From: Halomarina pelagica
GTDB taxonomy: Archaea > Halobacteriota > Halobacteria > Halobacteriales > Haloarculaceae
Reading direction: 5' to 3'
Assembly: GCF_024228315.1 (NCBI RefSeq)
Contig: NZ_CP100454.1
Location: 2,480,001 to 2,544,000, forward strand
DNA length: 64,000 nt
Below are positions 1-64,000 of the stretch, one piece after another. The position numbers were made by a program, and so were the translations under genes. Under the pieces are notes generated by a model, which saw only the letters and a program-made list of their open reading frames with translations, was not told the DNA's origin and made no database searches. How positions within the stretch are numbered: the stretch's first letter is position 1; each line of letters starts with the position of its first letter.

Positions 1-372
1 GACCTCTGGGCGGCGGGCGTTGACGTCGTCGGGATCGCCAACTTCGTCACGTTCCTCGAGAACACCGGCTCCTGGCGGCGGGAACTCCGCGAGGCCGAGT
101 ACGGGTCGCTCGAGGACGACCGCGAGTTCCTCGAGTCGATCAGCCCCGTCAACACCGTCGACGCGATCCGCGCGCCGCTGTTCGTCCTCCACGGCGCGAA
201 CGATCCCCGCGTGCCCGTCGGCGAGGCCGAACAGATCGCCGAGGCAGCGCGCGAGCAGGGCGTTCCGGTCGAGACGCTGATCTTCGAGGACGAGGGCCAC
301 GGCGTCTCCAAACTCGAGAACCGGATCGAGGCCTACTCGCGCATCGTCACGTTCCTCGACGAACACGTCTGA
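1..372 (+). CDS. C-terminal part of an S9-type (prolyl oligopeptidase-like) alpha/beta hydrolase
   Basis: The reading frame enters from the left edge and encodes the last 123 residues of an alpha/beta hydrolase. It ends in the layout typical of S9 peptidases: a beta strand followed by HGANDPRVPV with the acid residue at Asp68 of the fragment, then the catalytic-histidine segment EDEGHG at His100. The nucleophile serine lies upstream of the window. The family cleaves short peptides or acyl-peptides in the cytoplasm. Which S9 member this is cannot be decided from the tail alone. Confidence 0.85.
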   Translation, partial: DLWAAGVDVVGIANFVTFLENTGSWRRELREAEYGSLEDDREFLESISPVNTVDAIRAPLFVLHGANDPRVPVGEAEQIAEAAREQGVPVETLIFEDEGHGVSKLENRIEAYSRIVTFLDEHV

Positions 373-571
373 GCGGCTAACTGTTTCGTCCCTCGTAAGG
401 CGACCTTTTCGTGCGACCGGGACTCCGTCGGTCTCGATCGCGTCGATTAGTCCAGTGTAACACCGTTAGGATATATTTGGATTCGTCGTCGATTAAACAC
501 CCATTTGATAGCGTCTGAGGCCCTGGAAGGTCATTTGGGTTTATGTATGGTGACGTGAAAGGATCGGTCGG
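373..571 (+). promoter_or_regulatory. AT-richer intergenic region with TATA-like box for the Nudix-like gene
   Basis: This spacer is clearly lower in GC than its surroundings. TTTATGTA at 540-547 lies 25-32 bp before the ATG at 572, the normal haloarchaeal spacing for a leaderless or nearly leaderless transcript. A second AT-rich patch (gatatatttgg, about 469-480) has no start codon at a suitable distance and is unassigned. Confidence 0.5.
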
Positions 572-1051
572 ATGTATGCGAGTAACACCCACGAGCGCGT
601 CTCCGAGTGTCTCCGCGCGCTCGACGGTTCGTACAGCGGGTTCGCGGTCCGACAGACGACCGTCAGCGTCCGCTCCGAGGTGTACGATCGGGTGGCCTCG
701 CTCGCCGACGGGGGCGTCGTCGACGCCGCGATCCGCGTCCGAAACGCCGCCGACGAGGTGCTGGCCGTCCGCGAGGACGAACGGGGGTGGACCGACCCCT
801 ACGGGGTCGTTCGCCGCGACGAGACCATCGAGTCGGGCGCGCGCCGGTCGCTGCGCGAACGGACCGGCGTCGAGGCCTCGCTCGACGACCTCCTCGGGGT
901 CACGATCGTCTGTCTGACGGACGCGAGAAGCTCGGGGAAAGAGCCGCTCTACCGGCTCTCGGCGCTCTTCGCCGGCGACCACGTCGACGGCGATCCCGGG
1001 CCGGACTGCGCGTGGCGTCCGGATCCGCCGCGCTCGATTGCCGCGATCTAG
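572..1051 (+). CDS. Degenerate Nudix-domain protein
   Basis: The 159-residue acidic protein has a Nudix-like fold signature: a strand rich in VRN/VLAVRED, Trp73, and a box-like helix at residues 84-100 ending RSLRERTGV. The family usually hydrolyses nucleoside diphosphate derivatives using the box GX5EX7REUXEEXGU. Here the PGG turn is PYG, and two of the box acids are replaced (RE to RS at 92-93, EE to ER at 96-97), so metal-dependent catalysis is doubtful. It may bind a nucleotide without cleaving it. The start at 572 is preferred because a TATA-like box sits about 29 bp upstream. The gene converges on egsA with one base between them. Confidence 0.7.
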   Translation: MYASNTHERVSECLRALDGSYSGFAVRQTTVSVRSEVYDRVASLADGGVVDAAIRVRNAADEVLAVREDERGWTDPYGVVRRDETIESGARRSLRERTGVEASLDDLLGVTIVCLTDARSSGKEPLYRLSALFAGDHVDGDPGPDCAWRPDPPRSIAAI

Positions 1052-1052
1052 C

Positions 1053-2099
1053 CTAGACGACGCCCGTCACCGTGGCGGCCTCGACGGCCGCCTCGCGGCT
1101 CACGCCGTCGCCGAGGATCGTGTAGCGGTCGCGGATCTCGTGGGCGGTCGTCATCGCCTCGACGAAGTCCTCGGCGGTGATCCCCAGTTCGTCGGCGGTG
1201 GTCGGCGCGCCGATGCCCGCGAGCGCGTCGCGGACGTTCCGCCAGCGCCCCGCCGACCCCGAGTGGAGGTACTCGGTGACGACGCTCGCGACGCCGACCT
1301 GGTGGCCGTGCAGCGCCGCGCCGGGCGCGATGCGATCGAGTTGATGGGAGATGAGGTGCTCCGCGCCGCTCGCTGGTCGGGAGGAGCCGGCGATCGACAT
1401 GGCGACGCCGGAGGAGACGAGCGCCTTCACAACGATCCAGGCCGACTCCTCCAGTCCGGGCTTGATGGAGTCGGCGTTGCCGACGAGCATCTCCGCGGTC
1501 ATCTGCGAGAGCGCCCCCGCGTACTCCGAGTACTCGACGTTCTTCAGCCTGTGGGCGAGTTCCCAGTCGCGGACCGCCGTGTAGTTGGAGATGATGTCGG
1601 CGCAGCCCGCCGTGGTGAGCCGCCAGGGCGCGTCCGCGATGATCGCGGTGTCCGCGACGACGGCGAGCGGCGGCTCCGCGGCGACGCTGTGGCGGGTGTC
1701 GCCCTCGGGGACCGACCCCCGGCCGGAGACGATGCCGTCGTGGCTCGCCGCCGTCGGCACGCTGACGAAGCCCATCGCCAGCGTGTCGGAGGCCATCTTC
1801 GCGATGTCGATGGCCTTCCCGCCGCCGACGCCCACGAGGAAGTCGACCTCCTCGGCGCGGGCGGCCTCGATGACGCGCTCGACGGCGGCGAAGCTGGCCG
1901 TCTCGACGGTGACGGTGACGCTCGACTCGAACTGCTCGGCGACGCGCTCGCCGGCGATCCGCCGCGGCGTCGGGCTGGTGACGATCAGCGGCGTCCCGCC
2001 GAGGTGCACCTCCGAGACGGCCGCGGCCGTCTCGTCGAGGACGCCGTGGCCGACGACCACGTTGCGCGGCAGGCGTATCCACGCGCGTTTGTCGAACAT
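1053..2099 (-). CDS. egsA: sn-glycerol-1-phosphate dehydrogenase
   Basis: EgsA reduces dihydroxyacetone phosphate to sn-glycerol-1-phosphate with NAD(P)H, the step that sets the stereochemistry of archaeal membrane lipids. The 348-residue protein has the iron-alcohol-dehydrogenase-like fold: the nucleotide motif VGVGGGKAIDIAK, VPTAASHDGI, and metal-ligand histidines in SGAEHLISHQLD and LHGHQVGV. The frame is open 55 codons further upstream, but the ATG at 2099 matches the family N-terminus (MFDKRAWIRLP) and lies just downstream of a TATA-like box, so it is taken as the start. It is a stand-alone gene. Confidence 0.95.
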   Translation of the reverse strand: MFDKRAWIRLPRNVVVGHGVLDETAAAVSEVHLGGTPLIVTSPTPRRIAGERVAEQFESSVTVTVETASFAAVERVIEAARAEEVDFLVGVGGGKAIDIAKMASDTLAMGFVSVPTAASHDGIVSGRGSVPEGDTRHSVAAEPPLAVVADTAIIADAPWRLTTAGCADIISNYTAVRDWELAHRLKNVEYSEYAGALSQMTAEMLVGNADSIKPGLEESAWIVVKALVSSGVAMSIAGSSRPASGAEHLISHQLDRIAPGAALHGHQVGVASVVTEYLHSGSAGRWRNVRDALAGIGAPTTADELGITAEDFVEAMTTAHEIRDRYTILGDGVSREAAVEAATVTGVV

Positions 2100-2121
2100 A
2101 CAGTCCGGTGTCCGGCGCGCG

Positions 2122-2127
2122 CTATAA
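2122..2127 (-). promoter_or_regulatory. TATA-like box of egsA
   Basis: TTATAG on the minus strand lies 23-28 bp before the egsA start codon at 2099. This is the spacing expected for a leaderless haloarchaeal transcript, and it supports the shorter start. Confidence 0.55.
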
Positions 2128-2226
2128 CGGTTCGTTCTCGATGCTGGAGTTCCATCATTTACCGCCGTTACGACGACGCGGGAATCCGGTTCCGAACGCC
2201 GAATTACGGGATCGGTGACAGAGCAA

Positions 2227-2233
2227 GATATTT
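2227..2233 (+). promoter_or_regulatory. TATA-like box of the 48-residue membrane protein gene
   Basis: GATATTT lies 25-31 bp before the ATG at 2258, which suggests a leaderless transcript and supports the reality of this small gene. Confidence 0.45.
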
Positions 2234-2257
2234 GCTGAATGCGGTGTATCGACCCGC

Positions 2258-2404
2258 ATGACACTCCCAGGTGGTTTCGAGGTATTTCTCTTGCCGGGTC
2301 TTCTCCTCCTCGCGCTCCTGCTGTACGGCGGTCGGATCCTCTATCGAGAGCTACGGAAGGGGTATCGCAACGAGCTTCCAGAGGAGCCGAACGCCGGCGA
2401 GTAG
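2258..2404 (+). CDS. Small single-span membrane protein, 48 aa
   Basis: This short gene encodes MTLPGGFEVF, then an unbroken hydrophobic segment of about 18 residues (roughly 9-27, rich in Leu), then a basic stretch (GGRILYRELRKGYR) and an acidic tail ending NAGE. One membrane span with the positive side after it predicts N-out/C-in topology. It has its own TATA-like box and is divergent from egsA. No family is recognised and no function is proposed. Confidence 0.6.
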   Translation: MTLPGGFEVFLLPGLLLLALLLYGGRILYRELRKGYRNELPEEPNAGE

Positions 2405-2563
2405 CGTACGGGAGTCACCCGACGGCTGAAACCGCTGGCGCTCTCCCCCTGTCCCGCGTACTCGAACAGGTGCCTCACGGTCGGTCCGGCCCGTTCGAGG
2501 ACGGCTCCCTCTGCACGGGGCGTCTCGGCGTCGTCGCCTTCGTCTTCGAGCGGTGGGTGTCGG

Positions 2564-3541
2564 CTAGAACGTCTCCAGCACGCCGAGCACGCGCTCCTCG
2601 GCCTCGCGGTCGGGTCCCTCCTCGCGTCCCGCGCCCTCCGGGTGGGCGGAGACGGTCGCCGCGACCGTCTCGGCGAGCGGGGTCGCCTCCCAGCCCAGTG
2701 CCTCCAGCCGGTGGGTGTCGAGGACGTGCGGGTAGTCGCGGTACAGCGGGAAGTCACTCGGTTCGATGCCGCCCGCCGACAGCTCGCGCGGGCCGGCGCG
2801 GACGACCTCGACCTCGCGGTCCGCATCCGCCGCGATCAGGTCGACCCACTCCGGGAGGGTCGGGAGCGTGTGGTCGCCGACGTTGTACGCCGCGCCCGCC
2901 TCCCCCGACTCGGCGACGGCGCGCAGGGCGCTCGCCACGTCGCCGACGTACGCGAGGTGCCTGAGGGCGGTGTACGGGACGATCACCCGGTCGTGGTTCA
3001 GGACGCGGTCGATCCAGTAGTCGAAGCGCTCGGTGTAGTCGTGGGGGCCGTAGATCACCGGCGGGCGGACGCTCATCGCGCGGACGCCGCGGTCCGCGGC
3101 GGCGACGACGGCGCGGTCGCCCTCGGCCTTCCGGGGGCCGTAGGTGTCCATCGAGTCGTCCGCCGCCTGCTCGGGCGTGCAGTCGTGCAGCGGCGTCTCG
3201 CTCTCGCGCTTGGGGACGACCTCCTCCCCGTAGGCCGCCCCCGAGGAGACGTAGACGTAGGCCGCGCAGTCGGCGAAGACCTCGGTCGCGGCGCGCACGT
3301 CCCTGGGGTGGTAGGCGACGCAGTCGATCACGACGTCGGGGTCCGCCCGCTCGCGGGCGAGGGCGAGCGCGGAGTCGTTCGCCCGGTCGCCCTCGACGTG
3401 CTCGACCCCCTCGCGGGCGGCGAACGGGTTCTCGCGGTTCCCGCGGGTGAACGTCGTCACCTCGTAGCCGGCGTCGAGGAGTTCTTCGACGGCGTGCCGG
3501 CCGACGAACCGCGTCCCGCCGATGACCAGTGCGGTGTCCAT
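2564..3541 (-). CDS. NAD-dependent epimerase/dehydratase (extended SDR)
   Basis: The 325-residue protein begins with the Rossmann motif VIGGTRFVGRHAVEELL (about residues 6-22) and carries the SDR active-site pair as YGPRK (Tyr-x3-Lys, near residue 135) with an upstream serine in VSSGAAYG. Family members act on nucleotide sugars or related substrates, and the exact substrate cannot be read here. The C-terminus (after about residue 230) is rich in Asp/Glu. It lies 48 nt downstream of the metallo-hydrolase gene on the same strand, probably in one transcription unit. Confidence 0.88.
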   Translation of the reverse strand: MDTALVIGGTRFVGRHAVEELLDAGYEVTTFTRGNRENPFAAREGVEHVEGDRANDSALALARERADPDVVIDCVAYHPRDVRAATEVFADCAAYVYVSSGAAYGEEVVPKRESETPLHDCTPEQAADDSMDTYGPRKAEGDRAVVAAADRGVRAMSVRPPVIYGPHDYTERFDYWIDRVLNHDRVIVPYTALRHLAYVGDVASALRAVAESGEAGAAYNVGDHTLPTLPEWVDLIAADADREVEVVRAGPRELSAGGIEPSDFPLYRDYPHVLDTHRLEALGWEATPLAETVAATVSAHPEGAGREEGPDREAEERVLGVLETF

Positions 3542-3589
3542 GGCGAACGCTTCGGCGGACGGGCCAAACGTGTGGCGGTCCCCCGTCGC

Positions 3590-4351
3590 TCAGACGTCGG
3601 GGCGCTCCCCGTCGGCCGGGACGGACACCTGCTCGCCGACGCCCGCCTCGTCGACCGCCGCGCGGAGGTCGGCGCGCGAGAGGGGGCAGTGGTTGATCGC
3701 CTCCATGTGGACGGCGACGACGGGCGCGTCTGCGTGCTCGCAGACGGCGATCACGTCCTCGGCGGTCATCGTGATCGGGTCGCCCTCGACGAACTGCGCC
3801 GCGCCGGCGTTCACGACCACGACGTCCGGGTCGTACCGCTCCAGGGTCTCGCGGACGCCCTCGTACCAGACGGTGTCGCCCGCGAGGTAGACGCTCGGGC
3901 CCCCCTCGGCGCGCAGGACGAACCCCGAGACTGGACCCATCCGTTCGGCGAGGTCGCCGTGTCCGTGGCGCGCCGGCGTCCGGATCACCTCGAGGTCGCC
4001 GAGCACGCGCGCGTCGTCCACCGTGTGGATGTCGGTGAAGCCCGCCTCGGTGAGTTCGTCCACGTCCTCCGGTTGGCAGAGCACGTGGACGTCGCCCGCC
4101 AGCCGGTCCTTCGCCGCGTCGTCGAGGTGATCGCGGTGGAGGTGCGTCACCAGGAGGGCGTCCGCGGAGAGATCGAGGTCCGCGTCGGGCAGGTCCACGA
4201 GCGGGTTGCGCCGGTCGTTCGGCGAGTTCGGAATCGGCGGGTTCGCGCCCGCGTCGCTCAGCATCGGATCGACGAGGACGGTCGTCCCGCCAACCTCGAG
4301 CAGGAGCGTCGCATGCCGGATCAGTCGAATCGAGAGGCCCCGCGTCGTCAT
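3590..4351 (-). CDS. Metallo-beta-lactamase-fold hydrolase
   Basis: The 253-residue protein has the metal motif THLHRDHLDD (His70, His72, Asp74, His75), an early strand pair LIRHATLLLEVGGTTVLVDP typical of the UlaG/UPF0173 type, and a later ligand region in LAGDTVWYEG and VAVHMEAINH. The group holds two metal ions and hydrolyses phosphoester, lactone or similar bonds. The substrate is unknown. It starts 56 nt after the end of gltB and is followed by the epimerase, all on the minus strand. Confidence 0.88.
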   Translation of the reverse strand: MTTRGLSIRLIRHATLLLEVGGTTVLVDPMLSDAGANPPIPNSPNDRRNPLVDLPDADLDLSADALLVTHLHRDHLDDAAKDRLAGDVHVLCQPEDVDELTEAGFTDIHTVDDARVLGDLEVIRTPARHGHGDLAERMGPVSGFVLRAEGGPSVYLAGDTVWYEGVRETLERYDPDVVVVNAGAAQFVEGDPITMTAEDVIAVCEHADAPVVAVHMEAINHCPLSRADLRAAVDEAGVGEQVSVPADGERPDV

Positions 4352-4407
4352 AGCTCACCCGTCGCGAGGAGCGGGGAAACCCGTTGGGGTCGACCTCGGG
4401 GTCCCGA

Positions 4408-8931
<4,524 letters not shown>

Positions 8932-9122
8932 ACCTATCCACGAGCAATCGTCCCCCATGAGGGTTCTGCTCAAGGGGGTATCACCCTGTTTATGCTATAT
9001 TAAGACATATTACAGCCGGGCGGGTGTGGTAAAGGAGTGGGGTAGACCTGACGCATCTACCGGGGACGGTGCAAATAATGCAAACAAAACGATTCGGAAC
9101 GCGGTATCGAAGTGACGTTCGT
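8932..9122 (-). promoter_or_regulatory. gltB upstream region
   Basis: This region between proS and gltB is unusually AT-rich. On the minus strand it holds TTAATATAGC (8994-9003) and CATAAA (8988-8993), both usable TATA-like boxes for gltB. An imperfect GGG/CCC inverted repeat around 8973-8986 (agggggtatcaccct) sits between the boxes and the start and could be an operator. T-rich tracts near 9071-9092 could end the proS transcript. Confidence 0.4.
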
Positions 9123-9146
9123 CGTGACGGCCGCGCGGCCGTCACG
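9123..9146 (-). terminator. 24-bp perfect palindrome downstream of proS
   Basis: Positions 9123-9146 read identically on both strands (CGTGACGGCCGC followed by its complement). It lies about 60 nt beyond the proS stop codon and is followed on the minus strand, some 30-50 nt later, by T-rich sequence (gttttgtttgcattattt). A transcript hairpin here could help termination or protect the proS 3' end. A DNA-binding site is the alternative. Confidence 0.4.
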
Positions 9147-9204
9147 CTCGGTGTGTCGGGACCTCCGGGGAGAGTCGGCGTGTGTCCCCGTTCCCCGCCA
9201 GGGT

Positions 9205-10659
9205 TCAGTAGGACTTCGCGAAGTAGGCCGTCGTCTCCGCGCGCTCGCCGCAGACCCCGCAGGTGTCGTGTGGGGGTTCCTCGTCGTCGTTCATGGGCAC
9301 CATCACGATCTCGGCGGCGATCTGCTCCTTGATCTCGGCCTCGCAGGTCTCGTCGCCGCACCAGCCGGTCTTCACGTAGCCGCCGTGCCGTCCGATGGTG
9401 CCGAGGATCTCGTTTCGACCGTGGGCCTCGCGGACGTTCGACTCGAGGTTCTCCTCGGCGTCGGCGTAGAGTTTCGCGTAGACGGTGTCGAGCGCGTCCT
9501 CGACCGCCGACACGAGGTCGTCTCGGTCCGCGGCCTCGGACTCCCCGTCCGGGCGGTGGACGAGCGTGACCTCCGCGTCGTCGACCTCGTTGGGGCCGAC
9601 CTCGATCCGGAGGGGGACGCCCTTCAACTCCCACTCGTTGAACTTGAAGCCGGGGTTGCGCTCGTCGCGGTCGTCCAGGTGGACGCGAACGCCCGCCCCG
9701 CCGAGTTCGTCGCGCAGTCCCTCGCAGTACTCCAGGACCGCCTCGCGGGTGTCCTCCTGCCAGATGGGGACGATCACGACCTGCTCGGGGGCGATCGTCG
9801 GCGGCAGGACGAGTCCCTGGTCGTCGGAGTGGGTCATGATGAGCGCCCCTAGCGCGCGCCAGGAGAGTCCCCACGAGGTGGTGTGGGCCAGTTGCTCCTC
9901 CTCGTCCTCGTCGGCGTAGGTGACGTCGTAGGCCTCCGCGAACGACGTCCCGAGGTAGTGGCTCGTGCACGACTGGACGGACTTGCCGTCGGGCATCAGC
10001 GCCTCCAGCGTCGTCGTCGTGTCCGCGCCGGGGAACTTGTCGTGGTCCGGCTTCTTCCCGCGGAGCGCGGGGATGGCGAGCACGTCGGTGTAGAGGCGCT
10101 CGTACTGGTCGAGGCGGCGGATCGTCTCCTCCCACGCCCCCTCGCGGTCGCGGTGGGCGGTGTGGCCCTCCTGCCAGAGGAACTCCTTCGTGCGGAAGAA
10201 CGGCTTCGTGTCGGTCGCCTCCCAGCGCACGACCGAGCACCACTGGTTCAGCCGCATGGGGAGGTCGCGGTGGCTGCGGATCCACTGCGCCATGAACGGC
10301 GTGATGATCGACTCGCTGGTGGGCCGGACCGCCAGGCGCTCCTCGAGTTCCTCGTACCCGCCGTGGGTGACCCACGCCACCTCGGGGTCGAACCCCTCCA
10401 CGATGTCCTTCTCGCGTTCGAGGTAGCTCTCGGGGATGAACAGGGGGAAGTAGGCGTTCTGCACGCCGGTCTCCTTGAACCAGCCGTCGAGGTGCGACTG
10501 CAGACCCTCCCAGAGGGCGTACCCGCGGGGACGCGTGACGATGAAACCGCCCATCGGCGCGTAGTCCGCGAGGCCGGCCTTCCGGACGACCTCGGCGTAC
10601 CAGTCGCCGGGGCTGTGCGCTTTGGACTCGGTGATGCCGAGTTCCTGTTCGCCGCTCAT
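9205..10659 (-). CDS. proS: Prolyl-tRNA synthetase (archaeal type)
   Basis: ProS charges tRNA-Pro with proline in the cytoplasm. The 484-residue protein is the short archaeal/eukaryotic-type enzyme: class II motif 2 around LNQWCSVVRWE, motif 3 after residue 300, the anticodon domain from about 290, and a C-terminal Zn-binding domain with CGDETC and CGVC, ending in the conserved aromatic tail YFAKSY. There is no bacterial-type editing insert. A CTTAAG box at 10683-10688 lies 24-29 bp before the ATG, so the transcript is probably leaderless. The CRISPR leader begins immediately behind this promoter, facing the other way. Confidence 0.96.
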   Translation of the reverse strand: MSGEQELGITESKAHSPGDWYAEVVRKAGLADYAPMGGFIVTRPRGYALWEGLQSHLDGWFKETGVQNAYFPLFIPESYLEREKDIVEGFDPEVAWVTHGGYEELEERLAVRPTSESIITPFMAQWIRSHRDLPMRLNQWCSVVRWEATDTKPFFRTKEFLWQEGHTAHRDREGAWEETIRRLDQYERLYTDVLAIPALRGKKPDHDKFPGADTTTTLEALMPDGKSVQSCTSHYLGTSFAEAYDVTYADEDEEEQLAHTTSWGLSWRALGALIMTHSDDQGLVLPPTIAPEQVVIVPIWQEDTREAVLEYCEGLRDELGGAGVRVHLDDRDERNPGFKFNEWELKGVPLRIEVGPNEVDDAEVTLVHRPDGESEAADRDDLVSAVEDALDTVYAKLYADAEENLESNVREAHGRNEILGTIGRHGGYVKTGWCGDETCEAEIKEQIAAEIVMVPMNDDEEPPHDTCGVCGERAETTAYFAKSY

Positions 10660-10682
10660 ACCGGTAGGTGTCGCAGGGTGGG

Positions 10683-10688
10683 CTTAAG
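10683..10688 (-). promoter_or_regulatory. TATA-like box of proS
   Basis: CTTAAG is palindromic and lies 24-29 bp upstream of the proS ATG at 10659, the usual leaderless distance. Because it is symmetric it could also be used toward the CRISPR array, although it is about 137 bp from the first repeat. Confidence 0.4.
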
Positions 10689-10824
10689 TCCGACGTGATG
10701 CTGGTACGCCTTCACGCGCCCGAACGCCGTCGACCCCCCGGGGGTGGAGGGGGGATTGGGGGTCGACGGAAACGGTTATGCGTCAGTGGTCGAGAGAAGG
10801 CGTATCGCCCGCGATCCGGGCATG
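10689..10824 (+). promoter_or_regulatory. CRISPR leader with a 12-bp inverted repeat
   Basis: This segment separates the proS promoter from the first CRISPR repeat and is the probable leader, because the opposite end of the array is the degenerate one. It holds a perfect 12-bp inverted repeat (CCGTCGACCCCC at 10727-10738 with its complement at 10758-10769) around a 19-nt loop containing runs of five and six G. A possible TATA-like box, GGTTATG, follows at about 10774-10780, 45-50 bp before the first repeat. Confidence 0.55.
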
Positions 10825-12230
10825 GTTTCAGACGAACCCTTGTGGGGTTGAAGCGAGGACGCGGTCGCCACATTCGGGACACTCCGTGTTTCAGACGAAC
10901 CCTTGTGGGGTTGAAGCGCCTCTCGCGCCCCCGTGTGGTCGTCCATCGTCGCGTTTCAGACGAACCCTTGTGGGGTTGAAGCCGATAGGCCGCCTGGTTC
11001 TGCGCGCCCGACGTGTCGATCCCGTTTCAGACGAACCCTTGTGGGGTTGAAGCAACTCGTCTCGGGGGATGACGATTGAGGTTCGCGTTTCAGACGAACC
11101 CTTGTGGGGTTGAAGCGCTCGGAACAGGATGTGTACGTGGTCGTCCTCGCGTTTCAGACGAACCCTTGTGGGGTTGAAGCCTCAACATGCGGGACGGACG
11201 CGGCGTTCACGAACGGCGTTTCAGACGAACCCTTGTGGGGTTGAAGCACGAACAAACTCGACGGCGACAGTATCGTCAACGCGTTTCAGACGAACCCTTG
11301 TGGGGTTGAAGCGAGGTGCCCGAGAAGCCCGAGAACCCCTGCAGTTGTTTCAGACGAACCCTTGTGGGGTTGAAGCAAGGACCTCCGGGCCGAGGAGAAC
11401 TCTCACCGGGGCGTGTTTCAGACGAACCCTTGTGGGGTTGAAGCGCAGTATACCAACTCACGCGCCCGTCACACGGTCCTAGTTTCAGACGAACCCTTGT
11501 GGGGTTGAAGCTCTTTCGTTCCCTGCTTCGGTCGCTCGATGGCCTCGAGTTTCAGACGAACCCTTGTGGGGTTGAAGCCTCGAGAGAGTCCACGACTACG
11601 AGGCCTACCTCTGGAGTTTCAGACGAACCCTTGTGGGGTTGAAGCCCCCATCGTCTGGGGGCCACGGCGTACACGCCCCGGTTTCAGACGAACCCTTGTG
11701 GGGTTGAAGCGACCTCGGGGTGCAGTACATGACGCTGACGCTCCTGTTTCAGACGAACCCTTGTGGGGTTGAAGCGAGCATGGAGATATCGTGGAAAGCA
11801 ACCATCCAATCGTTTCAGACGAACCCTTGTGGGGTTGAAGCTTTGTACGCGAGATTGGGACGGCCTCGATAAGCGTTTCAGACGAACCCTTGTGGGGTTG
11901 AAGCAGGCTGAAATCGGCGGGTGCAGCATGGCATCGACTGTTTCAGACGAACCCTTGTGGGGTTGAAGCACAGAAATCTATCTCGACGCCGAGAGCACGC
12001 CGTGGTTTCAGACGAACCCTTGTGGGGTTGAAGCACGAACGTCCTCTTTCAGGAGAAGGGACACGAGACTGGTTTCAGACGAACCCTTGTGGGGTTGAAG
12101 CGCGCTCTCGCAAGGGACGCCCGACCAGCGCAGTGTTTCAGACGAACCCTTGTGGGGTTGAAGCCACGGGCAATCGGATCGGCTCCCCGAGGACGGACGC
12201 GTTTCAGACGAACCCTTGTGGAGTTGAAGC
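10825..12230 (+). CRISPR. CRISPR array, 22 repeats of 30 bp and 21 spacers
   Basis: The 30-bp repeat begins GTTTCAGACGAACCCTTGTG and ends GGGTTGAAGC. Repeats start at 10825, 10888, 10953, 11024, 11087, 11151, 11218, 11283, 11347, 11415, 11482, 11549, 11616, 11681, 11746, 11812, 11875, 11940, 12005, 12072, 12135 and 12201. The first 21 are identical. The last has G to A at 12222, which marks the trailer end. Spacers are 33-38 bp except the third, which is 41 bp. The repeat closely resembles haloarchaeal type I-B repeats (from memory), with the 3' GTTGAAGC that normally forms the crRNA 5' handle in that orientation. No cas gene is present in the window, so processing and interference proteins must be encoded elsewhere. 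Many spacers are open in at least one frame, as expected for viral or plasmid genes. Their targets cannot be named here. Confidence 0.98.
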
Positions 12231-12260
12231 CAGGACGTCGAGCAGGCACGCGGCGGGAAC

Positions 12261-12288
12261 GCTTCGGGTGAACCCTGTGCGACGAAGC
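12261..12288 (+). repeat. Decayed remnant of a further CRISPR repeat
   Basis: Thirty bases after the last recognisable repeat, 12261-12288 can be aligned to the repeat with several substitutions and about two missing bases. It keeps GAACCC and TGTG in the middle and GAAGC at the end. The spacing equals one spacer. It looks like an old trailer-end repeat that has lost its identity. Confidence 0.5.
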
Positions 12289-12352
12289 AACGCAACAGCA
12301 TCGCCGATTCCCCGAAACCCGTCGTCTCTCCCTCCTCGCCGGTTTCCATCCG

Positions 12353-12412
12353 AACCAGCTAACCTCCGGGTGTCCTAACCACGTAGGTCCGCCCGTCTCT
12401 AACCAGTTAGGT
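12353..12412 (+). promoter_or_regulatory. Three related AACC/TAGGT motifs upstream of the first acidic repeat gene
   Basis: Three similar elements are spaced about every 24 bp: AACCAGCTAACCT (12353-12365), TAACCACGTAGGT (12376-12388) and TAACCAGTTAGGT (12400-12412). The last two are near-palindromic (AACC with TAGGT or GGT). A matching AACCCGTTAGGT occurs at 13556-13567 before the paralogous gene. The regular spacing suggests binding sites for a shared regulator acting 65-125 bp upstream of the start codon. The regulator is unknown. Confidence 0.45.
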
Positions 12413-12477
12413 CGCTACTACTCCCCCGCGGGCGGTCAAGAATTACACAACTCTCGTAGAGAGTGGGGCGAATCAAC

Positions 12478-13404
12478 ATGTTGGGAAGTGACACGAGACG
12501 GACGCTCGTATCCGTGCTGGTGATTCTCGTCGCAGTAGTCGTCGTATTCGGCTCTATGGGCGCGCTGGCCGGCCAGAACTCCGGCGGTCAGGGCACCGAT
12601 AGCGGCACGGGCGACGGAGCGAACGCGAACAACGGAAACGGAAACGGAGGCAACGGGAACGGAAACGGAAACGATGACGGCGGCGATCGCGTCGACGTGG
12701 AGGAGACGGACGACGGCGTCGACATCGAGGGCGACGGTCGGCAGATCGATCACGACGACGGCGGTGACGACGTCGACGTCGAGAGCGCCGACGATGACCT
12801 CGATTACGACACCTCCGACGACGGCGACGAGGTCGACGTCGAGAGCGACGGTCAGGAGATCGAGCAGGACGACGGTGACGCCGAGGTCGAGAACGACGAC
12901 CTCGACTTCGAGACCGACGACGACGGTGACGAGGTGGACGTCGAGAGCGACGATCTCGAGATCGAGCACGACGACCGTAGCGAGGTCGAAACCGCGGACG
13001 TGGACTACGACCGCGACGACGACGGCGACCTCGACTTCGAGAGCACCAGGGGTCCCGTCGACCTCGAATTCGATGACGACGACGTCGACGTCGAAGCCAA
13101 CGGCCTCGACATCGAGGAGGACGACGACGACCTCGAAGTCGACGACGACGACGTGGACTTCGAAAGTGACGGCGACGGTGACGTCGAGTTCGAGGACGAC
13201 GACAACGACATCGAGCAGGACGACGACGAACTGGAGGTCGACAACGACGACCTCGACTTCGAGAACGACGGCGACGGCGATCTCGAGTTCGACGACGGCG
13301 ACAACGACATCGAACAGGACGACGACGATCTCGACGTCGAGGGCGACGACGGCTTCGACATCGAGAGCGACGGCGACGACGTGGAGGTCGGCGGCGACAA
13401 CTAA
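12478..13404 (+). CDS. Secreted extremely acidic repeat protein, first of a tandem pair
   Basis: The 308-residue protein has a hydrophobic signal segment (residues 10-31, ending ALAGQ), an Asn/Gly-rich linker (34-66) and a repeat domain (71-304) made almost only of Asp, Glu, Gly, Asn and spaced hydrophobic residues. Short hydrophobic-acid-hydrophobic strands (VDV, LDY, VDF, LEF, LDV) recur about every 9 residues. From about 219 a 33-residue higher-order unit repeats (LEV at 219, LEV at 252, LDV at 285). There are no cysteines. The layout resembles a beta-roll or beta-solenoid with acidic, possibly Ca2+- or salt-binding turns, but it does not carry the exact RTX nonapeptide. The ATG at 12478 is chosen over an upstream in-frame GTG because it gives a normal signal sequence. 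Function unknown. Confidence 0.8.
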   Translation: MLGSDTRRTLVSVLVILVAVVVVFGSMGALAGQNSGGQGTDSGTGDGANANNGNGNGGNGNGNGNDDGGDRVDVEETDDGVDIEGDGRQIDHDDGGDDVDVESADDDLDYDTSDDGDEVDVESDGQEIEQDDGDAEVENDDLDFETDDDGDEVDVESDDLEIEHDDRSEVETADVDYDRDDDGDLDFESTRGPVDLEFDDDDVDVEANGLDIEEDDDDLEVDDDDVDFESDGDGDVEFEDDDNDIEQDDDELEVDNDDLDFENDGDGDLEFDDGDNDIEQDDDDLDVEGDDGFDIESDGDDVEVGGDN

Positions 13405-13417
13405 CCCGCCCCGCCTC

Positions 13418-13448
<31 letters not shown>

Positions 13449-13555
13449 CCGAACGGACGCGACGAGCGCGCCGATTTTTGGACCACTGCGGACGCGGAGT
13501 TACGCACGACCCGCAGTCGGGTTCGGAATCCGAGCGAGTAGGTTCCGCTCCACCG

Positions 13556-13612
13556 AACCCGTTAGGTGGGTAACTCTCGCCGGTCGCCGTCCAATCTCGC
13601 TACTGTCCCGCA
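13556..13612 (+). promoter_or_regulatory. Shared upstream motif of the second acidic repeat gene
   Basis: AACCCGTTAGGT (13556-13567) matches the last motif upstream of the first acidic gene (12401-12412) in all but one base. CGCTACT followed by TCCC also recurs nearby (12414 onward and 13597 onward). Two paralogous genes keeping the same upstream block supports common regulation. Confidence 0.4.
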
Positions 13613-13642
13613 TCAACAGTAGGGCTACGGAGACATTCGAAC

Positions 13643-14320
13643 ATGAGACAATCAGTGAAAGCGGTAGTCGTCGTACTCGTTACGCTGACCGTGGTGGTCA
13701 GCTTCGCCGGCGCGATCAGCGCGCAGGACGATTCGAGCGACGGCGCGGATGGTACGAACGGTGGGAACGGCGGCGGCTCCGCGGACGGAGGCGATAGCGA
13801 CGACTTCGACTTCGAGAGCACCGACGACGGCCTCGACATCGAGGGGCTCGGTTTCGAGATCAACCACGACGGCAACGACGTAGAGGTCGAGAACGCGGAC
13901 GACGACCTCGACTACGAGACCCGCGATCAGGGCGACGAGGTCGACGTCGAGAGCCGTGATAGCGAGATCGAGCAGGACAGCGACAGGACTGAAGTCGAGA
14001 ACGACGACCTCGACTACGACCGCGACGGCGACGGGAACCTCGACTTCGAGAGCGCGGACGGACCCATCGACCTCGAGTTCGACCGCGGCGACGCCGACGG
14101 CGACGTCGACATCGAGACCGACAGCGACGAGATCGAGGAGCGCGGCGGCGAACTCGAGGTGGAAGGCGACGACCTCGACTTCGAGAACGACGGCGACGGC
14201 GACGTCGAGTTCGACGACAGCGACACCGACGTCGAGCAGGACGACGACCGCCTCGAGGTGGAAGGCGACGACTTCGACCTCGAGAGCGACGGCGAGCGCG
14301 CCGACGTCGAACAGCGGTAG
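13643..14320 (+). CDS. Secreted extremely acidic repeat protein, second of the tandem pair
   Basis: This 225-residue paralogue of the preceding protein has a signal peptide (residues 6-27, ending AISAQ), a short Gly/Ser/Asp linker and the same repeat domain from about 53. The repeat order matches: both carry the block DLDxE-S-x(2)-GPxDLEFD (here near 132-147) followed by the 33-residue unit (LEV at 171 and 204, LDF at 178, FDL at 211). Residue composition is again dominated by Asp and Glu, with no Cys. The ATG at 13643 follows its own motif-bearing upstream region, so it is probably transcribed separately, although read-through is possible. Tandem duplication of one ancestor is the simplest origin. 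Confidence 0.8.
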   Translation: MRQSVKAVVVVLVTLTVVVSFAGAISAQDDSSDGADGTNGGNGGGSADGGDSDDFDFESTDDGLDIEGLGFEINHDGNDVEVENADDDLDYETRDQGDEVDVESRDSEIEQDSDRTEVENDDLDYDRDGDGNLDFESADGPIDLEFDRGDADGDVDIETDSDEIEERGGELEVEGDDLDFENDGDGDVEFDDSDTDVEQDDDRLEVEGDDFDLESDGERADVEQR

Positions 14321-14502
14321 GGATCGGTTACCCTCCACCGACTCGACGTGACGAACGCGTCGGTATCTTTTCGGTAGACTCCGGTGCCGCGAGGGGTCGA
14401 CGTCTCCCTACGACGCCCGCGACTTCGAGCGGTACGACGTGCACGTCGGGACGTCGAGATCGACCGGCGAGCGACGCGTTCGTGAGGGACGGAGTACGGG
14501 GG
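14321..14502. other. Intergenic spacer between the acidic gene and azlD
   Basis: These 182 bases hold no convincing gene. A T-rich stretch (tatcttttcgg, about 14364-14374) downstream of the acidic gene may serve as a terminator. The rest is GC-rich and has weak coding-like codon bias without a start codon. Confidence 0.4.
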
Positions 14503-14820
14503 CTAGAGCACCGCCTGGAACGCCACCAGCGCCGCGAGTCCGGTGACGATCGTCGCCAATACGCTCTCGGTGCGCCAGGCGACGAGCGCCGCCAGGACGC
14601 CCGCGAGCAGGCGGGGGGTCGAGGTCCCGCCGGGCGCGAGCGAGACGAACTCCGGCGCGACGAGCGCCGCGAGCACCGCCGCGGGGACGAACGACAGCGC
14701 CCAGCGGACGCGCGGCGGGACGGTGTCGACGCGCTCGAACAGGAGGAAGAACGACAGCCGGATGGCGAACGTCCCGAGGCCCGCGGCGAGGATGACGAGC
14801 CAGAGTTCGAGGTCGGTCAC
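14503..14820 (-). CDS. azlD: AzlD-family branched-chain amino-acid transport protein
   Basis: The 105-residue hydrophobic protein has four predicted membrane spans (about 3-25, 38-55, 64-82, 84-104) and the typical AzlD N-terminus WLVILAAGLGTFAIRLSFF. With AzlC it forms an exporter for branched-chain amino acids or analogues. The GTG start at 14820 overlaps the azlC stop codon (GTGA), so the two are translationally coupled. No other start fits the family length. Confidence 0.9.
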   Translation of the reverse strand: MTDLELWLVILAAGLGTFAIRLSFFLLFERVDTVPPRVRWALSFVPAAVLAALVAPEFVSLAPGGTSTPRLLAGVLAALVAWRTESVLATIVTGLAALVAFQAVL

Positions 14821-15500
14821 TCCGCGATCACCTCCGCGAGCATCCCGCCGCCGATCCCGCAGAGCGCGCCGACGATGAGCCCGAGGTTGAACGGCACCCC
14901 CGCCCCCAGCACGGCGACGCCCCCGCCGACGGCGGCCGCCGCGGCCGTGCTCCGCCCCTCGATGGCGGGCACGAGCAGCGCGAGGAAGGTGAGCGGCACG
15001 GCGAAGTCGAGCGGGATCGACTCGGGAACGGCGGCCCCGGCGACGATGCCGATCACGGTACACGCCTGCCAGACGACCCACAGCGGCAGCGCCGTGCCGA
15101 GGTAGTACCACGGGCGCGAGGCCGGGTCGTCGTCGCCGAAGCGCGTCACCGACAGGGCGTACGCGTGGTCGGTCAGCAGGTAGGCGAGCGGCAGTCGGGC
15201 GAGCGTCCGCATCCGGTCGAAGTAGGGCGCGATCGAGGCGCTGTACATCGTCATCCGGAGGTTGACGACGAGCACCGTCGCGATCACCACCGCCGCCGGT
15301 GCGCCGTTCTCGACGAGGTCGATGGCCGCGAGCTGGGAGGCTCCCGCGAAGATGAACACCGACATTCCGAGCGCCTGCATCGGGGTGATGCCCACCGCGA
15401 CGGCGGCCGCACCCGCGAGCAGACCGAACGGCACGATGCCGACCGTGATGGGCGCGGTGGCTCGCGCTCCCGCGAGGAACGACGCCCGGCGAGCAGTCAT
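14817..15500 (-). CDS. azlC: AzlC-family branched-chain amino-acid permease
   Basis: The 227-residue membrane protein carries the family signatures PITVGIVPFGLLAG near the N-terminus and FIFAGASQLAAIDL in the first third, with seven or eight hydrophobic spans. It is the large subunit of the AzlCD exporter. The ATG at 15500 fits the family length. It is upstream of azlD and overlaps it by four bases. Confidence 0.92.
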   Translation of the reverse strand: MTARRASFLAGARATAPITVGIVPFGLLAGAAAVAVGITPMQALGMSVFIFAGASQLAAIDLVENGAPAAVVIATVLVVNLRMTMYSASIAPYFDRMRTLARLPLAYLLTDHAYALSVTRFGDDDPASRPWYYLGTALPLWVVWQACTVIGIVAGAAVPESIPLDFAVPLTFLALLVPAIEGRSTAAAAAVGGGVAVLGAGVPFNLGLIVGALCGIGGGMLAEVIAE

Positions 15501-15625
15501 GTCCGGAGGTCGGTGGATCGGGTGTAAATCGCGTTCGATTTCGCCCTCGATCGGACCGGTTCGGCGAGCGGTTCGAGCGGCCGCATCGACGTCCGGCCGC
15601 CGGTCGCGTCGGCGGTCGGGGCGCG

Positions 15626-16774
15626 CTACGCGACGTTCCGTTCCTCGACCAGCTCCCCCCGCTCGAAGCGGTCGCTCCCGAGCGCCGAGACGTCGACGAG
15701 CGACGCCTCGCCGTCGAACGCGAGTTCGGCCACGACCTGCCCCGTCGCGGGCGCGTGCTGGAAGCCGTGGCCGGAGAACCCGACGGCGTTGACGAACCCC
15801 GGGAGCGTCTCCTCCACGATCGGGTGATGATCGGGCGTCACGGCGTAGAGGCCGGCCCAGCCGCGCCTGACGCGCGTCTCCGGACCGAAGTAGCGCGCCG
15901 CGTCGCCCGCCCGCTCGACGGCGGTCCTCGCCCAGTCCAGGTCGAACGAGCGCCGGTACGCGTCGGGGTCCCGATCGGGGTCGTCGGCCGAGAAGTGCCC
16001 GCCGACCAGCGCCGCGCCCTCGCGCTCGGGCCGGAAGTACGCGCCCGCGTCGAGGTCGATCGTCAGCGGGACCGACTCGGGGACGGGCGTCTCGGGGTCG
16101 ACGACGAGCAGCTGTCGCCGTCTCGGTGCCACCGGCAGGTCGACGCCCGCCGTCGCGGCGACCGCGCGCGCCCACGGGCCGGCGGCGTTCACCACGAGAT
16201 CCGCGTCGAGCCGTCCCGCGTCGGTCTCCGCGCCGACCACCGCGTCGCCGTCGCGCCGGATCGCCGTCACCGCGGTCCTCGTCCGGATCTCGGCCCCCGC
16301 CTCGCTCGCGGCGCGCGCGAACCCCTGGAGCGCGAGGTGCGGGTCGGCGAACCCGTCGGTCGGGGAGTACGTCGCCAGCCGGAACGCCTCGGCGCGGAGT
16401 TCCGGACAGTGCTCGCGGGCGTCGTCGGGATCGAGCACGCGGCTCGGGACGCCGAGGTCGTTCTGCATCGCGACCTGCTCGCGGAACGCGTCGGCGGTCG
16501 ACGGCTCTCGCGCGAGAAACAGGTAGCCGGGTCGCCGGTAGGCCAGTTCCGTATCGAACGCCCCCTCGAAGGTGCGCCAGACCGCCACGCTCGCGAGCGA
16601 CAGCTCGACGTTGATCGGGGTGGAGAACTGCGCCCGGATGCCGCCGGCCGAGCGCTCCGTGCTCCCGCCGCCGAGCGACCCCTTCTCGCAGACGACGACC
16701 GCCGCGCCCCGTTCGGCGAGGTAGTACGCCGACGCGAGCCCGACGATCCCTCCGCCGACGACTACGGCGTCCAT
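15626..16774 (-). CDS. FAD-dependent amine/amino-acid oxidoreductase (DAO family)
   Basis: The 382-residue protein begins with the dinucleotide motif VVVGGGIVGLASAYYLAERG followed by an acidic strand end (CEK), and later shows ERSAGGIRAQF and the C-terminal FAD contact VGFSGHGFQHAP seen in sarcosine- and glycine-oxidase-like enzymes. Such enzymes oxidise N-methylated or D-amino acids and release H2O2 or pass electrons on. The substrate is not known. The start at 16774 places the motif at residue 3. An open frame upstream is ignored for this reason. It is divergent from the cyclodeaminase-family gene, 79 bp away. Confidence 0.88.
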   Translation of the reverse strand: MDAVVVGGGIVGLASAYYLAERGAAVVVCEKGSLGGGSTERSAGGIRAQFSTPINVELSLASVAVWRTFEGAFDTELAYRRPGYLFLAREPSTADAFREQVAMQNDLGVPSRVLDPDDAREHCPELRAEAFRLATYSPTDGFADPHLALQGFARAASEAGAEIRTRTAVTAIRRDGDAVVGAETDAGRLDADLVVNAAGPWARAVAATAGVDLPVAPRRRQLLVVDPETPVPESVPLTIDLDAGAYFRPEREGAALVGGHFSADDPDRDPDAYRRSFDLDWARTAVERAGDAARYFGPETRVRRGWAGLYAVTPDHHPIVEETLPGFVNAVGFSGHGFQHAPATGQVVAELAFDGEASLVDVSALGSDRFERGELVEERNVA

Positions 16775-16853
16775 GGGCGATGATCCCCACGGCGGACGAT
16801 AAGTGTGGCGCGCCGTCCCCAAGAGCTAACCCCCGATCCTCGATACTCGGGAC

Positions 16854-17828
16854 ATGGTACGCGTCCTCTCGGACGACGACGTGTCGGCCGTCCTCGACCT
16901 CGGCGACCTCCTCCCGGTCGTCGCCGACGCCTTCCGGAAGCAGGGCGAGGGGGCCGTAGAGCGCCCCGAGCGACCGCACTTCCCCGTCGGGGCCGGCCTC
17001 GACGGTCCCGAGCCGCTCGGGACGGGGCTGGTGATGCCCGCCTACGTGCACGGGGCGGCCCACTACGCGACGAAGCTCGTGGGCGTCCACGAGAGCAACG
17101 CCGAACGTGGCCTGCCGACCGTGAACGCGGCGATCGCGCTCACCGCCGCGGACACCGGCCGGCCCACCGCGCTCCTGGCGGGGACGCGCGTCACGAACGC
17201 CCGAACCGGCTGTATCGGCGGGCTGGCCGCGCGCGAACTCGCGAACCGCCCCGTGTGCCTGGGCGTCCTCGGGGCGGGCGCGCAGGCGCGCTGGCAGGTC
17301 CGCGCGATCGCCGCCGCGACGGGCGTCGAGCGCGTCCGGATCTACTCGCCGAGCGAGTCCCGGGAACGCTGCGCGGCCGACCTGCGCGCGGAACTCGCGA
17401 CCGACGTGACGGCGGTCGGCGCGCCCGCGGCCGCCGTCGAGGAGGCGACGGTCGTCGTCACGGCCACGACGGCGACGGAGCCGGTCTTCCCGGGCGACGC
17501 GCTCGCGCCGGGGGCGCTCGTCGTCGCGGTCGGCGCGTACACCAGCGAGATGCAGGAACTCGACCCGCGGACGGTAGAGCGCGCGGCGCGCGTCTTCGCC
17601 GACGTCCCGGAGGAGGCGGCCGTGACCGGCGACGCGCGCGCCGCGGGGCTCGCCGCGGCCGACTTCGTCCCGTTCTCGTCCGTGCTGACGGGCGAATCGG
17701 GCCGCGAGCGCGAGGAGGAGATCCTGGTCGTCGAGAGCGTCGGGTCTGCGGTGCTCGACGCGGCCGCCGCGGAGCACGTCTTCGAACGGGCGCGCGAGGC
17801 CGGGCGGGGGACGACCGTGCCGCTCTGA
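16854..17828 (+). CDS. Ornithine cyclodeaminase / alanine dehydrogenase family protein
   Basis: The 324-residue protein shows the mu-crystallin-family layout: an N-terminal substrate domain (VRVLSDDDVSAVLDL), the conserved ATKLVGVHESNAERGLPT region, and a Rossmann domain with GVLGAGAQARWQV near 138-150. Archaeal members include NAD-dependent alanine dehydrogenase. Others make proline from ornithine or reduce cyclic imines. The divergent pairing with an amino-acid oxidase suggests amino-acid turnover but does not settle the substrate. Confidence 0.85.
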   Translation: MVRVLSDDDVSAVLDLGDLLPVVADAFRKQGEGAVERPERPHFPVGAGLDGPEPLGTGLVMPAYVHGAAHYATKLVGVHESNAERGLPTVNAAIALTAADTGRPTALLAGTRVTNARTGCIGGLAARELANRPVCLGVLGAGAQARWQVRAIAAATGVERVRIYSPSESRERCAADLRAELATDVTAVGAPAAAVEEATVVVTATTATEPVFPGDALAPGALVVAVGAYTSEMQELDPRTVERAARVFADVPEEAAVTGDARAAGLAAADFVPFSSVLTGESGREREEEILVVESVGSAVLDAAAAEHVFERAREAGRGTTVPL

Positions 17829-17834
17829 GCGGCG

Positions 17835-18320
17835 CTACTCGCGCCTCCGAACGGCGAAGGGGCTCTCGCGCTCCGTCCACCGCCACCCCGGAAGGCGGGT
17901 CTGGAAACCGGCGGCGAGCGCCGCGTCGAGGTCGTCGAGGCCCGCCCGTCCCTCGCCGTGGACGTGGATGTCCGCGTAGTGGAAGGTGGCCTCCGCGAGC
18001 AGCGCGAGGGGCTGGCCGCCGGCGATGGTCGCGGCCAGTTCGCGCCCGAGGAACTCGTCGACGACGAAGCCGGGGTAGTCGCCCGGCACGTCGATCGCGC
18101 GGAGGAGGGCGACGAACGCCGCGACGTTCACCGCGCGGTCGCCGTCGGCGAAGACGACCGCCACCTCCTCGCGGTACTGCTCCCCGGTGACGGGCGCGAC
18201 CTCGGTGTCGAACGCTTCGCCGAGCGACCGGCGCACCTCGGTGATGAGGGGGGCGATCGGGCGCTCGCGGACGAACTCGTACTCCTCGCGGACGCGTTCG
18301 GGGGTCAGGTCGAGGTGCAT
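17835..18320 (-). CDS. Conserved haloarchaeal protein of unknown function, 161 aa
   Basis: The acidic soluble protein starts MHLDLTPERVREEYEF, has helical N- and C-terminal thirds and a central mixed alpha/beta segment (EEVAVVFADGDRAVNVAAFVALLRA). No membrane span, cysteine cluster or catalytic motif is visible. The ATG at 18320 lies 45-50 bp after a strong TTATAA box (18364-18370). It converges on the cyclodeaminase-family gene with six bases between stops. I do not recognise the family. Confidence 0.7.
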   Translation of the reverse strand: MHLDLTPERVREEYEFVRERPIAPLITEVRRSLGEAFDTEVAPVTGEQYREEVAVVFADGDRAVNVAAFVALLRAIDVPGDYPGFVVDEFLGRELAATIAGGQPLALLAEATFHYADIHVHGEGRAGLDDLDAALAAGFQTRLPGWRWTERESPFAVRRRE

Positions 18321-18363
18321 ACTGCCGCCTTCGTCGCGGCCCGACGTGTCCTTTGCGAAGGCT

Positions 18364-18370
18364 TTTATAA
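18364..18370. promoter_or_regulatory. TATA box between two divergent genes
   Basis: GCTTTTATAATG at about 18361-18372 contains a near-symmetric TTTATAA/TTATAAA. On the minus strand it would start a transcript about 18-20 nt before the gene at 18320. On the plus strand it is some 170 bp before fttA and would give a long leader, so fttA may use another site. Confidence 0.45.
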
Positions 18371-18542
18371 TGACGGGGATATAGGGCCAGGTAACGCGGG
18401 TTTTCCGAGCCGTTACCGCGGCACGAGTGCCTAGCATGACGTCCTGTTTCGTTCCGACACTGGTCCCGACCCTCGTTCGCCGGACGAACGCCGGCGAATC
18501 GAGTGACGACGTGCGCCGGAACCCCGCCCCTTCGAGTGACCT

Positions 18543-20459
18543 ATGAGCACGGTAGAGAAGCAACTCGACACGTTGAAGGCAGAGATTACAGAGGAGGTCC
18601 CCAGCGACATTTCCATCTCCGACGTCACCTACGAGGGACCGGAGCTGGTCATCTACACGCGCGATCCGAAGCGGTTCGCGCGGAACGGTGACCTGATCCG
18701 GACGCTCGCGGGGAAGCTGCGAAAGCGCATCACGGTCCGTCCGGACCCCGACGTGCTCTCGCGCCCCGCCGACGCCGAGGAGCAGATCCGCTCGGTCATC
18801 CCCGAGGAGGCGGGGGTCACCGACCTCGACTTCCACGCCGACACCGGCGAGGTGGTCATCGAGGCCCAGAAGCCGGGGATGGTCATCGGGCGGCACGGCT
18901 CGACCCTCCGCGAGATCACCCAGCGCGTCGGCTGGACCCCCGAGGTGGTCCGCACGCCGCCCATCGAGTCGTCGACGGTCTCGAACGTGCGGAACTTCCT
19001 GAAGCAGGAGCGCGACGAGCGCCGCGACATCCTCGAGCGGGTGGGTCGGCAGATCCACCGCAAACAGCTCTCGAACGAGGAGTGGGTGCGCATCTCGACG
19101 CTCGGCTGCTGTCGGGAGGTGGGACGCGCGAGCTTCATCCTCTCGACGCCGGAGACGCGCATCCTCGTCGACTGCGGCGACAAGCCCGGCTCCGACGACG
19201 TGCCGTACCTCCAGGTGCCCGAGGCGCTCGGGTCGGGCGCGAACTCGCTCGACGCGGTCGTCCTGACCCACGCCCACCTCGACCACTCGGCGCTCGTCCC
19301 GCTCCTGTTCAAGTACGGCTACGACGGGCCGATCTACTGCACCGAACCGACCCGCGACCTGATGGGACTGCTGACGCTCGACTACCTCGACGTCGCCGCG
19401 AAGGAGGGGCGCACCCCGCCGTATCAGTCCGAGATGGTCCGCGAGGCGATCAAGCACACAATCCCCCTCGAGTACGGCGACGTGACCGACATCGCCCCGG
19501 ACGTGAAGCTCACGTTCCACAACGCCGGGCACATCCTCGGGAGCGCGGTGAGCCACTTCCACATCGGCGACGGCCTCTACAACGTCGCGTTCTCGGGCGA
19601 CATCCACTACAAGGACACCCGCCTGTTCAACGGGGCGGTCAACGAGTTCCCCCGCGTGGAGACGCTCGTCCTCGAGTCCACCTACGGCGGTCGCAACGAC
19701 TACCAGACCGACCAGGAGGACTCAGAGCGGAAGCTGGTCGAGGTCATCAACCGGATCTACGACGAGGGCGGGAAGGTGCTCATCCCCGCGTTCGCCGTCG
19801 GGCGCTCCCAGGAGATCATGCTCGTCATCGAGGAGGCGATGCGGACGGGGAAGATCCCCGAGATGCCCGTCCACCTCGACGGGATGATCTGGGAGGCGAC
19901 GGCCATCCACACGACCTACCCCGAGTACCTCCGCGACGACCTCCGCGACCGCATCTTCCACGAGGACGAGAACCCCTTCCTCTCGCCGCAGTTCAACCAC
20001 ATCGACGGCGGCGAGGAGGAGCGCCAGGAGATCGCCGACGGCGACCAGTGCATCATCCTCTCGACCTCCGGCATGGTCACCGGCGGCCCCATCATGTCCT
20101 GGCTCGAACACGTCGGTCCGGACCCCAAGTCGACGATGGTCTTCGTCGGCTACCAGGCCCAGGGGACGCTCGGTCGCCGCATCCAGAACGGCTGGGACGA
20201 GATCCCGATCAACGGCTACGGCGGCCGCGCGAACACGCTACAGCTGAAACTCGACGTGGAGACCGTCGACGGCTTCTCCGGCCACGCGGACCGCAACGGC
20301 CTGATGAACTTCGTGCGGACGATGAACCCGCGCCCCGAGAAGGTGCTCTGCGTCCACGGCGACGAGGGCAGCGTCCAGGACCTCTCCTCGGCGCTCTACC
20401 ACGAGTTCAACATGCGGACCTTCGCGCCGAAGAACCTCGAGACGTTCCGGTTCAAGTAG
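18543..20459 (+). CDS. fttA: KH-domain beta-CASP ribonuclease, archaeal transcription terminator aCPSF1/FttA
   Basis: FttA/aCPSF1 cleaves nascent RNA at U-rich ends and releases archaeal RNA polymerase. The 638-residue protein has two N-terminal KH domains (about 1-145, with the RNA-binding loop PGMVIGRHGST), then a metallo-beta-lactamase domain with THAHLDHS (His243, His245, Asp247, His248), the further ligand regions FHNAGHILGSA and FSGDIH, an inserted beta-CASP domain, and the C-terminal histidines in GFSGHADRNG and VHGDEG. Length and order match the family. The upstream 200 bp gives a possible long leader. It is one of the most certain calls here. Confidence 0.97.
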   Translation: MSTVEKQLDTLKAEITEEVPSDISISDVTYEGPELVIYTRDPKRFARNGDLIRTLAGKLRKRITVRPDPDVLSRPADAEEQIRSVIPEEAGVTDLDFHADTGEVVIEAQKPGMVIGRHGSTLREITQRVGWTPEVVRTPPIESSTVSNVRNFLKQERDERRDILERVGRQIHRKQLSNEEWVRISTLGCCREVGRASFILSTPETRILVDCGDKPGSDDVPYLQVPEALGSGANSLDAVVLTHAHLDHSALVPLLFKYGYDGPIYCTEPTRDLMGLLTLDYLDVAAKEGRTPPYQSEMVREAIKHTIPLEYGDVTDIAPDVKLTFHNAGHILGSAVSHFHIGDGLYNVAFSGDIHYKDTRLFNGAVNEFPRVETLVLESTYGGRNDYQTDQEDSERKLVEVINRIYDEGGKVLIPAFAVGRSQEIMLVIEEAMRTGKIPEMPVHLDGMIWEATAIHTTYPEYLRDDLRDRIFHEDENPFLSPQFNHIDGGEEERQEIADGDQCIILSTSGMVTGGPIMSWLEHVGPDPKSTMVFVGYQAQGTLGRRIQNGWDEIPINGYGGRANTLQLKLDVETVDGFSGHADRNGLMNFVRTMNPRPEKVLCVHGDEGSVQDLSSALYHEFNMRTFAPKNLETFRFK

Positions 20460-20514
20460 CTCGGCTCCGGACCTCTCGGATGGATTCATACGGGTTCGTG
20501 ATCTATAGGGAGAC

Positions 20515-20670
20515 ATGGCAGACACCGACGACGCCCTGCGGACGTTCCTCCGGCGGGCCGACGAGATCATCCACGAGTACGACAACGGCTACATGGACGC
20601 CGACGCCGCCATGAGCGCGATGGAGACCTACGTCGAGGACCTGCGCGAGACCGTCGACGGCGACGGCTGA
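20515..20670 (+). CDS. Small acidic protein, 51 aa
   Basis: This short gene 55 bp after fttA encodes MADTDDALRTFLRRADEIIH and then a helical, strongly acidic remainder ending DGDG. It has no membrane span or cysteine. Codon use (C or G in nearly every third position) agrees with a real gene, and CTATAG at about 20502-20507 lies just upstream. Possibly a small haloarchaeal regulator or adaptor. Function unknown. Confidence 0.6.
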   Translation: MADTDDALRTFLRRADEIIHEYDNGYMDADAAMSAMETYVEDLRETVDGDG

Positions 20671-20822
20671 GGCGGCCGCCGACGCGCCGGTGGCCTCGAC
20701 CGCGCCGGCGTCGAACGGGGCGATCGCTGTCGCGACCCCACGACGACCGCCGACGGGCTGACTCTCACGGCGACCGACGGGTGGGCGAACGCGCATGGCG
20801 CTCGCGCCCGTACAGACGGTCG

Positions 20823-21986
20823 ATGTCGGACATCGTTCTCCTCGACGGCGCGCGCACCGCACACGGCTCGCTCCTTGGCGGGCTCTCGTCGCTGTCGGCG
20901 ATCGAACTCGGCACGACGACGCTCGACGCGGTCCTCGACCGGACGCCCCTCGCCCCGGACGCGGTCGACTGGGTGGCCCTCGGCTGCGCGATCCAGGCCG
21001 GCCTCGGGCAGGTGCCCGCGCGGCAGGCGGTCGTCGCCTCGCGGCTGTCGGACGGGACGCCCGCGACCACGATCAACGAGGCCTCCGGCTCCGGCCTGCG
21101 GGCTATCGCGCTCGCGGCCGACCGCATCGAGGCCGGCCGCGCCGAGGTCGCGCTCGCCGGCGGCATGGAGTCGATGACGAACGCGCCGTACGTCCTCCCC
21201 GACTACCGCACGGGGCGGCGGTACGGCGACGCCACGCTGGTGGACTCGATGATCCGCGACGCCCTCTGGGATGAGAGCTACGACGCCCACATGGGCGAAC
21301 TCACGGAGGAACTGGTCGAGCGCGAGGGCATCCCCCGCGAGGCGCAGGACGAGTACGCCCTGGAGAGCAACCGGCGCGCGGTCGAGGCCGTCAGCGCCGG
21401 TCGCTTCGACGCCGAGATCGTCCCCGTCGAGGCGGGCGGCGAGCGCGTCGAGACGGACGAGGGGCCGCGCGAGGACACCTCGATGGAGCGACTGGCGGGG
21501 CTCCCCCCGGCCTTCGGGTCAGATGGGACCATCACGGCCGGAAACGCCTCGAAGCTGAGCGACGGCGCGGGGTGCGTTGCGCTCGCGACCGCCGACGCGG
21601 CGGACGACCTCGGCGTCGACCCGCTCGCGCGCGTCGTCGACTACGCCGTCGCCTACCGCGACCCGAAGTGGTTCAACGTCGCGGTCGCGGACGCCGTGGA
21701 GGAACTGCTCGCGGCGAACGACCTCGCCGCGGACGACGTCGCGCTGTTCGAACTCAACGAGGCGTTCGCCGCGCAGATGGTGTACGTCACGGAGCGACTG
21801 GGGATCCCCCGCGATCGGCTGAACACGCGCGGGGGCGCGGTCGCGTTCGGCCACCCCATCGGCGCGAGCGGCGGCATGCTCGCCACCTCGCTCGCCTACG
21901 AGATGCGCGAGGCCGACGCCCAGTACGGCGTCGTCGGTATGAGCATCGGCGGGGGCGGCGGGATCGCGATGCTCCTCGCCCGGTAG
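20823..21986 (+). CDS. Thiolase-family protein lacking both catalytic cysteines
   Basis: The 387-residue protein is a full-length thiolase by fold: N-terminal IVLLDGARTAHG, LNEAFAAQ with the usual Asn, GGAVAFGHPIGASGG with His344, and a Gly-rich end. In the nucleophile loop, however, the expected Cys-Gly-Ser-Gly is Ser-Gly-Ser-Gly (NEASGSGLRA, Ser88, codon TCC at 21084-21086), and the second catalytic Cys is also Ser (MSIGGGGG, Ser374). Ordinary thiolases condense or cleave acyl-CoA through a Cys thioester, so this protein probably has altered chemistry or is a non-condensing relative. The ATG at 20823 fits the family N-terminus. The neighbouring aminotransferase starts 45 bp downstream. Confidence 0.9.
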   Translation: MSDIVLLDGARTAHGSLLGGLSSLSAIELGTTTLDAVLDRTPLAPDAVDWVALGCAIQAGLGQVPARQAVVASRLSDGTPATTINEASGSGLRAIALAADRIEAGRAEVALAGGMESMTNAPYVLPDYRTGRRYGDATLVDSMIRDALWDESYDAHMGELTEELVEREGIPREAQDEYALESNRRAVEAVSAGRFDAEIVPVEAGGERVETDEGPREDTSMERLAGLPPAFGSDGTITAGNASKLSDGAGCVALATADAADDLGVDPLARVVDYAVAYRDPKWFNVAVADAVEELLAANDLAADDVALFELNEAFAAQMVYVTERLGIPRDRLNTRGGAVAFGHPIGASGGMLATSLAYEMREADAQYGVVGMSIGGGGGIAMLLAR

Positions 21987-22031
21987 CGCGGATCACCAAG
22001 AGTTATCGCCGCCCACGTCGGGAGGTAGCGT

Positions 22032-23153
22032 ATGACCGAGTTCTCTCGGCGGGTCGAGCGGATCTCCATCAGCGGGATCCGCGAGGTGTTCGAGGCGGCG
22101 GGGGCGGACGCGATCAACCTCGGCCTCGGCCAGCCGGACTTTCCGACGCCCGAGCACGCGAAGCGGGCGGCCATCGACGCCATCGAGTCGGGCGCGAGCG
22201 ACGCGTACACCTCGAACAAGGGCACTCTCGCGCTCCGCGAGGCGATCACCGCGAAGCACGAGCGGGACAACGGCTTCGCGCCCGATCCCGGGAACGTCAT
22301 CGCCACGGCGGGCGGTAGCGAGGCCCTGCACATCGCGCTGGAGGCGCACGTCGAGGACGGGCGGGAGGTGATCTACCCCGATCCCGGGTTCGTCTCCTAC
22401 GAGGCGCTCACCCTGCTCGCGGGCGGGACGCCCAGGCCGATCCCGTTGCGCGAGGACCTCACGATGGACCCCGCCGCCGTGGAGGAGGCGATCACCGACG
22501 ACACCGCCGCGTTCGTCGTCAACTCGCCCGCCAACCCGACCGGGGCCGTCCAGTCGGAGGCGGACATGCGAGAGTTCGCCCGCATCGCCGACGAGCACGA
22601 CGTGCTCTGCCTCTCGGATGAGGTGTACGAGCGACTCGTCTTCGAGGGCGAGCACCACTCGCCGATGCGGTACGCCGAGACGGACAACGTCGTCGTGGTG
22701 AACGCCTGCTCCAAGGCCTACTCGATGACCGGCTGGCGACTCGGCTGGGTGACCGCGAGCGAGCGGCGGATCGAGCGCATGCTCCGCGTCCACCAGTACG
22801 CCCAGGCCTGCGCGAGCGCCCCGGCGCAGTTCGCCGCCGAGGCCGCCCTCTCCGGACCGCAGGACGTGGTGGACGAGATGGTGGCCGCCTTCGAGGAGCG
22901 CCGCGACGTCCTCCTCGACGGTCTCGAGGACATGGGCCTCCGGACGCCGACCCCGCAGGGGGCGTTCTACGCGATGCCCGAGGTCCCCGATGGGTGGGTC
23001 GAGGCGGTCATCGACCGCGGCGTCGTCGTCGTCCCGGGCGAGGCGTTCGGCGAGCACGGGGCGGGGTACGCGCGGATCTCCTACGCGGCCGGCGTCGAAA
23101 CGCTCCAGGAGGCGCTCGAGGCGATGCGCGAAGCCACCCTGGCCGTGCGCTGA
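22032..23153 (+). CDS. PLP-dependent class I/II aminotransferase
   Basis: The 373-residue protein is an aspartate-aminotransferase-fold enzyme. It has INLGLGQPDFPTPEH near the N-terminus, VNSPANPTGAV, the PLP aspartate region LCLSDEVYERL, and the Schiff-base lysine Lys228 in CSKAYSMTGWRLGW, with the substrate arginine late in YARISYAAG. It transfers amino groups between an amino acid and 2-oxoglutarate. Aspartate, alanine or aromatic specificity cannot be told. It follows the thiolase-fold gene by 45 bp and may be co-transcribed. Confidence 0.92.
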   Translation: MTEFSRRVERISISGIREVFEAAGADAINLGLGQPDFPTPEHAKRAAIDAIESGASDAYTSNKGTLALREAITAKHERDNGFAPDPGNVIATAGGSEALHIALEAHVEDGREVIYPDPGFVSYEALTLLAGGTPRPIPLREDLTMDPAAVEEAITDDTAAFVVNSPANPTGAVQSEADMREFARIADEHDVLCLSDEVYERLVFEGEHHSPMRYAETDNVVVVNACSKAYSMTGWRLGWVTASERRIERMLRVHQYAQACASAPAQFAAEAALSGPQDVVDEMVAAFEERRDVLLDGLEDMGLRTPTPQGAFYAMPEVPDGWVEAVIDRGVVVVPGEAFGEHGAGYARISYAAGVETLQEALEAMREATLAVR

Positions 23154-23197
23154 CTCGGCGAGCGTGCAGGCGTAATCCGTAACTCGTCGCCCGCCCT

Positions 23198-23590
23198 ATG
23201 GGGGGCGTGGACTCGCTCGCCCCCGACCACGTGCCGCTCTACGAGACGGCCGCCGAACAGCGCCGCGTGTGGGAGCGCTGCGCCGAGCGCGGCCTCCCGG
23301 TCGTCGCGGTGCGCGACGCCGCCCGCGGCTACGTCGTCCGGTACGACCTCCAGCACCTCGGGCGCGAACTCAGACCGGACGTGCTCCAGCGCCTGCGCGA
23401 CCGCGTGCACGCCTTCCGACGGCAGGAGCCGCGCGTCGACGCCGCCTCCCAGGTCGAGCGGATCGGCGGCGAGGTCGGCCCCGTCTCCGGTGACCTCCAC
23501 GCGCCGACCGAGGCGGTCGCCCGCGACCTCGCCTCCCACGTCGCTGCCACCGTCTTCGACCGGTCGAACTGGCGGTATGAACCGCGGTAA
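23198..23590 (+). CDS. Conserved haloarchaeal protein of unknown function, 130 aa
   Basis: The soluble protein starts GVDSLAPDHVPLYETAAEQR and ends VFDRSNWRYEPR. It is mostly helical with Arg/Asp-rich surfaces and lacks membrane spans or metal motifs. The ATG at 23198 and a GTG at 23206 are both possible starts. It lies 44 bp after the aminotransferase on the same strand. I do not recognise a family. Confidence 0.6.
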   Translation: MGGVDSLAPDHVPLYETAAEQRRVWERCAERGLPVVAVRDAARGYVVRYDLQHLGRELRPDVLQRLRDRVHAFRRQEPRVDAASQVERIGGEVGPVSGDLHAPTEAVARDLASHVAATVFDRSNWRYEPR

Positions 23591-23793
23591 CGCGACCCGC
23601 GGCACCCTCCACGCTTTTACCGGTCGCTCCCCTCGTCGGTGATACCATGAGGACCGGACTCCCGATCGACGACTGACGGTCCCGCATCGGCGCGCCGACG
23701 CGCCCGTGTCGGGACTCCCGTTTCCCCCGTCTCGGCACGACTCCCCGTTCTGCCGAGTCCGCACCGCCTTCGAGCGACAGCACTCGCACACAC
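23591..23793 (+). other. Intergenic region, possible promoter
   Basis: CTTTTACC at about 23615-23622 is TATA-like. The following ATG (23647) opens only a nine-codon frame (MRTGLPIDD) before a stop, so a leader peptide is conceivable but unsupported. Nothing else is seen. Confidence 0.25.
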
Positions 23794-24162
23794 ATGTCCC
23801 GACAGTTCCACTCAGACGCACAGTCCGATCGGCTCGACCGCCCGTCGCGGCGGTCCCGCCGGGCCGCCCGACGACCCTCGCGGCTGGACCGATCGACCCG
23901 ATACGACCCCCGAACGCCTGCCGACGCCCGCGCGCTCGCGGTGGCGTTCGCGCTCGCCGCCGCCGTCCCGCTCGCGCTGGGCGCGGCGGCCGCACCCCTC
24001 CCCGCGGCGCTCCTGCTGATCGCAGTCGCCGCCGTGGCACTCGCGCTCCGCCGGGTCGCCCGCCGACGCCTCGCGGCCGGCGGTCCCGGTTCCCGGACGG
24101 CCAGGCTTCCCGGCCTCGGCCTCTCGGTCGAGGTGACGGTCAGCGCCTCGGACAGACGCTGA
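23794..24162 (+). CDS. Probable small membrane protein, 122 aa
   Basis: The protein has a highly basic Ser/Arg-rich N-terminus (residues 1-42), two hydrophobic segments (about 46-64 and 66-84, nearly all Ala/Leu/Val) and a basic C-terminus. No family is recognised. Composition in GC-rich DNA makes chance frames common, so the call is tentative. The other strand offers no better candidate. Confidence 0.4.
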   Translation: MSRQFHSDAQSDRLDRPSRRSRRAARRPSRLDRSTRYDPRTPADARALAVAFALAAAVPLALGAAAAPLPAALLLIAVAAVALALRRVARRRLAAGGPGSRTARLPGLGLSVEVTVSASDRR

Positions 24163-24216
24163 CCGTCGCTGACTGCCGGGCGAGGTTTCTTGTCGCTGCT
24201 CCGCCACCTCATTAAT

Positions 24217-25071
24217 ATGGCAATCGCACGCCACGGCTCGGGGGTGGACGCGGCCGTCCGCGCGCTCGCCTCGCAGGTCCACCCCGTGTTCATGCTCCCG
24301 CCGCTGGCCGCGAGCGCCTTCGGCGCGGTGCTCGCCCGCGACTTCTCGCTCGCGCTCGCGCTCGTCCACCTGGCGGCCGCCTTCTTCGGGCTCTACACCG
24401 CGCACGTGAAGGACGGCTACGTCGACTTCTACGGCCGCGGGGAGGACGACGACCACCCGCTCAGCGAGCGCGGGTGTCGCCTCGCGCTCGCCGGTGCCTC
24501 CGCCTGCTTCTTCGTCCTCCTCGGCGTCATCGCGCTCCTCGTCGGCCCGATCGCCGCCCTCCTCACCCTCCCGGGGTGGCTCATCGGTTACTTTCACGCC
24601 CCGCAACTCGACATGCACCCCGTCTCGGCGACGGCGGGCTACCCGACGGGTGTCGGACTCGCCCTCCTCGGGGGCTACTACGTCCAGACGCGGACGCTCT
24701 CCCCGACGGTGCTCGCCTTCGCCGCCGTGTTCGTGGTCGTCCTCTCGGGCATCAAGGTGATCGACGACGCGAAGGACTACGACTACGACCGCTCCATCTC
24801 GAAGCGCACCGTGGCGGTCGTCCTCGGTCGCCGCCGCGCCCGCGAGGCGGCCTACGGCCTCATGGTCGCCGGGATGCTCGCGGTCGCGCTCCTCGCGCTG
24901 TTGACCCCGATCTTCCCCCCGAGCAGCGTCCTCGCGGCAGTCGCGTTCGGTGCCGTCGCGCTCGTCGCCCGCCCGATGGACTCCGCGCTGGCGACGATGG
25001 TGCTCATCCGGGGGTCGTACGTCTTCCTCGCGCTGCTCATCGCGGCGGTGTGGTTCCGGCCACTGGGGTAG
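24217..25071 (+). CDS. UbiA-family prenyltransferase
   Basis: The 284-residue polytopic membrane protein has about eight spans and the two Asp-rich regions of UbiA enzymes, the first weak (DGYVDFYGRGEDDD) and the second clear (DDAKDYDYDRSISKRT, near 189-204). UbiA proteins attach an isoprenoid chain to an aromatic or lipid acceptor, for example in quinone, heme O or ether-lipid synthesis. The acceptor cannot be read from sequence. The ATG at 24217 gives the first span at the normal place. The next gene, a methyltransferase, starts 32 bp downstream, which would suit a quinone-type pathway (inference). Confidence 0.85.
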   Translation: MAIARHGSGVDAAVRALASQVHPVFMLPPLAASAFGAVLARDFSLALALVHLAAAFFGLYTAHVKDGYVDFYGRGEDDDHPLSERGCRLALAGASACFFVLLGVIALLVGPIAALLTLPGWLIGYFHAPQLDMHPVSATAGYPTGVGLALLGGYYVQTRTLSPTVLAFAAVFVVVLSGIKVIDDAKDYDYDRSISKRTVAVVLGRRRAREAAYGLMVAGMLAVALLALLTPIFPPSSVLAAVAFGAVALVARPMDSALATMVLIRGSYVFLALLIAAVWFRPLG

Positions 25072-25103
25072 CGCTTTGTCGATCCCGGGACTGTACCCGT
25101 TCG

Positions 25104-25886
25104 ATGACCGACTGGTACACCGACCGCGATGCGGTCGCCGAGCAGTACCGCGACGCCTCGAACCTGAACGCGCGCGCCGCCCTCCACGAACGGTACGGCA
25201 CGGCCGAACTCGACCTCCACCCCTGGCTCCTCGAGCAGTTCGAGCTTCCGGAGGACGCCCGCGTCCTGACCCTGGGCGGCGGTCCGGGGGACATCTGGCC
25301 GACGGTCGCGGAGCGCGTTCCCGACGGCTGGCGGGTGTGCCACACCGACGTCTCGCCGGGGATGGTCCGCGAGGCCCGCGGGGCGCTCTCCGATTCGGCG
25401 GTCGCCGCCGACTTCGGCGTGGTCGACGCCAAGTCGCTCCCGTTCGCGGACGCGTCCTTCGACGCCGTCACCGCGAACCACATGCTGTACCACGTACCGG
25501 ACCGCGAGCGGGCGCTCCGCGAGGTCCGGCGCGTCCTCGCCCCGGACGGCGCGCTCTACGCGGCGACGAACGGGGAGGGGAACGTACGGGCGATATACGA
25601 CGTCATGGAGTCCGTCGCGGACGACTCGCTCCCTCGGGTATCCGGATTCAGCCTGGAGGACGGCGGCGATCAACTCCGGGCGGTCTTCGATCGCGTGGAC
25701 CGCAGACGCTACGACGACTCGCTCGCCGTGACGGACGTCGACGCGCTGGTCCGGTACGCGCTCTCCCGCGACGAGTTCGACGCCGACGACGCGCCGGCGC
25801 TCCGCGAGGCGTTCCGCGAGGGGTTCGAGGGCGGCGTCTTCCGCGCCGAGAAGGACGTGGGGGTGTTCGTCGCGCGGACTCGGTAG
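25104..25886 (+). CDS. Class I SAM-dependent methyltransferase
   Basis: The 260-residue protein has SAM motif I VLTLGGGPGDIWPTVA (about 53-68), an acidic end of strand 2 (CHTDVSPGM), the FGVVDAKSLPFADASFDAV region and NHMLYHVPDRERALREVRRVL, which places it with UbiE/COQ5-like methyltransferases. It probably methylates a small molecule. The gene follows the UbiA homologue closely on the same strand. Quinone methylation is possible but not shown. Confidence 0.88.
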   Translation: MTDWYTDRDAVAEQYRDASNLNARAALHERYGTAELDLHPWLLEQFELPEDARVLTLGGGPGDIWPTVAERVPDGWRVCHTDVSPGMVREARGALSDSAVAADFGVVDAKSLPFADASFDAVTANHMLYHVPDRERALREVRRVLAPDGALYAATNGEGNVRAIYDVMESVADDSLPRVSGFSLEDGGDQLRAVFDRVDRRRYDDSLAVTDVDALVRYALSRDEFDADDAPALREAFREGFEGGVFRAEKDVGVFVARTR

Positions 25887-26023
25887 CGCACCGTGACCGG
25901 GGGCGTCGTCGCTCGTGACCGGGAGCGCCGTCGCTCACAACCCACCTCGCACGTGTCCGTCCGGGACCGTCCGCCTCCGCGAGGCCCCAGCCTTGATACC
26001 CGCCCCGCGAGTAGCCCGAGGCC

Positions 26024-26404
26024 GTGACCGACACCGCACGGACGACGGCCATCGACGCCGAGGTCTGCGAGCGGATCGCCGCCGAGGGCGGAACCGACGC
26101 CGACGACCTCGTCGGCGCGCTCGCGGTCGTGGACGCCGCGCTGACCGACGAGCACTCGACCTACGAGCGCGAGTACGAGTACGCCACCGTCGAGGGGACG
26201 CGCGTCTACCTCGCCGACCCCGCCGAGTGGGACGACCTCGCGGCGCGCCTCGACCTCGACGCCTCCCTCCGCGCGGCGGTCGCCCGCGCCCACGAGGCGC
26301 AGGCCGAGAAGCTGCTCGACGACGCGACCGCCGGCCGCCGGGCCGAGGTGGAGGAGGGCACCGCGATCGTCGTCGGGACCGACACCGCCGAGGAGATGGC
26401 CTGA
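26024..26404 (+). CDS. Conserved haloarchaeal protein of unknown function, 126 aa
   Basis: The acidic soluble protein begins at a GTG (26024) with TDTARTTAIDAEVCERIAAE and consists mainly of helices separated by a YEYATVEGTRVYLAD hairpin. No motif or membrane span is evident. Codon use is typical for the genome. Its 3' end is 35 bp from the end of the convergent ParB-like gene. Function unknown. Confidence 0.6.
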   Translation: MTDTARTTAIDAEVCERIAAEGGTDADDLVGALAVVDAALTDEHSTYEREYEYATVEGTRVYLADPAEWDDLAARLDLDASLRAAVARAHEAQAEKLLDDATAGRRAEVEEGTAIVVGTDTAEEMA

Positions 26405-26439
26405 TCGGAGGGTCGTCGTTCCCCACGCCCCCGCGGCCG

Positions 26440-26841
26440 TCACTCCTCCAGTCGCTCTGCCGCCCGCCGACACCGCGCGAGCCAGCGCTCCTCGTACGTC
26501 CAGGGACCGACGACGCGCCCGAACAGGTCCCGGACGCTCGTGACTCCCTCCGCCTCGCACCACCCGACGCACTCGGCGTAGAGCGCCCGCGGGTGGTCGT
26601 CGTCGTCCTCGCGGAGTCGGAGTTCCGTCGCCCCCGAGAGGGCGGCGAGGAACGCGCGGGTGTGCCCGTCGATCAGTACCCATCCCTCCACCCCCTCCAG
26701 GCGAATCGCGGGCAGGGGATCGTAGCTCGGCTCGTCGGCGTCGAACCACGCGAGCGCGCGGACGAGCTTTTCACTGCTCAGGTAGAGCTGACTGGGCCGC
26801 GGCGCGTCGACCGGCACCGCGAACGAATCCGCGTCCGACAC
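26440..26841 (-). CDS. ParB/sulfiredoxin-fold-like protein, 133 aa
   Basis: The protein starts at GTG 26841 (VSDADSFAVPVDAPRPSQLY) and contains LPAIRLEGVEGWVLIDGHTR followed by a helix and strand. The sequence I-D-G-H-x-R matches the phosphate-binding/catalytic loop of ParB-N and sulfiredoxin folds. No HTH domain follows, so it is not a full ParB partition protein. Stand-alone members include CTP- or ATP-using enzymes. The longer open frame upstream lacks a better start. It is divergent from the Nudix gene at 26932. Confidence 0.65.
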   Translation of the reverse strand: MSDADSFAVPVDAPRPSQLYLSSEKLVRALAWFDADEPSYDPLPAIRLEGVEGWVLIDGHTRAFLAALSGATELRLREDDDDHPRALYAECVGWCEAEGVTSVRDLFGRVVGPWTYEERWLARCRRAAERLEE

Positions 26842-26931
26842 GTCGGGACCAACGGCCCGTCGGGGGAAAGAACCGTCCCCCCGCCGTGGGTTAATGCTAT
26901 CTATTGACACGTCGACGTACGATCGAGAACC

Positions 26932-27345
26932 ATGTCTCGGATCGTCGAGAAGGCCTGCGTCTACGCGACCCGCGCTCGGGACGAACTCCTTGTCTTCGAG
27001 CGCCCCGACGCGGACGCGGGCGTCCGCGTCCCCGGCGGCACCGTCGAGTCGGACGAACCGCACGAACTCGCGGCTCTGCGTGAACTGAAGGAGGAGTGCG
27101 GGATCGCGGGCGACCGCGCCACCTACCTGGGCTCCATCCGGCGGCACCACCCGCGGCGGCCGGAGATCCACCACCGGCACTTCTTCCACGCGCCGGTCGA
27201 GGAGCGCCGCGACCGCTGGGATCACGTCGTCACCGGCGGCGGCGACGACGCCGGGACGGTGTTCCGGTGCTACTGGTTACCCGTACCCGCAGCGCCCTAC
27301 GCGCTCGATCACGGGTTCGACGCGCTCGTCCACCGCCTGCGGTGA
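26932..27345 (+). CDS. Nudix hydrolase
   Basis: The 137-residue protein has a complete Nudix box at residues 36-58: Gly36, Glu42, Arg50-Glu51, Glu54-Glu55, Gly57. It should therefore hydrolyse a nucleoside diphosphate-linked substrate with Mg2+. It begins with a strand in the typical position (KACVYATR) and has a His-rich segment RRHHPRRPEIHHRHFFH. It starts 90 bp from the divergent ParB-like gene. AT-rich sequence around 26893-26905 may hold the promoter. Confidence 0.9.
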   Translation: MSRIVEKACVYATRARDELLVFERPDADAGVRVPGGTVESDEPHELAALRELKEECGIAGDRATYLGSIRRHHPRRPEIHHRHFFHAPVEERRDRWDHVVTGGGDDAGTVFRCYWLPVPAAPYALDHGFDALVHRLR

Positions 27346-27439
27346 CCCGGTAGCACGCGTCGCCGCTCGCGCTCCCGAGGCGTGCTAAAATCCGGCACGC
27401 CGAGCGAAGCCTGAAGAGCGAGCGCCGTGGAGTCCCCGT

Positions 27440-27907
27440 ATGGAACTCGTCGAAGCCACCGCTGACGACCTCGGCGCGCTCGTCGACCGCTGGTACGACC
27501 TCGCGAGGGCGACGGAGGGTTATGCCGAAACGAACGAACTCGCCTACGGGGACGTCAGCGAGGTCGCCGACGACGGCTTCCGCGCTCACCTCGCCGACGA
27601 GGACGTCACCGACTACCTCGTCGTCCACGAGGGCGAGACTATCGGCTTCGTCACTCTCCGCGAGGGCCACCACCCCTCGCGGCGGTACTCGCGGTACCTT
27701 CGCATCGTGAACCTCGCGATCGACGAAGGTCACCGGAGTCAGGGTCACGGCACGGAGGTCGTAGAGCGCGTGAAGGAACTGGCCCGCGAGCGGGGTTGTG
27801 ACCACCTCAAGGTCTCCTGCGAGTGGCGGAACGAGGACGCACGCCGGTTCTACCGCGACGCGAACTTCCAGCCGAAGCAGGTCGACTACGTACAGCCGCT
27901 AGAGTGA
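27440..27907 (+). CDS. GNAT-family N-acetyltransferase
   Basis: The 155-residue protein has the GNAT core: a strand with GETIGFVTLREG, LRIVNLAIDEGHRSQGHGTEV (acetyl-CoA pyrophosphate loop, R/Q-x-x-G-x-G/A form as RSQGHG) and KVSCEWRNEDARRFYRDANF near the end. It transfers an acetyl group to an amine. The substrate is unknown. It stands alone between intergenic regions. Confidence 0.9.
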   Translation: MELVEATADDLGALVDRWYDLARATEGYAETNELAYGDVSEVADDGFRAHLADEDVTDYLVVHEGETIGFVTLREGHHPSRRYSRYLRIVNLAIDEGHRSQGHGTEVVERVKELARERGCDHLKVSCEWRNEDARRFYRDANFQPKQVDYVQPLE

Positions 27908-27954
27908 GCCGAGATACGCCCCCATCCTACGGCTATCTTCGAACAGCGAGCGGA

Positions 27955-27972
27955 TCCGCCCTTCAGGGCGGA
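27955..27972 (+). terminator. Seven-bp hairpin after the acetyltransferase gene
   Basis: TCCGCCC, loop TTCA, GGGCGGA form a perfect stem 48 nt after the GNAT stop codon. It could end or stabilise the transcript. No T-run follows directly. Confidence 0.35.
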
Positions 27973-28098
27973 CGTCGCCCGTCACGGGGTTGCACCGTCA
28001 ATTAACGCTCACGATCACGATTGTAGATAGAGGTTGTTTAAGAGCCACAGGTGATGAGGGCAGAGGTACTTCTTAGTGGCGATGTAGATCGCACACTG

Positions 28099-28524
28099 AT
28101 GGGTTTTCCCGAGATAGATTCGGCTGTCTTCTTCGGTTCGATCACGATGGTAACGTGGGGGATCTGGGTAGTCCTGGGTAACGCTGCGTCGGAGTCCATC
28201 GACCCGAGGACGGCCGCCGCCATCTCCTATCTCGTTGCGGGACCCCTCGCACTCGGATTCATCCTCGTTTCAGACGCATCGCTCGCCATCACCGCGAGAG
28301 GAGGACTGCTCGCCGGCGCGGCCGGGTTGTTCACCGGAATCGGCCTCATCTCGATGTACATCGGCCTCTCCGGAGGGTCAACGACAACCGTCTCTACTCT
28401 CGGTGCGATGTACTTCGTCATCGCGGCCATCATCGGTATGGTCGTCCTCGGAGAGGAAGTTACGATAGCGAGGCTCGCCGGGATCGCGTTCGCAGTTGTC
28501 GGGGTCGTATTGGTGACCCGGTGA
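28099..28524 (+). CDS. Half-size EamA/DMT-type transporter, 141 aa
   Basis: The protein has five predicted membrane spans and one EamA-like domain, with the typical GMVVLGEEVTIARLAGIAFAVVGVVL end. Two-domain EamA carriers are about twice as long. Single-domain forms act as dimers. The substrate is unknown. The ATG at 28099 is preferred, but in-frame starts at 28051 (GTG) and 28054 exist. The gene and its upstream 190 bp are visibly lower in GC than the surrounding genes, which hints at a different origin. Confidence 0.7.
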   Translation: MGFPEIDSAVFFGSITMVTWGIWVVLGNAASESIDPRTAAAISYLVAGPLALGFILVSDASLAITARGGLLAGAAGLFTGIGLISMYIGLSGGSTTTVSTLGAMYFVIAAIIGMVVLGEEVTIARLAGIAFAVVGVVLVTR

Positions 28525-28597
28525 AGTACCACGGGTCGGGGTGGCCCGTAGTACTCTGCCTCGAAACCTATAGACGTAGCACTCGGTGCAAAAGTTA

Positions 28598-29776
28598 TCA
28601 GTTAGTGCTCACGATCTTGATCACGTCGCCCTCCTCCAGTTCGTGGTCGTCGCCGATGCGCCGCCGCGAGCGCGCGTCGACGGCGTGGAGGTAGCCGTCG
28701 CCGATGTCCGAGTGGACGGCGTACGCGAGGTCGCGGGGAGTAGAGCCCCGCGGGAGCAGGAAGGCGTCGGGGAGGACGTTCCCCTGCCCGTCGGTCCACT
28801 TCGTCTCGTTCTGGACCGGGTAGGCGGTCACGCGGTCGAGCAGGTCGTAGACCGCCGCGTCGAGCGCCGCCTGTACGCCCGTGCCGCCCCACGCCTCCAT
28901 CACGCCGCGGATGCGCTCCAGACCGGCCTCCTGCTCCGCGGTCACCTCGCCGACCACCGCGAAGTCGGGGTCGCCGGGGTCGTACTCGACGACGCCCGCC
29001 TTCGCCGCCTGCCGGAGCGCGAGTTCCCCCTCCGCGCTGGCGGGGACGACGATGTCGGCCGCCTCGCGCAGGCGCGCCACGTTCTCCGCCGGGGCGACGT
29101 CCGCCTTGTTCGCCACGACGACGATAGGCTTCGAGCGCGCCCGGAGGTCCCGAGCGAGGCGCTCCCTGTCCTCGTCGGTCCACGCCTTCGGGTCGTCGGG
29201 GTACTCGACGCTTCTGAGGGTGGCGGACACGTCCGCCTCGCTCGCGCCGATGCCGGTCAGCATCTCGGTGAGCGCGTCCTCCAGGTCGAAGTCGGGCGCG
29301 CGCGACTGGCGCTCGATCGACTCCCAGTTGCGCGCGACGATGCCCGCCATCCAGAGGTCCATCTCCTCCTCGACGAAGTCCACGTCCCGCACGGGGTCGT
29401 AGCTCCCCACCTCGACGGGTTCGCCCTCGGCGTTCGTGCCGCCGGAGGCGTCCACGACGTTGAGGATCGCGTCGGCGTTCGACAGCGCGTCGAGGAACTG
29501 GTTGCCGAGACCGCGCCCCTCGTGCGCGCCCGGGACGAGGCCCGCCACGTCGAGCAGTTCGATCGGGACGTAGCGCTTCCCGTCGCGGCAGCGCTCGTTC
29601 CCGCAGCGCTCCTCGCGGTCGAGACAGGGACACTCGGTGCGCGCGTGGCTCACGCCGCGGTTCGGGTTGATGGTCGTGAACGGGTAGTTGCCGACGTCGA
29701 CCTCCGCGAGCGTCGCGGCGCGGTAGAACGTGGACTTCCCGGCGTTGGGCTTGCCCGCGAGCGCGACAGAGAGCAT
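28598..29776 (-). CDS. Obg/YchF-type GTP-binding protein with TGS domain
   Basis: The 392-residue protein has an N-terminal P-loop ALAGKPNAGKSTF (5-17), the G2/switch region VGNYPFTTI, G3 LLDVAGLVPGAHEG, G4 VANKADVAP, and a C-terminal TGS domain (about 310-392, ending GDVIKIVSTN). An insert with four cysteines (ECPCLDREERCGNERC) is typical of the archaeal form. Such GTPases bind ribosomes or tRNA-related complexes. It converges on the EamA gene. Confidence 0.92.
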   Translation of the reverse strand: MLSVALAGKPNAGKSTFYRAATLAEVDVGNYPFTTINPNRGVSHARTECPCLDREERCGNERCRDGKRYVPIELLDVAGLVPGAHEGRGLGNQFLDALSNADAILNVVDASGGTNAEGEPVEVGSYDPVRDVDFVEEEMDLWMAGIVARNWESIERQSRAPDFDLEDALTEMLTGIGASEADVSATLRSVEYPDDPKAWTDEDRERLARDLRARSKPIVVVANKADVAPAENVARLREAADIVVPASAEGELALRQAAKAGVVEYDPGDPDFAVVGEVTAEQEAGLERIRGVMEAWGGTGVQAALDAAVYDLLDRVTAYPVQNETKWTDGQGNVLPDAFLLPRGSTPRDLAYAVHSDIGDGYLHAVDARSRRRIGDDHELEEGDVIKIVSTN

Positions 29777-30290
29777 ACCGTGGGGTCGTTTCGAGTCGCG
29801 GAGTGCCTTTCGGTTGCTTGGGGAGTGGGGTTCAGGGTAGTTGGAGGTTCACGATGCGAGAACACCGAGATAACGATGCCTCGGCGACGATCAGACGACA
29901 GCGTCTGCAAAGCCCTCACGCGCTGCACTCGGGCGGCGAGCGAGACCTTCGGTCTCGCTACTTCCCGCTCACTCCGCTCGCGGGAACCTCGCTGCGCTCC
30001 TCGGTTCGCTCGTTTCACTCGCTCACCTGCGGTGCTTACGTCGTCGGCCTTCGCGCAGCGCGCTCGCCCTTTGCGATTCCGCCAGGAAACTCGCGTGGCT
30101 CGTCTCCTGAGCCCTCGTTCGCTCGCGTTGCTCGCTCGCGGGAACGCCAGGACCCTACCTGACTCCGTCGGGCGCGCACGGAGCGCGCCCGGCCGCGTGG
30201 CGGGTGTGACGGGTATGCGTGCCCGTCCACTCCCCGAAACCGTCCCGATCACCGATAGTTACCTGTGTCTCGGGTGCACGATCCTCACGT
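29777..30290. other. Intergenic region with a dispersed repeat copy and cupin promoter
   Basis: These 514 bases hold no gene. The centre (29909-30086) is a copy of the dispersed repeat annotated separately. AT-poor sequence with many CGCTCG/GCTCGC words fills most of the rest. The sequence just before 30291 should contain the cupin promoter (gatagttacctgtg near 30253-30266 is the best AT-rich candidate). Confidence 0.5.
29909..30086 (-). repeat. Dispersed repeat, copy 1 (178 bp)
   Basis: Read on the minus strand the element starts CCTGGCGG, continues into AAAGGGCGAG, passes the conserved stretch GACGTAAGCACCGCAGG and CGAGGAGCGCAGCGAGG, and ends GAGGGCTTT. The same terminal words are found in the copies at 30880-31130, 39178-39306 and 39346-39463. 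It is rich in short CGAGCG/CGCTCG palindromes and encodes no convincing protein. It looks like a miniature mobile or amplified element, but target-site duplications are not clear. Confidence 0.6.
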
Positions 30291-30770
30291 ATGGATCCCA
30301 TCAACGAGTCGGACCTCGACTGGACCGAACTCGACGGGGTGGAGGGGACGTTCGGACAGAAGCGGTTGGGCGAGGCGGCCGGGGGCGACCGTCTCGGGTG
30401 CACCCTCTACGAACTGCCCGCCGGCTGTCAACCGTGGTCGTACCACTACCACGCGGCGAACGAGGAGGCGATCTACGTGTTGTCGGGGACTGGCACCCTC
30501 CGCGTGGATGGCGACGAGTACGCGCTCTGCGAGGGGGACTACGTGGCCTTTCCGGCGGACGAATCCGGCGGTCACTGCGTCGTCAACGACTCGGACGCGC
30601 CGCTCCGGTACCTCGCGTTCTCGACGATGGCGGAGCCGGACGTCACGGTTCACCCCGAGATCGGGAAGGTCGGGGTGTACGTCGGTGCCGCGCCCGGCAG
30701 CGGGGACGAGCGGACGCTGTCGGGGTTCTTCGACGTCGACGACGCCGTGGACGGGTCGGAGGACGAGTGA
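30291..30770 (+). CDS. Cupin-domain protein
   Basis: The 159-residue protein has a single cupin barrel with the metal motif as YHYHAANEEAIYVLSGTG (His52, His54, Glu58 or Glu59) and the second motif with His95 in ESGGHCVVND. Cupins of this size bind small molecules or act on sugars and aromatic acids. No specific reaction can be assigned. The ATG at 30291 is chosen because the upstream in-frame sequence is intergenic in character. Confidence 0.85.
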   Translation: MDPINESDLDWTELDGVEGTFGQKRLGEAAGGDRLGCTLYELPAGCQPWSYHYHAANEEAIYVLSGTGTLRVDGDEYALCEGDYVAFPADESGGHCVVNDSDAPLRYLAFSTMAEPDVTVHPEIGKVGVYVGAAPGSGDERTLSGFFDVDDAVDGSEDE

Positions 30771-31208
30771 CCCCGGCGATCGGAACGGATGCGGTTTCCA
30801 CGCGAGCCGCGCGGCCGGGAGGGCGTCCCGTCGCCCGATCCGGGGGAGGGCAGGCGGGCGATGCGGGACGGTGCGGTCGCCTGGTGGACTGAAAGGGCGA
30901 GCGCGGTAGACGAAGCACGCCGACGTAAGCACCGCAGGCGAACGCAGTGAGCCGAGGAGCGCAGCGAGGCGCGCGAGTCACGCGAGCCGGGCGGGACCGG
31001 AGGTCCCGCTGGAAGCCGGCCATCGGCCGGCGACGATGCGAGCGTGACGTCGGAAGTCGCAGCCCGCGCAGCCGAGCACCGCGAGGCGAGCAGGACCGTC
31101 TTCCGGGAGTCTACAGCGTGAGGGCTTTCGGGGTGTTGCGGTTAGTTACGTGAGCGAAGGCTTTCGAGACGTTCTACGTGGGAACGTTCCGTCCTCTCAC
31201 TCGGCGCG
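30771..31208. other. Intergenic region filled by a dispersed repeat copy
   Basis: These 438 bases between the cupin and the bactofilin-like gene contain the repeat copy at 30880-31130. The short frames in it are compositional. After the repeat, 31131-31208 carries another AGGCTTTCGAG word, perhaps part of a damaged end. Confidence 0.5.
30880..31130 (+). repeat. Dispersed repeat, copy 2 (251 bp)
   Basis: Starts CCTGGTGGACTGAAAGGGCG, contains GACGTAAGCACCGCAGG and GAGGAGCGCAGCGAGGCG, and ends GAGGGCTTTCG. It is the longest of the four copies and contains additional internal palindromes (for example GGGACCGGAGGTCCC near 30992-31006). No coding capacity is credible. Confidence 0.6.
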
Positions 31209-32078
31209 TTACTCCGTCTCCCGGGCGAACTCGCGGTGGATGGACATCTCGCCGCGCGCCCGAATGCTGCCGTCGATGGCGGCGTCGTCGTGCAGCGAGA
31301 GGTCCTCGCAGGCGACGTCACCGAGGATCTCAGCGCCGGGGGCGATCCTGACGGTGCCCCGCTTGGTGGTCACGTCGCCGTGGACGCGCGTGCCCTCGCC
31401 GACGGTGATGTCGCCGCGGGCGCGGAGGCTGCCGAAGACGTTGTTGTCCCGGCCCACGTCGAGCGAGGTGGCGCGGATGTTGCCGTGGATGCGGCAGTCG
31501 TCGCCGACGACGCCCGGCTTGGAGACGCGCCAGGCGTCGTCGCTGACGCTCGACCCGCGGGGGACGATCAGCGGGTCGGGCTCCTCGTCCTCCTCGTCGG
31601 CCTCGGCGTCGCCGAGCAGTTCCTCCGCCGCCTCCCGGGCCTCCTCCTCCTCGCCGATGCGAAGCAGGTGCGAGAGGTAGACGAAGAAGAACACGACGGT
31701 CGGCATGGGGTTGCGAATGACGATCCAGCCGTTGGCCTCGAAGCCGCGCTCGATGTCCACGTCGTCGCCGATGTCGAGGTCGCCGCTCACCATCAGCTGC
31801 CCGCCGATGCGGGTGCGCTCGCCGATGTAGGCGTCCTCGCCGACGAGGACGTTCCCCGCCACGTCGCACCACATGTCGAGGCGGCAGTCGCCCGCCGCCT
31901 CGATGTCGTGGCCGAAGGTGACGCGCTCGCCGGCGACGACGGTCCGCCCGCGGACACCGAACTCGACGGTGCTCTGGCCGCCGACGATCACGTCGCCGTC
32001 GGTCACCAGGTCGCGTTCCTCGACGGTCGTCCCGTCGGGGATGGCCAGTCGTTCGAGCGGGTCCGAGCGAATCGACAC
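31209..32078 (-). CDS. Bactofilin-like (polymer-forming) beta-helix protein
   Basis: The 289-residue protein is made of short strand repeats (for example GDVIVGGQSTVEFGVRGRTV, then VGEDAYIGERTRIGGQLMV) typical of right-handed beta-helix polymer-forming proteins. The helix is interrupted near residues 125-180 by a hydrophobic stretch PMPTVVFFFVYLSHLL and an acidic linker (EEEEAREAAEELLGDAEADE), after which the strands resume. Such proteins form cytoskeletal or surface scaffolds in bacteria. The archaeal role is not established. GTG at 32078 is the likely start, since the upstream frame runs into intergenic sequence. Confidence 0.7.
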   Translation of the reverse strand: MSIRSDPLERLAIPDGTTVEERDLVTDGDVIVGGQSTVEFGVRGRTVVAGERVTFGHDIEAAGDCRLDMWCDVAGNVLVGEDAYIGERTRIGGQLMVSGDLDIGDDVDIERGFEANGWIVIRNPMPTVVFFFVYLSHLLRIGEEEEAREAAEELLGDAEADEEDEEPDPLIVPRGSSVSDDAWRVSKPGVVGDDCRIHGNIRATSLDVGRDNNVFGSLRARGDITVGEGTRVHGDVTTKRGTVRIAPGAEILGDVACEDLSLHDDAAIDGSIRARGEMSIHREFARETE

Positions 32079-32240
32079 GAGTAGTCCGTTACCGTCACCC
32101 GTAATAAACCCCGTGCGATCGTCCGACGCGGGGCTGACGCTCCGCTCCGTTCCGCTCCGACTCGCGGGTCCCGTCTCGCGGGATCCGGAGCGGTCGGTCG
32201 ACCCCACGACCGCCCGATTCCCGGCGACGATCCGGTCAGG

Positions 32241-32246
32241 TTTATG
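32241..32246 (+). promoter_or_regulatory. TATA-like box of the 65-residue protein gene
   Basis: TTTATG lies 29-34 bp before the ATG at 32275, a normal leaderless distance. Confidence 0.4.
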
Positions 32247-32274
32247 GCCGCGCGCGGCCAACGCGGAGTCACGT

Positions 32275-32472
32275 ATGACCGTTCTCTCGTTCGACGAATC
32301 GGGCGTCGACGTCGTCTACAAGGGTACCGAGTTCCGCCTGGAGAAGTCGCTCATCGAGGACGCCGTCCAGAAGCCCTACCCCGACGTGACCGACCACGAG
32401 GTCCTGATGATCGTCGAGGAGGACCCGTCGCCGACGGGCGAACCGCGTCGCATCGCCGACATCGTGGGATAG
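32275..32472 (+). CDS. Small haloarchaeal protein (DUF5800-like), 65 aa
   Basis: The protein reads MTVLSFDESGVDVVYKGTEF, then a helix, TDHEVLMIVEEDPS and GEPRRIADIVG. It is acidic and soluble, and from memory it matches the haloarchaeal DUF5800 family. No function is known to me. It is divergent from the bactofilin-like gene and has its own TATA-like box. Confidence 0.75.
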   Translation: MTVLSFDESGVDVVYKGTEFRLEKSLIEDAVQKPYPDVTDHEVLMIVEEDPSPTGEPRRIADIVG

Positions 32473-32638
32473 ACGGCTCTCGACCCCGTCCGACCACTTC
32501 CGATCGTCGAATCCCCGACGGCCCGCTCCCTGTTCGGACCCCTCGCCCCTCGAGCGCATCCCTCGCCCGACCTCGGCTCGACCGGTCGCGTCGCCTCCGC
32601 AGCGATAGAGCTTTCATCCGGCGCGCGCACCCTCGGAT

Positions 32639-32764
32639 ATGGCCGATCTCGCCCGGTTCGACCACCCCGCCTTTCGGACGGCCGCCGCCACCGTCGTCAG
32701 CTACCTGCTGATCCTCGCCGCGATGACCGCCCTGCTGTTCGGCGTCCCGTACCTCCTCTTCTGA
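32639..32764 (+). CDS. Small single-span membrane protein, 41 aa
   Basis: The short gene encodes MADLARFDHPAFRTAAATVV followed by one hydrophobic span to the C-terminus (about 16-41, ending VPYLLF). Codon third positions are nearly all C or G. It has no close family that I recognise. Tiny membrane proteins of this kind are common near haloarchaeal respiratory genes, which is context only. Confidence 0.5.
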   Translation: MADLARFDHPAFRTAAATVVSYLLILAAMTALLFGVPYLLF

Positions 32765-32843
32765 TCCGGGAACCGGTTCGCGGAACCTGCGGCTACCGGA
32801 GTAGCCGCAGTCTATACCAACCCTCGCGCCGTTATGGGGGTGT

Positions 32844-33386
32844 ATGTCCCGGGTAGTCGCGTGGATCCGCCGACACCACGTCGGCGTGCTCGCCGTCTCG
32901 CTGTTCGTCGTCACCGTGCTGCTGTTCGGCGTCCTCGGTCTCGGAACGCTCGTCGCGCTCGCGTCGCTGACCGCGCCGCTCGACGCGCTCGTCGGCGCGG
33001 TCCTCCCGTGGGCGGTCGCGGCGCTCCTGCTCGGCGCGCTGGCGCTCGGGCTGATCGCCGCGCTCGCGTGGACGTTCGTCCGGCGGCTGTCGCTCCCGAA
33101 GAGTCAGCGCGCGGCCGACCTCGCCGCGCGGATCGAACGCCACAACGAGTGGGCGCGCTCGGTCGGCCTCTCGGCGGTCGTCGCGCCGCCGCGCCCCACG
33201 ACCGACGATCGGATCGACGACCTCAAGCGCCGCTACGTCGACGGCGACCTCTCGGAGGCGGAGTTCGAGCGCCGCGTCGGCTCGCTCGTCGACGGCGAGC
33301 ATCGCGAGGGGAGACGGGGGCACACCGGACGGAAACGCGGCCCACGGCGCGAACGGGGGGACGCGGAGCGCGCCCGGGGTCGGTGA
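32844..33386 (+). CDS. Membrane protein with C-terminal SHOCT domain
   Basis: The 180-residue protein has two membrane spans (about 14-44 and 52-78), a basic linker, and a short C-terminal helix pair DDLKRRYVDGDLSEAEFERR that fits the SHOCT motif (near residues 124-150), followed by a basic, disordered tail. SHOCT domains are short oligomerisation or tethering modules. Function in this protein is unknown. It converges on the zinc-finger gene with six bases between them. Confidence 0.75.
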   Translation: MSRVVAWIRRHHVGVLAVSLFVVTVLLFGVLGLGTLVALASLTAPLDALVGAVLPWAVAALLLGALALGLIAALAWTFVRRLSLPKSQRAADLAARIERHNEWARSVGLSAVVAPPRPTTDDRIDDLKRRYVDGDLSEAEFERRVGSLVDGEHREGRRGHTGRKRGPRRERGDAERARGR

Positions 33387-33392
33387 CCGCGC

Positions 33393-33707
33393 TCACGTGA
33401 CGAACGCGTAGACGATGAGGAAGCCGAAGTAGACGAGCACGAGCAGGGCGAGCGCCTTCAGCCGGAAGAGGTTCAGCTCCTCCTCCTCGCCCTCGTAGGT
33501 CTCCTGGAACCGTTCGTACTCCGCCGGGGAGAGGCGATCGCCGTGCTCGAGGCCGCGGTGGAGCACCAGCCAGTCCTCGCGGGCGAACCGCCGGCCGCAG
33601 AACTCACAGACACGCGGTCCGTCGGGGCCGTTCGCCTCCGGCGATCCGTCCGACTCGGCGTCGCGCGAGCGCGTGCGAACCGGTGGTGGGGAGTCGACGT
33701 CGGTCAT
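33393..33707 (-). CDS. C2H2 zinc-finger membrane protein, 104 aa
   Basis: The protein has a disordered acidic N-terminus, one C2H2 finger (CEFCGRRFAREDWLVLHRGL followed by EHG, with Cys-x2-Cys and the two His), an acidic linker and a C-terminal membrane anchor (LLVLVYFGFLIVYAFV). A finger tethered to the membrane is a recurrent haloarchaeal layout. DNA or protein binding is possible. It is divergent from the oxidase subunit III gene, 147 bp away, which may mean a shared control region. Confidence 0.75.
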   Translation of the reverse strand: MTDVDSPPPVRTRSRDAESDGSPEANGPDGPRVCEFCGRRFAREDWLVLHRGLEHGDRLSPAEYERFQETYEGEEEELNLFRLKALALLVLVYFGFLIVYAFVT

Positions 33708-33854
33708 CTGTGGGGTCGGAACGGGGGCGCTCCGGGCCTTCGTCGGCACTACGGTGACGGCGAAGGTGTACCTTCCGCCTTCCGCCGCTCGCATTTCGCC
33801 CTCCACCCCGTGCGTTTGAGAGCCTTTTTGCTTCCCCGCTCGTAACGAAGCGAC

Positions 33855-34721
33855 ATGAGTGTAGACGAAGCGGACGAGCACGGCGGGCACCACCACCACC
33901 TGCCCGCGGTCGAGGACTGGCCGCGGGGGTTCGGCGAGGCCAGCTGGTGGCCGTTCATCACCGCCCTCGGCGGCGCGGGGTTCTACGTCGGTGCCGCCCT
34001 GTTCGTCCTCGGTAACGGTGAAGAACCGCTCATCGACCCGCTCATCGGGCCGGCGGTGTTCGTCGGGAGCACGTTCGTGTTCCTCGCCGGGCTGTACGGC
34101 TGGCTGTACCACGCCTTCATCGTGAACTTCTGGGAGGGCGAACCCGAGGGGACCAGCTCTCGCGGCCTCCGACTGGCGATGCTCCTATTCCTCGGGAGCG
34201 AGATCTCCACCTTCGGGGCGGGCTTCGTCTACTACTTCTTCATCCGGGCGGGGACGTGGCCGCCGACGGGCGGGGAACTCCCCCACCTGCTGAGTTCGCT
34301 CGTCCTGATCAACACGGCCATCCTGGTGGTGAGCAGTTTCACCCTCCACTACGCACACGTCGCGCTCCTGAACGGCAAGCGCGGGCGGTTCAAGGGCCTC
34401 CTCGCCGTGACGCTCCTGCTCGGGGTCGTCTTCCTCGGCGGGCAGGTGCTCGAGTACTACGAGTTCATCGTCGGGGCGGGCTTCACGCTCCAGCAAGGCG
34501 TCTACGCGAGCGCGTTCTTCGGGCTGACCGGCCTGCACGGCCTGCACGTCACCCTGGGCGCGGTGCTCATCGCCATCGTCTTCATCCGCGCGCTCTACGG
34601 GCAGTACTCCCCCGATCGCCACACGTCCGTCTCGACGGTCTCGATGTACTGGCACTTCGTGGACGCCGTCTGGATCTTCCTCGTCGTCGTCCTCTACGTC
34701 GGCGCGGAAGTCCACTTCTGA
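33855..34721 (+). CDS. coxC: Heme-copper oxidase subunit III
   Basis: The 288-residue membrane protein has a His-rich cytoplasmic N-terminus (HGGHHHHLP), about seven spans and the family signatures FLGSEISTFGAGFVYYFF, LHGLHVTLGAVL and VSMYWHFVDAVWIFLV. Subunit III stabilises the proton-pumping oxidase and does not bind metal. The start is the first ATG after a T-rich stretch (agcctttttgcttcc). No subunit I gene is next to it or elsewhere in the window. Confidence 0.93.
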   Translation: MSVDEADEHGGHHHHLPAVEDWPRGFGEASWWPFITALGGAGFYVGAALFVLGNGEEPLIDPLIGPAVFVGSTFVFLAGLYGWLYHAFIVNFWEGEPEGTSSRGLRLAMLLFLGSEISTFGAGFVYYFFIRAGTWPPTGGELPHLLSSLVLINTAILVVSSFTLHYAHVALLNGKRGRFKGLLAVTLLLGVVFLGGQVLEYYEFIVGAGFTLQQGVYASAFFGLTGLHGLHVTLGAVLIAIVFIRALYGQYSPDRHTSVSTVSMYWHFVDAVWIFLVVVLYVGAEVHF

Positions 34722-35574
34722 TCGGCGACGCGACGCACGCTCTCTTCTTCCTTCTCTCCCGCTCCTCCCTCACCCGTTTCTCTCCTCCGCTTCCTTCGCC
34801 CGTTCCACCTCCTCTCTTCTCTCATCCGTTCCTCTCCCCCTCTTCCTTCGCCCGCTCCCTCTCTTTCTCCTCTCCCTCTCTCCTCGCTGCTGGACCACCG
34901 ACCCGGGCGACGACGCCGAGGTCGGGGCGGCCGGCGTCGCTCCCGAGACGCCGACCGTCGGGACCGGACTCAGTCCCAGCCCGCGAGGACGAGACGCCGG
35001 GCGACGCGTTCCCGAAGTGGCCGCCGCCGTGCGCGGGTGGGCGATTCCTCGCGTCGCTCCCCGCGTTCCGGATTCGCCGCGGGACAGATCCCCGAACGTC
35101 CGGTTTCGGCGAGGGGGCGTTCGGGTCGACGGGGTGGACGCGCGCGAGGGGTGAGACGCGCATCCCCGGGAATCGCGCGTCGGCGAACCGCCGCCGTCCC
35201 GGGCACGACGACCACCGCGGGCCGCGCGGGGCCGATCCGTCGGACGGTCCGGCGCAGCGATAGTCGAGGGTCAGCCCCGGTCCGATCCGTTCCGCCGCCG
35301 CGGCGTCCCGGAGGCCGGGTCACTCGTCGGCGCGGATCGGAGGCGACGGGGTGCACGTTCGAGAGCGACGACCGACGGAGCGACGAGCGACGGTCGGCGG
35401 TGGCGGTAGAGCGGTCGGGGTCGGAGGAACGACGGCGGTAACTCGGCGCGGAGAAGCGGCGGCGCGGTGGACGAGAGGGGCGTGCTCGCGGATACGGTCG
35501 GCTACGGCGCGGCGTCGGGAGAAGTGCGTCGTGGGAGTACTCTGAGATCGCGTCGGATCGGTTCTCGAGCGGGT
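34722..35574. other. 853-bp intergenic region with a long pyrimidine tract
   Basis: No credible gene is found. Open frames here are Arg-, Ser- or Pro-rich and lack motifs. The left part is a pyrimidine tract (34741-34885), annotated separately. The remainder is GC-rich and palindrome-poor up to the 3' end of coxB at 35575. The gap separates the subunit III and subunit II genes, where subunit I might have been expected. Confidence 0.6.
34741..34885 (+). repeat. 145-bp polypyrimidine tract
   Basis: Only 11 of 145 bases are purines, in imperfect CTCTTCTTCC/CTCCTCTC units that follow 19 bp after the coxC stop codon. A U/C-rich RNA of this length could serve as a strong termination or FttA cleavage zone. 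Triplex formation is another possibility. Confidence 0.7.
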
Positions 35575-36534
35575 TCAGGCCGTGCCGTTGGCGGTCCCGT
35601 TCGCGGTCGCGTTGGCCGTAGCGTTGGTGGCGTTGCCGCCCGCGGTCGCGTTGGTGGCGTTCGTCGCGTTGCCGGTGGTCGCGTTCGTCGCGTTGGTGGC
35701 GTTCGTGGCGTTACCGCCCGTGGCGTTCCCCGCGGTGGTGTTGTTGCTCGCGGTGGCGTTCGCGCCGCCGCTACCGGACTGCTGTTGCTTCTGGAGGTAC
35801 TGCTCGTACTTCTCCTGGGAGACGACCTCGACCGTGCCGAGCATCTGCGAGTGCCCGACGCCGCAGTACTCGGCGCAGTAGAGCTGGTAGGTGCCCTTCT
35901 CCGTGGCCTTCGTGATGATCGTGTTGTACTGGCCGGGGAAGGCGTCCTGCTTCAGCCCGAGATCGGGCGCGTGGAACGCGTGGAGCCAGTCGACGGAGGT
36001 GACGTGGATGTACACCGTCCGGTTGGCGGGGATCACGACGCGGTTCTTCTCGCCGGTCACGTTCTCCTCGGGGTAGTAGACGTTCCAGAGGTACTTCTGG
36101 GCGACGACCTCGACCTGGACCGCGTTCTCCCCGGCCGGCACCTTCTCGCCGGGGTAGTCCTGCGTCAGGTTGGCGACCTGACCGTCGTCGGGGCTGGTGG
36201 CGGTCGCGCCGCCGATGAAGGCGCTGCCGAGCACCTGGTAGGAGGCGAGACCGACGAAGAGGAGGATGATGGCCGTGGCGACGGTCCACGTGATCTCGAG
36301 GCGACGGTTCTCCTGGGTCGGTGACGGGTCGTCGTTGTTGCGGAACTTGTAGACGGTGTAGATGAGGATGCCCTCGACGAGCACGGTGATGGGGACTGCG
36401 ACGTACAACAGCTTCTGGTTCAGTCCCGAAATCAGCCGCTCGTTGACGGACGACTGGGCCGCGACGGGCTCTGCGAGGACCGCGAGGAGCACGAGCCCTC
36501 CGAGCACACCCAGTAATCTCCGGGTAACTCTCAT
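35575..36534 (-). CDS. coxB: Heme-copper oxidase subunit II with a sequon-rich tail
   Basis: Subunit II receives electrons at its binuclear CuA site. The 319-residue precursor has a signal peptide (to about 26), two spans (about 42-62 and 82-104), and the CuA ligands His185 (WLHAF), Cys220, Glu222, Cys224, His228 and Met231 in YCAEYCGVGHSQM. After residue 258 comes an unusual 61-residue tail with 16 overlapping or adjacent N-x-T sequons made of NAT and NGT units. The tail is on the outside, where archaeal AglB glycosylates such sites. A GTATTTAC box (36558-36565) lies 24-31 bp before the ATG. Confidence 0.94.
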   Translation of the reverse strand: MRVTRRLLGVLGGLVLLAVLAEPVAAQSSVNERLISGLNQKLLYVAVPITVLVEGILIYTVYKFRNNDDPSPTQENRRLEITWTVATAIILLFVGLASYQVLGSAFIGGATATSPDDGQVANLTQDYPGEKVPAGENAVQVEVVAQKYLWNVYYPEENVTGEKNRVVIPANRTVYIHVTSVDWLHAFHAPDLGLKQDAFPGQYNTIITKATEKGTYQLYCAEYCGVGHSQMLGTVEVVSQEKYEQYLQKQQQSGSGGANATASNNTTAGNATGGNATNATNATNATTGNATNATNATAGGNATNATANATANGTANGTA

Positions 36535-36557
36535 GCGAGTCGGTTAGAAACTGCGGC

Positions 36558-36565
36558 GTAAATAC
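36558..36565 (-). promoter_or_regulatory. TATA-like box of coxB
   Basis: GTATTTAC on the minus strand lies 24-31 bp before the coxB start at 36534, within the 101-bp divergent region shared with the heme A pathway gene. Confidence 0.5.
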
Positions 36566-36635
36566 CTACTGACTGCGCCCCGACGCGGGCCGAAAGCGGG
36601 GGGTCTAAGTGCCGACGTGACCGACTCTCGAGGCA

Positions 36636-38159
36636 GTGACCGTGTCTCGACGCCCCCGCTTCACGACGATGCTCACGGCCGCGACCGTCGGCGTCTATCT
36701 GCTGGTCGTGGTCGGGGCCACGACCGCGCTCGCGGACGCCGTCGCCGCGTGCGGAACCTGGCCGCTCTGTTCCGGTCCGCTCACCGACCCGCAGGTCGCG
36801 ATCGCCACGGGCCACCGCGTCGCGGCGACCGTCGTCGGCGCGCTCGTCGTCGCCGCCGTCGCGCTCGGCTGGTCCGAGGCCGCCCCCCGGGCGAAGGCGG
36901 CGCTCCTCGTCGCGCTCGCGCTCTACCCCCTCCAGGTCGGCGTCGGCGCGTTCGTCGCCGTCTCCGGCGCGCCGCCGGCGCTCTCCGGCGCGCACCTGTT
37001 CACCGCGATGGTCATCTTCGGGAGCCTCGCGCTCGCGCTCGCGTGGCAACTCGAGGCCGAGACGGGCCATCGACCCCCCGTCGAGACGCTCGACTCCCCG
37101 ACGGCCGAGTCGACCGGTTCGATCGAGTCGACAGGGCCGACCGGATCGACCGGACCGACCGGATCGAGATCGACCGGATCGACCGCGTCAGCGACCGGGC
37201 CTGCACCCGCGTCCGGGGACGCCCCCGACCCGACGGCGGTTTCGGCGGTTTCGTCCCACCCGGACGTTCCCTCCCGCCCCGAGACGCTCCTCGACCGCGC
37301 GACGACGACCGCGGCCATCTACTTCAGGCTCATGAAACCGCGGCTGATGTGGCTGCTCTGTCTCGTGGCGGGCGCGGCGATGGCGCTCGCGGCCGGTCCC
37401 GACCTCCGGGTCGACACGGTGCTCTACACCCTCGGCGGGGGCGTCCTCGCCATCGGGGCGAGCGGAACGTTCAACCACGTCCTCGAACGCGACATCGATC
37501 GGAAGATGGCTCGCACGTCCGACCGTCCCCTCGTCACCCACCGCGTGCCCGTCCGCAACGCGCTCGCGTTCGGCGGCGTCCTCACCCTCGCCGCCGTCGT
37601 CGCGTTCCTGCAGATCAACGTTCTGACCGCCGCGCTCGGCTTCGCGGCCATCGTCTTCTACAGCGTGATCTACACGCTCGTCCTCAAGCCCAACACCGTC
37701 CAGAACACCGTCATCGGCGGGGCGGCGGGGGCGCTCCCGGCGCTCATCGGGTGGGCCGCCGTCACGAATTCCGTCGAACTGGCGGGGCTGGCGCTCGCGG
37801 GCGTCATCTTCCTCTGGACCCCGGCGCACTTCTACAACCTCGCGCTCGCCTACAAGGAGGACTACGCCCGCGGGGGCTTCCCCATGATGCCGGTCGTGCG
37901 CGGCGACACGGCGACGCGGCGACACATCGTCTACTACCTCGCGGCGACGCTGCTCGGCGCGAGCGTCCTCACGGCGCTCTCGGACCTCGGCTGGCTCTAC
38001 GCCGTCGTCACCGTCGCCTTCGGGGCGCTGTTCCTCTGGACGGTGGTACGCCTGCACCGCGAGCGCACGAAGTCGGCGGCCCTGCGCGCGTTCCACGCGT
38101 CGAACGCCTACCTCGGCGCGCTCCTCGTGGCCGTCCTCGTCGACGCCATGGTCCTGTAG
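36636..38159 (+). CDS. ctaA-ctaB: Fusion of heme A synthase (CtaA) and protoheme IX farnesyltransferase (CtaB)
   Basis: One 507-residue protein carries both heme A pathway enzymes. Residues 1-145 form a half-size archaeal-type CtaA: four spans, a Cys pair in ACGTWPLCSGP and His residues in GHRVAATVVG and SGAHLFTAM. Residues 146-226 form a Ser/Thr/Gly/Pro linker with imperfect STGPTG repeats. Residues 227-507 form a UbiA-type CtaB with NHVLERDIDRKMART and the WTPAHFYNLAL / YKEDYARGGFPM motif of heme O synthases. CtaB adds farnesyl to heme B and CtaA oxidises the product, so the fusion links the two steps. The start is GTG, divergent from coxB. Confidence 0.92.
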   Translation: MTVSRRPRFTTMLTAATVGVYLLVVVGATTALADAVAACGTWPLCSGPLTDPQVAIATGHRVAATVVGALVVAAVALGWSEAAPRAKAALLVALALYPLQVGVGAFVAVSGAPPALSGAHLFTAMVIFGSLALALAWQLEAETGHRPPVETLDSPTAESTGSIESTGPTGSTGPTGSRSTGSTASATGPAPASGDAPDPTAVSAVSSHPDVPSRPETLLDRATTTAAIYFRLMKPRLMWLLCLVAGAAMALAAGPDLRVDTVLYTLGGGVLAIGASGTFNHVLERDIDRKMARTSDRPLVTHRVPVRNALAFGGVLTLAAVVAFLQINVLTAALGFAAIVFYSVIYTLVLKPNTVQNTVIGGAAGALPALIGWAAVTNSVELAGLALAGVIFLWTPAHFYNLALAYKEDYARGGFPMMPVVRGDTATRRHIVYYLAATLLGASVLTALSDLGWLYAVVTVAFGALFLWTVVRLHRERTKSAALRAFHASNAYLGALLVAVLVDAMVL

Positions 38160-38160
38160 C

Positions 38161-38862
38161 ATGAGTACCGCGACCGCCGCGTTCGACCGGGTCAGCCCCT
38201 CCCGGGAGACGCTGCTGGGGCTCGCCGTCCTCGTCAACACCGAACTCCTGCTCGTCGTCGGGTACCTCCTCTGGACGGGGGTCACGCCCACCCGTCCGCT
38301 GTTCTACGTCTACCCGTTCGTCTGGATCAACGCCGCGGCGTGGGGGCTGTGGCGCGTCGAGGTCCCCTCCGCGCCGGCGCGTCGTCGCCTCGCCGTCGGC
38401 GCGGTCGCGGTCGGCTACTTCCTCCTGCTCGGCTACGTCGGCGGGCTGTACGCCGTCGGCTCGACGCCCGGCCCGTCCGACGTCAGGATCGTCCTGCGGA
38501 CCCTCCCGCCGGGGTGGAGCCCCGCCCTCCTCTACGCGGGCGAGTGGCTGACGCTCGCGCTCCTCCCGTTCAAGGTCGTCGGCTACGCGACGCTCGCGTA
38601 CCTCGTCTACGCGACGCTCCTCGACGCGGGCGGGTCGGCCACGGCGGGGTTGCTCGGCCTGTTCTCCTGCGTCTCGTGCACTCTCCCGCTGATCGCCGGC
38701 GTGCTGAGCGGCTTCCTCGGCGGGGCGACGGCGCTCGTCTCGGCCGCCTACGGCCAGAGCTACGGCCTCTCGACGGTCGTGTTCGTGCTCACCGTGGCGC
38801 TGCTCGTCTGGCGACCGACGGCGGCGGACCTATCACGGGTGCGCTCCTTACTCCGCCCGTGA
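38161..38862 (+). CDS. Polytopic membrane protein linked to the oxidase cluster
   Basis: The 233-residue protein has six or seven membrane spans and a conserved-looking Cys pair inside a span, FSCVSCTLPLIAG (near 172-184). It starts one base after the ctaA-ctaB stop and is translationally coupled to the SelW-like gene by a GTGA overlap. The Cys-x2-Cys in the membrane suggests copper or thiol handling for the oxidase, but this is inference from position and motif only. Confidence 0.7.
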   Translation: MSTATAAFDRVSPSRETLLGLAVLVNTELLLVVGYLLWTGVTPTRPLFYVYPFVWINAAAWGLWRVEVPSAPARRRLAVGAVAVGYFLLLGYVGGLYAVGSTPGPSDVRIVLRTLPPGWSPALLYAGEWLTLALLPFKVVGYATLAYLVYATLLDAGGSATAGLLGLFSCVSCTLPLIAGVLSGFLGGATALVSAAYGQSYGLSTVVFVLTVALLVWRPTAADLSRVRSLLRP

Positions 38863-39089
38863 CGACGGTCGAGATCGAGTACTGCGTTCCCTGCGGCTTC
38901 CTGCGCCGCGCCGAGGACGTCCTGCACGTCCTGCTCGCGACCTTCGGCGAGCGGCTGGACCGGGTCGCGCTCGTCACCGGCGACCACGGCGTGTTCGTCG
39001 TTCGCGTGGACGGCGAGGTCGTCTTCGACGTGAGCGAGGACGACTTCGACGCCGACGAGATCGCCCGCCGGGTGCGCTCGCGGATGTGA
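38859..39089 (+). CDS. SelW/Rdx-family thioredoxin-like small redox protein, 76 aa
   Basis: The protein starts at a GTG overlapping the previous stop (VTTVEIEYCVPCGFLRRAED) and keeps the CxxC pair at residues 9 and 12 after the first strand, as in SelT/SelW/SelH (Rdx) proteins, here with Cys rather than selenocysteine. A GDHGVFVVRVDGEVVFD strand pair follows. Rdx proteins exchange thiols with partners. Coupling to a membrane protein with its own Cys pair next to oxidase genes suggests a redox role in CuA or heme maturation (inference). Confidence 0.85.
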   Translation: MTTVEIEYCVPCGFLRRAEDVLHVLLATFGERLDRVALVTGDHGVFVVRVDGEVVFDVSEDDFDADEIARRVRSRM

Positions 39090-39177
39090 GCGGGGCGGGC
39101 GTATCGCCCACTCCTGTATCCCCGCCAGCGAGCAGCGCGAACAAAGGGGTGCGCCGGAAACCGATCGTACTGAACCC

Positions 39178-39306
39178 CCTGGCGGACTGAAAGGGCGAGT
39201 GGTCTGGGCGAAGCACGACGACGCAAGCACTGCAGGGAGGCCGAACGGAGTGAGGCCGAGCGAAGCGCGCAGCGAGGCGCACGAGTCCAGACCGCGAGGG
39301 CTTTCG
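39178..39306 (+). repeat. Dispersed repeat, copy 3 (129 bp)
   Basis: Starts CCTGGCGGACTGAAAGGGCG, contains GACGACGCAAGCACTGCAGG and GCGCAGCGAGGCGCACGAGTC, and ends GAGGGCTTTCG. It faces copy 4; a perfect 15-bp inverted repeat (CGAGGGCTTTCGAGG and its complement) marks the facing ends. Confidence 0.65.
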
Positions 39307-39345
39307 AGGTCACGTTCACGCACTCGACAGTAGCCAAGACCGCCT

Positions 39346-39463
39346 CGAAAGCCCTCGCGCTCTCGGGTCGGGGGGCTCGCTGCGCGCACTCTCTCGCTTC
39401 GCTCGTTCGCGTGCTTACTTCGCCCGCCTTCCCCGAGAGCACTCGCCCTTTCAGTCCGCCAGG
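39346..39463 (-). repeat. Dispersed repeat, copy 4 (118 bp)
   Basis: On the minus strand it starts CCTGGCGGACTGAAAGGGCG, passes GGCGAAGTAAGCACGCG, and ends GCGAGGGCTTTCG. With copy 3 it forms an inverted pair around about 39 bp of unique sequence. Confidence 0.65.
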
Positions 39464-39524
39464 GAGTACGACTCGTCGTCCCGACAACGGAACCCTTAGG
39501 CGCGGGTCGGACCTCGGATCGGGC

Positions 39525-40457
39525 ATGGTTGTGGTCGCCGAGGACGTCTCCCGCGCGTACGGCGAGCGCGTCGCGCTCGACGGCGTCTCGCTGTCCATCG
39601 ACGAGGGTGAGGTGTACGCGCTGATCGGTCCGAACGGCGCGGGGAAGACGACGCTCGTCCGCTCGCTCACCGGCACGACGGACTACGAGGGGCGCGTCGA
39701 GCTGTTCGGCGTCCCCCCGACGGCGGTCGACCCCCAGCGCCTCGGCCTCCTGCCCCAGTCGTTCGACCCGCCCGAGCGCCTCACCGCGCGCGAACTGGTC
39801 GGCTACTACGCGGGGCTGTACGACCGCGCCCGGCCGATCGAGGACGTGCTCGCCGACGTGGGGATGACGGCCTCGGCCGACACGTGGTACGAGAACCTGT
39901 CCGGCGGGCAGCAGCGCCGGGTCTGCGTCGCCACGACGCTCGTGAACGACCCGGACCTGCTCGTGCTCGACGAGCCGACCACGGGCATCGACCCCGCCGG
40001 GCGGCGCGACCTCTGGGACCTCCTCGAGTCGCTGGCCGCGGGGGGGACGACCGTCCTGCTCACGACCCACTACATGGAGGAGGCCGAGCGGCTGGCCGAC
40101 CGCGTGGGGCTGCTCGCCGACGGCCGCCTCGTCGCGGAGGGCACGCCGGACGCGCTGATCGCGGAGCACGGCGGGTCGAGCCGCCTCGAACTGCGCACCG
40201 CCGCCGACGAGGCCGCCGCCCGCGCGCTGATGGACGCGGGCTACGCCGTCGAGCGGACCGCGCGGGCCGTCGTCGTCTCCGGGATCGCCCCGGAGGAGAT
40301 CGGCGAGGTCGTCGGGGTACTCGCGGCCGCGGACGTGAGCTACGACGCGCTGTCGTGGCGACAGCCGGACCTCGACTCGGTCTACCTGGCGCTCGCCGGC
40401 GCGGACGTGACCGAGACGGGCGAGGCGATCGAGCGCGAGGCGGGGGTGACGGCGTGA
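39525..40457 (+). CDS. ABC transporter ATP-binding protein
   Basis: The 310-residue ATPase has Walker A GPNGAGKTT, the Q-loop LLPQSFDPPERL, signature NLSGGQQRRV, Walker B LLVLDEPTTG and the H-loop TTHYMEEAE. A C-terminal extension of about 90 residues is typical of ABC-2 exporters of the DrrA/NosF kind. It is coupled to the permease gene by a GTGA overlap. Downstream of an oxidase maturation set it could export copper or a cofactor, but drug or lipid export is equally compatible. Confidence 0.92.
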   Translation: MVVVAEDVSRAYGERVALDGVSLSIDEGEVYALIGPNGAGKTTLVRSLTGTTDYEGRVELFGVPPTAVDPQRLGLLPQSFDPPERLTARELVGYYAGLYDRARPIEDVLADVGMTASADTWYENLSGGQQRRVCVATTLVNDPDLLVLDEPTTGIDPAGRRDLWDLLESLAAGGTTVLLTTHYMEEAERLADRVGLLADGRLVAEGTPDALIAEHGGSSRLELRTAADEAAARALMDAGYAVERTARAVVVSGIAPEEIGEVVGVLAAADVSYDALSWRQPDLDSVYLALAGADVTETGEAIEREAGVTA

Positions 40458-41215
40458 CGCTGACCGCCCGCGTCGGGGCGGAGACGACCGCCGCCCTGCG
40501 CTCGTTCCTGCGCCGCCGGACGGCGGTGTTCTTCACGTTCTTCTTCCCCGTGATCATCATCCTCATCTTCGGCGCGCTGGTGGGGACGCAGCCGACCGGC
40601 GGGGGGCTGTTCGCCGAACCGCCGGCCTACTACCTGCCGGGCTACCTGGCCGTCGTGGTGCTGTTCACGCCCCTCTCGCGGGTCGGCAGCGAGGTGGCGC
40701 GCCACCGCGCGGGCAACCGGTTCGAGAAGCTGGCGACGACGCCCCTCTCGCGGACCGAGTGGCTCCTCTCGCACACGCTCGTCAACGTCGGCATCATCGG
40801 CGTCGCCGCGCTCGTCATCTTCGCGCTGGTGGTCGTCGTGACGGGTGCCGAGATCCCCCTGACGGCCGATCTCGCGCTCGTCGTCCCGTTCGTCGCGCTG
40901 GCGGTCGCGCTGTTCTGCGGGCTGGGCGCGCTGCTCGGCCGGATCGCCGACTCCCAGGACGGCGTCATCGCCGCGAGCAACGGCATCGCCGTCCCGCTTC
41001 TGTTCCTCTCGGAGACGTTCGTCCCGCCGTCGCTGCTGCCGGCGTGGTTCGTCCCCGCGCTCTCGCTCTCGCCGCTCACCTACTTCTCCCGCGGGGTCCG
41101 GAGCGTGACCTACCCGGCCGCGGGGGGCGATCCGCTCTCGAATCTCGCCGTGCTCGCGGCGCTCACCGTCGTCTTCTTCGCCGCCGGCGCGGTCGCGCTC
41201 CCCCGGACGGACTGA
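40454..41215 (+). CDS. ABC-2-type transporter permease
   Basis: The 253-residue membrane protein has about six spans with the ABC-2 layout: an early span FFTFFFPVIIILIFGALVG, the cytoplasmic loop RHRAGNRFEKLATTPLSRTE and the later SLSPLTYFSRGVRSVTYP segment. GTG at 40454 overlaps the ATPase stop. The two genes make a complete exporter of two subunits. Confidence 0.9.
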   Translation: MTLTARVGAETTAALRSFLRRRTAVFFTFFFPVIIILIFGALVGTQPTGGGLFAEPPAYYLPGYLAVVVLFTPLSRVGSEVARHRAGNRFEKLATTPLSRTEWLLSHTLVNVGIIGVAALVIFALVVVVTGAEIPLTADLALVVPFVALAVALFCGLGALLGRIADSQDGVIAASNGIAVPLLFLSETFVPPSLLPAWFVPALSLSPLTYFSRGVRSVTYPAAGGDPLSNLAVLAALTVVFFAAGAVALPRTD

Positions 41216-41270
41216 TCCCCCACTCCGCGCTCGCCGCTACGTTCATGCCCGTCGCAAGTATTGCCTGAAC

Positions 41271-42521
41271 ATGGACGAGACCACCCCACTGGAGAACATG
41301 CTGGCCCAGATGGAGCGGGCCCAGGAGTACGCGCGGGTCGATCCGGGCATCTTCGAGCGGCTGAAGTACCCCGAGCGGACGCTGAAGGTGACGCTCCCGG
41401 TGCGGATGGACGACGGGAGCGTCGAGGTGTTCACGGGCTACCGCTGTCAGTTCGACAGCGCCCGCGGCCCCTACAAGGGCGGCATCCGCTATCACCCGAG
41501 CGTGACGATGGAGGAGGTGACGGCGCTCGCGGGGTGGATGACGTGGAAGACGGCGCTCGTGGACCTCCCATACGGCGGGGCGAAGGGCGGCGTCATCTGC
41601 GAGGTCAAGGAGATGAGCACGGACGAACTGCGCCGCATGACCCGCCGCTACACGGAGGGCATCCGGCGGATGATCGGCCCGCACGTGGACGTGCCCGCGC
41701 CGGACATGAACACCAACCCGCAGGTGATGGCGTGGATCATGGACACCTACTCGATGTACGAGGGCTACAGCATCCCGCAGGTGGTCACGGGCAAGCCCCT
41801 CTCGCTCGGCGGGACGCCGGGTCGCGTCGAGGCGACCGGCCGCGGCGTCGCCATGATCACCCGGAAGGTCTTCGACTACCTCGATAAGGACCTCCACGAG
41901 GCGACCATCGCGATCCAGGGGTTCGGGAACGTCGGGAGCTGGGCCGCGCGCCTGCTCGCCGAGATGGGGGCGAACGTCGTCGCCGTCAGCGACGTCACCG
42001 GCGCTCGCTACGACCCCGACGGACTCGACCTGCGCTCGCTGCTCGCGTTCTCCGAGGGCGGCGGGACGATGGAGGGCTACCCGGACGCGGAGTTCATCTC
42101 GAACGAGGCGCTGCTCGAACTCGACGTTGACGTGCTCATCCCCGCCGCGGTCGCCGACGTCATCACGACGGACAACGTGGACGACGTGCGGGCGTCGGTG
42201 ATCGTCGAGGCGGCCAACGGCCCGACGACGACGGCGGCCGACGACGCGCTCGTGGAGCGCGACGTCCCCGTCGTGCCGGACATCCTCGCCAACGCGGGCG
42301 GCGTCATCGTCTCGTACCTCGAGTGGGTGCAGAACACCCAGGAGTACTCGTGGACGCTCTCGCAGGTGAACGCCGACCTCGAGCGCCGCCTCACGGGGTC
42401 GTTCGACGAGGTCGTCGACGCCTACCACCGCCACGAGACGCCCGACCTCCGGACCGCGGCCTACACGATCGCCCTCCGGCGGGTCGCCACGGCGCACGAA
42501 CTGCGCGGGCTCTTCCCCTGA
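41271..42521 (+). CDS. gdh: Glutamate dehydrogenase (first of two)
   Basis: The enzyme interconverts glutamate and 2-oxoglutarate plus ammonia with NAD(P). The 416-residue protein has the substrate region [19 protein letters not shown], the catalytic loop LPYGGAKGGV, the PAPDMNTNPQVMAWIMD segment and the nucleotide motif IQGFGNVGSWAARLLAE (near 219-235). It shares the overall pattern with the second copy at 61805 but is clearly diverged (for example GFGNVGS here, GYGNAGS there). It is monocistronic and convergent with the HtrA-like gene. Confidence 0.95.
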   Translation: MDETTPLENMLAQMERAQEYARVDPGIFERLKYPERTLKVTLPVRMDDGSVEVFTGYRCQFDSARGPYKGGIRYHPSVTMEEVTALAGWMTWKTALVDLPYGGAKGGVICEVKEMSTDELRRMTRRYTEGIRRMIGPHVDVPAPDMNTNPQVMAWIMDTYSMYEGYSIPQVVTGKPLSLGGTPGRVEATGRGVAMITRKVFDYLDKDLHEATIAIQGFGNVGSWAARLLAEMGANVVAVSDVTGARYDPDGLDLRSLLAFSEGGGTMEGYPDAEFISNEALLELDVDVLIPAAVADVITTDNVDDVRASVIVEAANGPTTTAADDALVERDVPVVPDILANAGGVIVSYLEWVQNTQEYSWTLSQVNADLERRLTGSFDEVVDAYHRHETPDLRTAAYTIALRRVATAHELRGLFP

Positions 42522-42557
42522 GGGGACGAGAGGCGAGGAGGGTCGGAAAGCGAGCGG

Positions 42558-43592
42558 TCAGCGGATCGGAACGTCGGTGCCGCGTCCCCGCCGCCGCGGG
42601 CCGTATCCGGGCCCGCCCCGCCTCGGCCCCCGCTCGGCCGCCGGACGCTCGCCGAGCGTCACCTCGGCCCGGCGCTCGCGGCCGTCCCGCACGAGGTCGA
42701 CGGTCACGCGCTCGCCCGGGCGGGTCTCGAGCAGGAGGTGACGCATCAGCTCCTCGTGGCTGTCGACCGGGGTGCCGTCGACGTGCGTGATGACGTCGCC
42801 GCCGACGGGGACCTCCCGTCCGCGGACGCGCCTGGTGCCGGTACAGCCGCGCAGCGCGCCGCTCGCCGGGCCGACGCTCACGTCCACGACGAGGACGCCG
42901 CGTACCTCCGGAAGTCCGTTGGCCTCAGCGACGGTCGGGGAGACGTCGAGCGTGCGCACCTTCAGGTAGGAGTGGCGGTACGCGCCGTCCTCGACGAGCG
43001 CCGGGACGACCTGCGCGGCGACCTCGGCGCTGACGGCGAAGCCGATGTTGTCGCCGCCGCGGGCGCGGTTGACGCCCACGACCGCGCCGTCGGTCGTGAC
43101 GAGCGGGCCGCCGCTGTTGCCCGGGTTGATGGGCGCGTCGGTCTGGACGGTGTCGGGGATGGCGAAGCCCTGCTGGGTGGGCATCGAACGGCTCGCGCCG
43201 CTGACGACGCCCGTCGTCAGCGAGCCGTCGAGGCCCATCGGGTTACCGAGCGCCGCGACGGGCGTCCCCGGCACCGGGTTCGACCCGGCGAGCGGGAGCG
43301 GGACGGCGTATTCGGGGTGATCGCCCACGCGGACCACCGCGAGGTCGGTGTAGGCGTCCACGCCGACGACCTCGCCGACGCGCCAGTCGCCCTCGCTGAA
43401 GCGCACGTCCACGGAGCGGTTTTCCCCGACGACGTGCGCGTTGGTCACGACGTAGCCCTCGCCGTCCATCACGTCGAAGACGAAGCCGGAGCCGGCTCCG
43501 CCGGGGGTCCGTCCGTCGCCCGCGAGGTAGATGGAGACCACCGAGGGGATGGTCGAGCGATACAACTCCTCGTAGCTGTGAAAGTCGGTCAT
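42558..43592 (-). CDS. HtrA/DegP-like S1C serine protease with one PDZ domain, apparently not secreted
   Basis: The 344-residue protein has the trypsin-fold triad His53 (TNAHVVG), Asp83 (AYTDLAVVRV) and Ser160 (NPGNSGGPLV), then a PDZ domain (about 215-315) and a basic Gly/Arg/Pro-rich tail (RRGGPGYGPRRRGRG). No signal peptide or span precedes the protease domain, so it is probably cytoplasmic, unlike bacterial DegP. It degrades or refolds damaged proteins by family role. An 8-bp hairpin sits directly before the start codon. Confidence 0.93.
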   Translation of the reverse strand: MTDFHSYEELYRSTIPSVVSIYLAGDGRTPGGAGSGFVFDVMDGEGYVVTNAHVVGENRSVDVRFSEGDWRVGEVVGVDAYTDLAVVRVGDHPEYAVPLPLAGSNPVPGTPVAALGNPMGLDGSLTTGVVSGASRSMPTQQGFAIPDTVQTDAPINPGNSGGPLVTTDGAVVGVNRARGGDNIGFAVSAEVAAQVVPALVEDGAYRHSYLKVRTLDVSPTVAEANGLPEVRGVLVVDVSVGPASGALRGCTGTRRVRGREVPVGGDVITHVDGTPVDSHEELMRHLLLETRPGERVTVDLVRDGRERRAEVTLGERPAAERGPRRGGPGYGPRRRGRGTDVPIR

Positions 43593-43601
43593 ACGGTGGT
43601 G

Positions 43602-43620
43602 CCGGCGCGTCCCGCGCCGG
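43602..43620 (-). promoter_or_regulatory. Hairpin just upstream of the HtrA-like start codon
   Basis: CCGGCGCG and CGCGCCGG form a perfect 8-bp stem with a 3-nt loop, ending nine bases before the ATG at 43592. A TATA-like GGTTATCA (43648-43655, minus strand) would start the transcript near 43625, so the hairpin would make up most of a roughly 30-nt leader. Confidence 0.45.
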
Positions 43621-43706
43621 ACTTACCTCGAGTTAGGTCGCGGGCACTGATAACCTGTGCGCTGTCGTGTCACGGGCGCACACGTCCGTGGCGGACGTGC
43701 GGTCGG

Positions 43707-44390
43707 TCAGGAGCGGGTACGCCGGTCGCGGAGCGCGGCGAGCCAGGAGCGCGCCGGGACCGCGAGCAGGAGGAGGGCCTCGCCGCGCACCTCCCACGAG
43801 TAGACGTGGTTGAGCAGGACGTACGTCACCACGCCGAGAAAGAGGCTGAGCGACCAGGCGACGACGGCGACGCGTCCCACCCTCGCGTGGGCGGTCTCCG
43901 CGAGTTCCGCGGGCGTGTGGGTCAGTCCGAGGACGACCGCGTAGAGCACGACCGGCACCGCCACCACCGAGAGGAGGATGTGGATCGCGAGCATCGCGAG
44001 GTAGACCAGTTCGACGGTGCCCGCGTACTCCGCGAGGAACTGCCCCTCCCGGATCGCGATGCTCTTCTCGAACCCGCCGCCCACCTTCCAGAGGTAGAGC
44101 ACGAGGAAGACGCAGATGAGGCCGAACGCGGTGAGCATGGCGGCGCGGTGCCTGCGAACCTCCCCACGGCGGATGAGGTACCAGCCGACGAGCAGCGAGG
44201 TGAGCGCGAGCGTGTTCACGACCGCGATGAGGTCGGAGAACAGGACGACGGTCGCCTCGGAGAGCGGGGGGAACAGCGGGATGAGTCCCGCGAACGCACC
44301 GATGACGAGTGCGTAGCCGACGACCGAGAGCGCCGCCGTGACGGCCTTTGGGTGCGCCTTCACGACGCCCTCGGAGGAGGCTGTAGCCAT
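43707..44390 (-). CDS. DUF420-family membrane protein
   Basis: The 227-residue protein has six predicted membrane spans and the family features: a His after span two (RRHRAAM), LVYLAMLAIHILLSVVAVPVVL and HARVGRVAVVAWSLSLFLGVVTYVLL. DUF420 proteins are often encoded with cytochrome c oxidase and may help its assembly or heme A chemistry. It lies about 3 kb from the oxidase maturation genes in this window. Function is inferred from association only. Confidence 0.85.
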   Translation of the reverse strand: MATASSEGVVKAHPKAVTAALSVVGYALVIGAFAGLIPLFPPLSEATVVLFSDLIAVVNTLALTSLLVGWYLIRRGEVRRHRAAMLTAFGLICVFLVLYLWKVGGGFEKSIAIREGQFLAEYAGTVELVYLAMLAIHILLSVVAVPVVLYAVVLGLTHTPAELAETAHARVGRVAVVAWSLSLFLGVVTYVLLNHVYSWEVRGEALLLLAVPARSWLAALRDRRTRS

Positions 44391-44482
44391 GCGGGACCCT
44401 TCGGACGCGAGGTGTATGGCCGCTTCGCTTTCCTCGTTCTCCCCGAGCGGCCCGCACGCGGCCGATTCGACCCGCTACCGTT

Positions 44483-44500
44483 AGAGTCAAACCCGACTCT
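44483..44500 (+). promoter_or_regulatory. Inverted repeat before the methylmalonyl-CoA mutase subunit gene
   Basis: AGAGTC, six bases, GACTCT form a perfect six-base inverted repeat ending 16 bp before the ATG at 44517, overlapping the region where transcription should begin. It could be an operator. A transcript hairpin is also possible. Confidence 0.3.
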
Positions 44501-44516
44501 CACGATTGTTCGGCAC

Positions 44517-44936
44517 ATGAGTACCGATCAGGATCAGCGTACCATCCGGTGTCTGGTGGCGAAGGTGGGGCTGGACGGCCACGACCGCGGGGCGCACGTC
44601 ATCGCCCGGGCGTTCCGTGACGCCGGCTTCGAGGTCATCTACTCGGGGTTACATCGATCGCCGGACGAGGTAGTGCAGGCGGCGGTCCAGGAGGACGTCG
44701 ACGTGCTCGGCATCTCCATCCTCTCGGGGGCGCACAACACGCTCGTCCCGAAGATCCTGGAGGGCTTAGAGGAGTACGACGCGCTCTCGGACACGCTCGT
44801 GGTCGTCGGCGGAATCGTCCCCGAGGACGACCGCCCCGCGCTCTACGAGGCGGGCGTCGCCGAGATCTTCGGCCCCGGCGCGTCGATGGAGGAGACCATC
44901 GACTTCGTCCGCGAGAACGCCCCTCAGCGCGAATGA
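44517..44936 (+). CDS. mcmA2: Methylmalonyl-CoA mutase, cobalamin-binding subunit
   Basis: The 139-residue protein is a stand-alone B12-binding domain with the base-off signature D-x-H-x-x-G as GLDGHDRGAHV, then SIL (Ser-x-Leu) and VVVGG. It should pair with a separate catalytic subunit, not in the window, to convert methylmalonyl-CoA to succinyl-CoA. The gene overlaps meaB by four bases, which supports this assignment. Confidence 0.93.
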   Translation: MSTDQDQRTIRCLVAKVGLDGHDRGAHVIARAFRDAGFEVIYSGLHRSPDEVVQAAVQEDVDVLGISILSGAHNTLVPKILEGLEEYDALSDTLVVVGGIVPEDDRPALYEAGVAEIFGPGASMEETIDFVRENAPQRE

Positions 44937-45976
44937 ACGACGCGAACCGCCGGCTCCTCGACGACCTGCTCGCGGGCGAGCACCGCGCGCTCGCCCGGGT
45001 CATCTCCAAGATCGAGGATCGGTCGACGGGCTATCGCGACCTCGTGAGCGCGCTCCACGAGCACACCGGCGACGCGGACGTGATCGGGATCACCGGCAGC
45101 CCCGGTGCCGGCAAGTCCACGCTCGTGGACAAACTCGCCAAACACTACCGGGAGGAGGGACTCACCGTGGGCGTCATCGCGATCGACCCCTCCTCGCCGT
45201 TCACCGGCGGGTCGGTGCTGGGCGATCGCATCCGCATGGCCTCGACCAACGGCGACATGGACGTGTTCTTCCGCTCGATGAGCGCCCGCGGCAGCCTCGG
45301 CGGCCTCTCGACGGCCACCGCCGACGCCGTGAAGGCCCTCGACGCGTTCGGCAAGGACAAGGTCGTCATCGAGACCGTCGGCGCGGGCCAGAACGAGATC
45401 GACGTCGTGAAGGCCGCCGACACGGTCGCCGTCCTCGTCCCGCCCGGCAGCGGCGACGACGTCCAGATGCTCAAGGCGGGCATCCTCGAGATCGGCGACG
45501 TCTTCGTCGTCAACAAGGCCGACATGCCGGGGGCGGACCGGACCGTCCAGGAACTGCGCGAGATGATCCACACCCGCCAGGACTTCACGCGAACTGGACA
45601 CCACGGCGCGGGCGCGATGGAGGCGGTCGCCGAACCGGCGATCGCCGCCGACGAGGATGGGTGGGAGCCCCGCCTCGTCGAGACGGTCGCCAAGACCGGC
45701 GAGGGCGTGACCGACCTCGTGGCGGCGCTCGCCGACCACGCCGCCTACCTCGACGAGTCGGGCGCGCGCGAGGAGCGCGAGCGCCAGCGCTACGCCGAGG
45801 AGATACGCACCCTCCTGCGCGAGGACGTGAACCGGCTGCTGGCCGACGAGATCGACCGACAGGGGGGCCTCGACGCGCTGGTCGAGGCGGTCGTCGAGCG
45901 CGAGCGCGACCCCTACACCGTCGCGGACGACCTGATCGAGCCGCTCGCGGAGTGCCTCGAACGGGATAGTTATTAA
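44933..45976 (+). CDS. meaB: MeaB-type GTPase, methylmalonyl-CoA mutase chaperone
   Basis: The 347-residue G3E GTPase has Walker A GITGSPGAGKSTLVDKL, the switch segment VIAIDPSSPFTGGSVLGDRI, ETVGAGQNEIDV and NKADMPGADR. MeaB protects and reloads the B12 mutase using GTP. ATGA overlap with the mutase subunit gene indicates translational coupling. The family name ArgK is a historical misnomer for this protein type. Confidence 0.95.
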   Translation: MNDANRRLLDDLLAGEHRALARVISKIEDRSTGYRDLVSALHEHTGDADVIGITGSPGAGKSTLVDKLAKHYREEGLTVGVIAIDPSSPFTGGSVLGDRIRMASTNGDMDVFFRSMSARGSLGGLSTATADAVKALDAFGKDKVVIETVGAGQNEIDVVKAADTVAVLVPPGSGDDVQMLKAGILEIGDVFVVNKADMPGADRTVQELREMIHTRQDFTRTGHHGAGAMEAVAEPAIAADEDGWEPRLVETVAKTGEGVTDLVAALADHAAYLDESGAREERERQRYAEEIRTLLREDVNRLLADEIDRQGGLDALVEAVVERERDPYTVADDLIEPLAECLERDSY

Positions 45977-46001
45977 GCGTCAGTCGGTCGTACGCCCGAC
46001 C

Positions 46002-46952
46002 ATGAGACTTCGAACCCTCCTGACCGGGACGGCCGCCGGCGCGGGGCTGCTCGCCGCCGTCAACCGAACGCTCTCCTCGCGGGCGAAGACGCTCCGCCCG
46101 CCGCTCGGTCGGGCGACCGAGGGCTACCGCTGGCGCGGCTTCGACGTATCGTACACCGAAGCGGGCGACCCGGACGCGCCCGACCTCCTCCTGCTGCACG
46201 GCGTCAACGCCGCCGCGTCGAGCGCCGAGTTCGAGGCCGTCTTCGACGCGCTCGCCGAGGACTACCACGTGGTCGCGCCGGACCTCCCCGGCTTCGGGTT
46301 GTCCGACCGCCCGCCGCTCATGTACTCGGCGTCGCTCTACTCGACGTTCGTGGCGGACTTCGCGCACGACGTGACCGACCGGCCGACCGTCGTCGCCTCC
46401 TCGCTGTCGGGGGCGTACGCCGCTCAGGCCGCAGAGACGGTCGACTTCGAGGAACTCGTCCTCGTCTGTCCGACCACCTCCACGATGCCGGGTCGCCGGA
46501 CGTGGCTGCGCTCGCTCCTCCGTGCGCCGCTCGCGGGCGAGGCGCTGTTCAACGCGCTGACGAGCCGACGCTCGCTGCGCTACTTCCAGCGGGATCACGG
46601 CTTCTACGACATGAGCCACGCCGACGACGAGTGGGTGGAGTACCGCTGGCAACTCGCCCACCAGCCCGGCGCGCGCTTCGCGCCCGCGTCGTTCGTGAGC
46701 GGTTTCCTCGATCCCGACGTCGACCTCGGGGAGACGCTCGCCGGTCTCGACGAGCCGATCACGATCGTCTGGGGACGCGACGCCGACATCCTGCCGGTCG
46801 AGCGCGGCGAGGAACTGGCCGAGGCGGCCGACGCCCGGTTCGTCGTCTTCGACGAGACGCTGCTCCTTCCCCACTACGAGCACCCGGCGGAGTTCGCCGC
46901 GCTCGTCCGGGGCGAACTGCCCGCGCGGACGGAGTACGCGAACGTGCAGTAG
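46002..46952 (+). CDS. Alpha/beta hydrolase
   Basis: The 316-residue protein begins with a hydrophobic or lipid-associated segment (LLTGTAAGAGLLAAV) and then has the alpha/beta hydrolase core: LLLLHGVNAA (oxyanion loop), APDLPGFGLSD, the nucleophile elbow VVASSLSGAY with Ser134 (the usual Gly after it is Ser), a late WGRDADILP acid region and PHYEHP for the histidine. Substrate unknown. It follows meaB by 25 bp on the same strand, but functional linkage is unclear. Confidence 0.85.
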   Translation: MRLRTLLTGTAAGAGLLAAVNRTLSSRAKTLRPPLGRATEGYRWRGFDVSYTEAGDPDAPDLLLLHGVNAAASSAEFEAVFDALAEDYHVVAPDLPGFGLSDRPPLMYSASLYSTFVADFAHDVTDRPTVVASSLSGAYAAQAAETVDFEELVLVCPTTSTMPGRRTWLRSLLRAPLAGEALFNALTSRRSLRYFQRDHGFYDMSHADDEWVEYRWQLAHQPGARFAPASFVSGFLDPDVDLGETLAGLDEPITIVWGRDADILPVERGEELAEAADARFVVFDETLLLPHYEHPAEFAALVRGELPARTEYANVQ

Positions 46953-46964
46953 GCCGCTTCGGGA

Positions 46965-47393
46965 TCAACTCCTCCGGACGCGGCCGGAGACGAACCGGAC
47001 GACGTATCCCGCGACGAACCCGGCGCTCCCGAAGACGAGCCCGAATCCGAGCGCGATCTGCAGGTAGTCCCCGAGCGTCGGGGTCCACCCCGGCGGCGCG
47101 GAGAGACCGATCGCTCCGCCGACGAAGAGGCCGAACAGCACGACGCTCGCGAGGACGACGCACGCGGCGAGCCCCCGATTGCGGTACGCGTGAAACGCGT
47201 TGAACCCGACGAGCAGCGTCACGCCGACGGCGTCGGCGACGTCGGATCCCGCGACGTACGCGCCGATGGGGATCGCGGATCCAACCGCGACGACTGCGGC
47301 GGCCGCCAGCGCGGCTACCAGGAGGAACGCGGCGGTCGTCCTCGCGGAGTCACCGAACAGGAAGCCGACGATCGGACGCTGCGTGGAGCGCAT
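46965..47393 (-). CDS. Predicted four-span membrane protein, 142 aa
   Basis: The protein has spans at about 18-42, 46-66, 74-96 and 108-132 and basic ends, with no charged residue pattern typical of a known transporter. No family is recognised. It is convergent with the hydrolase gene with 12 bp between stop codons. Confidence 0.65.
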   Translation of the reverse strand: MRSTQRPIVGFLFGDSARTTAAFLLVAALAAAAVVAVGSAIPIGAYVAGSDVADAVGVTLLVGFNAFHAYRNRGLAACVVLASVVLFGLFVGGAIGLSAPPGWTPTLGDYLQIALGFGLVFGSAGFVAGYVVRFVSGRVRRS

Positions 47394-47518
47394 GACGTTC
47401 GGATCGGCGGGCTCGGACTTGACATTTCGCTACGATACGGTGCTGGTTCGCGGATCGACGGTCACGACCGCCCCGAAGCTCGTTCCGATGCCGAACGGGG
47501 ACGAATCCGTTCCGTTGC

Positions 47519-47947
47519 TCAGCGCGGCACGAACCGCACCAGCCGCTCGCCGGACGTCCTCGACTCGCCGACCGTCGCGCCGACGGTCATCCCCGTCTCG
47601 ACGGCCTCGGGGTCGGCGTCCACGACCCCCGTCAGCCGGACGGTACCGAAGTCGACGACGGCGGTCGCGTACGGCGCGTCGTCGGCGAACTGCGGCGTCG
47701 GGACGCGGACGACGGTGTGGGTCGCGACCGTCCCCGACTCGGGGAGCGGGTGCTCGTCGAGGTCGCGCGCGCCGCAGTGCGGGCAGACGCGCCGGGGCGG
47801 GAGCGATCCGTGGTCGTTCGGACAGCGGAGGTAGTACCCCTCGCCCGCCTCGATCGCGTCGAGCAGGTCGTCGAAGCCGTCGTTTCGACCCCCGCGACCA
47901 CGGTCGCTCCCGCCGGTCGTTCCCTGATCGCGCTCGTCTCCGCTCAC
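47519..47947 (-). CDS. Zn-ribbon/OB-fold (DUF35-type) partner of thiolase
   Basis: The 142-residue protein has an acidic disordered N-terminus, a rubredoxin-like ribbon YLRCPNDHGSLPPRRVCPHCG and an OB-fold (VRVPTPQFADDAPYATAVVD). One position of the first CxxC is Asp, so the metal site may be altered. Such proteins bind a SCP-x-like thiolase and aid acyl-CoA condensation. GTG at 47947 overlaps the thiolase stop, so the two are coupled. Confidence 0.9.
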   Translation of the reverse strand: MSGDERDQGTTGGSDRGRGGRNDGFDDLLDAIEAGEGYYLRCPNDHGSLPPRRVCPHCGARDLDEHPLPESGTVATHTVVRVPTPQFADDAPYATAVVDFGTVRLTGVVDADPEAVETGMTVGATVGESRTSGERLVRFVPR

Positions 47948-49110
47948 GCGACCACCTCCAGCACGTGGACCGTCGCGCTGGCGACCGTGCCGCCCGCGTT
48001 GTGTGCCAGGCCGACGCGCGCGCCGGACGCGTCGGAGGCGCGCGGGTGCGTCCCCGAGAGCAACCGCGCGAGCGAGACCACCTGCGCGACGCCGGTCGCG
48101 CCGACCGGGTGGCCCTTCGCCTTCAGGCCTCCCGAGAGGTTCACCGGCAGGTCGCCGTGGCGGGTCGTCTCGCCGCGCCGGGCCGCGCCGATGCCCTCGC
48201 CGGGGTCGTAGAAGCCGAGCGCCTCGATCGCGAGCACCTCGGCGATCGTGAAGCAGTCGTGGACCTCCGCCACGTCGACGTCGCCGGGGCCGATCCCCGC
48301 GTCGGCGTAGGCCTCCTCGGCGGCGTCGGCGGTCGCGGGTGAGCGGGCGAAGTACTCCCGGTCCTGCAGCGCGAGGTTGTCGCCGCCCTGGCCCGTGCCG
48401 GTGACGGCGACCGGGGCGTCGAGTCCCGCCCGTTCGGCGTAGTCGTCGCTCACGAGCACGGCGGCGCTCGCCCCGTCGGTGATGGGGCAGGAGTCGTAGA
48501 GTCCGAGCGGGTCGGCGATACGCGGCGCGTCGAGCGCCTCCTCGACCGTGATAGACGAGCGGAACTGCGCGTGCTCGTTCGGCAGCGCGTGCTCGTGGTT
48601 CTTCACCGCGACGTGCGCGAGGTCCTCGGCGCTCCCCCCGAACTCCTCGAAGTACGCCCGCGCCATCAGCGCGTAGGCGGCGGGGAAGGTCATCCCGGCG
48701 CGGATCTCGTAGAGGTCGTCCGCGGCGATGGAGAGGCCCTCCGTCGCGCCCGCGGTGCCCATGTTCGTCATGCGCTCGGCCCCGCCGACGAGCACCACGT
48801 CCGCCTCGCCGGTGCGAACGGTTCTCACGGCCTCGCGGACGGCGACGCCGCTCGACGCGCACGCCGACTCGTAGCGCGTCGCGGGCGCGCGGACGCCCAC
48901 GGCCTCGGCCATCTGCGGGCCCATGTGCCCCTGGTGCTCCGCGAGTTCGCCCATGAAGTTCCCGAAGTAGAGATGCTCGATCTCCCCGGGGTCGACCCCC
49001 GCCTCGTCGAGGGCGGCCAGTCCGGCCTCGGCGAACAGGTCGCGCCCGGTGCGGTCCGGGAACCGACCGAAGCGAGTCAGGCCACCTCCCGCAATGCGTA
49101 CCTCTGACAT
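47944..49110 (-). CDS. SCP-x-type thiolase (acetyl-CoA acetyltransferase)
   Basis: The 388-residue thiolase keeps the nucleophile Cys in YESACASSGVAV, the HDCF motif (VHDCFTIAEV) that replaces NEAF in this branch, and GHPVGATG with the catalytic His. It cleaves or condenses acyl-CoA, and the adjacent Zn-ribbon protein is the usual partner in archaea (for example HMG-CoA-type or ketothiolase complexes). In contrast to the protein at 20823, this one has a normal active site. ATG at 49110 is the start. Confidence 0.93.
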   Translation of the reverse strand: MSEVRIAGGGLTRFGRFPDRTGRDLFAEAGLAALDEAGVDPGEIEHLYFGNFMGELAEHQGHMGPQMAEAVGVRAPATRYESACASSGVAVREAVRTVRTGEADVVLVGGAERMTNMGTAGATEGLSIAADDLYEIRAGMTFPAAYALMARAYFEEFGGSAEDLAHVAVKNHEHALPNEHAQFRSSITVEEALDAPRIADPLGLYDSCPITDGASAAVLVSDDYAERAGLDAPVAVTGTGQGGDNLALQDREYFARSPATADAAEEAYADAGIGPGDVDVAEVHDCFTIAEVLAIEALGFYDPGEGIGAARRGETTRHGDLPVNLSGGLKAKGHPVGATGVAQVVSLARLLSGTHPRASDASGARVGLAHNAGGTVASATVHVLEVVA

Positions 49111-49568
49111 GGCCGGACGTAGTTCACTGCCCGGTATATGTCTGCCGTCTATGGACGATGACGCGCCCAACCGGCACGACGATGGACGAATTCGTCTACG
49201 ACGGTTGCCGTCGATCCTCGGCGCGACTCGCTCGGGCGCGCTGGCGAACAGGCGACGCCGGGGCGGGGTCGCGGGGCGCGGCGGCGTCTCCCCGCGAGCA
49301 TCTGGTTCGCGGGGCGTGGCGTCGCACAACCGCAGCCGCCCCGCGACGAACGTCACGTCACACGGACGCTGGTCCCGCTTTCGGATATAAAAGTACGGAC
49401 GGCGGACTGGCTTTACCACCGCCGACGCCAGCGCGGCACCCGCGAGGGAGTGTAACGAGCGAGCGGACCGACGGAACCCCCGAGCGAAGCGAGGGGGTGA
49501 GGAGGGTTTTGCTCCAGCTTTTGCCAGCGAGGCGGCGAAGCCGCCGAGCGCAGCAAAAGGTGGTGGTT
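49111..49568. other. 458-bp intergenic region with a repeat-like hairpin element
   Basis: No gene is supported. The left half is unremarkable GC-rich DNA with a possible promoter patch GATATAAAAG near 49383-49392. The right half (49465-49568) is a hairpin-rich element annotated separately. Confidence 0.5.
49465..49568 (+). repeat. Hairpin-rich repetitive element next to the 95-residue protein gene
   Basis: The element contains CCCCCGAGCGAAGCGAGGGGG-like sequence (49477-49497) and a larger hairpin at 49518-49559 in which CTTTTGC pairs with GCAAAAG and GGCGGC with GCCGCC around GAA. From memory, a sequence reading CCAGCTTTTGCCAGCG to GCAGCAAAAGGTGG recurs in haloarchaeal genomes. Only one copy is in this window. 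It ends at the stop codon of the 95-residue gene, so it may also act as its terminator. Confidence 0.5.
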
Positions 49569-49856
49569 CTAGATCCCCATGTCGCGCGCGGCGTCGGGGA
49601 TCGGGAGGTCGCGGACGGCCACGCCCAGGAGTTCCGCCGCGTGGTCGAGCGCCATGTCGAAGCCGTAGTAGCGCTCCAGTTCGTCGCCCGTCGGGGTCGG
49701 CCGGACCTTCAGCATGGCGTAGCCGTCGACGTTCTGCGCGACCGCGGCGGTCGCGCCGCCCCCCGACCGCTCGAAGGTCAGCACGCGTTCGCCGTCGGTT
49801 TCGAAGTAGCGGGCGGTGACGTCGCCCGCCTCCGCGGCGTCCTCGGAGTCCGTCAT
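49569..49856 (-). CDS. Conserved haloarchaeal protein of unknown function, 95 aa
   Basis: The protein reads VTARYFETDGERVLTFERSG in its first half and ERYYGFDMALDHAAELLGVA in its second, an alternating strand-helix pattern with high acidity. There is no membrane span or cysteine. It appears to belong to a family conserved across haloarchaea (from memory), without a known function. The gene was probably once directly divergent from the small membrane protein at 50905, before the toxin-antitoxin module came between them. Confidence 0.75.
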   Translation of the reverse strand: MTDSEDAAEAGDVTARYFETDGERVLTFERSGGGATAAVAQNVDGYAMLKVRPTPTGDELERYYGFDMALDHAAELLGVAVRDLPIPDAARDMGI

Positions 49857-49890
49857 GACGGGGGATAGGGGGAGCCGCCTGTCGTCTCTA

Positions 49891-49946
49891 TCGGTTCCGG
49901 GCGAGGGTTCAAGTAGGAGAGCGGGACGGGTGGCGGTATGTTCGAC
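49891..49946 (+). repeat. Left direct repeat flanking the VapBC module (promoter plus start codon copy)
   Basis: The first 37 bases (49891-49927) are identical to 50858-50894, and CGGTATGTTCGAC (49934-49946) also matches 50901-50913. The copy includes an ATG at 49938 that opens only six codons (MFDRPR) before a stop. It is a decapitated copy of the upstream region and first codons of the gene at 50905. Confidence 0.85.
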
Positions 49947-50024
49947 CGACCGCGGTGAGTTGCCGCCGTTCGTGGTGGTAGGGGTGGGTAGGGGCTCTGC
50001 CTTCGACGCTATCGGACCGAACGA

Positions 50025-50468
50025 TCACTCGCCGCCGGCGACGGTTTCGGGGGCGAGCCGGTCGATCACGCCGTCGAAACCGTCGTCGAAACTCAGCACC
50101 GAGTCGATGTCGTGCCGGTCGACCATCGCGACGATCGTCGCGTCGGTGAAACTGAGTCCGTGATCGGAGTACCGCTCGTACGCATCGACGGCATCGTCGA
50201 AGAGGGTTGGGGTGAGATACCGGACGTCGATGGCCTCCGGATACCCGTCGCCCCGGATACGTCGACCGAGTTCGACTGCGTCCTCGATGCGACCCGTCCG
50301 TCGGTGCGTGAGCGTCACGACTTCGTCGTAGACGTAGTCGCTCGTGACCGCTCGGCCGAATGCCGCCGACCGAAGGACGCGGTTGAGTGCGGCGACGCCG
50401 ACGTCGTGTCGGCTCGCGTCCGTATCGTGATGTGCGTAGAAGACTCCCGTGTCGACGAAGACGCTCAT
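50025..50468 (-). CDS. vapC: PIN-domain ribonuclease toxin (VapC-like)
   Basis: The 147-residue PIN protein has the acidic active-site set Asp6 (VFVDTGVF), Glu49 (DYVYDEVV), Asp109 (SFTDATIV) and Asp128/Asp129 (LSFDDGFDG). VapC toxins cut tRNA or other RNAs when freed from their antitoxin. It starts inside the end of the antitoxin gene (ATGA overlap), which is the normal order for VapBC. The module is flanked by direct repeats. Confidence 0.93.
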   Translation of the reverse strand: MSVFVDTGVFYAHHDTDASRHDVGVAALNRVLRSAAFGRAVTSDYVYDEVVTLTHRRTGRIEDAVELGRRIRGDGYPEAIDVRYLTPTLFDDAVDAYERYSDHGLSFTDATIVAMVDRHDIDSVLSFDDGFDGVIDRLAPETVAGGE

Positions 50469-50740
50469 CCGTAGAGTGTCTCGTCGATGTCCGCCTCGTC
50501 CGTCTCGACGCCCGAGGAGATCATTCCCTCGTTGAACCGCTCTACCTCCTCGTCCGTGAGCGCGGCCTCCCCCCCGCGGAACGAGTCGACGAACTCCGCG
50601 CGCGACTCGTAGGCCGACTCCACGATACGCGTCAGGATCTCCTGCTGAGTGACCTTCTCCCCGGTCTCGAGTTTGATCTCGGCCTGCAATTCCTCCAGTT
50701 TGGACTTCGTTTCCTCGTCCATCTTGACTGCGGTCGCCAT
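50465..50740 (-). CDS. vapB: VapB-like antitoxin
   Basis: The 91-residue protein has an N-terminal DNA-binding-type region (MATAVKMDEETKSKLEELQA, ribbon-helix-helix-like) and an acidic C-terminal half (DEEVERFNEGMISSGVETDE) that would wrap the PIN toxin. It overlaps vapC by four bases and probably represses its own promoter, where AT-rich sequence before 50740 (CTTAAAC) would be the TATA region. Confidence 0.88.
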   Translation of the reverse strand: MATAVKMDEETKSKLEELQAEIKLETGEKVTQQEILTRIVESAYESRAEFVDSFRGGEAALTDEEVERFNEGMISSGVETDEADIDETLYG

Positions 50741-50857
50741 GGGGGAAGTTACCTCTTAAACCTGGTTAACGTTTCGACCGTAGCTGCGGTCGAGCCCAGA
50801 GAGGTGACGGATGCTCCCTCTATTCGGCTGGATGCTCCGCACTGCGCGACAAGACCG

Positions 50858-50913
50858 TCGGTTCCGGGCGAGGGTTCAAGTAGGAGAGCGGGACCATCGA
50901 CGGTATGTTCGAC
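50858..50913 (+). repeat. Right direct repeat flanking the VapBC module
   Basis: The 37 identical bases end with AAGTAGGAGAGCGGGAC and are followed by the shared CGGTATGTTCGAC, whose ATG (50905) is the working start codon of the small membrane protein gene. The repeat is 967 bp from its left partner. Confidence 0.85.
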
Positions 50914-51114
50914 ACGTTCCGACCGATCCACCTCGCCGCCGTCGCCGTCGTGACCGTCGCGCTCGTCGCGCTCGTCGTCCTCCTGGCCGAGTTCTGGTGG
51001 GTCCTCGCGTCCGCCGGCCTCCTCCTCGCGCTGGTGCTGTTCACCGATCTGTCCGCCGCGTCGGTGCTCGCCCTCCTCGTCCGCGAACTGCTCGACGCCG
51101 GACTCGACGAGTGA
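50905..51114 (+). CDS. Small membrane protein, 69 aa
   Basis: The protein reads MFDTFRPIHLAAVAVV and has two hydrophobic spans (about 9-28 and 30-46) followed by a Leu-rich amphipathic end (VLALLVRELLDAGLDE). No family is recognised. Its promoter and first codons are duplicated 967 bp upstream. It precedes the winged-helix gene by 39 bp. Confidence 0.7.
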   Translation: MFDTFRPIHLAAVAVVTVALVALVVLLAEFWWVLASAGLLLALVLFTDLSAASVLALLVRELLDAGLDE

Positions 51115-51153
51115 ATCGCAAGCCTAGGGGCGCACCGACCCGTCCCCCTCGCC

Positions 51154-51438
51154 ATGGCGAAGTGGCTCGACAGCGGCACCCGGCGCGACGTCTGCGTCGT
51201 CCTCTACGCGGGCGGCGAACTCCGCGCCCCGCAGCTGAAGCGACGGCTGGAGACGCACTACGACGCCCGCCTCGATCCGAAGCGCTTCTACGGCCCGCTC
51301 GACGCCCTGGTCGAGTCCGGCTACGTCGAGCGCCGGGTGGACGGGCTGGACGACGTCTACGCGCTGACGGACGCCGGCGCGCGGGCGGTACGCGATCACT
51401 ACGCGTGGCTCCGGGAGTTGGTCGAGGGCGAGGAGTAG
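51154..51438 (+). CDS. Winged-helix (PadR/phage PhiH1-repressor-like) regulator, 94 aa
   Basis: The protein starts MAKWLDSGTRRDVCVVLYAG, then has a three-helix/wing arrangement with KRFYGPLDALVESGYVERRV and the wing DGLDDVYALTDAGA typical of haloarchaeal PadR-like regulators. It probably binds DNA as a dimer. A target cannot be named. Confidence 0.8.
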   Translation: MAKWLDSGTRRDVCVVLYAGGELRAPQLKRRLETHYDARLDPKRFYGPLDALVESGYVERRVDGLDDVYALTDAGARAVRDHYAWLRELVEGEE

Positions 51439-51463
51439 TCCGGAGGGTTCGCGCGTCGCGGCG

Positions 51464-51874
51464 CTACGCCTCGTCCGCGTCGTCCATCGGGCGCGGCTCG
51501 AACAGGTCGAGTCGGTTCCCGTAGAGGTCCTCGAACTGTACCTCGACGCCCCACGGCCACTCCTCGGGTTCGCCGAGGAACTCGACGCCGGCCTCGCGCA
51601 GGCGGTCGTACTCCGCCCGGCAGTCGTCGGTTGCGAGGACGAACGCCACGTAGTCGGACACCTGGTTCCCGACGCGCTCGCGGTGCTCGTCGGCGTCGGC
51701 GGCCATCAGCGCGAGCTGGGTCGCCTCGGAGTCCGGCGGCGCGACGGTCAGCCAGCGCCCCTCGTCGGTCCGCTCGTCGTCGCGCTTCTCGAACCCGAGC
51801 ACGTCAGTGTAGTACGCGAGCGCCTCGTCCTGGTCCTCGACGAGGACGGTCGCGTGCGAAACGGCTGTTATCAT
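51464..51874 (-). CDS. VOC-family (glyoxalase/dioxygenase fold) protein
   Basis: The 136-residue protein has paired beta-alpha-beta-beta-beta units: ITAVSHATVLVEDQDEALAY with His8, VLGFEKRDDE, and the C-terminal half VQFEDLYGNRLDLFEP with the metal Glu. Members include glyoxalase I, methylmalonyl-CoA epimerase and resistance proteins. The sequence is closer to generic VOC than to methylmalonyl-CoA epimerase. Function unknown. Confidence 0.9.
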   Translation of the reverse strand: MITAVSHATVLVEDQDEALAYYTDVLGFEKRDDERTDEGRWLTVAPPDSEATQLALMAADADEHRERVGNQVSDYVAFVLATDDCRAEYDRLREAGVEFLGEPEEWPWGVEVQFEDLYGNRLDLFEPRPMDDADEA

Positions 51875-51979
51875 AGCTCGATGTTCGATCGGCTACGTGC
51901 GGACAAGAATGCGAGCCTAGCGCGGAGCGAAAGTGATGTCGGAGGGCTCGGAGACGGCGGCGAACGGGCGCTCCGAGGG

Positions 51980-53122
51980 TCAGGAGAGCAGTTGCGCCGC
52001 GATTGTGTTGCGAAGCACTTCGCTCGTCCCCTCGTAGATCTCGTTGAGCTTCGCGTCGCGGTAGAACCGCTCGGCGGGGAAGTCCTTGGTGTAGCCGTAG
52101 CCGCCGTGGATCTGGATGCCCTCGTTCGCGACCTCGCGGGAGACCTCGCTCGCGTAGAGCTTCGCCTGCGCGGCCTCCTTGATGAACGGCTCGCCGCGGA
52201 TCTTCAGGTCGGCCGCCTGGTGCATGAGCAGGCGCGCGGCGCTCGTCTTCGTGTCCATGTCCGCGAGCTTGTGCTGGATGGCCTGGAACTCGGCGATCGG
52301 GCGGTCGAACTGCTCGCGCTCCTGGGAGTAGCGCAGCGCCTCGTCGAGGGCGGCCTGCGCGATGCCGACGCCCCGGGCGGCGATAGTGATGCGCCCGCCG
52401 TTGAGCGTCTTGAGCGCGTGGACGAACCCCTCGCCCTCCTCGTCGAGCAGTCGGTCCTCGGGGATGCGCACGTCGGAGAAGCGCAGTTCGGCGGTGGGAC
52501 AGCCCTTGTCGCCGAGCTTGTCCTCGGTCCCCTCGACGACGAACCCGTCGTCCTCCTCGGGGCGCACGACGAACGAGGAGATGCCCCGCCTGCCCGCGTC
52601 GGGGTCCGTCTTGGCGAACACGGTGACGGTGTCGGCGACGGAGCCGTTGGAGATCCACAGCTTCCCGCCGTCGATCACGTACTCGTCGCCGTCCCTCTCG
52701 GCGGTCGTCCCCATCGCGGGCACGTCGCTGCCCGCCTGCGGCTCCGAGAGCGCGAACGCGCCGATGTCGCGCCCCTCCGCGAGCGGCGTCAGGTACTCCT
52801 CCTTCTGTGCCTCGTCGCCGAACTCGTAGAGCATGTTGCCGGCGAGCGAGGTGTGCGCGGCGACGATGGTACCGAGGCCACCCGATCCCCGCGAGATCTC
52901 CTCGAGGCCGATCGCGTAGGCGTGGTAGTCGAGGCCCGCGCCGCCGTACTCCTCGGGGAAGGGCATGCCCATCAGCCCGAGGTCGCCCATCTCGCGGACG
53001 AGGTCGCGCGGGAACTCGTCGGTCCGGTCGATCTCCGCCGCGACGGGGACGACCTCCTCGTCGACGAACTCGGCGACCATGTCCCGGATCTGCTTCTGCT
53101 CCGCGGAGAGGCTGAAGTCCAT
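51980..53122 (-). CDS. Acyl-CoA dehydrogenase
   Basis: The 380-residue flavoprotein has the standard three-domain layout: N-terminal helices, the middle strands with FALSEPQAGSDVPAMGT, and the C-terminal bundle with the catalytic glutamate in NEIYEGTSEVLRNTIA. It makes 2-enoyl-CoA from acyl-CoA and passes electrons to an ETF. Chain length cannot be predicted. Nearby beta-oxidation enzymes (53503, 47944) fit a fatty or branched acid pathway. Confidence 0.95.
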   Translation of the reverse strand: MDFSLSAEQKQIRDMVAEFVDEEVVPVAAEIDRTDEFPRDLVREMGDLGLMGMPFPEEYGGAGLDYHAYAIGLEEISRGSGGLGTIVAAHTSLAGNMLYEFGDEAQKEEYLTPLAEGRDIGAFALSEPQAGSDVPAMGTTAERDGDEYVIDGGKLWISNGSVADTVTVFAKTDPDAGRRGISSFVVRPEEDDGFVVEGTEDKLGDKGCPTAELRFSDVRIPEDRLLDEEGEGFVHALKTLNGGRITIAARGVGIAQAALDEALRYSQEREQFDRPIAEFQAIQHKLADMDTKTSAARLLMHQAADLKIRGEPFIKEAAQAKLYASEVSREVANEGIQIHGGYGYTKDFPAERFYRDAKLNEIYEGTSEVLRNTIAAQLLS

Positions 53123-53195
53123 AGACTCGGTTGCGGGTGGTCGATCCTGTACTTTTCCCTTCCCGGGGTGGAACGTGCCGCCCCTCGACGGCCGC

Positions 53196-53405
53196 TCAGC
53201 GCCTCCGCTGGTACAGCCGGATCCCGAGTTCGGCCAGGAGTCCGGCGACGCTCCAGCGGTACGCGAGGACCGCCGCGCCGGCGAGCAGCGCCGCGACGCG
53301 CTTGTTCCCGCGGTACAGCGCCAGCCCCGCCTCCGCGAGCATCGAGAGCGCGCTCAGCCGACGCGAGGACCGCGACGCGAGGAATGTACCTAATCCCATA
53401 GGCAT
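53196..53405 (-). CDS. Possible small membrane-associated protein, 69 aa
   Basis: The sequence reads MPMGLGTFLASRSSRRLSAL and two amphipathic or hydrophobic helices (ALLAGAAVLAYRW, SVAGLLAELGIRLY) with a basic C-terminus. A CTATAG box (53406-53411) overlaps the region of the start, so the start at 53399 is an alternative. No family is recognised. The call is tentative because of the biased composition. Confidence 0.4.
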   Translation of the reverse strand: MPMGLGTFLASRSSRRLSALSMLAEAGLALYRGNKRVAALLAGAAVLAYRWSVAGLLAELGIRLYQRRR

Positions 53406-53502
53406 CTATAGGTCCGCCGATCCGAAAAACCCCGGGCCGGCGTGCGCCTGCCGTCCGCCCGACTCCGGATCCGTCCGGACGGTGCGCCGGGTCGCCCGTC
53501 GC

Positions 53503-54363
53503 CTACTCGTACTCGTAGAAGCCTCGACCGGTCTTCTTGCCGAGGTCGCCCGCGTCCACCTTCCGTTTCAGGAGGTACGCCGGTTTGTACCGATCGCCGA
53601 GTTCCTCGTGGAGCGTCTCGGTCGCGTCCAGGCAGATGTCGAGGCCGATGTGGTCGGCCAGTTCGAGCGGCCCCATCGGGACGTTCGTGCCGAGTTTCAT
53701 CCCGCGGTCGATGTCGTCCTTCGTGGCGACGCCCTCGTCGAACGCGCGGATCCCCTCGTTGATCCACGGCATGAGGATACGGTTGGAGACGAATCCCGGC
53801 TTGTCGTCGGATTCCCAGGTCTCCTTGCCCAGCGCCTCCGCGAACGCGTGGGCGAGTTCGACGGCCGCCGGGGCGGTCTTCTCCCCGACGACGACCTCGA
53901 CGCCCGTCATGACCGGGACCGGGTTCATGAAGTGGAGGCCGACCACCTGCGCCGGGCGGTCGGTCGCGCTCGCGATGGTCGTGATCGACAGGGTGGACGT
54001 GTTCGTCGCGAGGACCACGTCCTCCTCGACGATCTCGTCGAGATCGGCGAAGATCTCCCGCTTGACCTCCATGTTCTCGAGAGCCGCCTCGATCACGAGG
54101 TCGCACTCGGCGAGGTCCGCGAGGTCGGTCGTCCCCGAGAGCCTGTCGAGGGCGTCCTCGGCCTCGCCCTCGGTGAGCCGCTCCGCGTTCACGAGCCGTT
54201 CCAGGCTGTCCTCGACGTTCGAAAAGCCGCGGTCGAGAAACTCCTGCTCGACGTCCCTGACGACGACCTCGTACCCGTTCGTGGCGGCGACCTGCGCGAT
54301 GCCGCCGCCCATGGTGCCCGCGCCGACGACGCCGACGCGCTCTACGGAGTCGAATCCACGCAT
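53503..54363 (-). CDS. 3-hydroxyacyl-CoA dehydrogenase (3-hydroxybutyryl-CoA type)
   Basis: The 286-residue protein has the NAD motif VGVVGAGTMGGGIAQ near the N-terminus, the catalytic His region VGLHFMNPVPVM and the C-terminal helical domain with PGFVSNRILMPWINEG. It oxidises 3-hydroxyacyl-CoA to 3-ketoacyl-CoA. It is stand-alone, not fused to an enoyl-CoA hydratase. Confidence 0.95.
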   Translation of the reverse strand: MRGFDSVERVGVVGAGTMGGGIAQVAATNGYEVVVRDVEQEFLDRGFSNVEDSLERLVNAERLTEGEAEDALDRLSGTTDLADLAECDLVIEAALENMEVKREIFADLDEIVEEDVVLATNTSTLSITTIASATDRPAQVVGLHFMNPVPVMTGVEVVVGEKTAPAAVELAHAFAEALGKETWESDDKPGFVSNRILMPWINEGIRAFDEGVATKDDIDRGMKLGTNVPMGPLELADHIGLDICLDATETLHEELGDRYKPAYLLKRKVDAGDLGKKTGRGFYEYE

Positions 54364-54420
54364 ACCGGAGAGGACGCGCCCGGCGAGTAAAACGTGCCGG
54401 CTCGCCGCCCGTCTGTCCGT

Positions 54421-55071
54421 CTACCCCCGAACGAGCGCCGGGAGCGCGTCGAGGCCGTCGATCTCGTAGGTCGGCGCGACCTCGCACTCGACGGGGCGAC
54501 CGCGCGTCAGCAGCGCCGAGTCGATGCCCGCGTTCGCGGCCGCCTCGACGTCGCAGGCGCTGTCCCCGACGTAGAGCGCGTCGCGCGTCCCGAGGTCGGA
54601 GAGCGCCTCGTTCAGGTAGTAGGGATCCGGCTTCATCCGGCGCAGGCCCTCCGGGGTGAAGGGACACCCGTAGACGGCCTCGAACCGGTCCTCGATGCCG
54701 AAGAACCGCAGGACGTAGGTGACGGCCTCGTGCTGGTTGTTGCTCACGAGGCCGAACGGCGCGTCGAGCGACCAGACGGCGTGTACGTCGTCGTAGAGGC
54801 TTCTGAGTCCCACCTCGAGTTCGCGCTTCTGCTCGCGGACCGCGTTCGCGGCGGCCTCGTAGCAGAAGTCCATCGCGTCGACCCGGTGGCGCTGGCAGAG
54901 CTGTCTGATCCCCTCGACGTTGCCGGCGACGAGCGCCCGCACGTCGTCGCGGGTCGGCCGACGCATGTCGAACTCCCGGAAGGTCCGCTCGGTCGCCCGA
55001 CGGAAGACCTCCCGACTGGGGAGTTCGACGAGCACGCCGTCGTTGTCGAAGATCACCGCGTCGTACGTCAC
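54421..55071 (-). CDS. HAD-superfamily hydrolase
   Basis: The 216-residue protein starts at GTG 55071 and has HAD motif I VIFDNDGVLVE (DxD), motif II LVSNN, motif III MKPDPY and motif IV GDSACDVEAA. It hydrolyses a small phosphomonoester, phosphoglycolate phosphatase being the best guess. The open frame extends 32 codons upstream, but the first residues of the family match the GTG start. Confidence 0.88.
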   Translation of the reverse strand: MTYDAVIFDNDGVLVELPSREVFRRATERTFREFDMRRPTRDDVRALVAGNVEGIRQLCQRHRVDAMDFCYEAAANAVREQKRELEVGLRSLYDDVHAVWSLDAPFGLVSNNQHEAVTYVLRFFGIEDRFEAVYGCPFTPEGLRRMKPDPYYLNEALSDLGTRDALYVGDSACDVEAAANAGIDSALLTRGRPVECEVAPTYEIDGLDALPALVRG

Positions 55072-55211
55072 GCGGACCCCCTCCGACGTCGTTCCCCCCG
55101 TTTTGCGCGTTCCCTGTTCGTGGTCATTCCCCTGCTGTCGTGAGTCCTCGCGCTTCTCGACTATCAATCTGTCCGATTCGATCCGACGCGCTGGGCGGGC
55201 GGCACTAACAG

Positions 55212-55218
55212 TATTATA
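55212..55218 (+). promoter_or_regulatory. TATA box of the aldolase/FBPase operon
   Basis: TATTATA lies 27-33 bp before the ATG at 55245, so the operon transcript should be leaderless. Confidence 0.6.
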
Positions 55219-55244
55219 CCCCGTTACCGAACACCCTCCCGTAC

Positions 55245-56033
55245 ATGATACCGATCGATGACAGTCCGCTCGTCCGCGACGGCAAGGTGCTCATCCTCGC
55301 GTACGACCACGGTCTCGAACACGGCCCGGTCGACTTCACCGAGGTCCCCGAGAGCGCCGACCCGGAGCGAACCTTCGAGGCGGCGACCCACCCCGCCGTC
55401 ACCACCGTCGCCGTCCAGAAGGGGATCGCGGAGGCCTACTACCCCTCCTACGAGGACGACGTGAACCTCCTGCTGAAGCTCAACGGCACGTCGAACCTCT
55501 GGATGGGCGAACCCGACACGGCGGTCAACTGCTCGGTCGAGTACGCCTACGAGGTCGGCGCGGACGCCGTCGGCTTCACGCTCTACGGCGGCTCGAACCA
55601 CGAGATCGAGATGGCCGAGGAGTTCCGCGCGATACAGGAAGAGGCGCGCGCCTACGAACTCCCCGTCGTCATGTGGTCCTACCCGCGCGGCCAGGGGCTG
55701 AAGAACGACACGAGCGAGACGACCATCGCCTACGCCGCCCGCCTCGCGCTCGAACTCGGCGCGGACGTGGCGAAGGTGAAGTACCCCGGCTCGAAGGAGG
55801 GCATGGAGCACGCCGTCCGCATGGCGGGCAGGACGAAGGTCGTCATGTCCGGCGGGTCGAAGACGTCCGATCGCGAGTTCCTCGAGTCCGTCAAGGCCGT
55901 GATGGACGCCGGCGGGAAGGGACTCGCCGTCGGCCGCAACGTCTGGCAGCGCGAGGACCCGACGCGCATCCTCGACGCCCTGGAGACGATCATCTTCGAG
56001 GGTGGATCCGTCGACGCCGCGCTCGAGGAGTGA
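55245..56033 (+). CDS. fba: Archaeal class I fructose-bisphosphate aldolase
   Basis: The 262-residue protein is a DhnA/DeoC-type aldolase: DDSPLVRDGKVLILAYDHGLEHGP at the start, VGFTLYGGSN, and the Schiff-base lysine in ELGADVAKVKYPGS. It interconverts fructose 1,6-bisphosphate with the two trioses. The FBPase gene begins one base after its stop codon, so the pair is a gluconeogenic operon. Confidence 0.93.
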   Translation: MIPIDDSPLVRDGKVLILAYDHGLEHGPVDFTEVPESADPERTFEAATHPAVTTVAVQKGIAEAYYPSYEDDVNLLLKLNGTSNLWMGEPDTAVNCSVEYAYEVGADAVGFTLYGGSNHEIEMAEEFRAIQEEARAYELPVVMWSYPRGQGLKNDTSETTIAYAARLALELGADVAKVKYPGSKEGMEHAVRMAGRTKVVMSGGSKTSDREFLESVKAVMDAGGKGLAVGRNVWQREDPTRILDALETIIFEGGSVDAALEE

Positions 56034-56034
56034 G

Positions 56035-56904
56035 ATGAGCGGGGACGAGGTCATCGAGCGCGTCTTCGAGACGATCGCCGCGACCGCCCCCGAGATCAGA
56101 GAGAGCCTCGTCGGTCGTCGTCGCTACGAGGCGGGCGAGAACCCCTCCGGCGAGCAGCAACTGGAGGCCGACGTCCACGCCGACCAACTGTTCGAGGAGC
56201 GTCTGCTCGCGCTCGACGGCGTGGCCTCCTACGCCAGCGAGGAGCGCGAGGAGGTGATCCGGGCGGACGGCACGTCGGCGGACGGTACCGGGTACCACCT
56301 CGCGCTCGACCCGCTCGACGGTTCCTCGAACGTCAAGCCGAACAACGTGATGGGGACGATCGTCGGCGTCTTCGACGAACCGTTCCCGGCGGGCGGCGAC
56401 GCGCTCGTCGCCGCGGGGTACGTCCTCTACGGCCCGCTGACGACGATGGTGACCGCCCGCGACGGGCGGGTCACCGAGTCCGTCGTCCACGAGGGCGAGC
56501 GCCACGCGGCGACCGTCGACCTCGCGCTCCCGGACGACCCCACGGTCTACGGGTTCGGGGGACGCGTCAACGCCTGGACCGACGAGTTCGCCGCGTACGC
56601 CCGCGAGGTCGAGCGGGAGCTGAAACTCCGGTACGGCGGCGCGATGATCGGCGACGTCAGTCAGGTGCTCACCTACGGCGGGGTCTTCGCCTACCCCGGC
56701 CTCACCACGCACCCGAACGGGAAGCTCCGCCTCCAGTTCGAGGGGATCCCCATCGCGGCGATCGTCGAGGCGGCGGGCGGCGCGTCCACCGACGGCGAAC
56801 GGTCGTTGCTGGAGCGGACGCCCGAGGAACTCCACGAACGCACGCCCGTCTTCGTCGGGAACCGGGAGTACGTCGAGCGCGCCGAGGCGGCGCTGTCGGA
56901 GTAG
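56035..56904 (+). CDS. fbp: Fructose-1,6-bisphosphatase
   Basis: The 289-residue protein belongs to the class I FBPase/inositol-phosphatase fold: YASEEREEV and LALDPLDGSSNV give the metal-binding Asp/Glu set, and AGGASTDGERSLLER the C-terminal phosphate region. It removes the 1-phosphate in gluconeogenesis. ATG 56035 immediately follows the aldolase stop, indicating co-transcription and coupling. Confidence 0.92.
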   Translation: MSGDEVIERVFETIAATAPEIRESLVGRRRYEAGENPSGEQQLEADVHADQLFEERLLALDGVASYASEEREEVIRADGTSADGTGYHLALDPLDGSSNVKPNNVMGTIVGVFDEPFPAGGDALVAAGYVLYGPLTTMVTARDGRVTESVVHEGERHAATVDLALPDDPTVYGFGGRVNAWTDEFAAYAREVERELKLRYGGAMIGDVSQVLTYGGVFAYPGLTTHPNGKLRLQFEGIPIAAIVEAAGGASTDGERSLLERTPEELHERTPVFVGNREYVERAEAALSE

Positions 56905-57068
56905 CGGGGCTGTCGGAGTTGCGGGACGCGGGGCGCGGGGCGACTCGACGTTTCCGACGCGAAGCCCCGCGTAGCCGAGCAGTTCCGAACGGTCTTTCGG
57001 GTGGTTTCGGAGGACCTGTCGGCTACGTGATACGTAAATTGATGTACGCCATCCTCCAAGTACGCGTG

Positions 57069-57725
57069 ATGGTCCTCGAAATCATCACGAATCCCGATTC
57101 GGCGTTCCGCCGGCGGGCCGACGAGCCGGGACTCCTCCTCCCGGCGGGTATCGTCACGGTAGTCGCGGTCCTCGCGGTGGTCGGCGCCTATCCGGTCACG
57201 GAACTCACCAAGCAGATCGCGGCCAGCGCGATCCAGGACGGCGGCGGGGGCGTCGACCGGGGCACGGCTTCTGCCATCTCGGCGGCCGCGGGCACGGTCG
57301 GCCTCATCGGCGCGTTCGTGGGCGTCTACGTCCAGTGGGCGCTCTACGCGGTCGCCTTCTACGCCATCGCGCGCGTCGCGTTCGACGGGTCCGGCTCGCT
57401 GAGCGACACCTTCGCCGGAACCGGCTGGGGGTTCGTCCCGGCGATCGTCGGCACGGCGGTGAGCGCGGCCGCCAGCCTCTACGTCTACTCCGGCGTGACC
57501 CTCCCGGAGGGTGCCAACGCCGCGAACCAGGCGCTCGCGCGCCTCCAGAGCGACCCGGCCCTGCTCGTCGCGAGCGCGTTCGGCCTGCTCGTGTTGCTGT
57601 GGAGCGGCTACATCTGGACGATCGCGATGCAGCACGTCCACGGACTCTCCCGCCGAAACGCCGCCATCGTCGTCGGGATCCCCGTCCTCGTCGGCGTGCT
57701 CACCAGACTGCCGGGCCTCCTCTGA
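57069..57725 (+). CDS. Yip1-domain membrane protein
   Basis: The 218-residue protein has a short cytoplasmic start (VLEIITNPDSAFRRRADEPG, typical of prokaryotic Yip1 domains), five predicted spans and a C-terminal AMQHVHGLSRRNAAIVVGIP. Function unknown, perhaps membrane organisation. The AT-rich CGTAAATTG at about 57033-57041 would be a TATA box at the right distance for the ATG at 57069. An in-frame ATG at 57042 overlaps that box and is less likely. Confidence 0.75.
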   Translation: MVLEIITNPDSAFRRRADEPGLLLPAGIVTVVAVLAVVGAYPVTELTKQIAASAIQDGGGGVDRGTASAISAAAGTVGLIGAFVGVYVQWALYAVAFYAIARVAFDGSGSLSDTFAGTGWGFVPAIVGTAVSAAASLYVYSGVTLPEGANAANQALARLQSDPALLVASAFGLLVLLWSGYIWTIAMQHVHGLSRRNAAIVVGIPVLVGVLTRLPGLL

Positions 57726-57800
57726 GGGAGGTCCCCCGGACCCCGACCGGTTCCCGTCGGAAGATAACGGTTTTCACCCCCCTCCGCGCAATTCTTGCGT

Positions 57801-59510
57801 ATGAAGGTTCGCATCGACGAGGGCGCGAGCGAGGACGAGGCCGCCGCCATCGCCGCCGCGCTCGCGCGCCACGCCGTCGAGGAGGTCCGGGTCTACGTGG
57901 GGGACGCGGCGGAACCGGCGGTCGTCCACGAGGGCAACCGGGTCGGTGACGCCGTGCCGCACGACGACTTCGGGCCGACCGACCGCGAGATCGCGCTGCT
58001 CGAGGAGATCGCCGACATCGAGCAGGGCGGCCCCGAGAAGTACAGGGAGCGACTCGACGAGCAGGGGAAGTTGTTCGTGCGCGACCGCCTCGACCTCTGG
58101 TTCCCCGAGGGACTGCTCTTCGAGGACGGGACGTTCGCGGAGTTCGACGCGGCGGACCGGCTCCCCGCCGACGGCCTGCTCACCGGCGCGGCGGAGTTCG
58201 AGGGACGGGAGGTCCACTTCATGGCCAACGACTTCACCGTGAAGGCGGGATCGATGGCCGCGAAGGGCGTCGAGAAGTTCCTCCGGATGCAACAGCGCGC
58301 GCTGAAGACCGGCAAGCCGATCCTCTACCTGATGGACTCCTCGGGGGGGCGCATCGACCAGCAGACCGGCTTCTTCGCCAATCGCGAGGGGATCGGGAAG
58401 TACTACTACAACCACTCGATGCTCTCGGGGTACGTCCCGCAGATCTGCGTCCTCTACGGGCCGTGCATCGCGGGCGCGGCCTACACGCCGGTCTTCGCCG
58501 ACTTCACCGTGATGGTGAAGGGGATGAGCGCGATGGCGATCGCCAGCCCGCGGATGGTGCAGATGGTCACCGGCGAGGAGATCAGCATGGAGGACCTCGG
58601 CGGGCCGGAGGTCCACGCCCGGTACTCGGGGAGCGCGGACCTCGTGGCCGAGGACGAGGAGCACGCCCGCGACCTCGTCGCCCAGTTGATCGGCTACCTC
58701 CCGAACAACGCGGGGGGGAAGCCGCCCCGGGCCGAGCCGCGCGACCCCGCGCAGTCGCCGACGGGGATCGACCGCATCGTCCCGACGGAGCCGAACCGGG
58801 GGTACGACGTGCGCGAGTTGATCGACCACGTGGTCGACGCGGAGTCGTTCTTCGAACTCCAGCCGAACTACGGCGGCGAGATCGTCACGGCGTTCGCGCG
58901 CATCGACGGGCGACCGGTGGGCATCGTCGCGAACCAGCCCGCCACGCGCGCCGGTGCGATCTTCCCCGACGCCGCGGGGAAGGCCGCGGAGTTCATCTGG
59001 AAATGTGACGCGTTCAACGTCCCCCTACTGTACCTCTGTGACACGCCCGGGTTCATGGCCGGGTCGCAGGTCGAGAAGGACGGCATCCTCGAACAGGGCA
59101 AGAAGATGATCTACGCCACCTCCTCGGCGACGGTCCCCAAGCAGTGCGTCGTCGTCCGCAAGGCCTACGGCGCGGGCATCTACGCGATGAGCGGCCCGGC
59201 GTACGACCCCGATTCGACGATCGCGCTCCCGAGCGGCGAGATCGCCATCATGGGCCCGGAGGCGGCCATCAACGCCGTCTACCGGAACAGGCTGGACGCC
59301 ATCGACGACCCGGAGGAACGCGCACGTCGCGAGGCGGAACTGCGCGAGGAGTACCGACAGGACATCGACGTCCACCGGATGGCGAGCGAGACGGTCATCG
59401 ACGAGATAATACCGCCCAGCGCGCTCCGTAAAGAACTGGCTAACCGGTTCGCGTTCTACGAAACGGTCAGGAAGGATCTCCCTGACAAGAAACACGGAAC
59501 CGTCCTCTAG
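57801..59510 (+). CDS. Acyl-CoA carboxylase carboxyltransferase subunit with N-terminal extension
   Basis: The 569-residue protein is a biotin-dependent carboxyltransferase: the GPCIAGAAYTPVFADFTVMV half, YSGSADLVAEDEEHA, and the C-terminal NQPATRAGAIFPDAAGKAAEF / LYLCDTPGFMAGSQVEKDG half are all present. It moves CO2 from carboxybiotin to acetyl- or propionyl-CoA. The first 55 or so residues (MKVRIDEGASEDEAAAIAAA onward) form a small separate domain resembling the short epsilon-type subunits. Biotin carboxylase and carrier genes are not in the window. ATG 57801 is chosen over an upstream TTG. Confidence 0.92.
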   Translation: MKVRIDEGASEDEAAAIAAALARHAVEEVRVYVGDAAEPAVVHEGNRVGDAVPHDDFGPTDREIALLEEIADIEQGGPEKYRERLDEQGKLFVRDRLDLWFPEGLLFEDGTFAEFDAADRLPADGLLTGAAEFEGREVHFMANDFTVKAGSMAAKGVEKFLRMQQRALKTGKPILYLMDSSGGRIDQQTGFFANREGIGKYYYNHSMLSGYVPQICVLYGPCIAGAAYTPVFADFTVMVKGMSAMAIASPRMVQMVTGEEISMEDLGGPEVHARYSGSADLVAEDEEHARDLVAQLIGYLPNNAGGKPPRAEPRDPAQSPTGIDRIVPTEPNRGYDVRELIDHVVDAESFFELQPNYGGEIVTAFARIDGRPVGIVANQPATRAGAIFPDAAGKAAEFIWKCDAFNVPLLYLCDTPGFMAGSQVEKDGILEQGKKMIYATSSATVPKQCVVVRKAYGAGIYAMSGPAYDPDSTIALPSGEIAIMGPEAAINAVYRNRLDAIDDPEERARREAELREEYRQDIDVHRMASETVIDEIIPPSALRKELANRFAFYETVRKDLPDKKHGTVL

Positions 59511-59624
59511 GCGGCGACGACGGGGCGACGTCGGGTCGCCGTCGGACGGCCCGGCCGCCGTTCGTTCGAACCGCGCTACACAGTTCTTTACGCCGACGCG
59601 TTCGGGGGTAGGTCACTGGTAACA

Positions 59625-60065
59625 ATGGCGAAACGGGTGTTCTCCAGAGGTACGATCACGGTGGCGTCCCGGACGCCGCCCCTCTGGCCAAACCACCCCA
59701 TGTCTTCCATCGAACTCGCCGCGTACGTGCGCCACGGTTGGAACGACCGCTCGCCGCTCTCGGTCGCAGCGCGACACGAGCGTGCGTTCTGGGGGCTCGC
59801 CGCGACGGCGATGCTCCTCGACGTCGCCCTGACGCATTACGGTCTCCGACTCGGACTCGTCGAAATGAACCCCATCGCGTCGCAGGTCATCGCCCAGTAC
59901 GGCCTGCCCGGGATGGTCGGGATGAAGTCGTTCGGGTTCGGGGTCGCCCTGTTCGGTCGGCAGGTCGTCCACCGCCGGTACGCGGCGCTGGTGCCGCTCG
60001 CGCTCGCGCTCCCGTGGCTGGTCGCGGTGTGCATCAACGTCGTGATGATCGCGTCGATCGTCTGA
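59625..60065 (+). CDS. Membrane protein (DUF5658-like), 146 aa
   Basis: The protein has a hydrophilic N-terminus and three or four spans in the last 100 residues, including AFWGLAATAMLLDVALTHYG and the LVEMNPIASQVI motif found in DUF5658-like proteins (from memory). TTTA at 59584-59587 is a weak TATA candidate. An alternative start is the ATG at 59700. Function unknown. Confidence 0.6.
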   Translation: MAKRVFSRGTITVASRTPPLWPNHPMSSIELAAYVRHGWNDRSPLSVAARHERAFWGLAATAMLLDVALTHYGLRLGLVEMNPIASQVIAQYGLPGMVGMKSFGFGVALFGRQVVHRRYAALVPLALALPWLVAVCINVVMIASIV

Positions 60066-60092
60066 TCGGCCGCTGCGCTCTCCTCCCGTTAT

Positions 60093-60539
60093 TCACGGCC
60101 GCTTCAACGACAGCGCGGTCCGATCGAACGCACAGACCAGGTCGTCGTTCTGATTGAACGCCTCGACGTGCATGGTGACGACGCCGCGCTCGCCGTCGCT
60201 CGTCTCTCGCTTGTCGGTCACCGTCGTCCGCGCGCGGAGGGTGTCGCCGTGGAAGACCGGGTGGGGGTGCTCCACGTCGTCGTAGGAGAGGTTGGCGACG
60301 ATGGTCCCGTCGGTGGTGTCGGGAATCGACAGGCCGACCGCCAGCGACATCGTGTAGAGGCCGTTTACGAGCCGTCTCCCGAACTCCGTCTCCGCGGCGA
60401 ACTCCCGGTCGAGGTGTAGCGGCTGCTGGTTCATCGTCATGTCGCAGAAGCGCTGGTTGTCGCTCTCGCTCACCGTGCGGCGCTTCTCGTGCTCGATGGT
60501 CCGGCCGACCTCGAACTCCTCGTAGTACAGTCCGGGCAT
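60093..60539 (-). CDS. MaoC-like (hot-dog fold) dehydratase
   Basis: The 148-residue protein has the MaoC hydratase pattern: YYEEFEVGRTIEHEKRRTVS, the catalytic Asp/His loop FCDMTMNQQPLHLDREFA, and the long helix FGRRLVNGLYTMSLAVGLSI. Such enzymes hydrate enoyl-CoA or mesaconyl-CoA. It is divergent from the CitE-like lyase gene, which would fit a mesaconyl-CoA/methylmalyl-CoA pair, but single-domain MaoC proteins have many substrates. Confidence 0.88.
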   Translation of the reverse strand: MPGLYYEEFEVGRTIEHEKRRTVSESDNQRFCDMTMNQQPLHLDREFAAETEFGRRLVNGLYTMSLAVGLSIPDTTDGTIVANLSYDDVEHPHPVFHGDTLRARTTVTDKRETSDGERGVVTMHVEAFNQNDDLVCAFDRTALSLKRP

Positions 60540-60848
60540 GAGCGATGGTCGACCCGGCGGGATAAAAGCGTGGGCGGGTTCGACTCGCTACGCCGATCGA
60601 TGCCGACCAACGGCGACCGACGGCGATCGACGCCGTAACGCTCGCCCTTCACCCGTCCCGGCGCGCGGGATCGCCCCCGAGCGCCCCCGGGGACGGGCGA
60701 GTCGGCCGTGCGCGCGGAACCGCCTCCTCTCTCTTGCTCCACTCGTCCACTCGATCCCGCGTGAAACGTTCACCTACTCGGATAGGTCGGGCCGAGGGGC
60801 GGCGGTCGACCGCCTCGATTCAATACCCCTCGGGCACACTCTCTCCCC
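60540..60848. promoter_or_regulatory. Divergent region between the MaoC and CitE-like genes
   Basis: These 309 bases hold no gene. CTTTTATC (60561-60568, minus strand) lies 22-29 bp before the MaoC ATG. ATTCAATA (60818-60825) lies 24-31 bp before the CitE-like ATG. The middle is GC-rich, with no clear operator. Confidence 0.55.
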
Positions 60849-61682
60849 ATGCCGCGACGAACCCTGCTCTTCTCGCCCGGTGACAAGCCAGCGATGATGC
60901 GGAAGGCCCCCGGGAGCGGTGCCGACGTCGTCGTCTTCGACCTCGAGGACGCCGTCGCGCCGGAACGCAAGGACGCGGGCCGCGAGGCCGTCCGCGAGGT
61001 GCTCACCGATCCCGACTTCGACCCCGACTGCGAGGTGTGCGTGCGGGTCTCCGGTCACGCGACCGGCGACGACCTCGACGAGGTGCTCGCGGGGAGGCCG
61101 CGTCTCGACGCCGTGATGCTTCCGAAGGCGGAATCGGCCGACGACGTGGACGCGCTGGCGGCGGAACTGGCCGTTCGTGGGGTCGAACTCCCCGTCTTCG
61201 CGCTCTGCGAGACGGCGGCGGGCGTCCTGCACGCCGAGTCGATCGCGAGCGCGGACGCGACGGCGGCCGTCGCCTTCGGCGCGGAGGACCTCTCGGCCGA
61301 CATCGGCGCGAGCCGCACCGAGGCGGGGACTGAGGTGCTCTACGCCCGCGAGCACGTCGTCCTCGCGGCGAGCGCGGCGGGCGTCGACGCGATCGACACC
61401 GTCTTCACCGACATCGAGGGGACGGACCGTCTCGCCGAGGAGAGCGCCTTCGCGCGCGACCTCGGCTACGACGGGAAGATGGCGATCCATCCCGCGCAGG
61501 TGCCCGTCATCAACGAGGCGTTCACGCCCAGCGACGAGCAGGTCGCGTGGGCGCGGCGCGTCCTCGCCGCGCGCGACGAGCACGACGGCGAGGGCGTCCT
61601 CCGCGTCGACGGGGAGATGATCGACGCCCCGCTCATCGCCCGCGCGGAGACCGTCGTCGAACGGGTCGAGGGCGGTCGGTGA
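60849..61682 (+). CDS. HpcH/HpaI-aldolase/CitE-like lyase
   Basis: The 277-residue protein has the family barrel: RRTLLFSPGDKPAMMRKA, VVFDLEDAVAPERKDAGREA with the metal Asp/Glu, VMLPKAES, LCETAAGVLHAE and FGAEDLSADIG. Relatives cleave malyl-CoA, methylmalyl-CoA or citramalyl-CoA. The substrate is not fixed by sequence. The divergent MaoC gene and nearby carboxyltransferase and mutase subunit suggest a propionyl-CoA/glyoxylate-linked route. Confidence 0.9.
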   Translation: MPRRTLLFSPGDKPAMMRKAPGSGADVVVFDLEDAVAPERKDAGREAVREVLTDPDFDPDCEVCVRVSGHATGDDLDEVLAGRPRLDAVMLPKAESADDVDALAAELAVRGVELPVFALCETAAGVLHAESIASADATAAVAFGAEDLSADIGASRTEAGTEVLYAREHVVLAASAAGVDAIDTVFTDIEGTDRLAEESAFARDLGYDGKMAIHPAQVPVINEAFTPSDEQVAWARRVLAARDEHDGEGVLRVDGEMIDAPLIARAETVVERVEGGR

Positions 61683-61775
61683 CTCGACTGTAAAGCCCGT
61701 CTTACGCCGGTAGGTAGGTGTTACTCGGCCGGCGGTGCGGGGGGCGACGTGCCCGCCGAAACCGCCCCCGACACG

Positions 61776-61781
61776 TTTAAC
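61776..61781 (+). promoter_or_regulatory. TATA-like box of the second glutamate dehydrogenase gene
   Basis: TTTAAC lies 24-29 bp before the ATG at 61805, a leaderless distance. Confidence 0.5.
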
Positions 61782-61804
61782 AGCGCCCCTTCCGAGGGTC
61801 GGGT

Positions 61805-63064
61805 ATGTCTCACGCGGCGAATCCCTTCGAGAGTTTGCAGGAGCAGATCGACGACGCCGCCGAGTATCTCGACGTTCGCCCGGACCTCCTCGAACGACTC
61901 AAGCATCCCGAACGAATCCTGGAGACGAACCTCACCGTCGAACTGGACGGCGGCGACCTCGGCGTCTTCAAGGCGTTCCGGTCGCAGTTCAACGGCGACC
62001 GCGGCCCCTACAAGGGCGGCATCCGCTATCACCCGAACGTCACCCGCGACGAGGTGAAGGCGCTCTCGGGGTGGATGGTCTACAAGACCGCCGTCGTCGA
62101 CATCCCCTACGGCGGCGGGAAGGGCGGGATCGCCATCGATCCCCGCGAGCACTCCGACGAGGAGATGGAGCGGGTCACTCGGTCGTTCGCGAAGGAACTC
62201 CGGCCGTTCATCGGCCCGGACAAGGACATCCCCGCCCCCGACGTGAACACGGGACAGCGGGAGATGAACTGGATCAAGGACACCTACGAGACGCTGGAGA
62301 ACACGACCGCGCCGGGCGTCATCACCGGGAAGGCCCCCGACAGCGGCGGGAGCGCGGGGCGCGTCGAGGCGACCGGTCGATCGGTCATGCTCACCGCGCG
62401 CGAGGCGTTCGAGTACCTCGGCAAGGGGATCGAGGACGCGACGGTCGCCGTCCAGGGCTACGGCAACGCCGGGTCGGTCGCCGCGAAGCTCATCGAGTCC
62501 GACCTCGGGGGGAAGATCGTCGCGGTCTCCGACTCCAGCGGCGCGGTCTACAACCCGGAGGGCCTCGACGCGCGGGCGGTCAAGGACTTCAAGGACGAGA
62601 CCGGGTCGGTGGCCGGGTACGAGGGCGCGAGCGAGGAACTCACCAACGAGGAGTTGCTGACGCTCGACGTGGACCTGCTCGTCCCCGCCGCGCTGGAGAA
62701 CGCGATCGACGCCGACGTCGCGCGGGACGTCGGGGCCGACGTGATCGTCGAGGCGGCCAACGGCCCCGTCACGCCCGACGCGGACGAGATCCTCACCGAG
62801 CGCGACGTCGAGGTGCTCCCCGACATCCTCGCCAACGCGGGCGGCGTCACCGTGAGCTACTTCGAGTGGGTGCAGAACCGCCAGCGCTTCTACTGGACCG
62901 AGGAGCGCGTCAACGACGAACTCGAGCGGGTCATCACCGAGGCGTTCGACGCGCTCGTCGAGGCCTACGAGGGGAAGGGAACGCCCAACTTCCGGACCGC
63001 CGCCTACGTCGTCGCCATCGAGCGGGTCGTGACGGCGTACGAACAGGGCGGCACGTGGCCGTAG
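61805..63064 (+). CDS. gdh: Glutamate dehydrogenase (second of two)
   Basis: The 419-residue enzyme has [50 protein letters not shown] and the nucleotide motif [17 protein letters not shown] (near 217-233). It differs from the copy at 41271 in the nucleotide-binding loop and several active-site neighbours, so the two may use different cofactors or directions. It is monocistronic with its own TATA-like box. Confidence 0.95.
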
Positions 63065-63424
63065 GATCCGCTCGAGTGAGTCGTCCGGCTCCGGTCAGCG
63101 GGATCGACGCGTCGGTTCGAACGTCTCGGGCGTCCCCCGATCGACGAACTCCCGACTGATTCCCGTCGGGTAAAAGCACTTATACGGTGGCGATAATATC
63201 ATACTGGAGTGCATGTCTGGCGCGTGACACGGGGATTCGCGCGTCCGACGCCGGGACGGAGGAGGTCGAGCGTGGAGACGGCCGCGGAGTCGCGTCCCGA
63301 CGCCCGGGATCGACTCACGATTGTCGGGAGGACGTGACGCCGACCTGTCGGTTCGACGGGTGAGCGGGACGGTCGCCGTCTCGGATCCCGTGAACCCGAA
63401 CAGAATCCCCGGCCGGAACACACC
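63065..63424. other. 360-bp intergenic region before the KaiC-like gene
   Basis: No gene is supported. A clear AT-rich promoter patch (TTATAC at 63179-63184 and GATAATATCAT at 63192-63202) lies about 240 bp before the next start codon. A downstream frame of 42 codons opening at GTG 63209 is possible but has no recognisable product. A long 5' leader is the alternative. Confidence 0.45.
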
Positions 63425-64000
63425 ATGACCGAAATCACTGACACGCTGACTGACAAATCCCCGCCGCTGACGCGGGTATCGACCGGGATCGACGGCCTCG
63501 ACGAGGTTCTCGACGGGGGGTATCTGGCTCGCCGGAACTACCTCGTTCGCGGCAGTCCTGGCGTCGGCAAGACGCTCGTCGGGTTCCACTTTCTCGCGGC
63601 CGGCGCGGACGCGGGCGACCAGTCGCTCTTCATCAACCTCGGCGAGGCGGAAGAGGACGTCCGCCGCGACGTCGAACGGTTCGGGTTGGGGAGCGAGTTC
63701 GAGTCGGTACCGATCGTCGACCTGAGCCCGTCGTCGGGATACTTCACCGACGCCGGCGACATCTTCCCGCCGGACGAGACCGAGGGCAGGTCCGTCACGC
63801 AGGAGATCGTCGACGAGGTTCGGGCGTACGACCCCGACCGCGTCGTCGTCGATCCGCTCTCGCAGTTCCGGTACCTCTCGACCGACGAGGCACACTTCCG
63901 CAAACAGGTCCTGTCGTTCCTGAAGTTCCTCAAGGAGTCCGAGGCGACGGTGGTGTTCACCGCCGAGAGCACCGCGGCCACCCCCGACGACGACCTCCAG
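63425..64000 (+). CDS. KaiC-like RecA-superfamily ATPase, 5' part
   Basis: The frame continues past the right edge. The first 192 residues show a KaiC domain: TRVSTGIDGLDEVLDGGYLA, Walker A VRGSPGVGKTLVGFHFL, the LFINLGEAEEDVRRDVERFG segment and Walker B RVVVDPLSQFRYL. Haloarchaeal KaiC-like proteins serve in signalling and circadian-like regulation rather than as a clock. No HTH or receiver domain is visible so far. Confidence 0.9.
   Translation, partial: MTEITDTLTDKSPPLTRVSTGIDGLDEVLDGGYLARRNYLVRGSPGVGKTLVGFHFLAAGADAGDQSLFINLGEAEEDVRRDVERFGLGSEFESVPIVDLSPSSGYFTDAGDIFPPDETEGRSVTQEIVDEVRAYDPDRVVVDPLSQFRYLSTDEAHFRKQVLSFLKFLKESEATVVFTAESTAATPDDDLQ

Follow-up and report, generated by a model that had tools for sequence, protein, structure and literature searches.

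A haloarchaeal clade of classical thiolase homologues with serine at both catalytic cysteine positions

Thiolase-fold proteins with and without catalytic cysteines

Thiolases are a universal family of metabolic enzymes, and textbooks recognise the classical ones by two catalytic cysteines. The second of these is considered to be the base when C-C bonds are made or broken, and the loops of the family have a fingerprint that includes the VMG loop (PMC3406046). In the Clostridium thiolase, the nucleophile loop, the catalytic cysteine loop and the regulatory determinant region (residues 280-292) take part in a Cys88-Cys378 redox switch, and Cys thiolases are inactivated by H2O2 from 100 uM upwards (PMC4595758).

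A serine nucleophile in the thiolase fold is already known from two kinds of enzyme, and the clade that we describe here differs from both in its sequence. The first kind is the haloarchaeal BktB-alpha and PhaA-alpha of Haloferax mediterranei (HFX_6004 and HFX_1023), described in PMC7137286 as catalytic subunits with Ser-His-His that are active in vivo; repression phenotypes of BktB/PhaA in this species have also been reported (PMC8387396). The second is DpsC, the daunorubicin priming ketosynthase, which has Ser-His-Asp instead of Cys-His-Asn, acylates itself and passes acyl groups on (PMC12664062). There is also TLP1 of Mycobacterium smegmatis, a monomeric protein with an extra C-terminal domain, which is without the catalytic Cys, NEAF and GHP (PMC3406046).

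The window, a stretch of 64,000 nucleotides from Halomarina pelagica, contains a thiolase-family gene at 20823..21986 on the forward strand that runs from ATG to TAG with its frame intact and encodes 387 aa. The product has full-length Pfam matches to Thiolase_N (E 5e-80) and Thiolase_C (E 1e-34), and scores 396 bits with TIGR01930, the acetyl-CoA C-acyltransferase subfamily model, for which the cut-off is 240. The AlphaFold prediction from a 41-sequence alignment shows the whole thiolase fold, with pLDDT 96 and pTM 0.94, and in the PDB the model matches biosynthetic thiolases best (TM 0.96-0.98, 40-46% identity). Judged by profile and predicted fold, the protein is a classical thiolase homologue of the biosynthetic type, with NEAF and GHP. 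We treat the idea that it works like a thiolase as a proposal, because both defining Cys motifs fail.

According to the first-pass annotation, Ser88 and Ser374 take the place of the two catalytic Cys while the Asn of LNEAFA and His344 are kept, and alignment confirmed that these residues were read correctly. Ser88 (codon TCC, 21084-21086, context NEASGSG) aligns to the nucleophile Cys of solved thiolases and sits in the nucleophile loop, where codons 86-90 (21078..21092) read EASGS and the canonical sequence is K-V-C-G-S. Ser374 (codon AGC, 21942-21944) aligns to the second catalytic Cys, in a loop (codons 372-379, 21936..21959) that reads GMSIGGGG where xLCIGGGx is canonical. The NEAF motif with Asn312 (21756..21767) and the GHP motif with His344 (21849..21857) are retained, all on the forward strand, and His156-Met157 and Gly376 are also in place in the alignment with solved thiolases.

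Classical thiolases covered by TIGR01930, such as Ralstonia eutropha PhaA, Clostridium acetobutylicum ThlA and the Zoogloea ramigera thiolase, have the same full-length fold as the one predicted for the window protein, and the NEAF, GHP, CoA-site and tetramer-loop segments are common to both. However, the classical enzymes have Cys/Cys, a Pro in the VMG loop and K-V-C, whereas the window protein has Ser/Ser, Val and E-A-S, and its second loop has G-M-S. BktB-alpha and PhaA-alpha share the Ser nucleophile with it, but they are of the SCP2 type (PF22691) with an HDxF His base, whereas the window protein has PF02803, NEAF and Ser374. They also require a co-transcribed OB-fold (DUF35-like) beta subunit, and we saw no such partner for the window protein: a single DUF35 query of limited sensitivity, which picked up no partner next to the BktB-alpha-like protein L003 described below either, gave no match in the window context or at 45 orthologue loci. 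Membership in the BktB-alpha/PhaA-alpha group was rejected on the motif (no HDxF), the C-terminal domain and the partner.

DpsC has the same Cys-to-Ser change at the nucleophile of a thiolase fold and still forms an acyl-enzyme, but it belongs to the KAS III family, has a Ser-His-Asp triad and acts on an acyl carrier protein, whereas the window protein keeps Asn312. When we checked for a DpsC-like protein, the best profiles of the window protein were thiolases and its ketoacyl-synt match was weak and partial. TLP1 is likewise a thiolase fold without the catalytic Cys, but it has YSCF, GGL and NGG in place of NEAF, GHP and CXG, and the window protein has NEAF, GHP and SIG. We found no published description of a Ser/Ser classical clade in the literature searched, which covers few subscription journals.

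There are other thiolases in the window and in the genome. The one at 47944-49119 on the reverse strand had been called normal, and it does have its catalytic Cys. Pfam and motif put it in the SCP2/DUF35 subfamily (PF22691, HDCF, DUF35 neighbour) and not among the classical enzymes, so it is no like-for-like control. Together with the DUF35 OB-fold/Zn-ribbon gene that comes after it (47519-49119, reverse strand), it makes a two-subunit thiolase. The proper internal control is a classical paralogue in the same genome (L002, C1:926259), which is Cys-His-Cys. Near 3021286 of the same contig, there is a Ser-nucleophile SCP2-type thiolase with QTSSSGG (L003:679-1833); it shares 76% identity with WP_004060618.1, encoded on pHME505 of Haloferax mediterranei. 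The type of WP_004060618.1, its place on a plasmid and a small gene that follows it lead us to infer that it is BktB-alpha, and the host genome appears to carry one such protein separately. The window protein is only about 25% identical to L003.

Fixation of the two serines

We collected 56 orthologues with 60-97% identity, which come from separate genome and plasmid records, cover several haloarchaeal families and lie on both chromosomes and plasmids. For comparison we used 124 other classical thiolases, of which 80 are mainly bacterial, 17 are paralogues from haloarchaea and 27 come from other archaea. Checked residue by residue, Ser-His-Ser is present in 56/56 orthologues and Cys-His-Cys in 124/124 of the others, and there were no mixed Cys/Ser states in either set. 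The nucleophile motif, which is CXS in classical thiolases, is SGS in 55 orthologues and SGT in one, with Cys in none of the 56. The motif of the second Cys (CXG) is SIG or SVG in every orthologue. In a tree of 80 sequences, the Ser/Ser proteins grouped together as a single clade (SH-aLRT 100, with a stem of 0.75 changes per site) apart from the haloarchaeal Cys paralogues. Because the swap is fixed in all 56 orthologues, we regard Ser/Ser as a maintained variant.

Ser/Ser thiolases are under purifying selection. The median dN/dS was 0.087 for 45 pairs of Haloarcula-like sequences and 0.175 for 91 pairs of Natrialbaceae-like sequences, where the group names were guessed from gene context and size. 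Ser374 is encoded by AGY in 41 sequences and by TCG in one, which means that the residue is Ser despite a codon change. The probability of a sequencing error or of local gene decay is close to nil. The gene can be lost, as one orthologue broken by a transposon-like insertion demonstrates, but 56 separate genome or plasmid records agree, the frames are open, dN/dS is low and a congener has a 97% identical copy. We rejected this explanation because the orthologues are all Ser/Ser. The first-pass annotation had argued for altered chemistry and against decay. We looked for orthologues with Cys at both sites and there were none. With one 56-member clade, dN/dS medians of 0.09-0.18 and no intermediates, the argument against decay holds; altered chemistry is plausible but unproven.

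Asn312, Glu313, Phe315, His344 and Gly376 are invariant in 56/56 orthologues, and His156-Met157 and NAS are likewise conserved. These residues bear on whether the protein is a non-catalytic pseudoenzyme that binds acyl-CoA or has a regulatory role. Both catalytic thiols are gone, and TLP1 is an existing thiolase-like protein without the catalytic Cys (PMC3406046). We consider a pseudoenzyme quite improbable, given that both sites are fixed as Ser with no drift to Ala or Gly and that Asn312, His344 and Gly376 do not vary, whereas TLP1 lost NEAF and GHP as well (PMC3406046).

Active-site loops and possible chemistry

The two serines are not the only changes. His14, Glu86-Ala87-Ser88, Tyr278, Val288, Gly372-Met373-Ser374 and Gly379 are fixed in 56/56 Ser/Ser proteins and are rare or absent in the 124 others. 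His14 (codon at 20862..20864, forward strand) is Ile, Val, Met or Gln in nearly all Cys thiolases. Codons 278-288 (21654..21686, forward strand) align with the thiolase VMG loop or "regulatory determinant region" (PMC4595758, PMC3406046). At Tyr278 the other thiolases have Gly, Ala or Ser, and at Val288 there is Pro in 124/124 of them. The VMG loop of the window protein reads DPKWFNVAV, although Cys thiolases also vary at VMG itself. Asp273 is fixed in the Ser/Ser clade, yet it is found in 9 of the 124 others. A Met288-to-Phe exchange was dropped as a clade-specific change because Phe is also present in 44 of the 124 Cys thiolases. Except for His14 and Asp273, the fixed changes map to the nucleophile loop, the regulatory determinant region and the catalytic cysteine loop, and these additional changes suggest a rebuilt active site.

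Cysteine is scarce in these proteins, with a mean count of 0.64 vs 4.4 in the haloarchaeal Cys paralogues, and 27 of the 56 have none at all. For this reason, no hidden Cys substitutes for the lost ones, and we excluded another conserved Cys as the nucleophile. One reason for keeping the swap could be that a Cys-free substitute survives where ordinary thiolases are inactivated, by oxidants or by natural products that react with thiols, and this would be compatible with either of the mechanisms considered below. The 27 Cys-free members fit such a role, as does the fact that Cys88-Cys378 is the redox-sensitive site of thiolases and that the other fixed changes lie in the switch loops (PMC4595758). 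On the other hand, we noticed no linkage to oxidative-stress or antibiotic genes in the neighbourhoods examined, and the gene is patchy (48/292 Halobacteria genomes), so we think this explanation unlikely.

Our preferred mechanism, which we give a little less than an even chance, is that the enzyme forms an acyl-O-Ser88 intermediate from acyl-CoA and retains acyl transfer of the thiolase type. His344 would activate Ser88 for attack on the acyl group of an acyl-CoA or a 3-oxoacyl-CoA, and the oxyanion holes, which are retained, would hold the resulting acyl-O-Ser88 ester. As in ordinary thiolases, this ester would then be resolved by CoA-SH or by a second acyl-CoA, and Ser374 or a newly fixed polar residue (His14, Glu86 or Tyr278) would relay the proton. 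The most likely role would be that of a short-chain 3-oxoacyl-CoA thiolase or acyltransferase in acyl-CoA catabolism or beta-hydroxyacid (PHA) metabolism. A Ser swap need not abolish thiolase activity because Ser nucleophiles work in the thiolase fold: BktB/PhaA are a precedent for retained thiolase chemistry, and DpsC for acyl transfer. The weak point is the base, because BktB-alpha has the His of HDxF and the window protein only Ser374, and as a base serine falls far short of cysteine. The loss of the VMG-loop Pro in the clade and a gene context that varies between families also count against this reading. We found no activity data for any Ser/Ser member in the literature searched.

It is also possible, with only slightly lower probability, that the protein is a Ser-His acyltransferase or hydrolase that has abandoned C-C chemistry, with acyl-Ser88 passed to water or another acceptor and Ser374 structural. 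DpsC, with the same fold and Ser-His-Asp, self-acylates and transfers acyl groups (PMC12664062). The loss of the base Cys and of the invariant VMG-loop Pro, together with the newly fixed E86, A87, Y278 and G372-M373, points to a remodelled site. However, the protein keeps every CoA-site, NEAF and GHP motif that thiolase chemistry requires, the neighbourhoods examined showed no conserved linkage to a gene for an acyl acceptor or a carrier protein, and the Ser-nucleophile BktB/PhaA still do Claisen chemistry (PMC7137286). We therefore place retained thiolase-type chemistry slightly ahead of a pure acyltransferase or hydrolase. The broader proposition, that a whole clade of classical thiolases turned into Cys-independent oxygen-nucleophile enzymes with a rebuilt site and a non-thiolase reaction (acyl transfer or 3-oxoacyl-CoA hydrolysis), is one that we would sooner bet against.

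Gene context, distribution and implications

The Ser/Ser thiolase gene of the window comes after the gene for the termination factor FttA/aCPSF1 (18543-20459) and before one for a class I/II PLP aminotransferase (22032..23153, forward strand, 45 bp downstream of the thiolase); UbiA lies further on. In the window's family, the thiolase and aminotransferase genes usually stand side by side, but relatives that lack the thiolase have the aminotransferase too, which is therefore probably no more than a positional neighbour. We found no conserved operon partner of the Ser/Ser thiolase, as the context differs between families. In many Natrialbaceae, dihydroorotate dehydrogenase follows the thiolase, and several of these have genes for acyl-CoA dehydrogenase, a MaoC/mesaconyl-CoA hydratase-like protein, CoA-transferase III, acyl-CoA ligase or MmgE/PrpD nearby. 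This cluster indicates a role in acyl-CoA metabolism; we did not accept it as a conserved partner set since it is seen only in some Natrialbaceae. In one species, a TnpB/Cas12f1-like gene (PF07282; L126:9436-10314, reverse strand) directly adjoins the Ser/Ser thiolase.

A close orthologue is present in 48 of 292 Halobacteria genomes, which are a drawn sample and not every species, and there is a sharp identity gap below about 60%. Within the window's family, 30 of 116 genomes carry one. Members on plasmid records include Haloferax mediterranei WP_004061064.1, Haloterrigena turkmenica WP_012946035.1 and Natronorubrum aibiense WP_152944508.1, as well as proteins from Haladaptatus salinisoli and a Halalkalicoccus sp. 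No Ser/Ser thiolases outside the class Halobacteria were seen in the phylum sample and the plasmid collection. The broken orthologue mentioned above (L128:8691-9751, genome G137) is split by an insertion of ~1.06 kb whose frames resemble a helix-turn-helix protein and a DDE transposase (IS630-like). It is a natural knockout, and because the insertion interrupts the gene, the gene is dispensable in that species.

Of the 48 genomes with the Ser/Ser gene, 47 have a class III PHA synthase (TIGR01836), vs 115 of the 244 without it. The association (Fisher p about 1e-12 by genome and 9e-4 by genus) is confounded by phylogeny and genome size, and the link to the Ser/Ser thiolase is only suggestive.

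In database records, these genes bear the name "thiolase family protein" and terms for fatty acid beta-oxidation, and such annotations should be read with caution. If the members of the Ser/Ser clade are enzymes, they must work without the usual sulfur chemistry of thiolases. Since they have no catalytic thiol, they should resist oxidants and thiol-reactive inhibitors, and if they are active, they may offer oxidant-resistant catalysts for haloarchaeal bioplastic pathways. With a natural, conserved double-Ser clade at hand, one can ask directly if thiolase chemistry depends on sulfur, or if the fold becomes an acyltransferase once the sulfur is gone.
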